Of a stretch of DNA of 64,000 bases, positions 1-64,000 are shown piece after piece. Source of the DNA: Morchella semilibera. Taxonomy: Eukaryota; Ascomycota; Pezizomycetes; Pezizales; Morchellaceae. Below the pieces are notes generated by a model, which ran no database searches, was not told the origin of the DNA, and saw only the letters and a program-made list of their open reading frames with translations. The DNA lies in assembly GCA_009192285.1 (NCBI GenBank), contig CM018609.1, forward strand, positions 513,282 to 577,281. Reading direction: 5' to 3'. Made by a program: the position numbers and the translations under genes. Position 1 is the stretch's first letter. Every line of letters starts with the position of its first letter.

Positions 1-1187
1 ACCCACCACCGTGACGAATATACATGTATCGACTGCAGTGCAACAGCCGCCTGGCCAGTGCTCAGAGTGCGGATGCAGGTATCTACATGTATTTAGTGAT
101 AGAGTTAGAAACAAGAACAAGACCCCCAAGCGAACCCCAAAACCCAAAACCCAAACCCAAAACCCAAAACCCGCCAAACGATCATTGATCTAACCAACCG
201 ACCGACCGACCGCAGATCCCATTTCCAGTAAAATAACTAAGACACGCCTCACACAACACGCGCGCGGACGGATCTGAGCAACATACATATGTACATACAC
301 ATATGTACATATATGTAAGCACACATGTGGTGCATCAAGAAAATCTGCCGGCGCCAAAAGGAAAATGCAAGCAATTCTCCGGACGAAACATTTGTGGAAG
401 GAAATATGCTCCTATGTTCCTATATATGTGGGGTCCGTGCCGTGCCAATCAATACATGTGCAAAGAGGCAGAGCAAGCATACCACATGTACTTGTGTAGT
501 GTAGTGATGGAGAGAGAACTGGAGAGTGCAGTGTTCATGATATGATATGATAAGGTTCTAACTTAACTACACATCTTTCTACCTATCCAATCCTATCCTA
601 TCCTATCCTATCCTTTGCCTTCCCTTCCCTTTCCCTATCTCGCCCCCATAGCCCTAGATGAACGCTCGATCACGCTCCCGTCCCACAAGAATATGCTGTA
701 CAAGAATGAATATATCCGAGAAACCGTCATGAGAAGGACAAAAAAAAAAAGGGAATTGCGCTACATAAGTAATAGTACAGTACACCACAGTACACCACAC
801 ACACGCACACGCTCTAAAAGGAAAAGAAACACGAGATAGGTTTTGTGGAAACACCATGCCTGATAATAGGTCATGGTCTGTTTACCGACAGATCTTTGGA
901 AAGTAAAAAAGTAAAAAAAGAAAAAATGGTTAGTAGTAATGACAAGAAAATGAGAATACATAAAGTGCACGCATACACAAAAAAAAAGGATAAGTATTTC
1001 AAGAGAAAGTAAGATGATAAAAGCAGATACATGAAGAGAAACCTAGAAAATAAAAAAAAAACCCAACCGTTTTTTTTTTCTCCTGACAAAAAAAAAATGT
1101 TACACCAGTAAGGAAAAATCCAAGAGTCCGAAAGTCCGAAATAAACATAAACAAAAAAATAAACAAAAAATAAAAACACGAGAATAT
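1..1187. other. Gene-free spacer with simple repeats
   Basis: I see no credible gene. The stretch holds an irregular AAAACCC array (about 125-172), an ACCG run (about 196-213), a CCTAT array (about 586-612), two TACATGTA octamers (21 and 84) and A-rich tracts from about 900 onward. The short open frames lack recognisable domains. Confidence 0.6.
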
Positions 1188-1952
1188 TTAAACTCTCCTC
1201 CTCTTCTTATCCTTCAACCCCACTTTCCTCGATGAGATCAATCCCTCCCATCGCTTTCCGATGCTCTTTGCATCTTTTCGTCCCCCCAGGCTCTTTGCGC
1301 ACTCTTCCCAGTCGTTCTTCGACAGGTTTAGCTTGCTCAACACCATCTCCACCAATAGCCTATCCTCATCCACCGACCACTCAGTATCCTCATTCGACTC
1401 CTCCTCCTCCTCCTCTCTTGATACCCGCAGGTTTCGGTTTGGTGGTGATGGTGGTGTTGTGAGCCTCACGCGTTTGTTCCTTGGTGTTGTGAACGGGTCT
1501 TGGAGCTCGTGGTCTGAGTCATCACTCTCCATACACGTATTCTCGTCTAGTAGAATTGGAAATGCTACATCTCTGGCTCTCTTGTTTTTTCCTGCAATTG
1601 GCGTTCTTGGGATTGGTCTTCGCGGTGTGCTTGGTGCGAGTTGTTGTTGTGCTTGCTGCTTCCGCTTCTGGACGCTATTCTTCTTGGGGGGTGTTGCAGT
1701 GACGGGCTGTGGTGGAGGCGGAGGTGTTGAGAATCGGTCAACTGACAGGGCCTTCTGCAATCGTCTGCATGTTTGAAAAAGACCTGCAGGCGCGCTCGCA
1801 ATGAAGGAAGGTGCCTCCTCTAGGGGTGGGGAGCAATATGATGATGATGATACTATTGCCTGTTGTACGTGTCGCGACGAACGACGAAGAGGTCCGGTGA
1901 GGGATTGAGCAGTCGCGCGGTACTCGCAAGGAATTGCACTTGGAAGAAGCAT
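1188..1952 (-). CDS. Myb/SANT-like domain protein
   Basis: Single-exon frame of 254 aa. The N-terminal two thirds is low complexity, with proline/serine-rich stretches, basic KKNSVQKRKQQAQQQ-type sequence and an acidic run (EEEEEESNEDTE) near residues 180-190. The last ~65 residues form a compact domain beginning with EWSVDEDRLLVEMVLSKLNL and continuing through DWEECAKSLGGRKDAKSIGKRW. The spaced tryptophans and the basic terminal KDKKRRRV resemble a Myb/SANT helix-turn-helix followed by a nuclear localisation signal. A nuclear, DNA- or chromatin-associated role is inferred from this alone. The ATG at 1952 is the first in the frame; an upstream 5' exon cannot be excluded. Long open frames on the other strand here are shadows produced by the biased composition. 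Confidence 0.6.
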   Translation of the reverse strand: MLLPSAIPCEYRATAQSLTGPLRRSSRHVQQAIVSSSSYCSPPLEEAPSFIASAPAGLFQTCRRLQKALSVDRFSTPPPPPQPVTATPPKKNSVQKRKQQAQQQLAPSTPRRPIPRTPIAGKNKRARDVAFPILLDENTCMESDDSDHELQDPFTTPRNKRVRLTTPPSPPNRNLRVSREEEEEESNEDTEWSVDEDRLLVEMVLSKLNLSKNDWEECAKSLGGRKDAKSIGKRWEGLISSRKVGLKDKKRRRV

Positions 1953-4900
1953 GATAGGCTGTTCAATTGTTGTGGGGGGGGGGAGTTATTGTTGTTTTTA
2001 AGGGAAGTGATGTTATTGAGAGTTATCGGGGAGCGATTGAGTATGGGGGGAGGGAGGGGGGGGAGGGGAGCGGCGAGTTATATGATCTTCCTTGCAGGAC
2101 AAGCAAATCGGTAAAACACGACGTGCAAGACAGTTTATTTTGTTTATGTATGGGGGGGGGGTGAAGAAGACGCGGTCTTAGCGGGACGCGGTACAAGGGG
2201 GGGGGGGTGGGAGGGTGGTGGAAGAGAGATGATGTAGAGTCGCGTTGTTTATACAGTTCAGTATATGATTCAGGTTGTTGTCTTTGAGGTCGTGTTTCCA
2301 GGAGGGTGAGAGGAGAGATTGTAAGAAGAAAAAAAACGGTTTGTTGATATTATAATAGTGAGCAGGGGTTGGGGGGGAGGAGTAAAAGAAAGAAGATGGC
2401 GGATTGGGAGGGGGGGGGGTGTAGTGTTACGAGAGGGAGGGGGTGGTGGTTGTTTCTTCTTAGATGGGGGGGGGGGGTGAATAGCCAAACAGCCAGCCGA
2501 ACCGCAGACGAGCTGCTGCTTCTGCTTCTGCTTCTGCTTCCTGCTACGTGCTTGTGCGGGTATGTAATGGAATTAATCGGTGGTGGTGGTGGGAAATTGT
2601 TATGAATATGGAAATCTCTCAAAGGGGCGGGGGGGCGGGGGCCGTGACATGGCAGATGACTGACTGACTGAGGGTCAGGGCCAGGACAAGGACAAGGACA
2701 AGGACAAGGAAAAGGGCCACGGGTTTACGTGGCGCCTTTCCCATTCAGGATTCCTTGGTTATTCCTAGCTCTTCTTCCCCTCAGATGTGTAACCCTGAGA
2801 ATCCATTTATGGTAAGGTACTTAGTCCCTTTTAGGTTCAGCTCGTCTGCTTTAGTCCTTTTGAGACATGGCCAACCCTTTGAGTAGGGTTGACTCTCTGT
2901 TCAACTTCGGGAAAGCGCCAATGTCTAAATGAAGAAGATTTGCCCTGCATCCACCCTGCCCTGTCGTGTACCTGTCAACCTTCTGCAGGGTGCAGAAAAT
3001 CTTGCAGTATCAGTACTTACTAGCAAAGAGCAAGGCACAAATATATGTATATCTTACCTTCCTTCCCACTCCCTTCCCTCTCTCCCTCTCTCAAAGTACT
3101 CCAAAAATGACCTCTCCCCTTCTACCGGTAGGCAATAGATAGAGTGCAACAAGAGATTTGGCACATCTCTCTCTCCGCCCTCATCTCGAAGGAATTGTTT
3201 ATATCAACGAGTCCCTAAGATTGGCCCGTGTTCGGCTATGTACGGGTTGTTTGTTGTTGCACGAGATGCCTCCAAGGTTCGGTTCATCCATCCATACACA
3301 CATAACTCTGCAGATAGGTAGGTCTCATCCTGGGATGGGAGGAGGGCCCTTTCCGCCTTCGGTACCCTCGGCATTGCCCGGCAGAAATATGGTGGTTGTG
3401 GTGGTGGTGGTTGTGGTTGTTGTGGGAATTTCGTTTTTTTGTTTGTTTAATTTCGTTGATTGAAATTGGAAATCTGAGGGGAAACATCGAATGTTCCGAT
3501 AACCACCACTTGGATCTGCAACGCCCGTTTCTGTGCGTGACATACATACATGTACATATCCACCACCCCCAGTTGGCCCGTTCGGAGCCCGCTCCGAAAC
3601 TGACTCTTCTATATTTGTCCCATCTCGTTTCGTTTCAAACGTAAGCCTCAAATCAGGCGTTACACACACACAAAAAAAAAAAAACGTGTGTCAATTGTCG
3701 TCTCTTCCTGCTCTGTCAAAGAAATCCTCTATATATAATAATAATCGACAGAAACGTGGAGTGTTGGTAGTGGAGAATATCTGTCCCGTCTTTTTTACGC
3801 CCACAGTCGGTTCTCAAACTTAAATCTCCGTATCCCTGATCATCTGCTGGCAGGTTAGGCTCCTCTCAGGATTGAGCACAAGCACATATGCCCTCTAGGT
3901 ACATGTAGCAAACGAGATGTTGGATCAACAACGCGCGTAGCGGCAAGGAATGGAAGCCCATGAATCAATTGATAGATATGCATGTAGTGATGCAGCCGTA
4001 AAATCATCAGATCTATGCAAACTATCCCCGCAAAATTGATTAGTCGTTGAGATCTCAACGTCATCCCAATGGGGGAGATTATTCATTGGCGCACAAAAGT
4101 GCTGTGAGAGGTGTTTATCCTCATCGTAGATGAACCGGTTCAACTTTGAACGAATACAGGGCAGGGAAGCACACCCTCATTGGATCAGGATAAGGAAATT
4201 GTTTTTGTTTCTGGTTGATCTGGTAGACGAGTTGCGATCTCTTTGCAATCACATCTCATTTCCATTAGCGCTGGGTAACGTAGTGTAGGCAACTTACATT
4301 ACATTACACATGGCACACGCTGATTAATCGGCGCGAGTACGTCACCGTACTCATCATTTCAGAGTCAAGCTTTCTTTGCTCATCTCAGGCGCTCTCGCTT
4401 ATGGCTGATCCCCCGAAGGCCCCATCAATCGATCACTAAATATCACTCGGATTACGTTTTGACGCTGTCGTCGACAGCGCGACCGTCGACAATCATCCGA
4501 GCCCGTCCAAGGAGCGGCGGGGGTTTTTGGTCTCATCTTAGTCCGTATGTACCTGCAGGGAACTAGCTGAAAGGGGGATGGTGGTGGCTTTTTCGCTAAA
4601 AGGGTGATTACTAAATTTGTCTTGGGTCCAATTCAAATTCATGCACCTCTTATCACTTCGCGTCTATCAAGATCGAGTAGTTGTTGCTCACTGGACTTGA
4701 TCATGATAATCGGCCTCTGAGCAACAAAAAAAAGAAGGAAAAAAATTTTCCCCCGGAGCGGTGATACTCGCGATCTAGTTATAATGAAGTCTAGATTTTA
4801 CACAATGTCCTTTTATCATGCAAAGGGCGCGCGCGGAAGATAAACTGAGGTGATTCTTGAGTGGGGGGGGACCTCAACCCCGGGCTAAGGACCCGTGTAA

Positions 4901-6292
4901 GTACATGTATATCTAATGGGTTTACGGAGGCGCTTTGTTAACTGAGTTACCAGTACATTAGGGATTTAGCCAAAAAAAAAAAAAAAAAAGAAGAGAAAAA
5001 AAATCACTCTTCCTAACCTTACTGAGGCTTAGTCTAGGAGGTCTATTAGAATTAAGGTTGGGGCTGGGTAGGGAGATTCTTGATACCACCCGGATCACGG
5101 GATATCACTCGTTACACAACCCGTGGGCGGAAGGTAAAATTTGGAATAGACCCCCCCCCCCCCAAAGCCCGGGTCCAATGCAAGGGGGGGGGGATTCCGT
5201 GCTTGGGGGGCCATGACATTTCTTTCGTCTAAAAGACACGTACGTACAGCCCTATAAGACGCACTTTATGTAGGGAGGCGCTTGATCGAGAACGAACATG
5301 ACGGTGTTTGGGAAGAGTAGAGGGGTTGTTACCGATCGGGGTGGGTTGATGGAAAGTATCAGGACTCAAGGTATTACCCCGATTTCCAGCTTCCGAATCG
5401 ATTGGGGAATCATCACAGTACGTCGAGCTTGACCCGCGCAAGCTCTAACCTCTTTTCCAAAGTTATCTATCCAACCAGGGACCCGGAGACCTCCCGGATA
5501 GCCGTGGCATTGAACAAATCAATTAATGAACTTAATCCAGCTATAGCATGTCGAGTGATATCCGGTGACTGAAACGCCCTCTCAAGGTCTCCAAAATGGC
5601 CACCACCAAAACAAGATTCCTACACTGAAGTACCGTTCTGGGTTGGTGTTATGTCTCTTAATTTGGGGCCCTGTTTGTAGAAGGGCGACCATCTCTCTTC
5701 GACCCCCGGGGCACAAAGTGTTTAGGCTGGGAGTTTTGGTATTGCATCCAACACTAAATACCTCAGATGGCTAACACCTAAAGACGTATTGAGATCTTAT
5801 TAGATTAGGTTAGGTGTCCTGGTTGCATGTCCCCTGGAAACAATCGCACATATCAGCACGGACACACCGTACGGAGCTCAAATTACAGGCCCGGAATGTG
5901 TCATGGTGGGATGGGGGGGGGACATGTTTTGATAAGATGTCATTTGGATGAGCTGCTTTGTACATCGCACGCAAAAGTGGGAATAGGCGCGCTCAAGGAA
6001 AAAAAAAACCAGTTCGTGAGGAAACCTATGTATGTATGTATTTATCTACATAACAGACTCGAACCATCTATCATACAAAAAACAACAACGACAAAAAACA
6101 ACATAGGGTATAAAACGAACGTAAAGTGGACAAACCCCACAGTCATAATTAATCCATAAAAAGAAAAGAAAAAAAAAAGAGGCCAAGGTCAAAGGAAACC
6201 TGCATACCCGCATACCTCCTACCCACACAACACACGAACAAAAGAAAAAGTCAAAAAAAAGGAGGGGTTAGGGCTGAGGAAGGACTACTCAA
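1953..6292. other. Gene-free spacer, G/C homopolymers and simple repeats
   Basis: No frame in this 4.3 kb shows a recognisable domain. It contains many G or C runs (about 1973, 2152, 2200, 2410, 2466, 4863, 5151, 5187, 5909), a CTGCTT repeat (about 2513-2541), an AGGACA repeat (about 2683-2712), a GGTGGTTGT-type tract (about 3391-3420) and TACATGTA at 3547, 3900 and 4902. The remainder looks like unconstrained intergenic DNA. Confidence 0.55.
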
Positions 6293-8104
6293 CTACTCAC
6301 TATCCGGCACATACTCATCCCCATCCCCATCACCCTTCACCTGCTTTTTCTTTTTAGCAGGACCACTTCCCCCAGCCCTACCGGGACTCTTCCCCCGCCC
6401 GGGGCTCTTCCCTCGGCCTGGACTCTTTCCCCTCCCATTCGCAGCCGCCGGCGGCGTCAACCCCTTCCCACCCGTCTTCTTCGGCCCCACCGGCGCACCA
6501 CTCAGATCCGGCCTCGCCGGTGCCTTTGCTCCCGGACTACCGCCCGTCTTCTTTGGCACTGCCGGTGCGGCTTGTGCCCCCGCCCCTGTGACCATGCTAC
6601 TCCTCTCCCCATAGTCCATCCACTTTTAACAACAGCATCGACAGCCTGCAGTCCCTCGCGCGACGCCTCGATGCTGAACCACTCCTTGTGCGTCTTCCCG
6701 CATGCTGAGCACTGGATTTCAGGGTTCTCAAAGTAGTCGCGGAGCTCCAGATGGATGAGGTGTTCGATTCGGTGGGAGTTGGGACCTTCTTGCCGACTTG
6801 TGCGGTGAGGTCCGTCTTTTTTCCGGGGGTGGCGCTGGCGGAGATGTGAGGGTAGAAGCGTACGAGGCTTAGGTTGTAGCCGCACTGTGTCGACCACTCA
6901 TGGAGGCGGCGTTGCACGTTGTTGGCGCGCCCAATTTTGAGGAGTACCCGCGGCTTATCGCCGGGGAGGGAGGAGATGCGTTGGAGGGCAGCGGCGGCGG
7001 CGGTGGTGCCAGGTGCACCAGGGGTACTGCTGGGGGAGAGGGGAGAGTTGGTAAGCCAGAAGATGTAGATATATCCTGCCTCGTCGTTATCGGAGAAGGG
7101 CTTAGAGAGCTCCTGCTGAAGGCGGGCCTGCGCCTTTTGTGTGAGTGTTGGGGGAATGTAGGAGAAGAATGCTAATCGGGGTTGTATACATGTCAGTATC
7201 ACATATCATTTCTAGGCAAGAGTAGCACCGAGAGACTCACGATTTGTCGTACTATTCGGGTCAAAGACCGGCGTATAGTCGTAATTACTCGCAGGGGTGC
7301 GTCCACGGGGTCCACCAGCTGCAGTAGCAGCAGCAGCGGCCTTCCCGTTCTTCGCCATCGCGCTCGAAACCTGTTTCCGGTCAGGATACATCTTAGGTAA
7401 GGGTGGTGTCGGCGGCGTAGTTTCAAACAAGACCTTTGATTCCTTCGCCTGCGTTCCCGCCGGCCTTGCATTTCCATTATTCCCCTCCACCACGCCCGCC
7501 GCCGCGGCCCTCAGCTCCGCCTCTGCCTGCTTCCTCCCTGCACTCAGCCCATACTCCACGTCGTCGTCGCTACCCCCACCGTCGCCAAAGCAACAGCACA
7601 ACAGCCTCCTCAGCAAGCTCGGCTTCTGCTTTCGCCGCCTTGGCGGCGCCGCATGGCTCCCCGGCGGACTGGGCGGCCGTGCCTGCGGCACCTCCGCCGT
7701 GTCTGCCGTCGGCGCAAATGGGTCGTCCTTCGGCTTGACCTTCTTCGTCTTTGCCGTTATTTTTGTTTTCGTGGTCGCGCCTCCGCCGGGCGCACCCACC
7801 ATCACCTCTACCTGCTCGATGAATGTGTCCATCGAGCCACGTCCAATCTGCTCGCGGCGCCGCGCGAAAGAGGCCGTGTGACGGAGGGCGACATTCTGCG
7901 ATTGGTCCTTGTGCGCTTCGCAGAAGTAAACACGGTTATTTGCAATTGTTGCGAGGATGCCAGATGTGGGTGTTGTGCTGCCGGGGGTGGTCTTGAGCGT
8001 GCGGGTGCAGGGCTTGCCGGCGTTGGTGACACCGCTGCAGGTGTCGGAGTCGGCGCGGGCAAGGACGGTGGAGAGGGATTCGGGGGTGTTGGAATGAAGG
8101 GCAT
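6293..8104 (-). pseudogene. T5orf172/GIY-YIG (DUF1766) protein, frame-disrupted
   Basis: Encodes a fungal DUF1766 (T5orf172, GIY-YIG-like) protein of the Mug113 type. Recognisable parts in order: N-terminus MPFIP then NTPESL; a Cys-containing segment (TCSGVTNAGKPC) near 7990-8050; a basic linker with a CCCFG cluster; the core GYIYIFWLT with LLKIGRANNVQRRLHEW; then HRIEHLIHLEL and CSACGKTHKEWF; then WMDYGER and a tail with GRGKSP repeats ending at 6293. One good intron (7172-7240, GTGAGT...TTAG, branch ACTGAC) joins DPNSTTN to PFFSYIPPTL. The conserved protein changes frame three times without splice sites: near 8091, 6781 and 6624. Each needs one extra base. Either this is a decaying gene or the sequence carries base-calling errors; an in-frame upstream ATG at 8300 could bypass only the first break. 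Family assignment is firm, functional status is not. Confidence 0.75.
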
Positions 8105-9640
8105 TTTGGTGGGTGGGTGGTTGTGGTGGTGGCAACCAACCCTTTTCGAAGTTTCCGATTTGTTTTGTAGAGGGGGGAAGGGGAGAGAGAGATCTGGACA
8201 GAGTAGTAAATAAAATAACAGTAGAAGAGGACAGAGAAAAAAGGAGACCTATGTAGCGGGGGGGGAAGCAGGGCAGCTCAGGCGCTATATAATATCTCAA
8301 CTACCTGTACTCTTCTAATCATTTAAAGCACAGAAAGAGAGTGGGAGAGAGCACAGACACATACCCACAGACAATTCAATCCAATCCAAGCAACTCAGAG
8401 TGCAAGTAGAGTAAGATCCACGCAGTCGAATAGACGCGCGAGTCCAGAAACATGACTCGCAACGTTTCCCATTGCTGGTCCAAGTAGAGTACATGTAGTT
8501 AGCATATAGCTTTACCCCATCTTGCCATCATGGTTGGGTCCGATGGATGCATCGACCACACAGGGATTCCTTGCCAAGCACAGCCCTCGAGTGGCTACGA
8601 TCTCTCCTCTTCGTGGCAAGACCTGACAGAAGGGGAGGGGAAAGAGAGACGGTGAGAGAGTGTGTGGTACCACGTCTCTGTAGAAACAGCTCATCGATCG
8701 ATGACAACCGTGAGAGATGCTCTCTACCTAAGCAGCTATCATGATAGCTCTTGAAACAATGCATACCCCTTTGCTCTGCTTGCCCGGGCCCTGGCATTGA
8801 CAAGTAGAATAGGGCACATAAATAGACCAAGAAGCTCTGACATTTTTTCGTTGTCAGATTAGGTAGAGTTTGTAGTTCCCTTGACTCCCATTGGATCTGC
8901 GCGAAACGGTCGGTCAGCCCAGATCAGTTCAATTCAAGTCAGATACGATATGGGCACAATCCATGGCACCGGGATCGTAAAGGGCAGAAAGGGGAAAGCA
9001 CCGCGGACCAAGCAGGTGGGAAATAAAAAAAAATTCGGAAAAAATTTTCAAAATGGCATCTATAGGACTTGAACAACGACGTCATGGCATTATGCCGCTC
9101 ACTCTGCAACACGTGCCTGAGGTTTCATGGGGGCCTGTCGTTCTGCAGGGACTCCCGCTGTAGATAGGAGTATTTAGGTAACGGTGCATTGCATGTGGGT
9201 AGAGTACCTGCTCTAGAGGTCTATGTACATGTACGTACTTGAAAAAAATAAGAAGTAGAAGAAGAAGCTCTTCGATAGAGTAGAGCCATAGGATGATGGA
9301 TGTGGTGAGGAGAAGGGGAATCACATAGACTGACTATCATTCATATTCACGGCTGATCACTCGTAACTCACCCACCCGCCCCGCCAAGCCCCGCCAAAGC
9401 CTTTTCACAATACCCTTGTCAGCCCGGCAACCTATCAGGGAATTCCGTCATAAGTTACAATGCGTATCTACGGCGCTTCAAGACAGAACCTGTCTTAGAC
9501 TCAACACCTTCAGGAAAGGACAACAGGCGACTCCTAATCGTTCGACCCCGCAATTGATCCTAGAAAACGATCCTCTCAAAGCTTGCAATCTAAAATTTAC
9601 CTGGAAAGAAAAAAAAAAATTATCGAGATAAGCTTCAGCA
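8105..9640. other. Intergenic spacer upstream of COQ8
   Basis: Lies between the divergently transcribed DUF1766 and COQ8 genes, so it should hold both promoters. TACATGTA occurs at 8490 and 9226. No open frame has family features. A poly-A stretch (about 9609-9619) sits just ahead of the COQ8 ATG. Confidence 0.5.
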
Positions 9641-12081
9641 ATGGCGGGACGACGTCTCGTAGATCTATTTGCCCTGGTAAATGTTACCTCTACAGTCGCT
9701 CAGCGCCATCTCGTTATTCGGAGTCAGCAGCTGCAGATATACACCACCTCATCCACTATCTTCAAGGCACTACGGCAGAAGCCTCCTGTGGGCCGGAATG
9801 CACGGCAGCAGACTGCTTCCGCAACAGCTGCAGTGCCAAAGGAACAGGGAATTGAGCAAGACCATTTTCACACCCCCGGTGCAGCCGCAGTCGCTGATCC
9901 CGAACCAACAGACTCGCTCAAGGTAGCGCAGGAGCAAACTGATTCGAACCCTCTACCTGATGGTACGATACCGCCAGCCGATTCGTCACTAGTATCTAAA
10001 CCAGCAGCAACTACACCACCGAGGCAGCACCTGTCCTCGGAGGAGGCAAAAAGACTGCAGCATGCGTCCGAGTCTTCTATCCCTGAGATGACGGCTGAGG
10101 ACTCGGTGGATGATACGGGGAACGATGTGTTTTATCTTCGCCAAGCTAGGGTATCTAGTGTACTGAGTAACCTGCCAAGGAAGAAGATTCCGAGAAGGAC
10201 AGAGGGTGCACAGCCGGTCACCAGTAAAGGTATTATTGATGGTGATGTGTTTTACGAGACACCAGGAAAGAAGGAGGAGGGCGAGATACAAGATTTTAGT
10301 AGCGAGCTGTTTCATAGCAGAAGAGCAAGGAAGATAGTAACACAAACACCCAAGGATACAGAAGAACTGGAACCAACGGTGGCAGAGACTCCAAAGGATA
10401 AAACTATTTTGACAGAGGGGAGGGATCAAGATACATTTTATGTCAAGGATTCCATCTCTTCCCGCCCGGTTGCTACTGATGCTGCCTCCGATTTGAAGGC
10501 AACAGATGCAGAGACAGCAAAGCTAGCTGCAGATCTAGAGAGAGATGCCGAAGAGAGTTCCAAACAACCTATAATCGAGAAGCAGGCAAGTTTATCTCAA
10601 ATGTGTGGTTCTCTTCTTTCGTTCGATACCCACATCCTTGTAAAACATGGCCAAGTTAACATTTCCCTTATGCAACAGCCTGAAACCACTGCCTTTCAAA
10701 TGAATGCTTCCCGCGTACCCTCCTCCCGAATTGGCCGGCTCTTTCATTATGGCGGCCTCGCAACTGGTATGGCCTGGGGTGCCGCAACCGAGACTATCAA
10801 GCGTGCTACAGGCCTCAGTGAATCCTCCAGTGGCAGCGGTGTCTTGATGTCGCCCGCCAATGTTGAACGCCTGGTCAAAAAGCTCTCCCGCATGCGTGGG
10901 GCCGCGCTAAAACTTGGGCAAATGATGTCGTTCCAAGACAAGATGCTGCCACCAGCCATCCATGAGGTTCTTACCCGAGTGCAGGATAGTGCGGATTACA
11001 TGCCTGCCTCGCAGCGGAACCGGGTACTCACTGCAAACCTGGGCCCGGATTGGAGGGGGCTGTTTGGCGAGTTCAATGAGGTGCCTATGGCTGCTGCGTC
11101 GATTGGACAGGTCCATGCAGCCACACTTGCTAGTACGGGGATGCCCGTTGCGGTCAAAATACAGTATCCGGGGGTGGCTGACAGTATCTCGAGTGATCTT
11201 TCTAACCTTGCTGTACTCCTGACTGCGTCAAAAATGCTACCAAAGGGTCTGTATCTTGATAAAACCATCGCGAACGCACGCGTAGAGCTTGGTTGGGAGT
11301 GTGATTATGTGCGTGAGGGTGAATGCGCAAAGAGGTTTGCAGAGCTTCTAAAAGATGACACGGACGTCTTTCGCGTGCCAAAGGTTATTGATGAGGCATG
11401 TGGCCCGCATGTTCTGTGCATGGAGCGGATGTGGGGTGTAGGCGTGACAAAGGTTATGGGCGACCTCAGCCAGGAAGAGAGAGATTTCATTGGCACACAG
11501 GTATTGAAGCTGTGCTTTAGGGAAGTGAAGGAATTCAGGTTTATGCAGACGGATCCAAACTGGACAAACTTCCTTTGGAACGCAAAGGACAGGAAGGTTT
11601 GATCCCCCCATACAAACTGTCCTCCATTTGCCATTTCCACTAAACCCACCTGACATGACAGATTGAACTCCTCGACTTTGGTGCTTCCCGAGCTTATGAT
11701 GCTCCATTTGTCGACAACTACTGCTCCCTCCTTATTGCGGCGGCCCGCAACGACACCGCCGCTGTTACGGAGCTCTCAAAAGATCTAGGATACCTGACGG
11801 GCTTTGAATCCGAGTCCATGCTAAACGCACACGTTGGGTCGATCATGACACTAGCAGAACCTTTCAGCCACACCGCGCCCGAGATTTACGATTTCAGGGA
11901 CCAGACGGTGACAGACAGGGTGCGCGAGTTTATCCCATTGATGGTCAGGGAGCGGCTGACGCCGCCACCGGAAGAGACATATAGTCTGCACAGGAAGCTA
12001 AGCGGAGCATTCTTGATGTGTGCGAAGTTGGGTAGTAGAATACCATGTAGGGGTATTTTTGAGGAGGTGTTGGAGAGGTAG
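9641..12081 (+). CDS. COQ8: COQ8/ABC1 atypical kinase, coenzyme Q biosynthesis
   Basis: Mitochondrial ABC1/ADCK (UbiB) family ATPase/kinase that supports assembly of the ubiquinone biosynthesis complex. Exons 9641-11596 and 11662-12081 (intron 65 nt, GTTTGA...ACAG) give 791 aa. Diagnostic motifs are visible: the KxGQ motif ([14 protein letters not shown], about residue 420), the alanine-rich nucleotide loop [11 protein letters not shown], the invariant lysine in [10 protein letters not shown], the catalytic [11 protein letters not shown] just before the intron, and LDFGAS at the start of exon 2. The first ~350 residues are poorly conserved and acidic, with an arginine-containing start consistent with a mitochondrial presequence. 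A possible in-frame GC-AG intron at 10586-10678 (AG|GCAAGT...CAACAG) would remove 31 residues just before the conserved [11 protein letters not shown] segment and give 760 aa; that shorter form may be the true one. Confidence 0.93.
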
Positions 12082-15000
12082 TAGAATGAGCAGCGCCTGG
12101 AGAGTCGTGTATTGTCTGAAGTTATAGCTAGATTGGATTAATGTTGAGATTCCCTACTCTTGAAGTGTAGCTTGTTGCGATAAAAAGAATATGGTGTTTT
12201 TAGTAGATGTGAAATTTATTGGATACATCTGGTCAGGGCTGAGAGACTCATATTTATGTAAGGTTTTTAGCGTAGTGATGAAGTGCTCAGGGCCTAATCG
12301 TGATGTAGCAGAAGGATGGTAGAATTATGGATTGCCGGCCCTGTCTCATATACTGTATTTTTAGACATATGTGTCCCATGATTCCGCAGCTTTTGAAAGT
12401 GTCCCCAAGCTCTCCTTGCAAGGTGGTCCCCTGACGAATCATTGCAATGAGGGTTTGTGGGGGTAGCGAGAGCTTATATGTAGGGGGTGTAGGGTTCTTT
12501 AAAAGAATTTTGGTGGGGTTTCGGAGCTTTTTTGGGGCTATTCTTGGCACTCGAGTGATTGGTTGTGATGCACAAAATGACCGGGAATGTGGGGTCGGTG
12601 CTAGTCTCGCGGTATTTCTTTAGGAGTGAGGATTTGTTGTAGTTCGAGCACCATACCTGTCGGTAGCAAAAAAACCGCGTGATTACCTGCTCAATGCAGG
12701 GGGAGCCAAATCGAAAACAGCGTGAGTGAGATCCGATTGTATCCAAGCTGTCACGCCAATTTTTTGTGAGGACTTACGATTGTTTGCGCCTTATAAGGGG
12801 TTGGCTGAAACGATCAACGCTCAGCACCAGTTACTAACACCACGGTCCTGTTAACTCCTGTAATGTACATCCCAATAACTCAAACCCAATACATGATAAC
12901 CAATTGGACTAATTGTACATAAAATACTACATCTCCAACCACACAAAAATAGGGGATGGGCACGATACTAGGTCGGTGCATCGCCTGACATCTGATATGT
13001 ACATACATATAGCCCTCTTCTTCATTACCACCACATAATGTTCCTACCCTCATCCCCCCCTCCCCTCCCCCCCCCCCATCCACCACCACCACCACCACCT
13101 GCACCCACCATTACCGATCATAGACAAAGCGTACAGGCAGTATCCACCCACATCGTGAATCACGGATAAACACAGGTAGATCGAAATGGGCTGAATACAC
13201 GGGGCTTACCTTTGTGGCGTGTTTAATTGTCAGTCGCCTAAGGGGGATGGGGGCTGGGTATGATGGTGATGAGCGGCATCAAGAAATTTGATGCCAACCC
13301 TACCTTATTCCCCACTCCTTCCCTTCTTCCTTTTCATTAATACTAAGAACTACACTGATACTCGTCGAACTAAGTAATTGGAGCCTTTTGCCGCTGACCC
13401 GCCCAGCGCGGAGCCCGGGTTTCGGGGTGGTCGAACGTGGGCATTTGCGCCAGCGGGTGTAAGACAGGCAAACTACATGTAACCAACTACTTCCAAGGAT
13501 ATCATCATAAACGCACAGACCACTGAATTAACCCCGTACTCAGACCACATCGTACTCTCAAGAGGAAAACTCATCCCATGGAAAGGCCCCTAAGAGGGCC
13601 CTGGAGAAACAAGCGCCAAACCAACATTTCGACGAAATAGAGTGTATAGGTGTCCTAACAAGCAACGGATTCCACTAATATGGTTCATGCCTGTAATGTG
13701 GCCACCGGAATATAGGAAGTAAGTAGGAGGCACGAGGCTAAGCATTAATGTATTGTCATGATGGAGAACTCGGCATCCAAGATGTCACCGAGGACTTAAA
13801 GGCCAACGCAATTCGGGCCCGGGATATCACGATAACTTTCTACAGAAGACAGGTTGTAGGAAATTATGGTGTGAAGGGCGGGCAATCAACGAGAACAATC
13901 TCTTGGCGCTCGAGTGATTGCTTATGATGGCAAACCAAATGCGCTGTCGTCTGCTCGTAGGTGTGATCGTCCCTTAGATATAAGATACACAGAGTGGGAG
14001 AGGTTACATATACGTCCTTTAAAAAATTTTCTGGATATGGATCTGTCCTCTACAGTGCTAGAGTCCAGGATTTTGGGGCAGGAAGAAAGGGAGGTGCTTA
14101 GACCCTTTGGTAGCTATGCAGCTAAGGTTCAAACGGCGTATATCTGATGTCAGGGAAGAATTTCGAAGTTGGGTTGGGCTAGGTTGACATTTCTGAGGGA
14201 TGGAAGCTTAGGGGAGTTTTACCTCTTGCCAAAAAATCACTTCCAACAAGAACAATGGGACATAGCATATGTAGTTTGTGGGTTGAAAGCTAAATGTACG
14301 ATTTCCGCCCCACGATACTCAAGAGAGCTATAGTTCCATCAAAGTAGATTTTATATTATAGGTAGGGTAACTTTCAGTTTACAATGCAGTGATTGAGGTT
14401 AGCCCTGGAATAAAATAAGGACTGGTTACTATTGAGGGCGAGGCTCAAGCCCTACGTATAGACATCAGTCACAGCAGCTGTCAGATCATCTAGCTTCTCC
14501 CTTCCTCCATCTTCTTCCTCGCCGCCGTGTATATATACTCACTTCCTTAAATCCCCAACTTGCCCAGTCCTGGTCCGGTCAAGCAACAGGGACTAGAGCC
14601 AAGGGATTCATCCCGTCCCCACTGGAATTTATATACGGCCCGTAAGAAGCGAGCAAGGCCTCTAATTAACCTCGATGTCACCCCAAAGCTTAAAGGGGCT
14701 GCTATTGCAATAGGGATTGGTTATTAAACAATATATTTGCGTGGGACTACAGAATATCAGGCCCAGCCGGGCTGCGAGACACATATATAGAACGATTCTT
14801 GCAGAGTCCGTTAGGCAACTTGAGATACCCCGTTAAGGTATCTTCTTGATTTAAGCTTTTGGCAGATTCTCCCAACGCCCGGTACTGTGCAAAAAAGGCC
14901 AAAAAGCCAAACCCTAGTGGACCTAGGGGGATGACTCCCACAACCTCTCGGTGAAGGAGTCAACAAACTCTGGGTGTTGGGCCAGCGGTCGAAGTGTAAC

Positions 15001-16270
15001 GCCCATATGCCAAGATTCCCGGCAACTAATACTTAACCATGCCACAAAATAACGAAAGGAGGGGCGGGACCACTACGGATCAATCTTTACTTACATGTAC
15101 CAAAAAATGTACATCTTACTTGTTAAGCGGTAAGAAGAATATACGGTATTGGTAACGAAATTCCGTATGTGCTTAGTGATTTCACCCCATCTTTTGTACT
15201 GTACCTAAAGAGGTAATCGTCTAAAGAGCGCTAAGTGTTATGATGCTCGGTTGGGCCTAATATATTACAATGTATGCAAACAGCAGTAAGATGGAGGGTC
15301 TGGAAAAGATTCCTCTTCTAGTGGGAGCTCACCCTTAACCTATGACTTTGTTATTTATAAGGGGTTTAGCCTAGAACACCACCTACCGCCTTACAAAATT
15401 AGCTATACATATATGATGTACATATATGATGTACATATATGAGATCAGGGTTGCTATAAGCAGACCTGATCTACACCCTTCAGCCAATCACGAAGGATCT
15501 TTTGCAGTACATTTATTCTATGCATTGGTTCTTACTGCTCGAGCCATATCTACCACAAGGGTATCGATTGCAGTGCCAATCTAAATCAGCGAGGTTGCCT
15601 GAAAACTGCGTAGTCCCAAGAAAACTCTCCAATGGTACCTAGCCTACATCTGCAGATAGATGATGGGACGGCTGCCTTAAAAATATGCTGTGGGGTATTA
15701 CTAAGTCCCGAAACCAAACCATGCAATAAAGTGACAAGACAAAAACTAGTGCCTTGATACTGAAATTCAGTTTACAATTTTCTGTTTTCACTACAGGCCC
15801 TACGTTCAGAGGTTGCGAGGCCTCGGACTCCGACCTACTTTATATGCCCATCAGCGAGCGCGCTTGTTGAGGGGCAAGCTGAGAACCCCATTTCGACAAA
15901 CACTCGCGATCGAATATAGAGTACCTACACCAATGTTAATACATGCTCCGCTGCCACCACCACAATAGTGAAGACCAACACACCAACCTTTGTAGTAGAG
16001 CAAGCAATGGTATTACTATATAACTCATCTACCTACTACTATGGATAAAAGGAAACTAAAAATACACAGGGTCCATAGTTCAAGCCCAGAACAGAAAACG
16101 AATTATCTACTACTGACTACTTAGAACCTTATCCTGTTCTCGCAATGCTATCTAAATTCCTAAAAACGCCAGTGCTCCATAAACCCTGCCACCCGCAATG
16201 AAAAATAGTTAAAGGAAGGAGGTAAAGAGAGCTAGAGAAATTAATAAAAAGCTTTAAAAACAAAAGAAAC
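12082..16270. other. Gene-poor spacer with a dispersed repeat copy
   Basis: No convincing gene in 4.2 kb. The best frame (13914-14147, 77 aa) has no recognisable domain. Two diverged ~30-nt segments around CTCGAGTGATTG occur at about 12545 and 13905. TACATGTA occurs at 13474 and 15092. A tandem of about three units of the form ATATATGATGTAC lies near 15411-15438, and a copy of a repeat shared with 54.9-55.0 kb at 15064-15189. Confidence 0.5.
15064..15189 (+). repeat. Dispersed repeat, copy A
   Basis: Begins GCGGGACCACTAC and ends TAGTGATTTCACCCCA. An element with nearly the same ends and a similar internal CGGTATT...ATTCCGTA section lies in the opposite orientation at 54899-55038. The copies are strongly diverged in the middle. 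The two ends are imperfect inverted repeats of each other (GGG..CACTAC), suggesting a short non-autonomous DNA transposon. Confidence 0.45.
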
Positions 16271-17434
16271 TTACGGAAAGATATATGCACTATCAACAGC
16301 CCTCTCCCCTGTGCCCTGCAGCATCATCCAGACCTTTCTCCCACCCCTCTGCATAGCGACCTGATACGCTGTCCTACCCACGTTGTCCCTAGTACGGAGG
16401 TCCGCGCCGTGGCCAAGGAGCACTCTGACTACCTCCTCACTACCCCTCGAGGCAGCTAAATGCAGCGCTGTCCTCCCGTGGTGGTCCACTCCCCCTACAT
16501 CTGCCCCAGCCTCTACCAGAACCTTGACAACATTAGCCCTACCGCACTTCGCAGCTAGTTGAAGTGGTGTCCTTCCAAAGACATCCTTGGCATCTACATC
16601 CCCGCCGCGCTCCAGCAGAATCTTGATTGACGAAACACTTCCATAAACAGCGGACAAATGCATTGCTGTGCGTCCCTCCTGGTCCTCCACTTCGACATGT
16701 GCACCATTGTCTAAACACAGTTTCGTGAGTGAGCCCCCCCAGTACCTTACTGCTAGATGCAGCGGGGTACGGCCATAAATATCCTGTATATTTGTTGAAG
16801 CGCCCGCATTAATCAGGAGGCGCGCGACCTCCTGATATGGCCCAGCGAGGCAGAGCGGCGTCTCTTCGTAGACACCTTGGATATTCGGGTCTGCACCATG
16901 CTCCAAAAGCGTCTTGACCAGGTCGGTAGCACCGAGCTGGGCCGCAAAATGTAGCGGTGTCCGCCCGCCAATATCCTGTTGGGCCGTTAAAGCGCCTTTC
17001 TCCAGGAGTCTATTAACTAGCGGTGGGGCTTTAATCTTCACGGCGCGGTGGAGTGGCGTCTCATTCGTGTACTGATCGAGGAAAATAAAGTTGGCGTTGG
17101 GATCTGTCGACTCGAAGAGGACCTTGACGATATGGTCGAGAGGTTTTCCGGGGACTGGGTACACGACTTCTTGATTTGGGGGGGATACACAGGCGACGAC
17201 GACGCCCAAGGCCTTCCGGAGAATATGATGAGTGGCAAGGGGATTGTTGGTTACAACTGACCAGTAGAGGGCTATGAGGGCATGGGAATGCTGGCAGGCG
17301 ATGTCGAGAAAAACGGGAGTGAGAAGATGGTTGAGGCGTTGGTTGACGAGGAGGAGAGAGAGGAGGTCAGAAGGGGTGGTGAGAGACGAAGCGATCAGGA
17401 GGAGAAGCTCGTTAGGTAGGGCGAGGAGAGACAT
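16271..17434 (-). CDS. F-box and ankyrin repeat protein
   Basis: 387 aa. Residues 1-45 (LLALPNELLLLIASSLTTPSDL...LLLVNQRLNHLLTPVFL) match an F-box, the SKP1-binding module of SCF ubiquitin ligases. From about residue 125 there are seven or eight ankyrin repeats with the usual G-x-TPLH-x-A signature: NETPLHRAV, GGRTPLHFAAQLG, GRTPLHLAVRYW, GRTAMHLSAVYG, GRTPLQLAAKCG, GRTALHLAASRG and GRTAYQVAMQRG. This suggests a substrate-recruiting SCF subunit; the substrate cannot be inferred. The stop codon TAA is embedded in a perfect donor (CCGTAAGT). Splicing to an acceptor near 16188 (GGTGGCAG, preceded by TTTAAC) would replace the end with about ten other residues, so the C-terminus is uncertain. Confidence 0.85.
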   Translation of the reverse strand: MSLLALPNELLLLIASSLTTPSDLLSLLLVNQRLNHLLTPVFLDIACQHSHALIALYWSVVTNNPLATHHILRKALGVVVACVSPPNQEVVYPVPGKPLDHIVKVLFESTDPNANFIFLDQYTNETPLHRAVKIKAPPLVNRLLEKGALTAQQDIGGRTPLHFAAQLGATDLVKTLLEHGADPNIQGVYEETPLCLAGPYQEVARLLINAGASTNIQDIYGRTPLHLAVRYWGGSLTKLCLDNGAHVEVEDQEGRTAMHLSAVYGSVSSIKILLERGGDVDAKDVFGRTPLQLAAKCGRANVVKVLVEAGADVGGVDHHGRTALHLAASRGSEEVVRVLLGHGADLRTRDNVGRTAYQVAMQRGGRKVWMMLQGTGERAVDSAYIFP

Positions 17435-19000
17435 GTTGATGGGGGTATTTTAGATACACTTTGAGACGAAAAGTCTTTGGAGTGCATTAGTGAGATTTCA
17501 TGCAAGCAAGTAGGAGGAGGAGGAGAGAGAGGGGGGTGTTGATGCTTACCTTTACAGCGATCTTGTCTCGCTGGATGTTTGAGAGTTGATGTCAAATCAA
17601 AGTTTTGTGGGGGAAACTGTGGTATTTAAAGTACTAAAAAGGAAAAAAGAAGCATTACCTCACTCCCCCATAAACAACCGCGGTTGGTGAGGGAAAGGGG
17701 GGAAACTTTCTTTTCTTTTCTTATATTTTTTACAAGAAGGCGGGGCTCGCATCTTACGAACTAGCACTCCGCATGCATTGACTTTTTTTTTTTTTTTCTT
17801 TTCTTCTTTGCCTTGGTCGCGTTTAGCATTATTACTCTGCATTTTGCAACCCGAACCAGGGTGGAGGCTGTAGACGGTAGACCATTGCCCAACCAGCCAA
17901 TCGCAATGCTGCCGCGGCTTCTCCGACTGTCTTCGAGTGAGAATATGTGATATCGCCTTCTGGGTAAATATACTCTATATGTAACTCCATGTAACTCCTC
18001 CATGTACGTGAGTAAAATACCGTACGTACGTACGTACGTGAGAGTCAGGTCAGCTCTAAACCCGGCTGCTGTGAGGCTAAATCACGGCAGAAACGGATAC
18101 CATACAGCTAAATAAGAGGCCCAATCATTAGGTATATATGTGCTTATTATCCCGGGTCGTGATCATGTCTTATGTGAAGTGCATAGTGACTTGTGCTATA
18201 CACGTTATAGTCAATAGCTACTCCCATGTTTTAATAAATATTGAAGTAATTTGCTTGATATGCAAGCCCTGGCCAGCTAAATGGAAATTCTAAGCTATAA
18301 CTGTGATTTATACTATTTATGAATCTAGAGAAAGAGGAGAAATAAAGATGCCGAAGTAAAGAGATTCCTAACAATAATTGTGATACATGTGGGGCTCCTT
18401 GACCCAAGATATAGGTGTCAGACAGAAGTAACAGTGACAACGGAAAATGTAAGGGTAATAGCAGTGCAAGACAGTTAAGCGCTGATTAACATGAATAGAA
18501 GCAATCGGTAGAGAAAAGAAAGGAAATTCGAACTAATCTTTCCAGAATATATGACTAAAAAAAGTATGATGATAAAGAACATTACCACGGCTCAAAAGAA
18601 AGAAACGAACCACCGTGCAGGCTCTGCAATACTATCCCCCGCGCCCACAATCTCAAGTATCAAGATCCCTTTCTCTAGTTCATCCAACGATTACACGCGC
18701 AACAAACAAGTTACAACTCATATAAAGATATCTCAAGTTTCAAACCCGCTTTCAACAATCCAAAATAAAGAAGTGCACACGCATCCTGGACATGCTAAAG
18801 AAATTCAATAATAGCTCCTTTTTTAAAAAAAATAAAAAAAGAACCCCTCCTCCTCCTCCTCCCAGACCAGCAGGTGGCTTTCTTTCTTTTCATCAGGGTC
18901 ATCAAACTCGTTACAGGATAATTTAATGATCTATAAAAATCCCTGTTAGAACTAAAATCATAAATCTTGGGGCTGATGTACAACTTACAAAAGTTGTTCA
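17435..19000. other. Spacer between ankyrin gene and myosin gene
   Basis: Should contain the ankyrin gene promoter and the 3' flank of the myosin gene. A GTAC tandem repeat lies at about 18020-18040, poly-T/TTTTC tracts at about 17709-17810 and a CCT repeat at about 18846-18862. I see no gene. Confidence 0.5.
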
Positions 19001-22000
19001 TTACTCGTGCACAGGCTCTAACTCGGCTAGGGGGGTCATTTCTGATTTTTCTTGCTTATCTAAATCAGTGATACCAAGGCCGGCGATAGCGGTGGTCGCA
19101 GCCATCGCCTCCTCCCGTGCGGCTTGGTCTGCCCGTGCCTGTGCTGATGCGGAAACAATGTCTGCGAGACGTCTTAAGCGAGATGTCTGCAAGTATGACG
19201 GAAGATATGTCTCAAGCGCGCTGATCTGCCTGGGCTCTGCAATCTCGTAAGGACCGCTATCATCCATATCAACAGCCTGTAACAATAGGACATCACTCTT
19301 CTCGGTGACCCTTGAAGCAACAGCCTTCATGATCTCCCCATTGATAGGTTGCTCGTAGTCAGCCACTAAATACTGATTAAGTAGCTTCTGGATTTGATTC
19401 GGCGAGAGCATCCAACAGATGTCTTGAATAATTTCGATATCGCTGAGTGTTGCTTTCTTGAGCTGCAGGAGTTTTGTGGCTTGCTAGGGGCATGTTAGTC
19501 AACGGGAGTGTCAACAGGAATGATATCTTCTTACCATCAGGTGTTCTAGCTGGAGTGTCCCTTCAGGCATGTCATGGCTCTTGCACCACTCCTCGATACG
19601 AGTGATATTGTAGTTAATCTGCAATCCACGCTTCCATGACAAGAAGTTCCTTCTCAATAGAAGATCGTTAAATGCCGTAACACCAACAAGCTTGAGGAGC
19701 TCAGTGACCGCCTGAGTAATGATTGAGTCCTCGATATAGTACCCTCTGAGGGCCTTGTAGATCTTGTTCAGAAGACTCAATAGGTCATCCATACTGTACG
19801 CAGGCGTGCTTGATGTTTGCAAGAATTTGTTCAAGAATCTATTGCCATCGTTCGTGATAAACCCGGGAAGTGACTGAGATTCGATGATCGCTGGGACAAT
19901 CATCTTGTGTAATCGCCTCTTGAGAACCTTCATCCATGTATGGTAGATATTGAACTCAAGGCTCTCCAAATCATGCTTGACGATCTCCAGTAGTCGGTCA
20001 TACTCGAAATCTTCCTTTTTCTGCATCTCATACCAATCCTCAGCGAGGAAGACGAAAGATAGCATCTCGTGGACATTGGAGAGCCAAAATGCGCCTTGAT
20101 TAATGGCATCATCACCATCATGGGCCTAAAACACAATAAATGTAGTCAGCTTCCGTTCATACCTTATCATTAAAAAACTAATATACTCACCATAACTTCA
20201 TGCTGTATCGATTGCATGACGTTTGCTAAGAAGCGCTCAGATTCCTTGACAAATCCATTGTTCCACATCTCAGACGTAACCACATTGATAATATATGCCG
20301 GGAATAGAACCTCCTTCTCCAATGGTGGAGTTGCCGGATTAGGCTGTGGGATCTTAAGGTTCCTAACCAGGCCAATTGCAACCTCATCACTAAGCCCTTC
20401 GTCATCCTCGAGTATCCTGTGCAACTCGTACTCATGGTTCTCAGTGGGGCTAAATGCCAAAATTTCCAGATCCCGATTCCTGATAGGCGCGGATTGGGGC
20501 ATCATTGAAACAGGACGGGTCTGGTATGAGGATCGATACATCCCGTCACCCTCAAATCTACCTGTTGCACCACTCACGTCGGCACTACGTCTCTTTGGCT
20601 TCTTATTGGACACGAAATTAATGAGCCCGTTGGCGAGACCACCCGCAGGTTTCTCTGATACACCATTCTCCTCGATCGGTGGGCCAGCGTGCTGAAGTTG
20701 ATCTTCTAGAGCTTGAATCTGTTGCCTGAGAGTCGTCTTCTCATCCTCGTGAGCTTGGTCTCGAGACTTTATGAGATCAAGCTCTGATGTCCTGTTAGAC
20801 AATGCCTCGCGCAAGGACTTGCCCTCCTCTTGTAATCTCTTCATGTTTGCCGTCGACTCGTCAAATTGGCGTTGGAGTGCCTTCATCTCCTCGTCCATTT
20901 GTGACAACCGAGCTGAAGCGATACCAGCCTGATTGGCTTCTAGCTGTAGCTCCTTATTGCGATTCTCGAGCGTTGCATGCTTCGTTCGCCAGTTCTTTAC
21001 TTGGTTGTCGAAACTCTCTACCTTCTCTAGGAGTGCCTTATTGTCTTGCTTAAGCTTGCCTACCGTTTGGGTAAGCTCAACAACCTTATTCTCAAGCTTG
21101 TACGATATTTGCTTGAGGTCGCGTGCTTCCTCGCGCATCGTCCTGTATTGCCTTCGAGCAAGCTTACCCCGCCAAATACTTTGAATGTAGATAGCCCTCT
21201 TTCGATAGGTCCTCCAAGCCTTCAAGAAACGTCTTTAAAGATAGAGAGTTACTTTTTTGGTCCATGATGGGTACATAGGGCAAGAACACGTACCTTGATC
21301 GCCAAGCCTTTTGGATATATCTTACAGCATTTCCAATTATTCGGTCGGTGATGCTCTTCCTTGTCAGGTAACCCTTGGCCACTAGTGGCAAGTTAGACCG
21401 GAATATCATAGGAACGTAAAAATGATAATACTTACCAGCCTGCAGCGCGATGACATTATCGCGTATCTTGTGGTAGGCCTTGCGCTCCTTTGAACCGCGC
21501 CAGAACCTTTGGATTGTTGTAACAGCCCTAACAGTGCGCATCTCCTGCGCTTCCTTGCGGGCGAGATATCCTCTAGACAATGCCTGGACGTTCAGTATTG
21601 AGGCACGAGCTTCCAAGTACTTGCGCCTATAGTATTTCTTCCTTAAATTCTTTTGAATCAAGATCGCGCATTCATTCAGCCGACTCGTCCTCATATTTTC
21701 CAGGTACGCCAACTAAAACCTAGTAAGTAACAAATTCACGACATTGTGGAATGTGTTTTCATACCATGCCAGCACGGAAAAAGATCTTTGACATTCCCAA
21801 CTGGAACTTGTCTTTGCCGTCCTTTTGTCCATCTTTTGGATGGCCCTCTGCTGGAATTGTCTTCTGCAGAATGCAGAGCCCAACGTCTCTGATGCTTCCT
21901 GCCTTCCACTTATCCGACTCAATCAACATGTAGTAACGGCCTGCGAATTCTTCATACGTCCATCGGGTTGGGTAACCAGCACAGCTGATCTTTACAGTTT

Positions 22001-24320
22001 CCAATACACCACAAGCTTGAAGCTGGCTGAGAACCATTGGGCCTTCGAACTTCCATGCTACCTTCGCTTCGTTTGGTTTGATACAACGAATATAATGGAC
22101 ATTGGTGCCACCGATAGTGCCCATGAGGTCGATAAGCGAAGATTTGAATATACCACCCAAAGTTGGCTTTCGGACCGTGGCACCAGTCCTTCTTCCAGGT
22201 GCAGCAGGGGGTGCAGGAGCTCCCGGCTTAGCCGGAGTAGACACCTCCTTATCCCTGGCTGATGATCCAGCTAAAAGAACCTCTGTGAGGAAGGGGTTTG
22301 TAGAAGCTTTGAGGAGTTCCAAATGCTCATCTGGCACTGTATCTCTGTTTTTCTCAATGAATCCCTCAGAGTCGTAGGTAACATCGACGGCGTAGTGACA
22401 TACTGTGAAAGCAGATTTTCCGAATCTGGGCTTCTGGTAAGGGAAATCCTTGGGCTTGCCGGTACCAAAATTCTGGTGAAGCTTATTGACAAAACTTTCG
22501 TCCGTTCCGGCGGGAAGACGAGACTCTTCGTCCAAAAGGGAAAGCACGCCCAATTTTCCTTCAATCAAGTCAATACATGGCCTATTGTCAGAGAATTCGA
22601 TGTATGCCCAGTTGATTTGCTCTCTCGCGTACTCCTCCTGCTCTAGCTTGAAAACGTGCTGGTTGAATTCCTGTTGTAATTTTTCGTTCGCATAGTTGAT
22701 ACAAAATTGTTCGAAAGAATTGCGCTTGAAATGCTCAAAACCGTAGATATCCAATACACCAATAAAGGACTTGACCTTCTCCCGAACCTCTTCCGTAGCC
22801 AACCCGTTATTGATTGTTTCCACGAGCCAGTCAAACAAACTCGAATAGATGAACTTAGAGATAGAATCACGGACGACAATTGCTTGTTTCTGACTCAGGG
22901 GAGAAACAGTCTTCTCATTTCGCATGACCAATTGTTTTTTCGTAGTCCATTTCGCGAATTCTTCGTTATCAACTCCCAGGAGCTCACAAGCTTTGACTAA
23001 CGACGGCTCGGTACCAGAAAGTATAGATCCGCCTCGCGCAGCCTCGATGTTTGTGTTACCAAGGTGCAGTAAGGCTGCCAAGACCTTCCATATACGGGAT
23101 TGAGTGATCTCAGGAACACCAATTGTTCCAAGAGCGGCACGAGTATCCTTGAACTCAGCAGCATCATTGACATGTGGAATGTGTGGATCTCCTCCTTGGT
23201 TCAAATAGGCGTAGTCCTCGACAGCACCAAGGCCCAAAGCCTTTTTCTCTTCTTCCGTAGATCCAGCAATCAACTGGTAGAAGATGTGGTAGTTTCTCTC
23301 CGTTGCCGGTTGGTAAACCAATCTAGATCTCTCGAGCAAGTACGTCCGAATCTTGGCTCCCACGATGTCGATGTTCTTGTCAAAGAGAATCTCAATGTAC
23401 TTCCCGAAACGAGATGAGTTATCGTTACGGGTGGTTTTCGCGTTACCGAAAGCTTCCATGATCGGATTCGTAGCAAGGATTTGCTCCTCCGTTTTACTCA
23501 TAGTCTCACCTGCTGCGCCCTTCTTCCGCTTTCCAGGTCGACTTGGGTCCTCAACAGTAGCAAAGTATCGCATGATATATTTTGCACTAACTGTTTTACC
23601 AGCACCAGACTCTCCCGAAACAACAATGGTCTGATTCTTATCATCCCGAACCATCGCTCTAGAAACCTCCGTCAGCCTCAATTCTATATCTACTGTTTTC
23701 ATTCAGGGGTTATTACTGGTAAGCAGTGTCGGCGATTGCGAAGAGATGGGGGTCCTGATCCTCCCGCCTTTTGCCGGCGTAAGCCTGTACAAGACCCGGA
23801 TCATATAGATAGTCCATTCGATCAAAGGGATTTGTCGCAATGAGGACAATACCGGAGTAGGTATAGATCTCACGCTTTGCGTATCGAAGTTTGATGGCCT
23901 GCAAAACTATGTGGGAATTGAAGGTTTAGCCCCATAAAACAAATGAAAATTGATATTTGATGTTAATTTTAATTACCTGCAGGCTCATTGAGATGTGATA
24001 AACTGGTAAGATCGTCTGACGCCTCAAGAATGGGAGGGTTCATAAGCGGCGGAAGATCCTTATCCTCTTCATTGCCTTCGAGAACAACAAGAGATGTCGT
24101 TTTAGTGATTCTCTAGAGTTGAGTTCTGTTAGCCGTCTGCCCATACCTCGTTGTTTTTTATCCGGGAACTCACCTCTCCAAATCGATCTCCATGAGTGAT
24201 CTCAAACACCAAGGTAGCTGTTGTTCCAGTTACGTTTTTAGAGACCACCCTGGACGAGACCCATCCTTCTGTAGGGTCCTGGATCCATGCCCCTGTGTCG
24301 ATATTATACGTGTGCGCCAT
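19001..24320 (-). CDS. Class V myosin heavy chain
   Basis: Actin-based cargo motor (orthologous group of yeast Myo2 and Aspergillus MyoE). It carries secretory vesicles and organelles to sites of polarised growth. Nine exons: 24320-24174, 24112-23977, 23906-23717, 23658-21765, 21712-21436, 21381-21294, 21232-20191, 20125-19535 and 19483-19001; introns 51-70 nt. The total of 4848 nt gives 1615 aa. Order: N-terminal SH3-like MAHTYNIDTGAWIQDPTEGW; motor with P-loop GESGAGKT at residues 173-180, switch I NDNSSRFGKY and the relay-region LDIYGFEHF; six IQ motifs (from AILIQKNLRKKYYRR to YIQSIWRGKLARRQY); a coiled coil (about 900-1030); and the cargo-binding DIL (dilute) domain from about residue 1200 onward. 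Length and layout match the family. All frames are intact and no key motif is missing. Confidence 0.96.
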
Positions 24321-25820
24321 GATTTGGCGGAAACTGCACCCTAACGCTGTGGGCTAGCAGGTGGATTAACTACAGTTCTCCTCCGGGGGTTTAGTGAAGA
24401 TGAAAAATGGTTGATCTGAGGTCAAGTAACTCGGACAAATAGCAATAAAGGATGAAATGGGAACCAAGGAGTGAGATTTGGGATGAAGGTAAAGGTGGTT
24501 GCCGTTGTAGTTGATGAGGAGGGGATGAAGATCAGGGCGGGGTGGTTGTTGTGAATAGCTGATAGAAGCTGACAGCTTTCCAGAAGAACCCTTTTCTTCC
24601 TGGGGTTGTCCGACAAAGTATGTAGAAAGAACCTTCGGAGATGGGAACAAGGAAATAAATCTGAACCAGGAATGATTGAAAGGTAACAGAGAGGTGAGTG
24701 AAGATATGATGGGAAGACCCCGTGGATGCTTGGCACTGAATTTCCGCGAAAAGGGGCAGGACCAGGCGGGTTAAACTGTCTCAGGCAAGCCAACTTTGGA
24801 GGCTTCCTCCTCCCTTCCTGCACAGATACAGATGGACACCCATAAGAATGCCCACTTACTGGAATTCAAGCTTAACATGTACCTACTAAATCCAGTGTCT
24901 CTTGTTGCTGAACGATCAATTGGGCTTATGCAAACTCATATCTCTACTAGACAAAATATTTATTTGGAGAATTCTCAAGGTACATACATGTACATAAGTA
25001 CATCTACGTGCAAATCGCGAGAGTATGTATTTACCTACATGTATTCACCGCAACTGTAGCGGTGTTCGTGTCCTTACCCCCGCCCCCAAGACCCGACACA
25101 ACCAAAAAAGTATGTGCCCTGCACCAACAAACAAAAGCAAACCTAGGACCCTTCGTTTATCAAGAGCCTCACTTCTTGAGTTGCCCTGTCATCTGAAATC
25201 TAACTGAACGTGACCAGCCTCTAACCAGATTTCAATGGTGAGTTATAGGTACAACCTTGTCACCTCCTGATTTTAACCCTAATCCAGCTGATAAACAATG
25301 TTTCACTGATCCAACGTATCGTTGTTAAGGTGCTCAAGGTCAGCTGTATGAGGCAATCATTCATAGTTTTAACCCCAACAGACTACAGCATGTACACAAC
25401 ATACGTTCCCAGCCACATCACACGTGAAATTCATGAATAGGACAGAGACATTCACCACAGAAAGAACTTAGAAGAAAAGAAGAAAAAGAAAACCGAAGAT
25501 AAAACACAGCAAAAGAGTAAATAGGACAAGACAAAACTACACAGTCCCACCCTCTATGAGGACAGGGAAGCACTAAAAAGGAAATGTGATCTGCTAAGAG
25601 ATCGTAATAGTTTATAAAGGGGTTTGAAAACGAAGAAAAACAAATTTCCTAGCACAAGATCACTTTTGTCTTTTGAATCATACCCAGATATCCCCCCCTC
25701 ACCATTCCGCCCGCCCCAAAGTCCCTAGAGAATACCAAGAACATTTAGACATACACTCATAGGCTCGTGGTAACATGACAGCCGGAAATGACTACGCGGG
25801 AGATGCCACGATTAACGCGT
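24321..25820. other. Spacer between myosin and NAP1 genes
   Basis: Holds the myosin promoter region and the NAP1 3' flank. TACATGTA at 24985 and 25036. The short frames show no domain. Confidence 0.5.
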
Positions 25821-27343
25821 TTAGCTTTGCTTGCAGTCGGCAGCCTCCTGCTTAGGCTTTGTACCATCATCCTTAACATATCGTGAGCACACGTCCAATT
25901 TAAAAATCTAAAGGTGGGAATTGGGAGTTACCTCGTCCTCAGACTCCTCATCTTCGTCATCCTTGTCCTCGCTAAGTTCGTCGTCGTCGTCCTCATCATC
26001 TTCGAACTCTTCGTTATCCATGTCGTCCTCTAGTTCCTCGAACTGGAGAGCTTCACCAGTGTACCAGTCAACGGCACGAGGGATAAGCTTCTCCTTGATG
26101 TCCTCACCGAGGTGATAGTCAAGTTCGAGCCTCTCCTCGAGTTCAGTGGAGGCTTCATCATCCTCGTCGTCGCCACCGGTGGCTTCTGGAGGAGAGAAGA
26201 AATTGAAGAAACTTTCGGTAGGGACAGTCCTCTTTACAACACGGGTTTGCTTGGTGTCTGTTAAGTGTTAGAGCCAAAGATCATTATCGTAATGGTATGG
26301 ATTAAACGGGATTGGAAAACATACTCTTGTTTCGCTGCTTCTTGCTCTCAACTCTGACGGTAAGATCTTTGCCTTCTTTCCAGTTGATCTTATCACCTTC
26401 TGCGTGATCATAGATGAAATCACCACCGTAACCACTCTCCTCCTGGTAATAATAGGTCTTTGTGATCTCCTTGTTGGTGAAAAAGTCGTTCTCAGCAAAC
26501 TCGAAGATAAGCTTGAAGCCGGGACGGTCAAGGTAGGTCATGCGGATATCGGTGAGATGCTTGAGGGCAGCCTCGTCCCTATCGGTAATAGTCTCGGCGA
26601 GCGAGAGGTGGTTCTTCATGGCAGACAGCCAGAATTCCGGAACACCCTTAAGGTCCTCTGCATCCTTCTTGTCTTCAGCCTTAACACCCTCCTCCTTCTC
26701 TTCATCATCCTCCTCCTCGTCATCTGCTTTTCCGGCATTGACCTCATCTTCTGTAGGCTCAAGAGTACCGTTGACGATTTTGGCACGCTTTTGGTACAGA
26801 GGGGTGAATTTAGCAAAGTACTTCTTTTCAAGCTGCAAAACCTCCTCTTGGAAATCGGCTTCGATTTTGGAGTGCTCTTTCTGGACACCCTTCAACCCGG
26901 CGATACGACGGCGAACAGCCGGCGGAAGAGACTCAATATAGCCGGAAGAGCGTCCGACAAGCGAGCCAAGCTTTCCTTGAATCATCGATACCAACCGGGG
27001 GTCGGAAGCAAAGATGGAAGCAGCGGTGGCGCGGTCAAATTGCTCTGTTAAGAGAATTCCACCACTGGTCAGCAAAAAATTGTATAATAAAAAAATTGTT
27101 TTACGGAGTGGCAAAAAGGATTACAAACCTTCTTTGATGGTAGAAACCTTTGGCTCAACGGCATGGGAGCTGATTGGGGCACTGACAGAAGGAGTGTTTT
27201 GAGGAGTGCTATGTTTTTACCCATGGTTAATTCGATTATTCCTGTCTGGATAAACAGAGGAAAAATCTGATAGAGAAAATGGTGTTGACTTACGGAGCAC
27301 TAGCGAGAGCGTCGAGCTTCTTGTTTCTGATGGGTTCGGACAT
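25821..27343 (-). CDS. NAP1: Nucleosome assembly protein NAP1
   Basis: Histone H2A-H2B chaperone acting in nucleosome assembly and histone import. Exons 27343-27294, 27208-27129, 27044-26325, 26257-25932 and 25871-25821 give 408 aa. Start [17 protein letters not shown]; a dimerisation helix around [28 protein letters not shown]; the core with [19 protein letters not shown] and the YYYQEES segment before the KKQRNKNTKQTR basic stretch; then [39 protein letters not shown] and a long acidic tail. The final exon is only 51 nt and ends DCKQS, which places a Cys four residues from the C-terminus (CKQS), a CaaX-like box as in animal NAP1-like proteins. An acidic insert ([12 protein letters not shown]) sits mid-protein. 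Confidence 0.96.
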
Positions 27344-29975
27344 GGCTAATTATGAGTATTTTTTCCGCGGTGAACTTGACGGTTGGGATGATAAAACGAG
27401 AGGAACTTCCGCTCGCAAGAAAGAGATACAGAAAACCTTGAGAAGAGATGAGTTGAGCAGGAGAGAGAGATGCGGTAGGGGAAGTGTTCGGAAACGATGG
27501 AAAGTGGAGTAGACGGACAGAAATTTGATGAGAGGAGGGAGGATGGGATGGAGGGGCGGACTAGGGTTGGGCCCTCCAAGAAGTACATAGCGGGGGGAGA
27601 TTAGTAACCACATAATCACGTGATATAGGTAATTCTTCCTGGCCGCGCCGCTTCAACCTTTTTTTTTTTTCTTTTTGCCTTTCCTGGGCGCGTCGCGTAC
27701 GAGGCGGTAAAGCATAACTCCCTTCTGCCTTCTTTTTCTTTTTTTAGGCCTGTTTGAGAGACGTTTTAGACAAAAGCTACATGCACGGTTAGGCCGGTGA
27801 AAAAAAATTTATCAAGGATTCGCTCAGTCGGGTGCAAGAGCTTTCGATTCTGACTATTGAATCACCCCTTGCCCGAGCTAGCAGAGGGATTTCCCGTTTC
27901 CGGCGTTTATTGATACCGATCCGCATACAAGGTCAAGCCGCGCAGAGCATCCTATTTAGCAGCTCATGATTTCGTCAACAGTCGAGCTTGTTGGGAATTC
28001 GACCGCGTTGGAGACCAGGGGGTTTGGGCAACTGATAGCGCGCCAATCCATTTCAACGTGTGCATAAGCGCGGGGATCTAGTTTACGAACTTCTTCAGAC
28101 ACGCATACAATTAAATACGACCCCAACGCCCCTCTCTGTAAAGAGCTTTAAACACACAGAGGGCCCACGCCGGCAATTAGGTAAATAAATTTACATGTAT
28201 TTATGTATTTGTCACCTCAGTCATGGATCATCACTCGGACTTCATATTCCCCCATAAGTCGGAATGGTTTGCCATTAGAATTATCTCAAAGGGTCAGGTG
28301 AATACATTGCCCTCAAAGACCGGCTGCCATGAGGTGAGTAGTCTCTAGATTCTACCGCGAGACACAGGGGGGAGGGGGGGCAATTACAGGTTGGGTAAGA
28401 AGGGAGTGACAAAACAGGACAAAAACAGGAAATGTCTCATCTTGAGGCTTCCCAGGGCGCGAGTGAGTGTCTATGATCCAAACAATTATTATTTTACAAT
28501 ATCTAGCTAGTATCGAGCCCGTTCTGCGGACAATTCTTCAAGACCATTTGCAATCACGTGAGCTGTTATGAACAGTAACCAGTTGTCCCTAACCCTAAGT
28601 AACTCTACCATGTGCGCGGCTTTGAGAATTTGTCTCGACCTATGACTTCGCATAATTAAATAAATAGCTTAAGTATTGAAAGTCCCAAGTCTCACCTATG
28701 TAATTCACGAGAGAGAAGAATGAACGAAGCATCCCCAAGTGTCGTCCTATCCTGACTGTCCAATTCAACTAGTCTTCTGTGCACAAAGGAAAATAATATC
28801 CATACTAGTCTCAGGACTGCGTGGAGCACCTGCACCCCTTGTTCAATCCTGGAATTTTAGTAGGGGTGGACTTGCACGCCCTAGACTAAATTCTGGAGCG
28901 AAACAGGCGAGCAAAGACCATGTACATCTCGAGCTGTTTTCAAGTAGCAAGTACACAAACTATCACTCGATCCGATCAGACATAAAGAAAAGTTAATTCG
29001 GCACCGCGCATTAGCCACCTTTGAGAATTGCTAATAGGACTATTTAGGGATGACACGGTTCCAACTCATCACTGTTGTGTTTGTGTTCAGTCCAGTAGCA
29101 AACCCGACTGCTTGATTGATCAGCTGCTTTATGATCAGGGTTCGTCCGTTTGGATATCTCGAGATATTAGAGTCTAATCTACCCCTTGCGCGCGTATTTT
29201 TATGCAAGTATAGACATCGCAGGTTCCATTTAATGCATGACATATACCCACGCAAGCTGTTGGCTAGGACCTTTCGGTCGAGGGCTGACCTATGCGCAAG
29301 AGCGGGAGCGGCGCAGATCAAACGTTGTGGTTGGAATAGCAAAGAAATCAGCATGCGTTAGAAGCAAAAGTTACTAGATCCGCAGAAACAGACCGGGTTT
29401 CTAGGACCAATGACAGACCTCCACAATAATTTTTGGAGTTGCATGTAGTCTGATGTAGAGTAGGGACTTGGGAAAGAAATATGCGCAGAGCTGAAACTTG
29501 AGTACGTACATAAACTAGGGGCATTATCGTACTCGCTGTCAATTGCCAGCAGTTATCGGCGGTAAAAGATTGTTAGCGGACTCTCAATTGCAGAATCGCG
29601 CGAGTGTACTATTATCGGCACCAGTTTCTACCTATCTTGATATCTCGTGTTGCGGTCTCGCCGGTTGCTGCCAAGCCTAGACACCATGCCACCCCAGCAA
29701 TGTTCTGGAAGCAGGACAGACTAGGACCTGTGGAGTGGCATCTCGGCACCTCTGACTTAGCGACCACCCTGCAGCATCGAGCACCTCCCTGACATCCCCC
29801 GTAAGAACCGGAAAGTACTCTCTGCTACCACCAACTACACAGGTTATATCCTGTGGTATTCTGACTCCCCCTCAACAGTAACTCGAGCTCCAAGCCATCG
29901 CGAGCCACCGGTCTCTCGAGCCACATTGAAAATACGGAAGGGAGGGCAGAAGGCGACCAATATAAACAAGTAGAT
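27344..29975. other. Spacer between divergent NAP1 and AP-2 mu genes
   Basis: Promoter-containing spacer of 2.6 kb. The pyrimidine-rich stretch at 27655-27750 and TACATGTA at 28192 are visible. The frames at 28739-28996 and 29116-29361 show no domain and are probably chance. Confidence 0.5.
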
Positions 29976-31625
29976 ATGCTCTCGGGAATACTTCTGTTTA
30001 ATCAAAAGGGCGAGAATCTGATCTTCCGCCAATTTAGAAACGACTGTAAGCTTCGCGCCCTATCTTTGACAGTTACTCTGAGATAATCTTCCCCTAATAC
30101 CAGAACAATGTAGGCCGGCCAAGGCTGTCAGATGTCTTCCGAATCCAGGTCATTTCGAATGCCCAAGTCCGCTCCCCAATTCTCACACTTGGGTCAACTA
30201 CATTCTCTCATGTCAAGCATGAAAACATTTACATCGTTGCTGTGACCAAGAGCAACGCCAATGCTGCACTAGTTTTTGAGTTTTTGTACAGGCTGATCGC
30301 GTTGGGAAAAAGCTACTTTGGGAAATTCGACGAGGAGGCCGTGAAGAACAACTTCGTACTTATTTACGAGCTTCTCGATGGTGCGTTTCTTTCCCCCCTC
30401 GTCAATCATTTGCTTGAAGGGGATTTAAGGAGGAGCGGTGGGGTATGTCGAGAGTGGCGCGGGGTGTTTTGGCAGTAATTGGATAGGGGTTCGGGCCTGG
30501 AATGCTGAAATCTTACTTTATCAACAGAAATTCTGGATTTCGGATATCCCCAGAATACTGAAACCGACACATTGAAGATGTACATCACAACCGAAGGCGT
30601 AAAATCCGAGCGAGCAATAGTAAGTCTTAATTGCTTTGAATCAGGGTGGCCACTCCCATAGCACAATAATAACTTCGATTACAGGAGGATTCAACACGCA
30701 TCACTATGCAAGCCACCGGTGCTCTTTCATGGCGGCGCGCGGATGTAAAATACCGTAAAAACGAGGCCTTTGTCGATGTCATCGAGGATGTGAATCTTCT
30801 CATGTCTGCCGGCGGTACTGTCCTTCGGGCGGACGTTTCAGGGCAGATAATAATGCGTGCTTATCTCTCCGGAACTCCAGAGTGCAAATTTGGTCTCAAC
30901 GACCGTCTCCTCCTTGACGGTGACGGACTCACTAGACCATCTGGAAATAAAAGTGGCACCAAGGCAACTAGAGCTGCCGCTGGAAGTGTAACACTCGAGG
31001 ACTGCCAGTTTCATCAGTGTGTAAAGCTCGGGAAATTTGATACCGACAGGATTATATCATTCGTACCGCCAGATGGGGAGTTTGAGTTGATGAGATATCG
31101 TGCAACGGAAAACGTGAATCTACCGTTCAGAGTTCATGCTATAGTAAACGAAATTGGGAAGACAAAGGTTGAGTACCAGGTTGCAATCAGGGCAAACTAT
31201 GGTACTAAGCTTTTTGCTACTAATGTTGTTGTCCGTGTCCCGACACCCTTGAACACAGCTGGAATTCAAACTCGGACGAGTCAAGGAAAGGCTAAATACG
31301 AGCCGTCAGAGAACATCATTGTTTGGAAGTAAGCATTCATACCAAACAAACCTTTCACGCTTCAGAATTCTCACAAAAATAACATAGGATTCCTCGTTTC
31401 ACCGGCCAGAGTGAATACGTTTTATCCGCAGATGCTACTCTCACTTCAATGACGAACCAGAAAGCTTGGTCAAGGCCACCATTGTCACTTAGCTTCAGTT
31501 TATTGATGTTTACATCCTCAGGTCTCTTAGTACGATACCTAAAGGTTTTCGAGAAAAGTAATTACTCAAGTGTCAAGTGGGTTAGATATATGACAAGAGC
31601 GGGAAGCTACGAGATCAGATTTTAA
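29976..31625 (+). CDS. AP-2 clathrin adaptor complex, mu subunit
   Basis: Medium chain of the endocytic AP-2 adaptor, which binds YxxPhi sorting signals at the plasma membrane. Exons 29976-30045, 30114-30380, 30528-30619, 30685-31328 and 31388-31625 give 436 aa. The N-terminal longin part reads [20 protein letters not shown] then DVFRIQVIS, with [20 protein letters not shown] and [27 protein letters not shown]. The C-terminal mu-homology domain follows a short linker ([20 protein letters not shown]...) and contains [48 protein letters not shown] and the end [14 protein letters not shown]. The [14 protein letters not shown] type of sequence points to AP-2 rather than AP-1. Length is typical and the frame is intact throughout. 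Confidence 0.95.
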
Positions 31626-34600
31626 TGACAGGATTATTGGATCTAAAAGCTGAAGTGGGAAGGTCGAAAACGGACTGCGCTAGTATAATTTTCCATAAAT
31701 AAGCTGTGTTTTGGTTTATGTACTTGTCAGCGATGAAGTATTCAGTTTAGTTAGTACATTACAGGTACTGGTACCTACATACCTTCTCGGATCTTGAGGT
31801 TTGTTTAGTCTAGATTTAGTTGAAATTTTTGTTTCGGTGGCGTGATATAAAGTCCTAGAGACAAGGCGGGGAAGGGAGCATGTTTGTATTATTCGAGAAT
31901 AGAGAGGAATGCTTTTTTGGTTTTGAGTAGCTAAGAAAAGGGGGGATCCAGATGATTCGATTTTAAAAATATTTGAATGTGTGTAGTTATAGGTCAGGAG
32001 CCGCCCAAAACCACCCCTCGACTCAATCAGGCGCCGGCCGCTAGGTGGTGAGAGAGCACTATAAATGAACTGCAGTGATGTAGTGTTGATAACTAGATTT
32101 ATGGTTGGTAGCAAGCCTACATGTAACTACATGTACTTTAGAGTCTGCTTCCCTCATCTATCCGCATCCGATATCGATATATACATACATGTATGTACTT
32201 GATGCATTTACAGCTCCACTGTATGAGCGCATTCATAAATTTACATGAAGAACCAAATAGAGGGGACCACGGCCCAGAGGACAAAATCCCTGCCTTTGAG
32301 TCTCACATTAATCTTCTTGAATGTGAAGTAATCGTGACCGATTTCGATTGTTATGAGTGATACCGAGTCCAAAAATTTACGTAGAACACATTCTCCTACA
32401 CCCAGGAATGTATGTACTTAAATTGGTAATCAATCGGGTCAGTTTGCTCCTTAGATTAAGGCCAAGTACGATGCTGGAACTGTGATACCGAGTGACAAAA
32501 CATGATCACAGTTGTTACATTTAGTTACACTAGTACCCTTGTGAGTTCAGTACTCAGCGAGACATACACATGCCCCAAGCCAAAAAACAATGTGACGGCC
32601 AGGTGTCTTCCATTACGCAAAAATTTCTGATTCAGCTGGCCATCACTCTCAGGAAAAACCTTATCGGCACATGCACATCAAACATTTCTTTATATTAACC
32701 GAAAGATTGGCGATTCCCGTCGATTTACGTGACTACCTCATCCCGACCAGACAAGGGCTTTTCTCCATTCATACCTCTTGGGGGAGTCCATGCGAGCTAG
32801 TATATTAGTAGGAGCCGGTGAACGGGACTTGTGGATGGTACAAGCGTGAGGTGGCCCCGAAAACCGGGTGAATGTGGTTTAAATATTAAGACATACTTTG
32901 ATTAAGATATTGTATGCAGACTTTACTAGCTGGTAAGACCCGTTTTGCGCTTGGAACCCCCCCCCCCCCCCGGGCTGAACTTTCAGCTTTATAATATGCA
33001 CCTAGGCGTATCGTCTTATAGCTTAGCGAGTCTGATATTTTATCATATACCCTTAATTAGTACCGAAGGAGTGTATGCATGTCTTTGATATTGGAAAAAA
33101 GAATTACCGATAACTCAATGAAGTAAGGGCCTTTAGTCAAGAGACAAATGTCTATGGCCGCATGATTGACCCAGTTGGGACTCATAATCCATTGTTTTCT
33201 TCCGTTTCTATATCGACAGGTGATATACATGTACCTAACCATATGCATGGCCTTGGCGAGTCACCATGCAGGCTCAGCCTTATCACAAAAGATGAAACAA
33301 AGATATCAACATAGCTATCATTGACACGCCATGGTTTTATGATATCCATTTCGGAGGTTTTGTTGAAATATGTTTGAGTTATTAAGGCTAAGTGAGATTC
33401 TCTGTAATCGGGTAGGAGCGGTCTATTTTTTTTATTAGCTATCAAATATTTATTTAGTGAATTTGGATTAATAAATACCAAATTTGATTGTCGAAGACTG
33501 GTGCGAGTGTGTGGGATCGGAAGGGTGGTTGATTTCATAAAAAAAAAAGGTTCATTTGAACCTTTGGGTAGCTTCGGCCCACCTTCAGTTACAGGTTCCT
33601 AGTTGTACATACTAGAGCCTGGGCTGTAGATGGCCATAAGCGCCTCCCGTATGCTAGATGAGTATATGACTCCTGGATATTCGGGTTTCGGTCGAATAGG
33701 CTATACATAGAACGAACCGGGTCATCCTCGGGCCGGTGTACACCATTCAAACAGCTCGAAGGTGGGGGGAGGGGTTCACCGCACTTCCGGGATATCAGCT
33801 GATCCTACTACCACCTAGCTTCCCCAGTTATAACTCAGCAATGCCCGTATAGTATGACCACAGTCTTTAGTAAGGGAGAATCCATAGAAGCTAGGATGAA
33901 GGTTCGCGTGGATATGATCTTTGAAAGACATAGCGTATGACAGCTGGTTTGAGAAAGATGACCGTTCTAAGGCGTTCTATAGTGGAGCAGTCTAGTGGTT
34001 TAAACTCTTGTAATAGGACTAGAAGTAGGGGTGGGCACAGACACGCACGGATCCCCCTAGACCCCAGCCACCAAAACAACCGTTGATGCTAGATCTGCCT
34101 ACCTGTATGGATACCTTTTGTAGGGTAGTTTTATTAGAGTAATCTGACCGAAATTCACAGCTGCTAGTGAGCGGGGAGAGGATTATTGTAATTATTCTGC
34201 AGTCCATCCAATAGCTAAAAGAGTGATGGTAGATGTGGTGCGGTTGAGTGCCTTCTGACGGGTATATTTTATATGTAATAGCTTGTTCATAGGATTGTTT
34301 GGCTAGCCACGAAAAAGTAAGGATTCGCAACTGATTGGAGCGTAGGAAATTGAAGGCAAGAAGGGTCCCTATGTGATCGGTCAAAGCCAGAGCTGATTAA
34401 GGTAACGATGGGCAACTTTGGCAGACCTTGATAGGAGGTTTGAACACTAGGCGCCTACCCGTCGCACCGAGTGACACGAGATGATCGTCACCAGCCCAAG
34501 CCAGTGGTTATGAGTGATAGCATGTGATTCAGAGACAGACAGAACTATACAAAAAATGTGATAAGGACAAACAACAGCACACCACCTGGTATATTACCAA

Positions 34601-37600
34601 GGAAATGCATCTATATAACTCGGAGATGAGTGGTATGAGTATTATAAAATTTCCCTGAAACAAACACAGCCCATCTTATCGATCATGATCGATGACCGCA
34701 CATCTAGCTATCGGTGCATTTAGAGCCAATCTCAAAACAAAGATATCAGGTAGGCTTTTTGTTTACCGCCAGGTCATGGTCATGATCGCCATTACTGCGG
34801 CTGCCTCATCAATTGAAATGGCTCAAAGTGTGAGTAATATTCGGATATAGTCCACATCCACCAGGCCAATCAGGCCCCATCCGCGGTGCTTCGATGGCGG
34901 TTGTTACCGGTCTGCACTATGATTCGTTCTGGAACTCTTGAGAAATTTTTCTAGCCTCTGGGCATCCATTGGACTGCCATGAATGATCGCCTGGAGAAGG
35001 AGCTCCCGGCCAATCTCGTGCACCTCCCGTCATCAGCAAGCTTACTGGCCGCTGCAGACTTCGTCGGAGATACTGTGGCCTAAAAGAAATCAGCCAGATG
35101 CACAACAAATACATGTCCGGACCACCACAAGTATCTGCCTTGTCCTCGCAACATGAAACTGCACCCCGGAAGCAAGGTATCAGTACTATCCCTAGCACAA
35201 CAGGCCGGACAGCCCATCAATTTCTGGTGGTGAGGCAGGTAGCCAGTAAGATCGGCCGATTCTAAATCGATACTACCGAAGGGAGAACTCTGTCAAGTAA
35301 GTTGGGGGAAAAACCCAAATACTCAAAACAGTACCTGGGGTGGGGTATGACCCAGGCCGGCCTATCTTCAGAGATGCGGACATGCAGTATAGTACTTTCA
35401 TAAGTATAATGCTAACTCTATCGGTAACATCAAGTGATGAGCTGTATATAGGTCTATAGACGGCGTGCGTAGCCTACGACTGCCTCCTCGAGGTTGATGG
35501 CACAAGACGTTCATCAAGATGGCCATGATGCTGACTCCACCGGGGATGAAGGCCGTTGTTTTGTTAAATCCTGCACGGGGCTCTAAGGATTGACCCGGTC
35601 TGGTGTCGATTGCCCTTAATCCTGTGAGTGTCGTCTGTGCCGGCCTATGTACAAGGGGAGGCCGGTATACTGCTGCGGGGTAGAGGTCTCACAGTTTGTG
35701 CTTTAGGGATTCCTTGGAAATAAGAGCACGTGGGGGGGGGGGGAAAATCCACGGAGACGAAGAAGTGACGGATTTTAGAGATTGCGCCAGCGGTGTTATC
35801 TAACGAGGGGGGTGTCCGAGATACCATATCCGATGTCAAATAGAGGAGCTTGAAGTCCCAACAAGACGGAAGATCTAAGCAAATATTATCCGGGAGAGAT
35901 GTTGGGATCATGGGATATATAAGAAGTATGTATGTTGTGTTCTTGGGTCGGTGGGTTCCCGATGAGTTCAAAGATACGAAGTTGTGCACACCCCGTCTGC
36001 TTAGCACAAATATTTGAGGTTTGAGTGCCAGAGTCATTGATATATGTATAGGATATACATGGTACTATCAATCCCACATAGGTCTTTCTGTCATCCCGTT
36101 TCGATTCTGATTGCGCCAAAGATACCCAAGTGCAACATTCCCGAGAGCATTGATAGACGCGTGGTTTGAAACGTGGTTTTTGATCTGAGCACCCACCATC
36201 TACCTGTCTTCAATCCATCCAGAGGTACGTCCATGCGGTGAAATAAAGCTGTCCACCATGTATAATTGTCATGGGTTGCCTTGGTTGCCATCTTATATGT
36301 GAGTTAAGGCACTCGAATTTCACCTCGTCACCATAACGTCCATCCTAACAGCAGACATGGATACGAGAGGGAAAGGGTCGGGGGGGGGGAGAGGAAGGGG
36401 GGCGGGGAAGCATCACATCTTATTTCTGCGCCATTCCAAAATTCGTAGTCCCTGCCCTCAAGCTTCTTCGGGCTCTCGCGTCACCCGGCGTACCGAGAGA
36501 AAAAAAGGTTTGGGATCACGATCCATCTGCCCATCGTACTCATTACAGGTGTCTATTAGCGAGAACTTCTCAAAGTAAGTTAGCCCTCTGCATCTCTGGC
36601 AGTATCAAGGAAGGAAATAAAGAACTCCGGATATAGAGTAAAGTTGTCCTCTACTCCACGTACCTACATAGCTTTGCACTTTGCTCACTCACTCACTCAT
36701 GTCCTTGCCTTGCTGCAAGTTTGTCTTCCTGGCTGGCATGGGCACGGTTATGTATGTACTGTATGTACGTAGGATACTTTCTCGGCGAAAACTGAAAGAG
36801 AAGTAGCAATTGAAGAAAGACAAAAGACATGTTCTAAAGCTCGAGCCTATTCTTCTCCAAAACGTCATAATGAGAGAACTTAGTAGTAGTTATGCTCCCC
36901 AGTTACGGCGTTGAAACCTCCGCATATGCACGTAGCACTTTTATCGGTAGGACGGGCAAAGCAACACCCATCACGGTCTTGTCTTGGAACATGCAGTTCA
37001 CAGTAGGTAGCGAAAGAAATGCATATCGCTGTGCCCGAGAATGACCGCGAGGAGAGAGGCTTCAACCCCTACCCGGTCCCAATCCCGGTCCTGGTTACTG
37101 CAAACAGATGCAAAACAGTTCCAACACGGAATATTATATTAGTAGTAGTAGTAGAGTAGTAGTAACAAGCGAATAACTCAACACCAACCTCATCCCTACT
37201 GGGTTTGAATAGGGCATTTCGGAAGTTATCGGTAGGTACAGACGTAATCGTGAGACCCTGGGCCGAAAAAAAAAAAAAAAAGAAAAAAAAGGAACAAAGT
37301 CGGCAGATTGGCGGCACGAAATTAATTACAAAGAAAGAAAAGAAAGAAAGCGGCACGAATAAACATAAGTGCAGTACAATATGTACTCATGTGCTTATTA
37401 TCTTCTTCACCACCATAGTCCGTGCTAGTCACAAGACCTTGTAGAGATTGTTGATAGACATTGAGTATACATGTATTTTATATCTCCGTCCACACACATA
37501 CACACATGGGATTTGCTCACTTCAGTGAAGGTTCAATGTGGATTCATCTGTGATTTGTCCGCCCCATCCGTCCGCCTAGCCGGCTTTGATTTATCGACAA

Positions 37601-38366
37601 TACCTCTCTGCCTACATGTATGTAGTACGTGTATGCCAAATACATGTACACATGATAGGAAATTAAGAAGGCATTGAAAGCTACTTTAAGTGTATACAAC
37701 TTTGATCATTATCAACCCCCCATTCTAGTTCCATATTGTATATGAGGGGAGATATAAGCATATTTATATACTCATGTATGATTAAAACCAGAACAGGACA
37801 ATAATGGTAAAGAAAAAAAAGGTTGGCAATAGCCCAAGGGTAACATAACTAATACAATCGCTTGAAAAGAAAATGATTCGCAAAACAAAACAAAGAAAAT
37901 ATAAAAAATGTGCCACGGAAAAAATATCCTGTCTGGTATCCAATCCAACCAACCCCTGTCTCGCCCAACCTTGACATCACTCATGTTAAAACATCCATAA
38001 CCAACCAAATAAAATTGGAAATAAGGACGCAAAATAGAATAAAAGAAAATGCGGAGCCATTAGCCAAATGAGCTAAGCAGTGACAAAAAAAAAAAACGAC
38101 TTCCAACTCCTCAAATTCCCTTGGTCGAAACGTATCCCATAAAAAACGTAAAACGTCAAAAAAACGGTCCCAACTCAAAACAGTACCTCAATAAATGAAA
38201 ATAATAGGTAACGACCTATGCGAGAAAATATGCATGTAGCCCACGCTCCAAGCCAATCCGGAAAAAAGCGAGGCAGGGGAAAAAAAGGCAGCGGTAAGTA
38301 ATCCAAAAACAGAAAAGAAAGAAAAGGAAGGAACCAAAAACGTAGGCGTTAAGAATGGTCCCTGAA
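31626..38366. other. Long gene-poor spacer
   Basis: 6.7 kb with no gene I can support. It contains a C16 tract at about 32957, a G run at about 35731, a G-rich stretch near 36380, a TAGTAG array (about 37140-37162), poly-A tracts, and TACATGTA at 32118, 32128, 32186, 33226, 37467, 37613 and 37641. Open frames of 60-120 codons on the minus strand (33182-33538, 34019-34384, 35645-36037) lack recognisable motifs. Some could be eroded mobile elements. Confidence 0.5.
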
Positions 38367-39654
38367 TTAGGATACCTCGTAATCTCGTTCGCCCTCAGCA
38401 TCTGCATCACCGACGTCGCCTTGTTCGTTGCTACCCCCTGCGCCTTGGGGATCTTGTAGGCTACGTTGGTTGGGCAGTTGATACATCTGTTGATCATGAG
38501 CCAATGGAACAAAATTAGGTATTGGCAAATGGTCCCGTGCTCCAGGGTGTGAAACAAATGGGAAAGCGGGGGAAACATGGGAGGATGGTCGGTGATAGGA
38601 GGGTCTTACAGGCTGGTGTGGCATTGGTGGATATCCATACATCCCCTCTAAGCTCTCTTGGTAAATCGGATGCGGTGGATAGCTCCCCTGCTGTGGGACC
38701 CCTCCACCATAAATGTTTGGCTGATTATAACGTTCCGGATCTTGAGCCATTGCAGGATGGCCAAGATAATCTTGCCCAGCGGGAATCTGAGGCTGCTGCT
38801 GGGGGGGGACCTGTTGAGGCTGTTGTTGTTGGGGCTGCTGCTGTTGTGGGGGCTGCTGTGGAGGTTGCTGTTGATGGCTTGCACCACCTCCGGACCGTTT
38901 GGTATGCGATGCTTCCTCCCGTGGGACAATATCAATGAGGAAATCAAACATGTCGCTCTTCGCCAATGCCGACGCAATATCGGAACGTTGCAGCGTGCGG
39001 CGTTTATTCTCCTCGGCGTGGATCCAGGCGCGCATTGTGAGCTCCGTGATGAATATGTCACACCCTTTTGCAAACAGTATAGGTGCTTCTGCGGAAATCA
39101 TTTTGACCTCAGGATCTGCCTTCATGACTTTCTTTATCCTTGCCAATGGCAATTGATGAAGCTTATAGTCGTGTTCTTCATTTTCTAACTGATTTATGGT
39201 CTGTTGCCAGTACGTTGTGAGGATATCGCGGTAATGACCGTGCAAACCCTGAGAAACCTGCGAATCCATCAATATTTTGCTCAAATGTGATGGGGGGAGA
39301 AGTCGGTAATGGTGAGAAGAATGGAGTTAGAATACATTTGCGAATGCGCCGCTGTATATATCTGGAGCTGGCACTGATGAAGATGCTACGAGCGCCGCGC
39401 TGGCTCCATACTGTTGAATCCATCCCGAACCGGAAGTCAGCATTCTGCGCGCAACACATCATCCATCACCTGGGGGGTCGAGATAAAAATCCAGATGATT
39501 CTTAAAAAGGAATCGAAACGGGTTATTGTTTCAAAAGGAAAGGTAGACTGACATGGCCCATCACGGAGATGTCGTAAGGAGGGACATTGGGCTGCTGGTG
39601 TTGCGACTGCGAAGGATCGTGCCTTGAGCCCGCAGAGGGGAATTGCGGATCCAT
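38367..39654 (-). CDS. hapE: CCAAT-binding complex subunit HapE (NF-YC/HAP5)
   Basis: Histone-fold subunit of the CCAAT-binding transcription factor, acting as a heteromer with HapB/NF-YA and HapC/NF-YB. Exons 39654-39553 and 39257-38367 give 330 aa; the intron is 295 nt (GTCAGT...CGCAG), the longest but one in this window. After a short N-terminus ([20 protein letters not shown]) comes the conserved [13 protein letters not shown], then the histone fold [20 protein letters not shown] with [17 protein letters not shown] and [26 protein letters not shown] (about 70-155). The C-terminal half is Gln/Pro-rich, including an almost pure Q/P tract, and ends in an acidic segment. Divergent from FCF2 across 1.3 kb; a CCAAT box (GATTGGT on +) at 40111 could allow autoregulation, an inference. 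Confidence 0.95.
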
Positions 39655-40976
39655 TCTATTCTATCGACAAAACAATGAACGCTGTTGGAACAATAGTAAG
39701 AAGGCACTTTGGATTGAATGATACTCTAGTGGCGCGAGGGTGAATGGCGGGACGAATGGCGAAAGAAATAGATGAAACTGGGGAAGAAGCGGAAAGTTCG
39801 AAGATTATGTATGTATTCACAGAGTACGACGAGTAGTAGACTCGTAGTGTATGTAAGTAGTAGCAGATGTATGCTTATGCCGTTGGGGTAAAAACACACA
39901 CACCACACACGCACACACACAACCACACACACACAACCAAGCAACTGCAGCAGCGAAACACAAGACTGTGACGTGAGAGACCGGGGGGATGTAAGTCGGG
40001 GGGCCGGGAGGGAGTGGCCTTGTGTGCTTCGGTGCTTTGATAATTAACTGGGATGGGTTTATGGGTTATGGTAATAAAATGGGGTCCAGTTAGTGGGGGA
40101 GAATGACAACGATTGGTAGATGTGTTGAATTGGGACTACTCTTGATAGCGCAGGACAGAGATTGCTGAGCAACGAAGCGCAGGAAGGAAGAACCAGGTTG
40201 GCCGACAACGTCAACTAAGAAAGATGCTGACTGGACGATGGTAGAGATTTAATTATTATTATGGATGAATGGGTAGGTACTTTATGTGGATGCGGAGGAG
40301 CTGGCGAGGCAGAGGCAGGAGTTGCAGAAACAGCAGCAGCAGCAAGCAGCAAGCAGCAGCAGGCAAGCGCACACCCCACCGGACTGGTTCACTGGTAAAA
40401 AAAAAAAAAAACGGTGGGCGTGTAGGACGTTTCTTGGGTTCTTCCCAATATCTAATTCTTCCCGTTCTGTCTTCCTTTACCAGTACGCTTGATTATCGTC
40501 TTTCCGCTAATGTAGGAAGTGTATATACAATATGAATATATGTTCTAACTTGTAGCTATTACTGCTGCTCGGCCTCAATGCTTCTCTCGTTACTCTGACG
40601 CTGTCGCTCTGTCTCTCTCACTCGATCTTGTCTGCTTCTCGCGGCAGGAATGAGGTGTCGCTGCAGAAAGCGCACGCGCTAGCTCATGTGCGGTTAGTTT
40701 ACCTGCGGTTTCCTCTCAGCCTCAGAATCTGCCTAGCCACCATCATCATCACACAAACACATCCCACGCGGTTTTCAGCCTCATACCCCTCGAGAGGCAG
40801 TGAAACGTTCCAGCCACAACCTCGTTTTTTTTTTCCTTCCAAATTTTTTTCTACTAACCGCCCAGCCACTACTTGACTGCTGTTTTTCCTTTTTTCGACT
40901 TCCCCTTCACTCTTCAACTCTTCATCCCGTGTTGGTACCTTTTCTCTTCCTCCTCTTATCCCACTCCTGCTCCGCA
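39655..40976. promoter_or_regulatory. Divergent hapE/FCF2 intergenic region
   Basis: 1.3 kb between two divergent starts. Contains an AC-rich microsatellite (about 39893-39938), GATTGGT (reverse-complement CCAATC) at 40111, and a CAG repeat (about 40329-40363). Pyrimidine-rich sequence with a poly-T run (about 40826) lies upstream of the FCF2 ATG, as is common before fungal transcription starts. No further gene seen. Confidence 0.45.
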
Positions 40977-42213
40977 ATGCCAACAGAAGAACCCCTTGGA
41001 CTACTACAAACAGTAGCAGGAGAAGACAAAGGGAGAAACATCCATGACGTGGTCAAGGCCTCCACCGTCTCTCTTTTCTCGCCGCCTGGTGGTGTGGTAG
41101 AAGATGATGACGCCGAATTGTCGGATGAAACCATCAACCGCCTTCTCCGCGAGGCCGAGGAAAGAATGAGAGTCTCGTCTGCACTCTCGAACTCATCCAC
41201 AGTTGTTAACAAAATCTCTATGACGAAGTATGCACATCCCTTCCTTTAATCCACACCCTTTCCCCTTCAAATTATCTTCCCCCCCCCTTGTGTGTGTGGG
41301 AGGAAGAGAGAGTGTGTGCCCCGCCATGCATTGGAATTTGGTTGTTTCCTTTAAATAAACTACTGCGGGCTGATACGTGTACCTGCACTAGATTCCCTAA
41401 GCTCGACCCTGGCTCTGCTTTGGCAAACGCACCCATCAAATCCCAGGGTTCGGTTTCTAGAATATCGGATCCTTCTATGCTGGTATCCTCATCTGATCGC
41501 GAGCTGGCGGACACCTCAGCAGCTGCAGGGGGGATTTCGCGTGTGGATCGGGCTGCATCCAAGAAGAAGGCAAAAGAGGTTTGTCACCCTTTTCTTATTT
41601 TCATTGATTTTTACTTTCACCCCTATGTTTCGGATTTGCCTATGAGGAAAATTTCCCATTTAGACCCTGAGCGAAATCAGGCCCCGTCTTGGGCGCTTGT
41701 CTTGCACACCCTGATGTCTTTTTACATCATAGTTACTCTGAGGCTCCATTCCGAAACATCTGTTTTGCTTTTGTTTTTAGTGTCCTATCGCATCTCTTCG
41801 ATGATTTTGTTGAGTGAGGACTAACAAAATGCTAGGACAAGGAAAAAACTGCCGGGGCAAATTGGTTCAATATGCCAAGGACAGATTTGACCCCACAGCT
41901 CAAGCGAGACCTACAGCTCATTAAGATGCGTAACGTTTTAGACCCGCATCGTCATTACAAAAAGGATAACTCTGCCCTTCCAGAGTACTCCCAGGTCGGA
42001 ACGATCATTGAAGGCAACACAGAATTCTTTTCCTCAAGGATCTCTAAGAAGGACAGGAAAAGGACAATTGCAGAGGAAATTATGGCTGACGAAGGGAGCC
42101 GTAAAAGGTTTAAAAAAAAGTACGAAGAAATTATAAACAGCAAAAAGAGCGGCAAGAAAGAGTTTTACAGAAACCTTTTGGCGCAAAGGGGTTCCTCAAA
42201 ATCAAAAAATTAA
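40977..42213 (+). CDS. FCF2: Pre-rRNA processing protein FCF2
   Basis: Nucleolar factor needed for early cleavages of the 18S pre-rRNA. Exons 40977-41227, 41392-41578 and 41836-42213 give 271 aa; the introns (164 and 257 nt) are longer than usual here, the second ending with CTAAC then GCTAG. The N-terminal half is variable, with an acidic stretch (VVEDDDAELSDETINRLL). The C-terminal Fcf2 domain is clear: AGANWFNMPRTDLTPQLKRD with LQLIKMRNVLDPHRHYKK, IIEGNTEFFSSRISKKDRK and RKRFKKKYEEI...KKEFYRNLLAQRG. It pairs in function with DBP10 at the other end of the window, but the two genes are not adjacent. Confidence 0.93.
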
Positions 42214-45156
42214 TATGCAAGTCTTTTCTAACCGCCTATACGTTTTATTTAATACCTTCACATTTCTGTATATTACTAGGGATCAGGAGTTTCGGCGATA
42301 GTTTTACTTTCGTTACTTCGTGAGCATTCATGTATTTAAATTGATACAAGTCACTTTTAATTTGTTTTATTTGTTATCTTATCATTGACCCTTGTGATTC
42401 TCTCGGTAGAGATACAGATGACTTAGGTATCGGCCATTGATGTGTTGCTGTCAATGACAATGTCATTATCAAGGGTCTCCCGGCTAAAAATATGACATGT
42501 GATGCTGCCCACATGGGGTTGTTTTGCTGACAGCGCCAGGGACCGATCAGATCTGGTCTGTGCACGATTACAACATTACTCAGTATTCACGCACAGCCGA
42601 TCATCGTCATAGCTATTATCACTGTACCAGGGTATAAACGTGTTCTCAACGTATCAAAAAATTCAACGTATGTAGTTCAAGCAGCCAGGTAACCAGGTAC
42701 ATGCAGTTATTCTTCTAGAACACTGATAATATTAATACCAGCACCTATAATTCCCTGCAAGCCTTACAAATTGTTGCATGTAAAGAGAGCTGGGGATTTA
42801 GCTAATTAGGGGCAGTATCCAAGGCGGAGTAATACATGTATCTCCAACATTGTGGGGAGGCGGCGGCCGGGACTTGCGTCTGTATGCAAGATATGCTCAT
42901 ACTTGGGGCTATGAAGACGAAGAAGTATTTAATTAAAGAAACGGGCCAAACCTCTTGTATTGTAACTCTAGTAGTCGTGGATCGATTGATGATCATATTT
43001 ATAAGTGGCGCTTACATGTAGTTTACTGCCGTGTGTGAACGTTTCAAGGGTCATCATAGCAATAGTACATATATACAATAGGAAATAAAATGTAGTAATT
43101 GGGCTAGGAGTTAATATTTACTTGGCAATGTATCTAACCTAGTTGGTATTTGTACAAGCTATTGCGAAATGCTGAACGACAACGTTTTCCCCACCGGTAA
43201 GTCGCATAGCAGCGGGCGGGAAATATCAAAAGTGAGATTTCGTCATGACCGATTTACAGCTTATCTCAGCTGTTCTTGAAACCAGCCATGAAAAACTACT
43301 GGGAAAATGGACCCATGGGTACGTCCATGCGGGAGTTTGTATTGGGATTCCGGCTGCTTGGTGTTCAAAATATTTGGTCTCATGGATAGCTTGGGAATAT
43401 CTCAATTAAAAGACGGGGCCCTGCTCGCTTGTGGCTTTTAATTTTCTTAAATATCTGGCGTGATTTGACTAACAGAGTTCCCGGTCGAGATAGGAAAGTA
43501 ACGTAGCCAAGTAGCTGAAAGTTGCGATGTCTCTCAAGTTTAAAAGACAATATAGGCAACACATATGTAGGTAAGGAGGAACTATAGATAGATGACTATT
43601 ACCATATTCCTGAGGGCCAGAAGCGGCTTTGTATTTTCAAGCAAGGAATGAAGAAGGATCAAAATTTTGGACTTGTCTTGAGTCTAAATGAGTTTTTGTA
43701 GTGCATGGCCGATCGACTGTGTCGAGACATTACTATGATTCCTTTGCTTGGTATTGCGCCTAATCCTTACCAGGCCATCTTGATATAAGGCTCCATGTAG
43801 GCAGCAATCGCAATTAATTTCGTATAGTTCTTGGGAGTTTGGGGAGAAACACGGGACTTTATTGTCAGTATATATACATGCTATAGTCAATCTATAGCCC
43901 AGAGTGTTCTTGACCCCTCCAACCTCGGAAATTTATAACTCCCAAAGGACTGGGTGTATAATTATGTGAGCTCTTGCGGACTGATAGAACAGGGAGGCCT
44001 CTGAAGCGCTATTAGATCTACCCTCCGTAGACACTGTTATACCGCATAAGTGTCTCGATCTCGTGTTCATCAAATCTCAGCCGGAAATATGGTTGTGACA
44101 CCTATAAGCGTAAGCTAAAGTATAACCGTTATACTCGGGTTAATAGAGCTAGAGACGGGCCCGGGTCTCACGGCATTTGCGAGTGGTTTTTAAAGAGAGT
44201 CTTTATGACTTTTTTCGTTCCATACAGTTTGGAATCGAGATTTTGGCCTCATGGATGTAGCGGCAACTGAGAAGAACTGATCTGAAAATCGATTCCAGGA
44301 GCCTTAAGAGCCTTAGTGAAAAAAGATATTATGCCGGCTAATATTAAGCCTGTATGTACCTGACCGAGGCATGTATTTCCCTTAATAGACCCCCAAGTAC
44401 TACATGTAAATGTATGTATGTACCTAGAACTTGATAACTCCAATCTGGTGTTCAGCAGAGTCAATGGAGTGAAACATGCATGTATGTATTTCCAAGCGTG
44501 CACATGTTCAATCGTTCACCAAAAATGGTAGAATAAACACATCTAACCCAAGAATGCATTATACACTGTTTCCAGCAATGCTATTACCAAGAGGTTTGGA
44601 GTGCCAGTAACAAAATTGCTTATTCTGGGTCTTTATTCGTTTAGGCGCATGCATATGTCGGCCAAGACTGGGTTATGGTGTTTAGCAGCTGAAGATCTGC
44701 ACAGTCGGCAATCTTTACGAGCAAGGGCAATCGATCAGCGGGAAGTCTAGTCAGTCTTTTGCGGTATTTTGAGCCGGGTACGGGGAAGATGTTGCTCATC
44801 ATGATCGTATCAAGCTAGCTGAATAGGATCAATTGATCTCGCACGATGTTTATCTGCATGCAGGTTCTCATAAGTTTGTTTAAAAGTAAGCATTTAGGTC
44901 GGTAGATATTTGCTCATGTGGTCACAATGTAGACTTTGGATACTCTCCGTCTGCAGTGGTAATTGTAAAGGGTAATTTGGGGAACACATCTTACAATATC
45001 GTGCTAGGCTAGGAAAGCCACATATTTAGTGCGGGGTTTAAGGTTTCACCTCGGGCTTGTTATATTCTACTACATGCCTGGGACGGAGTCTGAAATTTGT
45101 ATTTAAAGGGCCTATGTTCTCGGGTGGTTTTGATCCAACAGCTCAAATCGAAAATC
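42214..45156. other. Gene-poor spacer upstream of the hydrolase-GTPase gene
   Basis: 2.9 kb without a supportable gene. TACATGTA occurs at 42833, 43013 and 44401. The sequence is AT-rich with frequent stops in all frames. Confidence 0.5.
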
Positions 45157-48100
45157 ATGTCGGGAGGAACTACTACTTCACCTATACGCTTGATAATATC
45201 TGTTGACGGGACCTGGGATACATCCGAGGGCTCTTACGATGCAATTAAGGGTACCTACTCAAACATCTAGCCAGATTGATTGATCACGATATTGTTAGCA
45301 GTTGAGTGCTAACTTTAATCCTTGGCTGTATAGGTGCTTTACGCGGTTCCGCAGACAACGTAAAGTCAATCAATGACTTGGTGAAAAATGGAACCGTTGG
45401 AGATACGTCTGGCAAGATATATGACCAGGTAGAAAACACATTTTCTATACTCGTTGGGAGGGATATATGATAAGCTAATGTAACTTAAATCTCATGACAG
45501 CGTGCACATTACTTTCAGGGAGTTGGGACAGAAGAGAGTGCTAGACCATCCAACATTGATTACCCTGGAATGCACTTGGTTGTAAGAGCAACTTCCACAT
45601 TCCAAGGGGCAACTGGGGAAGGTATCCATCAAGGAAGTCTTAAACCTCTGGGGGCATACCTAACGGATGTATAGGCTACATGGATATTCTCAAAAAGGCT
45701 TATAAGGTGAGGCATCAAATGGTATAGTTTTTAGCTGCAAATATCTGACAGAAACCAAGGTCTGCTGCTCAGAACTCAAGCAATGGGAGCAAGATGAGAT
45801 ATTCATGTTTGGATTTAGCCGTGGAGCTTGTAAGAGGAGCGCTAAGTCCTAATTTGAATGAGATAGAATCTGATAGTGGGTTTTATAGTTATTGTCCGTG
45901 CACTTTCGTCCTTCCTACAATATGTCGGTTTGATAAAGCCGGAGCATATGAAAACGGATGCGGACTTTGATACTCGGTTTTACGATCTCATCAGAAGATA
46001 TTACGAGCTCACAAAGAGGTCACAGCTCTTAGGGGAGGTGGGAGATACCTTTTGTCCGCGTCTGGTGATCATTGAATTATTTTTTCCCATTTACTGACAT
46101 GTACGCAGTCTGATCGCCCTAGAGACTTGACGTAAGTAAAATGTCGATTTTAATATTATTCCGTAAGTCTCAACTAATTTGATATAAGATCCTACTGCCA
46201 ACCGTCCCCTCGTGTCCGGTTTATCGGAGTCTTTGATACCGTCAAAGCTGTGTTTCAGCTTCCGGTTCACAATACTCTCAAAAATGGTACCCCAATCATC
46301 GACTTCGAGCAAGATGCGCCTCACCTCGTTGAGCATTTTCGGCATGCACTAGCACTCAATGAGGGGCGACCTCTTTTTAGTCCAACCCTCTGGGAATCTG
46401 ATGTGAAACAGGTTGACAGCAGTTACGAAGAGGCCTGGTTCCTAGGCTTCCATCATGATATTGGTGGTGGCTCTGATCGCCAAGGTTTAGGCTTATGGCC
46501 TTTGCAATGGATGTTGCGTGCCGCGATGGATAAAGGATTGGTACTCAACACTGATAAGGAACGATATAATGTTCTTTTCGCTGGCGAGGGGAACAACTTC
46601 AATTCAGCCCACGCCTCAGAAATGGTAATGAAAATGACAGATATGATACACCATCACAAGTCTAAAGATAGTGAGATGTTTAAACTTTATCTTAACGAAA
46701 CTAGCTGGGGGCTTTTAGATACACCTCGGAATTATCTAGAATACCTCACCAAACCACCGTACGTCAATCATGTAAAGGCTAGAGTATTTTTACACCCATC
46801 CACATATCTGGTCTTTGACATCAGCTTATCGCTTCGCATTCAACTCTATGAATGGAGGTTCTTCCGCAATTTTATCCGAGATAGGCATCTGGTAATTCCA
46901 GAGAACACACTTCCATGGTGGGAAGACCAAGCAGTGGAAAGTATTCTAAAAGAGGCTTCATCTGTTGAACATATGCGTCTTTTAATTTATGGTCGACCTT
47001 CGATTGGGAAATCCTCCCTTATTAGTAGAACATTTGGAAAGTGGGTTAAGGGGGACCCTAATGCAGCGCCTGTAGCTGGATCAGTAGTAAGAACTCATGG
47101 ACACTAAAGGCCGTATATTTGTGCTCATAGATATTAGGCTACGGAAATTGACAAATCAATTTGTCCGGACATCAGCACGCCAGTATCAATTCCAGAAAAC
47201 GATTTGGTGCGCGTGCATTACTCAGACGGCTTCGGGCCCGGCGGCAGCGACAGTTTTGAGGTCGTAGAGCGGTTCATTACTCAATACCGGGGGAAGAAAA
47301 ATCCGGAGGAAAAGCTTCATGCGATCTGGTAAGTAGACAGTCTTCATATAAGAGTTGAATCGAGCCGTTTATCTTATGGATGAATATATAGGTACTGTAT
47401 TGACTGCACCGGGAGCGAAACTAATTCTTCAGAGAAGGCATTCTTCAATTTGGGTTTTGGAGAAATTCCAGTAGTTGCCGTCTTAATGAAGGAAGAAGAG
47501 TTGAAAGCCCAAATTCGCAAAGAACTGTCTGGGAGGCGTGGAGCCGACGAGAAGCAGGTTGAGGAAAGATTCAACCAAATAATTGCGAAAAAAAAATCAG
47601 AGCTGCAAAATCTCTCCCCTCGGAGCTGGGTATCTATCGGAAGTGGTAAGTTTGTTGACCTAGGTACATGTAGCTAGGCACTCTTGGTTGAAATTAACAT
47701 CTGAAACTTGTTTTGCAGGTGTCAACACAATTAAGACACTCCTTTCGGAAACATCTCGAAACCTTACCGATACAGCTGTTCAGCTTACTCAGCTCAAGGC
47801 CCAGAGAGTTTCGGTGGAGCCCAAAGTTGCTCTGGCTACTGCCGAAAGCATACGTGCATATGCGATTTGGAAAAGGTCTAAGTTTGACGGGGAAAAGATC
47901 GACTTTCTCCGAAATGCTAAAGATGAGCCAAAGCTCTCTCGGCTCCTCATGAGGCCCGTTCTTGATAGCTTCAATATGCGCTTTTCCGGTGACGATATTC
48001 TGATTCGATCTCTACTGAGCAAATCGTGGCGGGACCTCGACAGTTATCCGGCAAACCTGTGGGATAAGGATATTCCGGGAGACCTGATTTTGATGTGCAT

Positions 48101-48458
48101 GCTTGATACCACAATTATCATGGCCCGTGCTTTCAACCATACTCAAATTCGTCAACCGTTAGGTGCGATCGCTCAACCCTTGAATACAGTTGCTCTTCAG
48201 CTTGCCTGTACATGGTATACACTTGCTACCCTTAACAAACAGAAATCGATGCACTCAAGAATCAAGTCCGTGCTCTCTGAGAAAGATTGGTCGCCAAAGG
48301 ACATTTCAATGGGGAGCTTGCAGATGAAATTGATTGAAGCTGTTGAAGAAGGGTTGGAAAGCGCCGAAACATTTTTGGAGGACATTGGAACTAGTGCACT
48401 TGACGGTGTTAAGAAGGTTGTTGGAGGAATTGGGTCTCATATTCCCATCTTTTCGTAG
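45157..48458 (+). CDS. DUF2235 hydrolase / P-loop GTPase-like fusion protein
   Basis: 888 aa in eleven exons: 45157-45250, 45334-45428, 45501-45621, 45675-45706, 45760-45829, 45889-46037, 46109-46131, 46189-47086, 47138-47328, 47392-47645 and 47719-48458. The sum of 2667 nt keeps one frame. Residues 1-~310 form a DUF2235 (T6SS Tle1-like) alpha/beta hydrolase: SVDGTWD (15-21), FGFSRGAF with nucleophile S134, FIGVFDTVKA with D211, and WFLGFHHDIGGG (279-290) with candidate H283/D285. After a helical linker comes a G-domain-like unit: Walker A GRPSIGKSS (463-471), DGFG (524-527), HAIWYCID (about 554-562) and VPV-type strand VVAVLMKEEEL (585-595), a degenerate G4. A ~250-aa helical tail ends in a glycine-containing stretch (VVGGIGSHIPIFS). 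Intron 4 uses an unusual acceptor (ACCAAG) after branch CTGAC. Function unknown; the layout recalls effector-plus-NTPase incompatibility proteins (inference). Confidence 0.85.
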
Positions 48459-48963
48459 CTTGTCTGAAAGTGTATCAGATAATGTTGCTTTTGCTTTGCT
48501 TATTCTTGAATAAAAAGACTGCTGTTTAACTAGAGTTACTCGATGCATTAATACATTATGTAGCTTGATGGCCTGGGTGGGCATAAGTTTCTTAAATGGT
48601 TCTATCTTAAAAAATGGCTTCACTCATAATGTCATCATCCAAGGTACCAATGCACTATACAAATGACTTCCCCATTGGACGAAAATAGTATTATAGAAAT
48701 TCTGTATTGCATCCGCTCGACAAACTTGTCTATTCTGTGATTTTTGTCCTTATGTTTAGTGACTAATGGACCATGAGAAATAAGATACTAAGAGATCACA
48801 ACTATGAGTACACGCTCCGTCATCCACTCCTCATACCAATTTAGCCATAGCTTCATGTCATATAAGGAAATGAGTAACTGAAAAAAAAAACATGGGGGAC
48901 ATGGGTGGGGAGAAATTAACAGCGATTTGAGAAAGAAAATATGGCATGTTTCCTAATATACTG
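48459..48963. other. Convergent 3' spacer
   Basis: Lies between the convergent ends of the hydrolase-GTPase gene and the TFIIF alpha gene. AT-rich; presumably holds both poly(A) regions. Nothing else seen. Confidence 0.5.
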
Positions 48964-51497
48964 TCAAACATCTTTCTTTAGATGATATGTCTTCTTGTCA
49001 GTTGAGACAGTCAACCTCTTGATACTCGACACGAGTCTCGCCTTAACCTCATCGTTTCTGACTCTCGACTTGAACTTATCTGCGATAAACTTTAATGTCA
49101 CACCCCCAGGGTTGCTTGACAAGAGGTTCTTGATTTCCTCGTCCGTGATGAACGCTATTTCAACTATTAGCGAACACCCAGCTCTAAGGTTTTTATAGTG
49201 GCCACCAATCGTTGGCCACCAAGTCAGCTAAAACTATATTTGTTGGGCACATTCCTTCCCAAAGATAGTTTAGCTGACCAAAATGGCCTAGCACCTTATG
49301 TAGCACGAGAGAAGGGGAAACATACCATCAGCTCCAGCTGGTGCAGGCGGAGCAGGGCTTCCTTGCCTACTCGCAGCTGCACTTGGTGATAATGATCGCC
49401 CCCCGGACAAAAGCTTAATTCTCTGTTTTTTGCTTCCTGGCCCGTCACTCATTTCCCCTGACTTCTCGTCTGCAGTCGCATTACCATCATTCTTACGTTT
49501 CTTTGCGGTCAATCCTGCAGGTGGAGGAGGGGATGGAGAAGGCTCAGAAGACGAAATTTGTTGGAGATTCTCGGGGGGGACCTTGAGCTTTACGATACTC
49601 TTCTTGTCTGTACCCACAGGCAATGTGCTTGTGCCTGGTTTTGGTGCTTGGCTCTTCTTCGGCTTTTTCCTCGACTCGGCCCCGGACTCGATCCCAGAAA
49701 GGTTTGGGGACCCTGAACGTTTGAGCTTCGACCCAGCGGTGGGGAGAGGGGTAGATGTACCAGGTACTTGTGCTACCTTCTTGGATGAGGCAGGCTTGGC
49801 TGTTTTCGGATCAGAAGGAGCGGCAGTGGGAGCTGGGGCAGTAGCAGTGACTGGGGCAGCGGTAGTAGTGGTAGCTTTTGCTACGGCTGCAGCCGCAGCC
49901 TTCTCGGCAGCCTTTTCAGCGACCAACTTCTCAAGTGCTTCTTTTTCAGCTGCCTCAACCTTTTTAGCTTCCTCAGCCTTTTTAGCCTCCTCTTGTTTCC
50001 GCGCTTCTTCCTCTTCGTCATCAGACTCGTCGTCCTATCACCGGGTTGGGGGTGTTAGTGACGGTATAAGGGAGAGTAAAAGTTAGGTGTCATACCGTTG
50101 AAGCATAAGGATCGGCATCAGAGTCTGTTTCATATGTGTAATTGCCCTCACGGTTCATGAGGGCCTTTTTGACCTTTTTACCATGTTTACGACGGACGGC
50201 CTCAAGCTTTTTCTTCTCTTTTTCTTCTTCCTCGTATTCACGTTCGCCACGGGCGTCAAAGAAGTTCGCAGACAGTTGTTCCTTTTTGATACGGTTCTGT
50301 AGGGGAGCAACGTTTTGAGCAACTATAATTGAGACGAAGCAAAGAGTGCATGTTTGATATTACCTCGATTTCTTTGTTTTCATGCTCCTCACCTTCCATG
50401 ATGGGAGCTTCTTCATCATCGGCAAACTGGTCATCGTCAAAGTCAAGATCATCTGCGTCCGTTTCTGCTTTCGGCAATCTATCACCCTTCCGAGTAAAAA
50501 GTTTTTTTGTGGCCCTCGCATTTTCTTCGAGAGTTCTTCGCTCTCTTTCTTTCTCTTCTGTTCGGTTCATCAACCATCTTGGTGGTTTCGCATTTTGTTT
50601 CATTACGACTTCCGCTTCTTCTGACGTCATGGTCTTGAACTTGTTCTTCTCCGTAAACTTGTACCACTTCTCAATGGGTACCATCTTAAAGGCACCATCA
50701 TCCAACACAAACATTGCAAATACTCCCTTACTAAGTGAACTCTCAAGTTGCCCAACCCACGTGTTCTTATTATCAAAATCCTCAATAAACCATGGGAAAA
50801 ATTCCTCGTAGCGTAATTTTTTCTCAGCATCGTTAGATTTGTAGACCTGTTGGGTCTTCTTCTGGAACGCGTTCTTCTTCTGCTTCTGCGCGCCACCGTA
50901 GGGCGCGATCTTTTCCAGAGCAGCGGCTTTGTCAGCATCCTTCTTGTCCTGCTCAGCCTGATTCTTCGCCTTTTCCTCATCCTCCGCAGCTTTATGGGCA
51001 GCGGCAACTGCGTTTGCCGCAGCCTCTTCCTTTGCACCCTGGAGCGGAGCTCTTGGATCTCGTCGATGGAGCTTTATTGGTCTTGTGAACTCCTGGCTGT
51101 CAAGAGGATTAACAATGCGCTTCGACTGCATGCGCATTACGTGGTAACGAAGGTCTTTCATGAGAGAGGCCTTTGTAGTTGTAAGCGGGTATTCTATCCA
51201 TTGAATCTCCTCTTCTTTTTTGACGGGAGCAGCGGCGGTAGAAGAAGACGCAGCGGAGGCAGCAGAGGCGGCGACTGAAGCGGTTGGGGCCGCCGACGTC
51301 GAGGTCGATACGTGACGGGGAGCGATGACAGTTGCTCCACCTGCTATGGCAGCGGCAGAGGGACGAATACCAGGAGCTGGCCGTGGCCGTTTTTGGCGCT
51401 GCACGAGAGGATTATCGTTTACTGGTCTTCTGCGAGCTACTGGCTTAGGAGCATCATTTGGGCCTGCAGCGACAGCAGTAGAAGCTGGAGAGGCCAT
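48964..51497 (-). CDS. TFG1: TFIIF alpha subunit (RAP74/Tfg1)
   Basis: Large subunit of RNA polymerase II general initiation factor TFIIF. Exons 51497-50364, 50296-50096, 50034-49326 and 49163-48964 give 747 aa. The N-terminal dimerisation part contains IQWIEYPLTTTKASLMKDLR and KHRR-like HRRDPRAPL, followed by a lysine/alanine-rich insert, then YEEFFPWFIEDFDNKNTWVG with LDDGAFKMVPIEKWYKF and KPPRWLMNR. The middle is highly charged and low complexity (acidic DDLDFDDDQFADDEEAP, Lys/Glu/Ala repeats). The last 66 residues (ITDEEIKNLLSSNPGGVTLK...TDKKTYHLKKDV) are the RAP74 C-terminal winged helix, which in other eukaryotes binds the FCP1 phosphatase. Intron 3 (49164-49325, 162 nt) is long because it carries a foldback repeat. 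Confidence 0.92.
49211..49290. repeat. Foldback repeat inside TFIIF alpha intron 3
   Basis: On the plus strand, GGCCACCAAGTCAGCTAAAA (within 49214-49237) is answered by its imperfect reverse complement ATAGTTTAGCTGACCAAAAT (49265-49284), with a ~25-nt loop. The core GTCAGCTAA(A)ACTAT pairs almost perfectly. The intron is about 100 nt longer than its neighbours, consistent with insertion of a tiny MITE or hairpin. Confidence 0.55.
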
Positions 51498-51844
51498 GAT
51501 GCGATGGGAGAGGCCTGCGGGAAGAGTCAGGTGCTGTCTTTGTGTAAGATGTGGGGTTAATCGTGATGTTGGTGATGTTGATGGATAGGTGAACAAACAG
51601 ATGATTGTGTCAGGACCTGGCCGAACACTGATTGAGTTGCCTGACGTGACGCCAAACAGGAATCCCTAAGCCTCCTCATGCTGGTTATGTAATAATATCG
51701 CGCCAAGTCTTTTGTATCAACCTCACTCGTCACCAGCGCGCGACCGGAACCAAATAACACCAACGGAATAACAAATAGCTCCAGTATCATTTCTACGCCT
51801 TTAAGACACTTTTTCCCCGGACAATAGAACCTCGAAATTTCACT
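51498..51844. promoter_or_regulatory. Bidirectional promoter, TFIIF alpha / V-ATPase f
   Basis: Only 347 bp separate the two divergent ATGs, so both core promoters must lie here. No single regulatory motif stands out. Confidence 0.5.
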
Positions 51845-52436
51845 ATGAAGCCTCTCTTTTCTGCGTACGCCCCCTCCCTCTCCCTTTGTTCTGTTACAGT
51901 TTGAGCCCTACTCCTGGAAGAATGCTAACATACGCACATAGATTCACTGCCTGGTCATGGTAATTACTCCCCCACCCCCCTCTCTTATACTGCCATATAG
52001 TCGCAGAGGATATTCTCGGCTCAGATTGATTAACTACTTCACCAGCATCGTCATTTCTGCATTCGCCATCATCATTCTTAGCGCCCTTGGGACGCTTTTC
52101 AAGTCTGGGTACGACTCGACCGCATTGCCCCCTGGAATATAAATCGGCATTTATTAACTTCGCTTTTACAGACATGAATCGATGGTGGGCTCTACCAATG
52201 ATCCTAAAGACGGCAAGAGCGTTGCTGCCACCATTTTCGGTGCTGTCATTGTCTACATCGTTCGTGCCATCTTCTCCGCTCTATATAACGGATACAAGTT
52301 AACCGCAGTTCCTGATCTAGGGTTTCCTCGTATTCTGTTCAGGGCAAGCATGGCTCCACAGTCGACAGCGGTCGTCGATCCAGCTATCATAGGGTGGTCA
52401 ACTATCTTTCTACTGGGTCTCAAGCTGGTGTATTAA
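51845..52436 (+). CDS. V-type ATPase subunit f (YPR170W-B / RNaseK family)
   Basis: Small membrane subunit of the vacuolar proton pump Vo sector. Exons 51845-51864, 52046-52108 and 52172-52436 give 115 aa. A first exon of 20 nt encodes MKPLFSA. The first membrane segment follows (IVISAFAIIILSALGTLF), then the family signature HESMVGSTNDPKDG, closely matching the HESFVGSINDPEDG region known in yeast, and a second membrane segment (VAATIFGAVIVYIVRAIFSALY). Intron acceptors have good branch sites (GATTAAC, ATTAACTT). After residue ~75 there is a ~40-aa C-terminal extension with another hydrophobic end (AIIGWSTIFLLGLKLVY) that I cannot match to the family; it might be an unspliced 3' region. The tiny first exon makes the gene easy to miss. 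Confidence 0.78.
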
Positions 52437-54117
52437 ATCGAATTGTTGTATACGGTTTCTTTTTGAGGGAATGAATGGACAGGTCTTTGGTTAATATTTT
52501 ACGTACCTCTCTATGGCGCAGAATGTGTTTTTTTGTTTTTTTGTTTTATTTTTTAGTGCTTGCTTTGTTTGATCTCTGTTTATCCTGTGCTCTTAGTAGC
52601 TACCCGAGACGACGAAGAAGAGAACTAATAGAATTCGGCCTTTCCTCGGGCTTCTGTGATTTCCTTGTTCAGGGTGTGACAACTCCACCCAGCCTGTTTG
52701 TGCAATTGTCAAACATACACGGCTTGTTTGTCACACGAATCATCTTTAACGCAAATCTAATCCACGTGCAGTGCTTGATCATGTACGGTTCCGAAATCGT
52801 GAAGGGTAGGCTACGGCGAAAGGGCGATTTTCAGTTGATCAGGGGGCTAGGGCTTGATCAGGCCAATATCCCGCGTGCACACTCGGGCCGGTGAACACCC
52901 CTGTTTGTCGTGTAACCCGTTCAGTTCTTGGCCCAATTGGCTACTAGAGTAGGCCAGCTACCTGTCCGTGAATGAATTACTACCATTGTTTACCAATAGG
53001 GACATTCTTTTAGTTTTGGGGCCGGCACAGGAGAGTAATTTCTCACATGTCACCGAGTTTTGATGCAATACTCTGTTTCTGTGGCTGTGTGAATCCGGTG
53101 GTGATTGTGCCAAGAATTATCAATAAATGGCGTTCTACTTTAATGCCATCGTTAATCCTACCAATGGCTTATCGATAACCGGGGTGGCTATTACCATAAA
53201 GATTTTCTGCTCATGGTAGTTATTTGAAAGAGAAAAAAAAATAGGGATTGAGGTCGTAGGCCATGGCTGCATACATTTCATGAAACCAAAGGTCGCGGAT
53301 CATGGTAAGTCACTCGACGGCGCCAAGACAAATTTAAACCATATACACCATGTAGCCTTCGTCTCCCAACCATGCACCAACCGAATGAGAATTGGCTTAT
53401 CCATCGGCCTACGAAGCACAATGTGATCCTTTAATCTCCAACCAGAATAAGAATCACGGTTGTCATCTACGCAGTGTTAGGGATCGAACTAAAGCCTAGG
53501 TGATTCAGCTCAGGACTTGCGAAGATTCCCAAGCTGCTCCCCGCGCGCGAATAATGCAGCGACGTTTACATATAGGGAGTAGGCATCCCGCCTGAGAGCT
53601 TTCATTATTGCAGTAAGGTTAGTGCTTGACGTTTGCAATTCAAAGTGAACCTCAAGTTCGATGATCTTTCAACGGCTGTCCCTTCCACAGTATGGTTACC
53701 TTGGCTGCGGGGGCGGTTGGCTGTGGGGGTGGTGGCACCTGTGAGTATACCGTTCAAGGCCTTCGGCAGAGAAGAGTAGGAAGATGTATCATGCTTTAGT
53801 CAAGCGACTCCGACTATTGTTGGATCATACTCTCCCTTGTGGACAGTAATGGCTTGTCTTTGGGCGAGGGGAGAGGAGAACTTCACCAAGCACGGCGACG
53901 TCTATGCGCTATAGCTAGGGCCCTGGGGCTCAGGCTAGCTTCTGAAGTGAGTATGTCTCTGCTCTCCATAACCATGCATGCGGTCCTATTATATTGGCTG
54001 TGAGATGATGGATGAGGTGTCATGGGTGGATGAAAAAAAAATGTTGACTGCTATGCATGGTTGTGCGACTGTATGGTCTATTGTACTAGGCCATGCATGA
54101 TACTTTTAATTGTGTCG

Positions 54118-54388
54118 TTATAATTTTGAGCCCTTTGTGGAAAAATCCCTGGTAACGTATCTCTGGTACATTATCCGCGAACTATATAGAGTACCCAAGG
54201 ACCGCTCCGGGGCTAAAAAACAATTAAAAAACATTTTTAGCTGGCAACAAAAAGTCTTATGTGAATGAGTGTCGTCCCTCAAGAGCGTCGCTACCATGTT
54301 GGGCATTCCCATCACTGCTCCCACCCGGGTTTGAACCGGTAAGTGGTCATATGACGAAACCAAGTGTTTTACCACTAGGCCACGCCAC
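54118..54388 (-). mobile_element. tRNA-derived SINE, copy 1 (full)
   Basis: Read on the minus strand it starts with a tRNA-like head: A box TGGCCTAGTGG (54382-54372) and B box GGTTCAAACCC (54337-54327), 34 nt apart as in a RNA polymerase III internal promoter. An unrelated body follows (GTGATGGGAATGCCCAACAT...), with a T-rich stretch, AGCCCCGGAGCGGTCCTTGGG and a tail ending GGGCTCAAAATTATAACGAC. The body is nearly identical to the copy at 57645-57838. Sequence upstream of the head (54389-54465) is itself the tail of another unit, so units are joined head to tail. Confidence 0.72.
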
Positions 54389-54465
54389 GGTACTTTTATT
54401 TGTGTCGTTATAGTTTATGAGCCCTCCATTTCTTGGCAACGCATCTTTGGCACATCATCCGCCGA
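54389..54465 (-). mobile_element. SINE tail fragment joined to copy 1
   Basis: The minus strand reads GCGGATGATGTGCCAAAGAT, then GCGTTGCCAAG and GGGCTCATAAACTATAACGA just before the tRNA-like head. This matches the tail of the same SINE (GCGGATAATGTACCAGAGAT ... GGGCTCAAAATTATAACGAC), showing a tandem arrangement. Confidence 0.55.
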
Positions 54466-54898
54466 ACCACCAGCGCCTGGAAATATGGTCGGCCTGTTTG
54501 GGGGGGGGGGGAGGTGGAGGCCATCTCAATAATTTTATGGTATCACATGATGCGTGCTGGAGGCGTCGACCTATTTCCCTATGAATGGTGTCGCACCGCA
54601 TTACCTGTTAACACTGATAGTTCACCATGCTAGAGAGTGAAGGTTTGTATGGGGGATATATCTATTATTTGAAGAAAGATGGCAGAACTTGTGGGTAGAA
54701 GCTGTGAACTTTAGGCGGTCTGAATTTTCTCCAAGGTTCAAAGAACAATATGTAGTTCTCATGCTCAAGGTTGCTGGGATATATGCAGGTACGGTGTATT
54801 AGTGACGGGTTCCATGTATTCCGACGTAAGCCTTTATTTTGTGGTAATAGCTTTGTGGGAGAAGGGTATTTATCTAATAAATACATATATGAAAAAAT

Positions 54899-55038
54899 GG
54901 GGTGAAATCACTACCATAGGACTACGGAATCTAATGACAAATACCGAATTAAACCGGCATTAGAGGAAGAGTACTATACAAATACCCTATTTCTACCGCA
55001 CTGTTAGCGTATCAACGGGAATACTGTAGTGGTCCCAC
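54899..55038 (-). repeat. Dispersed repeat, copy B
   Basis: The minus strand begins GTGGGACCACTAC and ends GTAGTGATTTCACCCCA, like the element at 15064-15189, with shared internal GCGGTA..., CGGTATT and ATTCCGTA blocks. About 140 bp. Imperfect inverted ends suggest a MITE-like family with diverged copies. Confidence 0.45.
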
Positions 55039-55793
55039 GTCTCTTTTACTATAGAGTTTTTTTATTCTTTCTTTTCTTTTCTTTTCATTCTTTTTTTTTT
55101 TTTTTTTTGGGGGGGGGGGGGGTTGCAGCTCTTACTAACTGACCGACTGAAAATTTCTAGATCTTCCTAGCGCTAGCCCGATACTACATATAAAGCTTAA
55201 ACCTGCATGTGCAGCTGCACGTAGAATCTAAATATTTAGTTCTTGGCGATAGCTTTTGTGTGAATATGCCGCCAAGAACTCAAAATTTGAGCCCAAAATT
55301 TGAAAAACAGGGATTGGCCAAATCGTAGCAACGAAGCTTTGGCGTACTATATTCGTTCTTGCTGGCGTCCAGCTTGCAGTCTCTAACATTTCACGACTCT
55401 AGCGGAGAGTTGAGAGCCATTCTGCACTGAGATCGAGGTATCTCGTACAGAAAGAACACTGTTCACGAGTAAATGAGATTGTCTCTGCTCTTTAATACCC
55501 CCCACCGTGTTTCTACTACGGTTTATGTGAAGAGTGATCCGTACATAGCTGCATGAGATGAAAGAATAGACTAGCTCTTCCCCTAGGATGAGTGGTCCCT
55601 TGAAACTCAGCTGCGGTGCCCTCGCTTGACATGTACATGTAGTTACTGGTGATTGGTCTGTGTCGCCCAGCCATGCAACGACTATCCCGGATGTTCAAAA
55701 CATTTGCAGAATCTCCCTAGCTCTTGCATTACATTAGCGTGGCCTATGTAGGAAATGATGAACCAAAACGTGCGAAGTTTATGGATTCCCAAG

Positions 55794-55921
55794 TACATGT
55801 AGTTATGGGGGTCTTCGGCCCCCAATTCCTACATGTAGTTAGACATTTCATATGGCGGCCTTCGGCCTCCCTCCCCCTCCACCCCCCCCCCCCCAATTCC
55901 CGCCAGTTTGACCTTTCATTG
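55794..55921 (+). repeat. GC-hairpin repeat, copy A
   Basis: TACATGTAGTTATGGGGGTC followed by TTCGGCCCCC, a second hairpin GGCCTTCGGCC at 55858-55868, a long C tract, then CAATTCCCGCCAG and TTGACCTTTCATTG. A related unit at 56184-56258 repeats GTAGTTATGGGGGCCTTCGG...CAATTCCCGCCAG...TTGACCTTTCATTG. The two copies flank the MITE. Confidence 0.55.
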
Positions 55922-56013
55922 AGGTTTTGATGTATCGTACTTAGTTAATACCCCCGTCACTCTCAACCGATAAGGTTGCGGTTTTATGCCGAGAGTCCAC
56001 ACAAATCGATGTA

Positions 56014-56160
56014 CAGAGTCTGGTAGAATTATTGTGAAAGGGTTTTCCGTGACCCGATAGTCCCATTGGCTCTTGAAAGCTTAAGGACTTTTGCTGTGAG
56101 CACGGACCAAGAAACCCACTCTTTTAGTGTTGACTTTCGCAATAATTCTGCCAGACCCTG
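56014..56160. mobile_element. TA-flanked MITE (Tc1/mariner-like ends)
   Basis: 147-bp element with ~27-nt terminal inverted repeats: left CAGAGTCTGGTAGAATTATT..., right the reverse complement of CAGGGTCTGGCAGAATTATT... Both arms continue into GTGAAAG/GCGAAAG. TA dinucleotides sit immediately outside each end (56012-56013 and 56161-56162), the target-site duplication expected for Tc1/mariner-type transposition. The interior has no coding capacity, so it would need a transposase elsewhere. Confidence 0.75.
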
Positions 56161-56183
56161 TAATATAGTACATAGTAGACTAC

Positions 56184-56258
56184 TTGTAGTTATGGGGGCC
56201 TTCGGCCCCCCCTCTCCCCTCCGCCCACCCCAATTCCCGCCAGCTTGACCTTTCATTG
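56184..56258 (+). repeat. GC-hairpin repeat, copy B
   Basis: Shorter relative of the unit at 55794-55921, with the perfect hairpin GGGGGCCTTCGGCCCCC, CCCCAATTCCCGCCAG and TTGACCTTTCATTG. It lacks the TACATGTA start (TACTTGTA instead). Confidence 0.55.
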
Positions 56259-56303
56259 CCCTGTGATGCAATTTAGTTCATAGGTTTTGATGCGCTGCCA
56301 AGG

Positions 56304-56395
56304 AGACTTTTTGTTACCAGCTAAAAATATTTTTTTAGCCCCGGAGCGGCCCTTGGGTGCTTTATGGTTCAGCGGATGATGTGCCAGAGACTAGG
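56304..56395 (+). mobile_element. SINE fragment (body and tail, no head)
   Basis: GACTTTTTGTTACCAGCTAA, a T-rich stretch, AGCCCCGGAGCGGCCCTTGG and GCGGATGATGTGCCAGAGAC match the 3' half of the SINE copies at 54.1 and 57.6 kb. The tRNA-like head is absent, a typical 5'-truncated or recombined copy. Confidence 0.6.
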
Positions 56396-57321
56396 GGTTA
56401 CCACCTCGCAACCGCAAGTTGTGCAAGTTTAATCCTCTAGCTCTCTCTATGGTAAGTACTCGCGCGTTAACTAAGGGCCCGTTCGGACAACTCAATAATC
56501 TAGATTATTTGCGATAATCAGATGGATTATCGACTTTTGGATTATCATACATGTAATAATCTAGGCTGTTCGTGCAATTGCATGAATAGCCCAACATTTG
56601 GAACCCCCGATTATATATCCCAATAATCCGCCAAGAAAATAATCACCTCTGGAGGTAAGTATGTACATGTAATTATTCACAACATAGATATCCTGAAAGC
56701 CTAATCCTATTTCAACGTTATCTGGACATGTAGATTATCCACTGATTATGATTATTATGATTATCATTTTCGCTTTTTGATAATCCAATCTGCCCAACAA
56801 CCCAACCAAATTCTTATTAAAAATTCCGGCTCTTTAATTAACGACTAATCAGTACTCGCAACTTCACAGTATTTCTAAACACAACCGCTATTACATGCCA
56901 TACAAAAAATGTAGTCTTGGCGGTCTTTTTTGTGTGTATGCAATATTACATGTAGTCGTGTTCAAAAACGCTGATAATGTAGAAAACTGCTTACCCGGAC
57001 GCTTTTAACGAATACTCACAGACCATCACTCGCTCTTGGCACCCACGTCCGCGCAACCTCTACTCAACAATGGCGCGGCAAGTCATGAAGGTGACATGCC
57101 GGTATCTCATCTGGAACAGTATTGGCCACTCCGGTCGCTTATTAACAATAAGAGCCTTAGATTCTAGCCATGTTATGACTGAGGACTAGATCTTGGCCGC
57201 ACCTTGGCTGCAAGTCTGTGATGTAGGGTATAAATGCATATGGGTACATGTATAATAGATCTATTCCACTACATGTACATGTAGGTCTTGGTGCTTTCTA
57301 CATACATGTATATACAGGTTT

Positions 57322-57480
57322 AGGTAAATGGCATCGCTTATAACTTTTCAACCAGACAAGGTAAGATGTACTTATCAAAAACCTAACAGATGGACGTCAT
57401 CATCATACCTGTACCCGCAATTTGATCTGTTATATTTTTTGATATTTTGTTGAAAAGTTATAAGCGATGAAATTTGTATC
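57322..57480. repeat. Foldback element
   Basis: CATCGCTTATAACTTTTCAAC (57332-57352) is answered by its exact 21-nt reverse complement at 57449-57469. Inner arms pair too: ATCAAAAACCTAACAGAT (57374-57391) with ATCTGTTATATTTTTTGAT (57425-57443). The remaining loop is about 33 nt. Likely a small MITE or foldback transposon; no target duplication is obvious. Confidence 0.6.
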
Positions 57481-57644
57481 CTTTAAGAGTCGCGGCAGCA
57501 TATTGGTGTATGCATGTACCTGGATCTGTTCCGCGATAGAGCGTAGCGGAGCGGTCCTTGGGTGCCGGTGTGCCGGGGGTGCGTTGCCAAGGATTCTTCC
57601 ACAAATGGAGGGCTCATAAACTGTAGCGACACAAATAAAAGCAC

Positions 57645-57838
57645 CGTGGCGTGGCCTAGTGGTAAAACACTTGGTTTCGTCATATGACCACTTACCGGTT
57701 CAAACCCGGGTGGGAGCAGTGATGGGAATGCCCAACATGGTAGCGACGCTCTTGAGGGACGACACCCATTCACATAAGACTTTTTGTTGCCAGCTAAAAA
57801 TATTTTTTAATTATTTTTTTTTAGCCCCGGAGCGGTCC
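57645..57838 (+). mobile_element. tRNA-derived SINE, copy 2
   Basis: A box TGGCCTAGTGG (57652-57662) and B box GGTTCAAACCC (57697-57707), then the same body as copy 1 up to AGCCCCGGAGCGGTCC, after which it stops. Immediately upstream (57543-57644) is the tail of another unit (GGAGCGGTCCTTGGGTGCCG ... GGGCTCATAAACTGTAGCGA), again giving a head-to-tail junction. Opposite in orientation to copy 1, 3.3 kb away. Confidence 0.72.
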
Positions 57839-59063
57839 TGCTATAACAGGCTCCGTTGGTCTTGTCACCCACGGGTGGCGGCGGATGTTTCAACTGTTGG
57901 GGCTGTTGGGTCGAGGGGATGAACAATATTTGTGCCATTTATATGTCGTGGGCTAGGTAGCACGTAGCTGAAAGAGGGCATGTGCGGGATAGGCATGTGT
58001 ATTTTTTTTTAAGAAAATCTACCCTGTTGGTGGCATATATAGCCGCCTTCGAACGTGTTTGTGATTTGAGCATTTGAAACATGAATGCGGGTAAACATGT
58101 CTGAGACCTTCTAGGCGCTGGGGGTTTGGTACGGATCCATCTAGTAAAGAGAGAGGACTCATTAATCATAGAAACTCGGTGAAACGGAGTCTCAACTTCT
58201 TCTGGATGATATAGGACATCACTATAAGCCAATAAATTAAACAGACTGACTGCTTGGGGAAAGTTACTTATTGATATATACAAATACTATAGGGATATCA
58301 GATGAACTCCCCGTCACGTCATAGTTTATTCTTTATGGCCGTAATCGACCGGCCCTCACCAGTCATCGGTTCATGAATAATGGCAATTGAATAGCCTCGC
58401 CGGTACTTTGCTCTCAAATTAAAGTTCTCTCCCGAAAAAGCACGCACTCACGTACACATGCCATTTTAATTTAATTTGGGAGTAGAACAATCTGGCTATA
58501 GAGCCGATCGATGGGAGCGCTATGCAAAACAGTTGCAGCCGCTTCACGAGAGGCGGGACGTACGTTTGGGGGGGGGGGGGTATAAATGGATAAGTACATG
58601 TACTGCATGTGTGTAATTGGAACTGGCTTGGCACATGGTTTTACATGCAAAAGATGCAATTTGAATTTGAGATATATACATGTAAGTAACAGCACGCCTA
58701 GAGAGTATCTACATACAATGTATTAACTTTGACGGGCACGGGAAAGCTGTCACTTTTAGGGTCTGGCGCGCCGTATGCACCTCCTCATGCTGTAACTTGT
58801 GCGGAGCTCCTAGAAGCGGAGCAAACCATGAGCCACCAATACATACCACAATCTTGCAAGCTCACGTGCGCACCCTAACTAGCGCCCGAGTGATTTTATA
58901 TGACACACTACCCACCCCAACATCCCTTACCCTGCCCACCCCAGGGCCAGGGTTCCCCATATCCCTGCAACGCAACCCACCACGACGAAACCTAAAAAAA
59001 AAAAAAAAAAAGAGCCGGCCGCAAAAACCAAGCTCTAATTAACACCGCACCGCAAAACCAACC

Positions 59064-62000
59064 ATGCCCGCCCGCGCCCCCTCCCCGACCGGGAGCGAGT
59101 TCGAGTACGACATTTCCGCCGCTCTCGGCGCCGCCATTGATAGCAGCGACGACGCCGACCAGCCCTACAATCCGCGGACCCTGCACGGCGCAGCAGACAA
59201 GAGCGTCGGTGCGATTCTGGGCGAGGAGGACGATGGGGACGATGATGAGGCGTTCATCGCTGCGCAGCAGGCGGCGAGTAACCGCAAGGCGAGCAATCTG
59301 AAGGGAAAGAATACGGTGAAGAAGGGGGGGGGGTTTCAGCAGATGGGTATGTTCTTTTTTTCAGGTTTGGGGGAGGGGGAGGGGGAGGGCAAGGAAGCTA
59401 ATTGAGGGGAGCATGTAGGTCTCAATATGGGGATTTTGAAGGCGATCAGTAGGAAGGGGTTCTCAGTGCCTACGCCGATTCAAAGAAAGACGATCCCGTT
59501 GATACTGGAGGGGCAGGATATTGTCGGGATGGCGAGGACGGGGTCTGGAAAGACTGCGGCGTTCGTCATTCCTATGATTGAGAAGTTAAAGACGCATAGC
59601 GTCAAGGTGTGTATATATTCTTGCAGTTCCACTCAATTCTACAGATATACCCGCGCGTTAATCAAGTCCTGAGAAATGGTGATGTTGTGCAACTCAAAGA
59701 CCACAACCCCGACACCATAATACATTATAGAGAAAACTACAATAAAGATGGAGGCAATTGTATCCTGGCTAGATATTATTTATTAAGCTCGCATCATCTC
59801 TATAGTGGGTTTGGTAGTCTTTGCGTTGCGTTGTGTTGAGTAGTGCTGGCCTGGGTGTCATTTCTCAAGACTTAATTAACGTGCGAGTATATATTTATAT
59901 TTATATATATGTGGTATACTAAACTACCCAGGTCGGCGCACGAGCGATAATCCTCTCACCATCCCGTGAATTGGCCCTACAAACACTCAAAGTCGTCAAG
60001 GAACTCTCCCGCGGCACCGACCTAAAGGCCTGTCTCCTCGTCGGAGGTGACAGTCTCGAGGACCAGTTCGGCTTCATGGCCTCCAACCCGGACATTGTGA
60101 TAGCCACCCCTGGTCGTTTCCTCCACTTGAAGGTTGAGATGGAGCTCGATCTCAGGTCTGTCCAGTACATTGTCTTTGACGAAGCCGATCGCCTCTTCGA
60201 GATGGGGTTCTCCGCACAGCTCACCGAGATCCTACATGCACTCCCGTCAAACCGCCAGACACTCCTCTTCTCCGCAACACTCCCCAAGAGTCTCGTCGAG
60301 TTCACAAAAGCCGGTCTCCAGGAGCCTACGCTGGTGCGCCTCGACGCCGACTCTAAGATATCGCAGGATCTTGAGTCTGCGTTCTTCACTGTCAAGTCTT
60401 CGGAGAAGGAGGGTGCTCTCCTCCACCTGATTCAAGACGTCATCAAGATCCCGCAAGGCCCAGTTGCCGCGCCCCCACCTGCCTCCGGCGCAAACTCAAA
60501 GAAGCGGAAACGGCCCGAGGGCACCTCCTCCCACGAGGCGGCTTCCCCGCACTCAACAATCATCTTTGCAGCCACCAAGCACCACGTCGAGTACCTTTCC
60601 CACCTCATCTCAACCTCCGGATACCCCGTCTCATACGTCTACGGCACCCTCGACCAGACAGCTCGTCGAAACCAGGTCGCGCGCTTCCGCGCCGGGGAGA
60701 CGAGCATTCTTGTTGTTACGGATGTCGCAGCCAGAGGTATCGATATCCCCCTGCTATCAAACGTCATCAATTACGACTTTCCCCCACAGCCAAAGGTCTA
60801 CATCCATCGTGTTGGGCGAACAGCCCGTGCCGGTAAGAAGGGATGGGCCTACTCCCTCGTCCGCGGTGAAGACGCCCCCTACCTCCTTGACCTGCAGCTC
60901 TTCCTCGGGAAGAAGCTCGTCCTCGGCCGCGACAGCGAACACAGATCCAAGGCCGACTTTGACTACACCGCCGACGTTGTCACCGGCGGCCTCGTCCGCG
61001 ACAGCGTAGAGCGCTGCATGGAGCACGTCAACAAGCTCCTCTCGGAAGACAGCGAGCTCGCCTCGCTCCGCGGCGTCATGGTGAAGGGCGAGAAGCTCTA
61101 CCAGAAGACGAAGATTGCTGCCTCCACCGAGAGCGTCAAGCGCGCCAAAGATACCATCGCGCAGAAGGGCTGGAGCGCCGCGCACCCGCTGTTTAGCGAC
61201 GATGTTGCAGACGCGGAGGTGGAGCGCGCGAAGATGCTGGCCCGCGTGGCAAACTTCCGCCCCAGCGAGACGATCTTTGAGATTGGGCAGCGCGGGCTGA
61301 ACCGCAGCGAGGCGGCGAACGTAATGCGTAGCAGGAGAGAGAAGATCAAGATTGATCCGACCAAAAAGCGGGGCGCAATGGAGGATACGGCGGCGGCCGA
61401 GGAGCAGGACAGCGACGATGAGATGGAGGAAATGAACTTTGAGGGGGATGCAGACAGTGATGTTGATGGCGCCGACGAGGACGTAGACATGGATGCGGCC
61501 AGCGACGGAGAGCTCGAGGCGACATTCAAGAAGCCGACAAGGCCGAGTAAGAATACGGGGGCGAAGACGGCGACAAAGAAGAAGAAGCCACACAGCTGGG
61601 AGGACAAGGAGCACTTCATGTCCTACGCCCCCACCTCCTCACTCGCCGAAGAGCGCGGCTACTCCGTCACGGGGGGGACCTTCGCCGAGGCTGCCCGCGG
61701 CGCCACATTCGACCTCACGAACGACGATGGCGGCAAGGGCTTTGCAGAGGCGCACAAAGCAAAGGGCATGCGCTGGGACAAGAAGGCCAAGAAGTTTGTC
61801 CAGCGGGCCAACGACGAGGACGGTTCCAAGGGCGCCAAAATGATCATTGGCGAGTCCGGGCAGAAGATCGCCGCGTCGTTCCAGTCGGGCCGCTTCGCGA
61901 GATGGAAGAGCGCCCACAAGGTCGGGCGGATACCAAGGGTTGGGGAGAACGAGGTGCCGGGTGCTAGCGCCAACGGGTTTGGTGCGCCGGGAGCGACTGG

Positions 62001-62250
62001 CGGTGGGGGGGTGGGCGGTAGACGTGGGGGAAGACAGTTCCATAAGGGTGTCAAGGCGCCGAAGCCGGCGGATAAGGCGAGGGATGACTATGAAGTTAGG
62101 AAGAAGAGATATTCGGAGGCGAAGGAGAAGGGTCTAGTGAAGGAGTCGGTGAAGAGTGAGTTGAAGAGTAGGGAGCAGATCAGGAAGGACCTGAAGTTGA
62201 AACAGAGGAGGAGAGAAAAGAATGCAAGGCCTCAGAGGAAGAGGAATTAG
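59064..62250 (+). CDS. DBP10: ATP-dependent RNA helicase DBP10 (DDX54)
   Basis: DEAD-box helicase needed for 60S ribosomal subunit assembly in the nucleolus. Exons 59064-59346, 59419-59606 and 59932-62250 give 929 aa. Helicase motifs in order: Q motif region [14 protein letters not shown] (108-121), motif I ARTGSGKT (133-140), [18 protein letters not shown] at 240-243, SAT at 271-273, then [10 protein letters not shown] and [10 protein letters not shown] (449-458). A charged insert ([11 protein letters not shown]) lies between the two RecA-like lobes. The C-terminal third carries the DBP10 extension: an acidic block ([14 protein letters not shown]...), the conserved [19 protein letters not shown] segment, and a lysine/arginine-rich end. 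Intron 2 (325 nt) is the longest in this window and splits helicase motif I from Ia. All motifs are intact. Confidence 0.95.
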
Positions 62251-64000
62251 ACGGTCAGTCAAGGGCTTATAGTTGGAAATAATCTTTTTTTTCTTTTTTT
62301 CTTTTGTACTTTAAACAAGGGGGTTAATCAAAAAGTTTACATATATGTTGTCAATGATCAACACAGTATTATCGGCCATGTTATAATTCTGATTATGATG
62401 TTGTGATGATGTGTGTTGTATTACTTTCCTGGACGAAGGTGCAGATTTCGGCCAGAATGCCAAATCGAAATTCTCGATTTTCCGATTTATCGATTTTCAC
62501 CTGCGGCGTGGCTGCTTCACCAAGAATCCGGTATAGGAAACTGTAAGAAAATAAGCTCAGAGGCACAGAAGAAGAAGAAAAAACAGCACTACAACCCACC
62601 GTTCACCAGCAGCGACAAGCACGAATGTTAACTTGTAGCAGTACCCATTGTGTAAGCAGTGCAGGAAAAGGGAATAATAAAACATGATATGCCCGACGAT
62701 AACTGCTTATTCCTCCCCCCCCCCCCTAATTTAGAGAGTATGCGTTCTGTTTGACATGCGTATGGGAAATAAATAGCGCCTGCTGTCCGCGGCCGTCCGG
62801 CCAACCAAAAAAGCAACGACTCGATGCCACCATCACCAAAAAGCCAAGTTATGTATGTATGTATGCACCCAGCGCCGCGGCGGCCAGGACGACGTCGAGT
62901 TTTTACTGGCGGGTATTTATTACTGCCACACCCTCCTCCTTCCCCTCAAAAGGTGAGATCGGCCTACTTTGCGACCCAGTGGGCTGGTTACAGTATCTGG
63001 TAATGGTGGCGCATATCTCTGCTCTACACAGCTGGAAAGGGACGGGGGCAGGGGAGTGAGGTGAGGTGGGTGAGCTCATGAAGAAAAAAATGAAACACAT
63101 CGAGGGGGATCTGCAAGCGCCAATAGCGCGTTTGAGAGATCCTACAAAGGCGCTGCCTGCCTGCTGAAGAAAGTTTCCTTAGGAGAGACCTAATATAAAA
63201 AATCTATGTATGTACTCTAAACCTGAGTTGTTATTGTTGTTGTTGTTGTTGTTGCAATTTATTAGAGTGTATGTGTGTTTTTGACCCCTCTCGTATGTAC
63301 CTGAGGTACATACTCTGAATTTGTAGACATGATTGAGGACAGACGACAGACAGACAGAGGTGAGCATGGATGGATGGATGGGAACAATTGGAATGTTTCC
63401 GGGACGGGCTGGGGATATGCGTTGACTGGCGGAGGTGCGTCCGTGTGAATGGGGAAAGTACCTAGTTGAAGATTTCTAGGGGGGAGTTGTGGCAGCCATG
63501 GGGTGGATGGCCACCGCAATCCACTGCCTGGGGATCTACAGGGATTGATGGAACGCCCCAGCGCCTCTCTCCTTCTCTCTCCTCCACGGCTTGACCCCTG
63601 CGGCTATTGGTGAGGAGAGCACTTTGCAATTGGAGAAGAGGAGCAAAGATCTGCCTGAGTTTGGAACAGAACATCTCTCCTTCACCTGTCTGTGAGAGAC
63701 AGACGGCCCAAGAAGCCATGATCGATCGGTCTCCCGGTCTGCGAGGAAAATATAGTGGCCAACCTGCTCTAGAGGTACATGAAGATAGACAGAAGAGCTG
63801 CACAACGCGTCTTCCCCCACCCCCCCCCCCCCTCACTCGTTCTTACTATCCATACACCCCCGCCCAGTATTTGCCATCCATGAATTCGCTAAATTGAAGC
63901 TGTCGTCCGCATCTTGTCCCCTACCCGCCTCCCTCCTTTTCTTTCTTGGTTGTTCTGCTTCTCTGAGGTGTTTTCTGTTCTTCGTCTTCTTCTTCTTCCT
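62251..64000. other. Gene-free 3' spacer with simple repeats
   Basis: Nothing with coding features. It holds a GTT array (about 63226-63255), a GGAT repeat (about 63366-63383), C runs at about 62707 and 63815, and a pyrimidine-rich TTC run at the right edge. These may be parts of the 5' region of a gene beyond the window. Confidence 0.5.

Follow-up and report, generated by a model that had tools for sequence, protein, structure and literature searches.

The window, a 64,000-nucleotide stretch of Morchella semilibera DNA, carries at 45157..48458 on the forward strand a gene that, after splicing of ten introns of 51-83 nt, forms an uninterrupted 888-aa frame from an ATG at 45157 to a stop codon at 48456-48458. 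All ten introns are of the GT-AG type, and this model, spliced from sequence alone, agrees with the intact frame and eleven exons proposed in the initial annotation. The gene is present as a single copy at C7 (one assembly). Its nearest recognised neighbours are conserved genes: FCF2 lies 2.9 kb upstream, and 1.8 kb downstream is a TFIIF-alpha-like ORF (score just below its cut-off), contrary to the earlier description of the locus as not lying among conserved neighbours. The features of the gene are as follows.

45157..48458, + strand: whole gene, 11 exons, 888 aa (GT-AG introns, open frame, paralog with common introns)
45157-45250, 45334-45428, 45501-45621, 45675-45706, 45760-45829, 45889-46037, + strand: exons 1-6
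46109-46131, 46189-47086, 47138-47328, 47392-47645, 47719-48458, + strand: exons 7-11
45187..46519, + strand: Tle1-like (DUF2235) alpha/beta-hydrolase domain, residues 11-305, introns within (PF09994 match)
45811..45825, + strand: nucleophile elbow GFSRG, residues 132-136 (Ser134), in 4/4 aligned DUF2235 copies and in Tle1-type structures
46226..46243, + strand: GVFDTV, residues 208-213 (Asp211), Asp in 4/4 aligned copies, aligned to G[IL]FDTV of 9j3f and 6sjl
46451..46471, + strand: HHDIGGG, residues 283-289 (His283), His and GGG in 4/4 aligned copies, HSD[IV]GGG in Tle1-type structures
46520..46975, + strand: conserved linker, residues 306-457 (paralog identity; fused pair only)
46976..47638, + strand: putative degenerate G-domain-like region, residues about 458-640, introns within (PDB profile matches; MMR_HSR1 below cut-off)
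46991..47014, + strand: P-loop (G1) GRPSIGKS, residues 463-470 (GRPGVGKL in the paralog)
47219..47230, + strand: G3 position, residues 522-525, YSDG and not DxxG, the same in the paralog (aligned to DTPG of septin-9)
47486..47497, + strand: G4 position, residues 590-593, MKEE (KNED in the paralog) and not [NTA]KxD (aligned to AKAD of septin-9)
47719..48455, + strand: tail, residues 643-888 (Pfam search, hydrophobic moment, structure model)

The catalytic domain of the T6SS effector Tle1 (PF09994, formerly DUF2235) is present in its entirety in this fungal gene: residues 11-305 matched PF09994 at E=4.5e-53 (180.9 bits, cut-off 27) over model positions 2-286 of 287, with a DGT motif at residues 17-19. 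A profile made from four DUF2235 copies of the same genome matched three Tle1-type structures (E 1.6e-11, 5.4e-11 and 1.6e-8), and S134, D211 and H283 fell in register with solved structures of this type, GFSRG, FDTV and HxD[IV]GGG being aligned in 9j3f and 6sjl, and GFSRG and HxDxGGG in 4o5p. The protein thus has the Ser, Asp and His of GxSxG, GxxDTV and HxDxGGG, which we take to be the catalytic triad of PF09994 hydrolases. The complete motif set noted previously was confirmed, and this part of the protein is a Tle1-like phospholipase domain with catalytic-type residues, whose activity is predicted.

A second fused gene, located 35 kb from a telomere of the same genome, has the lipase, linker, G-domain and tail in identical order. 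The alignment of the two proteins spans residues 9-879, with 418 of 823 residues identical (51%), and six of the ten introns (31.33, 63, 103.33, 137.33, 194.67 and 642.33) coincide between the two genes in position and phase. Two more match the paralog in phase and are displaced beside alignment gaps, the one at 187 by a single codon and the one at 494 by about four, while those at 114 and 557.67 lack a counterpart. In each of four regions, the genes differ by 0.16-0.33 at second codon positions and by 0.63-0.70 at third positions. Because the paralog has the same domain order, we conclude that the fusion of a lipase to a G-domain-like region is real, as originally suggested, and we read 45157..48458 as one intact gene joining the two. 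Splicing by sequence only leaves room for a model that wrongly merges two adjacent genes; this is scarcely credible, as the paralog runs in the same order across both halves with six identical introns, the substitution pattern is of coding type throughout, and exon 8 by itself connects the lipase, via the linker, to the P-loop. A chimeric gene model, being close to refuted by these observations, was dropped. The fused family is represented here by two sequences, the gene and its paralog, and the latter is possibly damaged at one junction.

At the thresholds used, the fusion gene was the sole gene in common between the window and C17:1-49500; what else matched was repetitive (a repeat of 42 bases and, at window 56841-56945, a 35-aa repeat match) or an antisense shadow of the fusion gene. 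As no further gene is common to the two regions, the copies were ruled out as idiomorphs of one site. The subtelomere of the paralog also holds an NPHP3_N/NACHT ORF.

The linker, G domain and tail were not found at the three other DUF2235 loci of the genome (C14, C2 and C19), where they scored 43, 48 and 43, against 1163 at the paralog locus and 34-45 in five shuffles of each of the three loci. Two of these loci were marginally above their own shuffles (43 vs at most 41, and 48 vs at most 42), through one short stretch each (29 and 20 residues). Their lipases are 34-38% identical to the fusion gene in the aligned lipase stretch, and the catalytic residues of C14 and C19, the two that were aligned, are the same as in the fusion gene. 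The 888-aa protein matched 80 plasmid records, but in none of them (0/80) did a single place span 80% of the query; the best 10 of the 80 all end at or before residue 384, and the linker, G-like domain and tail are absent from these 10 bacterial matches. Searches with a profile of the G domain and tail (A1) gave 106 pattern matches in viral_contigs and 52 in genome_contigs, with no confirmed relative among either, and PADLOC gave no match at E up to 1. A weak match at C4:808146-808607 (about residues 606-755, E=0.123) was put down to chance. A fungal G-domain family carries HDSxGFE and HAIW[FY]C motifs; the two patterns had no matches over this genome in a search that intron-split motifs would escape, and the HAIW/Y motif is intron-split in the fusion gene.

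We assign residues 458-640 as G-domain-like on the basis of profile comparisons. All 37 PDB matches of a two-sequence profile at E up to 10 were GTPases or septins (best E=0.0022), driven mostly by the P-loop. Because the same profile minus the P-loop segment yielded a single PDB match, a septin at E=1.5, the fold past the P-loop rests on weak alignments. When the 888-aa protein alone was compared with the PDB, no GTPase was found, the matches being Hook-3 (0.037, residues 595-678), Aca2 (0.072) and the type VI Tle1 of 6sjl (0.51). In Pfam, GTPase matches were under the cut-off, MMR_HSR1 for both paralogs, and AAA_16 (0.022) also lay under its own. Profile-profile comparison of the G region gave probabilities of 94% and 91% against two GTPase sets and 77% against a NACHT-type P-loop, over alignments of 30 columns (EngA-type) and 16 columns (NACHT), vs <2% against myosin and DEAD and <2% for all lipase and tail controls. 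An 82-column alignment to the other GTPases of the genome placed their DIPG near residue 512, off YSDG, and conflicts with the septin register.

Septins and EngA/Der belong to the TRAFAC GTPases, and the fungal region matches these in its P-loop and in overall register over about 150 residues of septin-9, but shows little likeness outside the P-loop. The GxxxxGK[ST] motif is intact in the window gene, while the paralog, with GKL, has lost the Ser. By the weak septin-9 alignment, the G3 Asp is replaced by Tyr in both proteins, and G4 is not [NT]KxD in either. The DxxG previously assigned to the G domain was not upheld, as the strings DGFG (524) and DCTG (562) lie off the G3 position. The initial annotation of a GTPase part therefore stands for a P-loop G-like domain and is not supported for a working switch: since key GTPase residues are lost, the region is more probably a degenerate regulator, perhaps a pseudo-GTPase, than a gate that hydrolyses GTP.

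The linker is 57% identical to that of the paralog (131 aligned residues of 306-455). In a Pfam search to an E of 5, nothing matched residues 644-888 of the tail, WD40, ANK and TPR repeats included; its C-terminus is mildly amphipathic by hydrophobic moment in the fusion gene and rich in glycine repeats in the paralog. The exon-11 tail was predicted as all-helical with low confidence (mean pLDDT 38.1), and the predicted structure of a read-through of 46892-47644, with two introns retained and stops read by table 27, also had a mean pLDDT of 38.1. This AlphaFold model was thus too low in confidence to inform on the fold of residues 455-640, the point on which the initial annotation had rested its refutation.

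Unlike bacterial Tle1, the fungal gene is eukaryotic, has introns, and continues C-terminally of the lipase with linker, G-like domain and tail; an intron-bearing gene between FCF2 and TFIIF-alpha-like genes is ruled out as a T6SS effector in the strict sense. Its general plan, in which a lipase is coupled to an NTPase with a P-loop, resembles that of fungal NLRs that have lipase effectors (SesB-like, patatin). No Pfam match to NACHT or NB-ARC was found, however, for the whole protein at E up to 1 or for the G-domain and tail pieces at E up to 5, and NLR membership was dropped in view of this and of the missing C-terminal repeats. In the available part of PMC9815663, DUF2235 is missing from the 19 Pfam seed profiles that describe N-terminal domains. 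As far as the accessible portions of the literature go, fungal DUF2235 copies figure in one phyletic survey and otherwise just in two lists, of attack- or infection-responsive genes; for Armillaria attacked by mycoparasites, DUF2235 is listed with the up-regulated domains (PMC10269595).

We tentatively favour, at somewhat less than an even chance, a cytosolic multi-domain phospholipase in which the degenerate G-like domain is a regulatory or structural module, most likely acting in defence or regulated cell death. The Tle1-like hydrolase is followed by a linker seen only in the gene pair, the degenerate G-like domain and the tail, and lipase motifs are retained while those of the GTPase appear to have decayed. 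The lipase would cleave phospholipids of the cell's own membranes or those of an ingester, and the tail would bring the protein to membranes. The G-like domain would no longer be a classic hydrolysing switch, and may be an autoinhibitory or oligomerising module that either senses nucleotide or is purely structural. The weakest step is the role in defence or cell death, plausible as a guess; the NPHP3_N/NACHT ORF near the paralog and the up-regulation in Armillaria lend it weak, indirect support. Tle1 of EAEC is, for its part, kept inactive by its partner VgrG (PMC10433429, in the part available). A more far-reaching form of this reading, which we consider rather unlikely, makes the gene and its subtelomeric paralog non-NLR lipase executioners and a domesticated bacterial toxin, in which a pseudo-GTPase, its P-loop kept or eroding and its catalytic Asp gone, would restrain the Tle1-type phospholipase until some cellular cue led to its release at membranes.

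The main competitor, somewhat unlikely in our view, is a housekeeping or stress enzyme of lipid remodelling, according to which DUF2235 was early in fungi and served ordinary lipid turnover, with the fused part as a membrane-recruitment platform. The flanking FCF2 and TFIIF-alpha-like genes fit this, as does the statement, in the portion seen of PMC3482391, that DUF2235 occurs in most fungal lineages, among ascomycetes and basidiomycetes, and has been carried since before their split; yet a subtelomeric second copy and a pair diverged to 51% identity would be less usual for housekeeping genes. Quite doubtful is a G domain that binds and hydrolyses GTP and thereby turns on a membrane-attacking lipase in immunity or incompatibility. 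The intact P-loop of the window gene and the bias of profile matches to GTPases are in line with it, and NTPase-bearing receptors are common in this genome, whose large NLR-like complement gave 125 NPHP3_N match rows (counted exon by exon, duplicate contigs included, with 150 of 206 candidates scored), but the Tyr at G3 in both paralogs, the off-consensus G4 and the paralog P-loop without Ser/Thr argue against such a gate. The lipase may also be a stored cytoplasmic toxin against fungus-eating animals, like CLT1 and CLT2 of Coprinopsis, with the G-like domain and tail keeping the producer safe by inactivity. This we regard as very unlikely. None of the five most hydrophobic windows of the 888-aa protein lies at its N-terminus, and nematotoxic cytoplasmic mushroom lipases provide a precedent (PMC10512399, as far as its text was available). 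However, the likeness to these defence lipases is one of description; a Ser-Asp dyad is described for CLT1 and a His-Cys site for CLT2, and the term DUF is absent from the main text of that paper.

The favoured reading, a phospholipase with a tethered degenerate regulator, bears on a wider question. DUF2235 phospholipases are known mainly as injected bacterial toxins, and the fusion of one to a decayed GTPase-like domain offers a handle on whether a tethered regulatory domain is how fungi keep a membrane-cutting enzyme in check, and on whether such control serves defence or cell death. If true, this would be one more lipase-plus-NTPase design, and one that lies outside the NLRs.

Removal of ten GT-AG introns, each of 51-83 nt, from positions 45157-48458 (+) of the window left an uninterrupted 888-aa protein, which matches the eleven exons and the length claimed in the initial annotation. 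Exon 8 (898 nt) begins within the lipase domain, takes in the linker and reaches the P-loop. The proposed fusion of a lipase and a G-like domain in one protein is real, as a paralog on contig C17 of the same assembly keeps the full-length domain order; in a splice-aware alignment residues 9-879 were aligned, with 418 of 823 identical. Six of the ten introns are identical in position and phase in the paralog, two, next to alignment gaps, keep their phase and are displaced by one codon and by about four, and two lack a counterpart; the paralog model has one extra, doubtful intron. That one gene encodes a lipase, linker, G-like domain and tail is, in our judgment, virtually certain. The share of sites that differ between the two genes in each of these four regions (0.16-0.33 at second codon positions, 0.63-0.70 at third positions) has the form expected of protein-coding constraint on all of them.

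The only Pfam family above its cut-off was PF09994, the T6SS Tle1-like catalytic domain (DUF2235; residues 11-305, E=4.5e-53). Ser134 (GFSRG), Asp211 (GVFDTV) and His283 (HHDIGGG), which we take to be the Tle1 catalytic triad, were unchanged in all four aligned copies (contigs C7, which carries the window, C17, C14 and C19, the last from residue 126 only; the C2 copy, with a stop in its rough model, was omitted). With E allowed up to 10, a profile of these four copies matched six sequences in the PDB, led by three Tle1-type proteins, 9j3f (1.6e-11), 6sjl (5.4e-11) and 4o5p (1.6e-8), of which only 9j3f is labelled Tle1 in the result table. GFSRG and HxDxGGG are in register with the window lipase in all three, and FDTV in 9j3f and 6sjl. 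Three further matches followed: an alpha/beta hydrolase at 0.0064, and two sequences with weak E values of 0.61 and 1.8. A mutation of the GxSxG serine in one bacterial Tle1 is described in PMC7245790.

Pfam matches of the 888-aa protein to AAA_16 (0.022), MMR_HSR1 (0.041) and HOOK (0.12) all fell under their cut-offs. When a profile of the two paralogs' G region (194 columns) was compared with the PDB, all 37 matches at E up to 10 were of GTPase type (best E=0.0022), being named as GTPases, GTP-binding proteins, Rab-like or septins, and they included EngA/Der, Era, RAD, Rab-like 3, YlqF, TrmE, EngB and septins with CDC10. With the tail added, 30 of 32 matches were of this type (best E=0.07), the other two being Nup58 and Hook-3. 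This GTPase affinity is weakened by how little was returned by the profile lacking the P-loop segment (a single septin, E=1.5) and by the single 888-aa sequence, which found no GTPase in the PDB, its matches being Hook-3 (0.037), Aca2 (0.072) and 6sjl (0.51). NCBIfam gave weak matches far below cut-offs, the best (0.00061, GTPase Der) with the C17 paralog. In profile-profile comparison the G region matched one GTPase family of the same genome with 94% probability (82 columns; five loci, picked out of 30 by a DIPG motif, two of them on duplicate contigs), EngA/Obg-like sequences with 91% (30 columns; five loci, after a sixth was left out for a stop) and a single NACHT-type P-loop with 77% (16 columns). 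Probabilities for myosin, a DEAD helicase and each of ten lipase and tail controls stayed below 2%. These results point to a P-loop NTPase with GTPase affinities, its clade and its register past the P-loop being tentative; the 82-column alignment, in which DIPG does not fall on YSDG, disagrees with the septin alignment.

In that alignment, with septin-9, the septin DTPG (G3) lies opposite YSDG at residues 522-525 and AKAD (G4) opposite MKEE at residues 590-593. The C17 paralog has YSDG and KNED at these places, and its P-loop, GRPGVGKL, is without Ser/Thr. The initial annotation had listed a DxxG after the Walker A motif and suggested that the GTPase part may gate the lipase; the nearby DxxG strings, at 524 and 562, are outside the septin-9 register. 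Because G3 and G4 are off consensus and the paralog's P-loop lacks its Ser/Thr, gating through GTP hydrolysis is unlikely. Nucleotide binding by the window copy (P-loop GRPSIGKS) is possible, and the G-like domain of the two genes is probably degenerate.

Residues 644-888 matched no Pfam family, even with E allowed up to 5. The predicted tail model is all helix at low confidence (pLDDT 38.1). The final windows of the window-gene tail are mildly amphipathic (moment 0.39-0.49), outside its six highest (up to 0.65), and the paralog's C-terminus has glycine-rich repeats with weak gly-zipper matches; these features hint at membranes and go no further. As no N-terminal stretch is among the five most hydrophobic windows of the protein, it is presumably cytosolic.

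The C17 paralog may not be intact. At 3217-3262 of L026, the C17 stretch that holds it, one junction can be read only with a 46-nt intron that has a poor donor, or with a shift of frame; the window gene is free of this problem. The region L026 3083-3262 may mark a decaying copy. Telomere repeats mark a contig start 35 kb from the paralog, and two features are closer to that start:

C17:8277-9449 (-), NPHP3_N/NACHT ORF
C17:3373-7068 (+), copia-like retroelement ORF

The NPHP3_N/NACHT neighbor is weak evidence, since NPHP3_N match rows number 125 in this genome (counted exon by exon, duplicate contigs included). A fungal origin, as read in the initial annotation, fits the short introns, the presence of FCF2 and this abundance of NPHP3_N matches.

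DUF2235 matches occur at a minimum of five loci (C7, C17, C14, C2 and C19) in this genome of 56.8 Mb and 23 contigs. Scored against linker, G region and tail, C17 reached 1163, as against 43 for C14, 48 for C2 and 43 for C19; five shuffles per locus gave 34-41, 34-42 and 37-45, respectively, so that C14 and C2 were just above their own shuffles, each through one stretch (29 and 20 residues). When the protein sequence of G region and tail was searched against the genome, only C7 and C17 were found, apart from one C4 stretch at E=0.123. Genome searches found no second (haplotype) copy of the window gene. The contig pairs C9/C10, C12/C13 and C21/C22 gave the same matches at near-equal offsets, the last two pairs in two separate searches; two haplotypes or duplicated contigs thus seem to be present in part of the assembly. 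On C2 about 2.2 kb separates a DUF2235 locus from a divergent, opposite-strand NPHP3_N match (C2:4564632-4565597 (-) and C2:4567775-4568245 (+)), an adjacency that may be chance given the many NPHP3_N copies.

Pfam was run on ten selected window ORFs, of which the following are a part:

16274-17449 (-), 392-aa ORF with F-box-like N-terminus (just below cut-off) and ankyrin repeats
38370-39326, histone-fold protein
41836-42210, FCF2
50259-51665, TFIIF-alpha-like ORF (24.8 bits, cut-off 27.1)
59923-62247, DBP10-type helicase

Window positions 56841-56947 have repeat-like matches on C17 (88% over 42 bases and, at another place on that contig, a protein match of 35 aa), and are perhaps a dispersed element. 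The telomere repeat has an apparent 10-base unit, TAACCCTAAC (TTAGTTAGGG), rather than plain TTAGGG; at least five copies were present in 12 of the 20 contig-start stretches examined, and C7 has repeats at both ends. The stretches with repeats were:

L063, L066-L074, L077 and L081, contig starts
L085, end of C7

No DUF2235-GTPase fusion was named in the titles and abstract openings screened, in a search that covered full texts by term only and a minority of subscription journals. DUF2235 is reported from most fungal lineages, ascomycetes and basidiomycetes alike (PMC3482391). It is among the domains up-regulated in Armillaria ostoyae under Trichoderma attack (PMC10269595), one Botrytis DUF2235 gene varies with host (PMC7824268), cytoplasmic lipases of Coprinopsis are toxic to nematodes (PMC10512399), and DUF2235 is not among the 19 Pfam seeds for N-terminal domains given for a survey of fungal NLRs (PMC9815663). 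One bacterial Tle1, described as kept inactive by its partner VgrG, offers a precedent for silencing of a lipase by contact (PMC10433429). The best supported reading of the window gene is a Tle1-type phospholipase that would act in the cytosol, would be controlled by its degenerate G-like domain, and may be carried to membranes by its tail; the sequence shows its architecture and motif states, and we infer the catalysis, the gating and the membrane binding. A role for this protein in defence or cell death is a tentative proposal, to which we give somewhat less than even weight.
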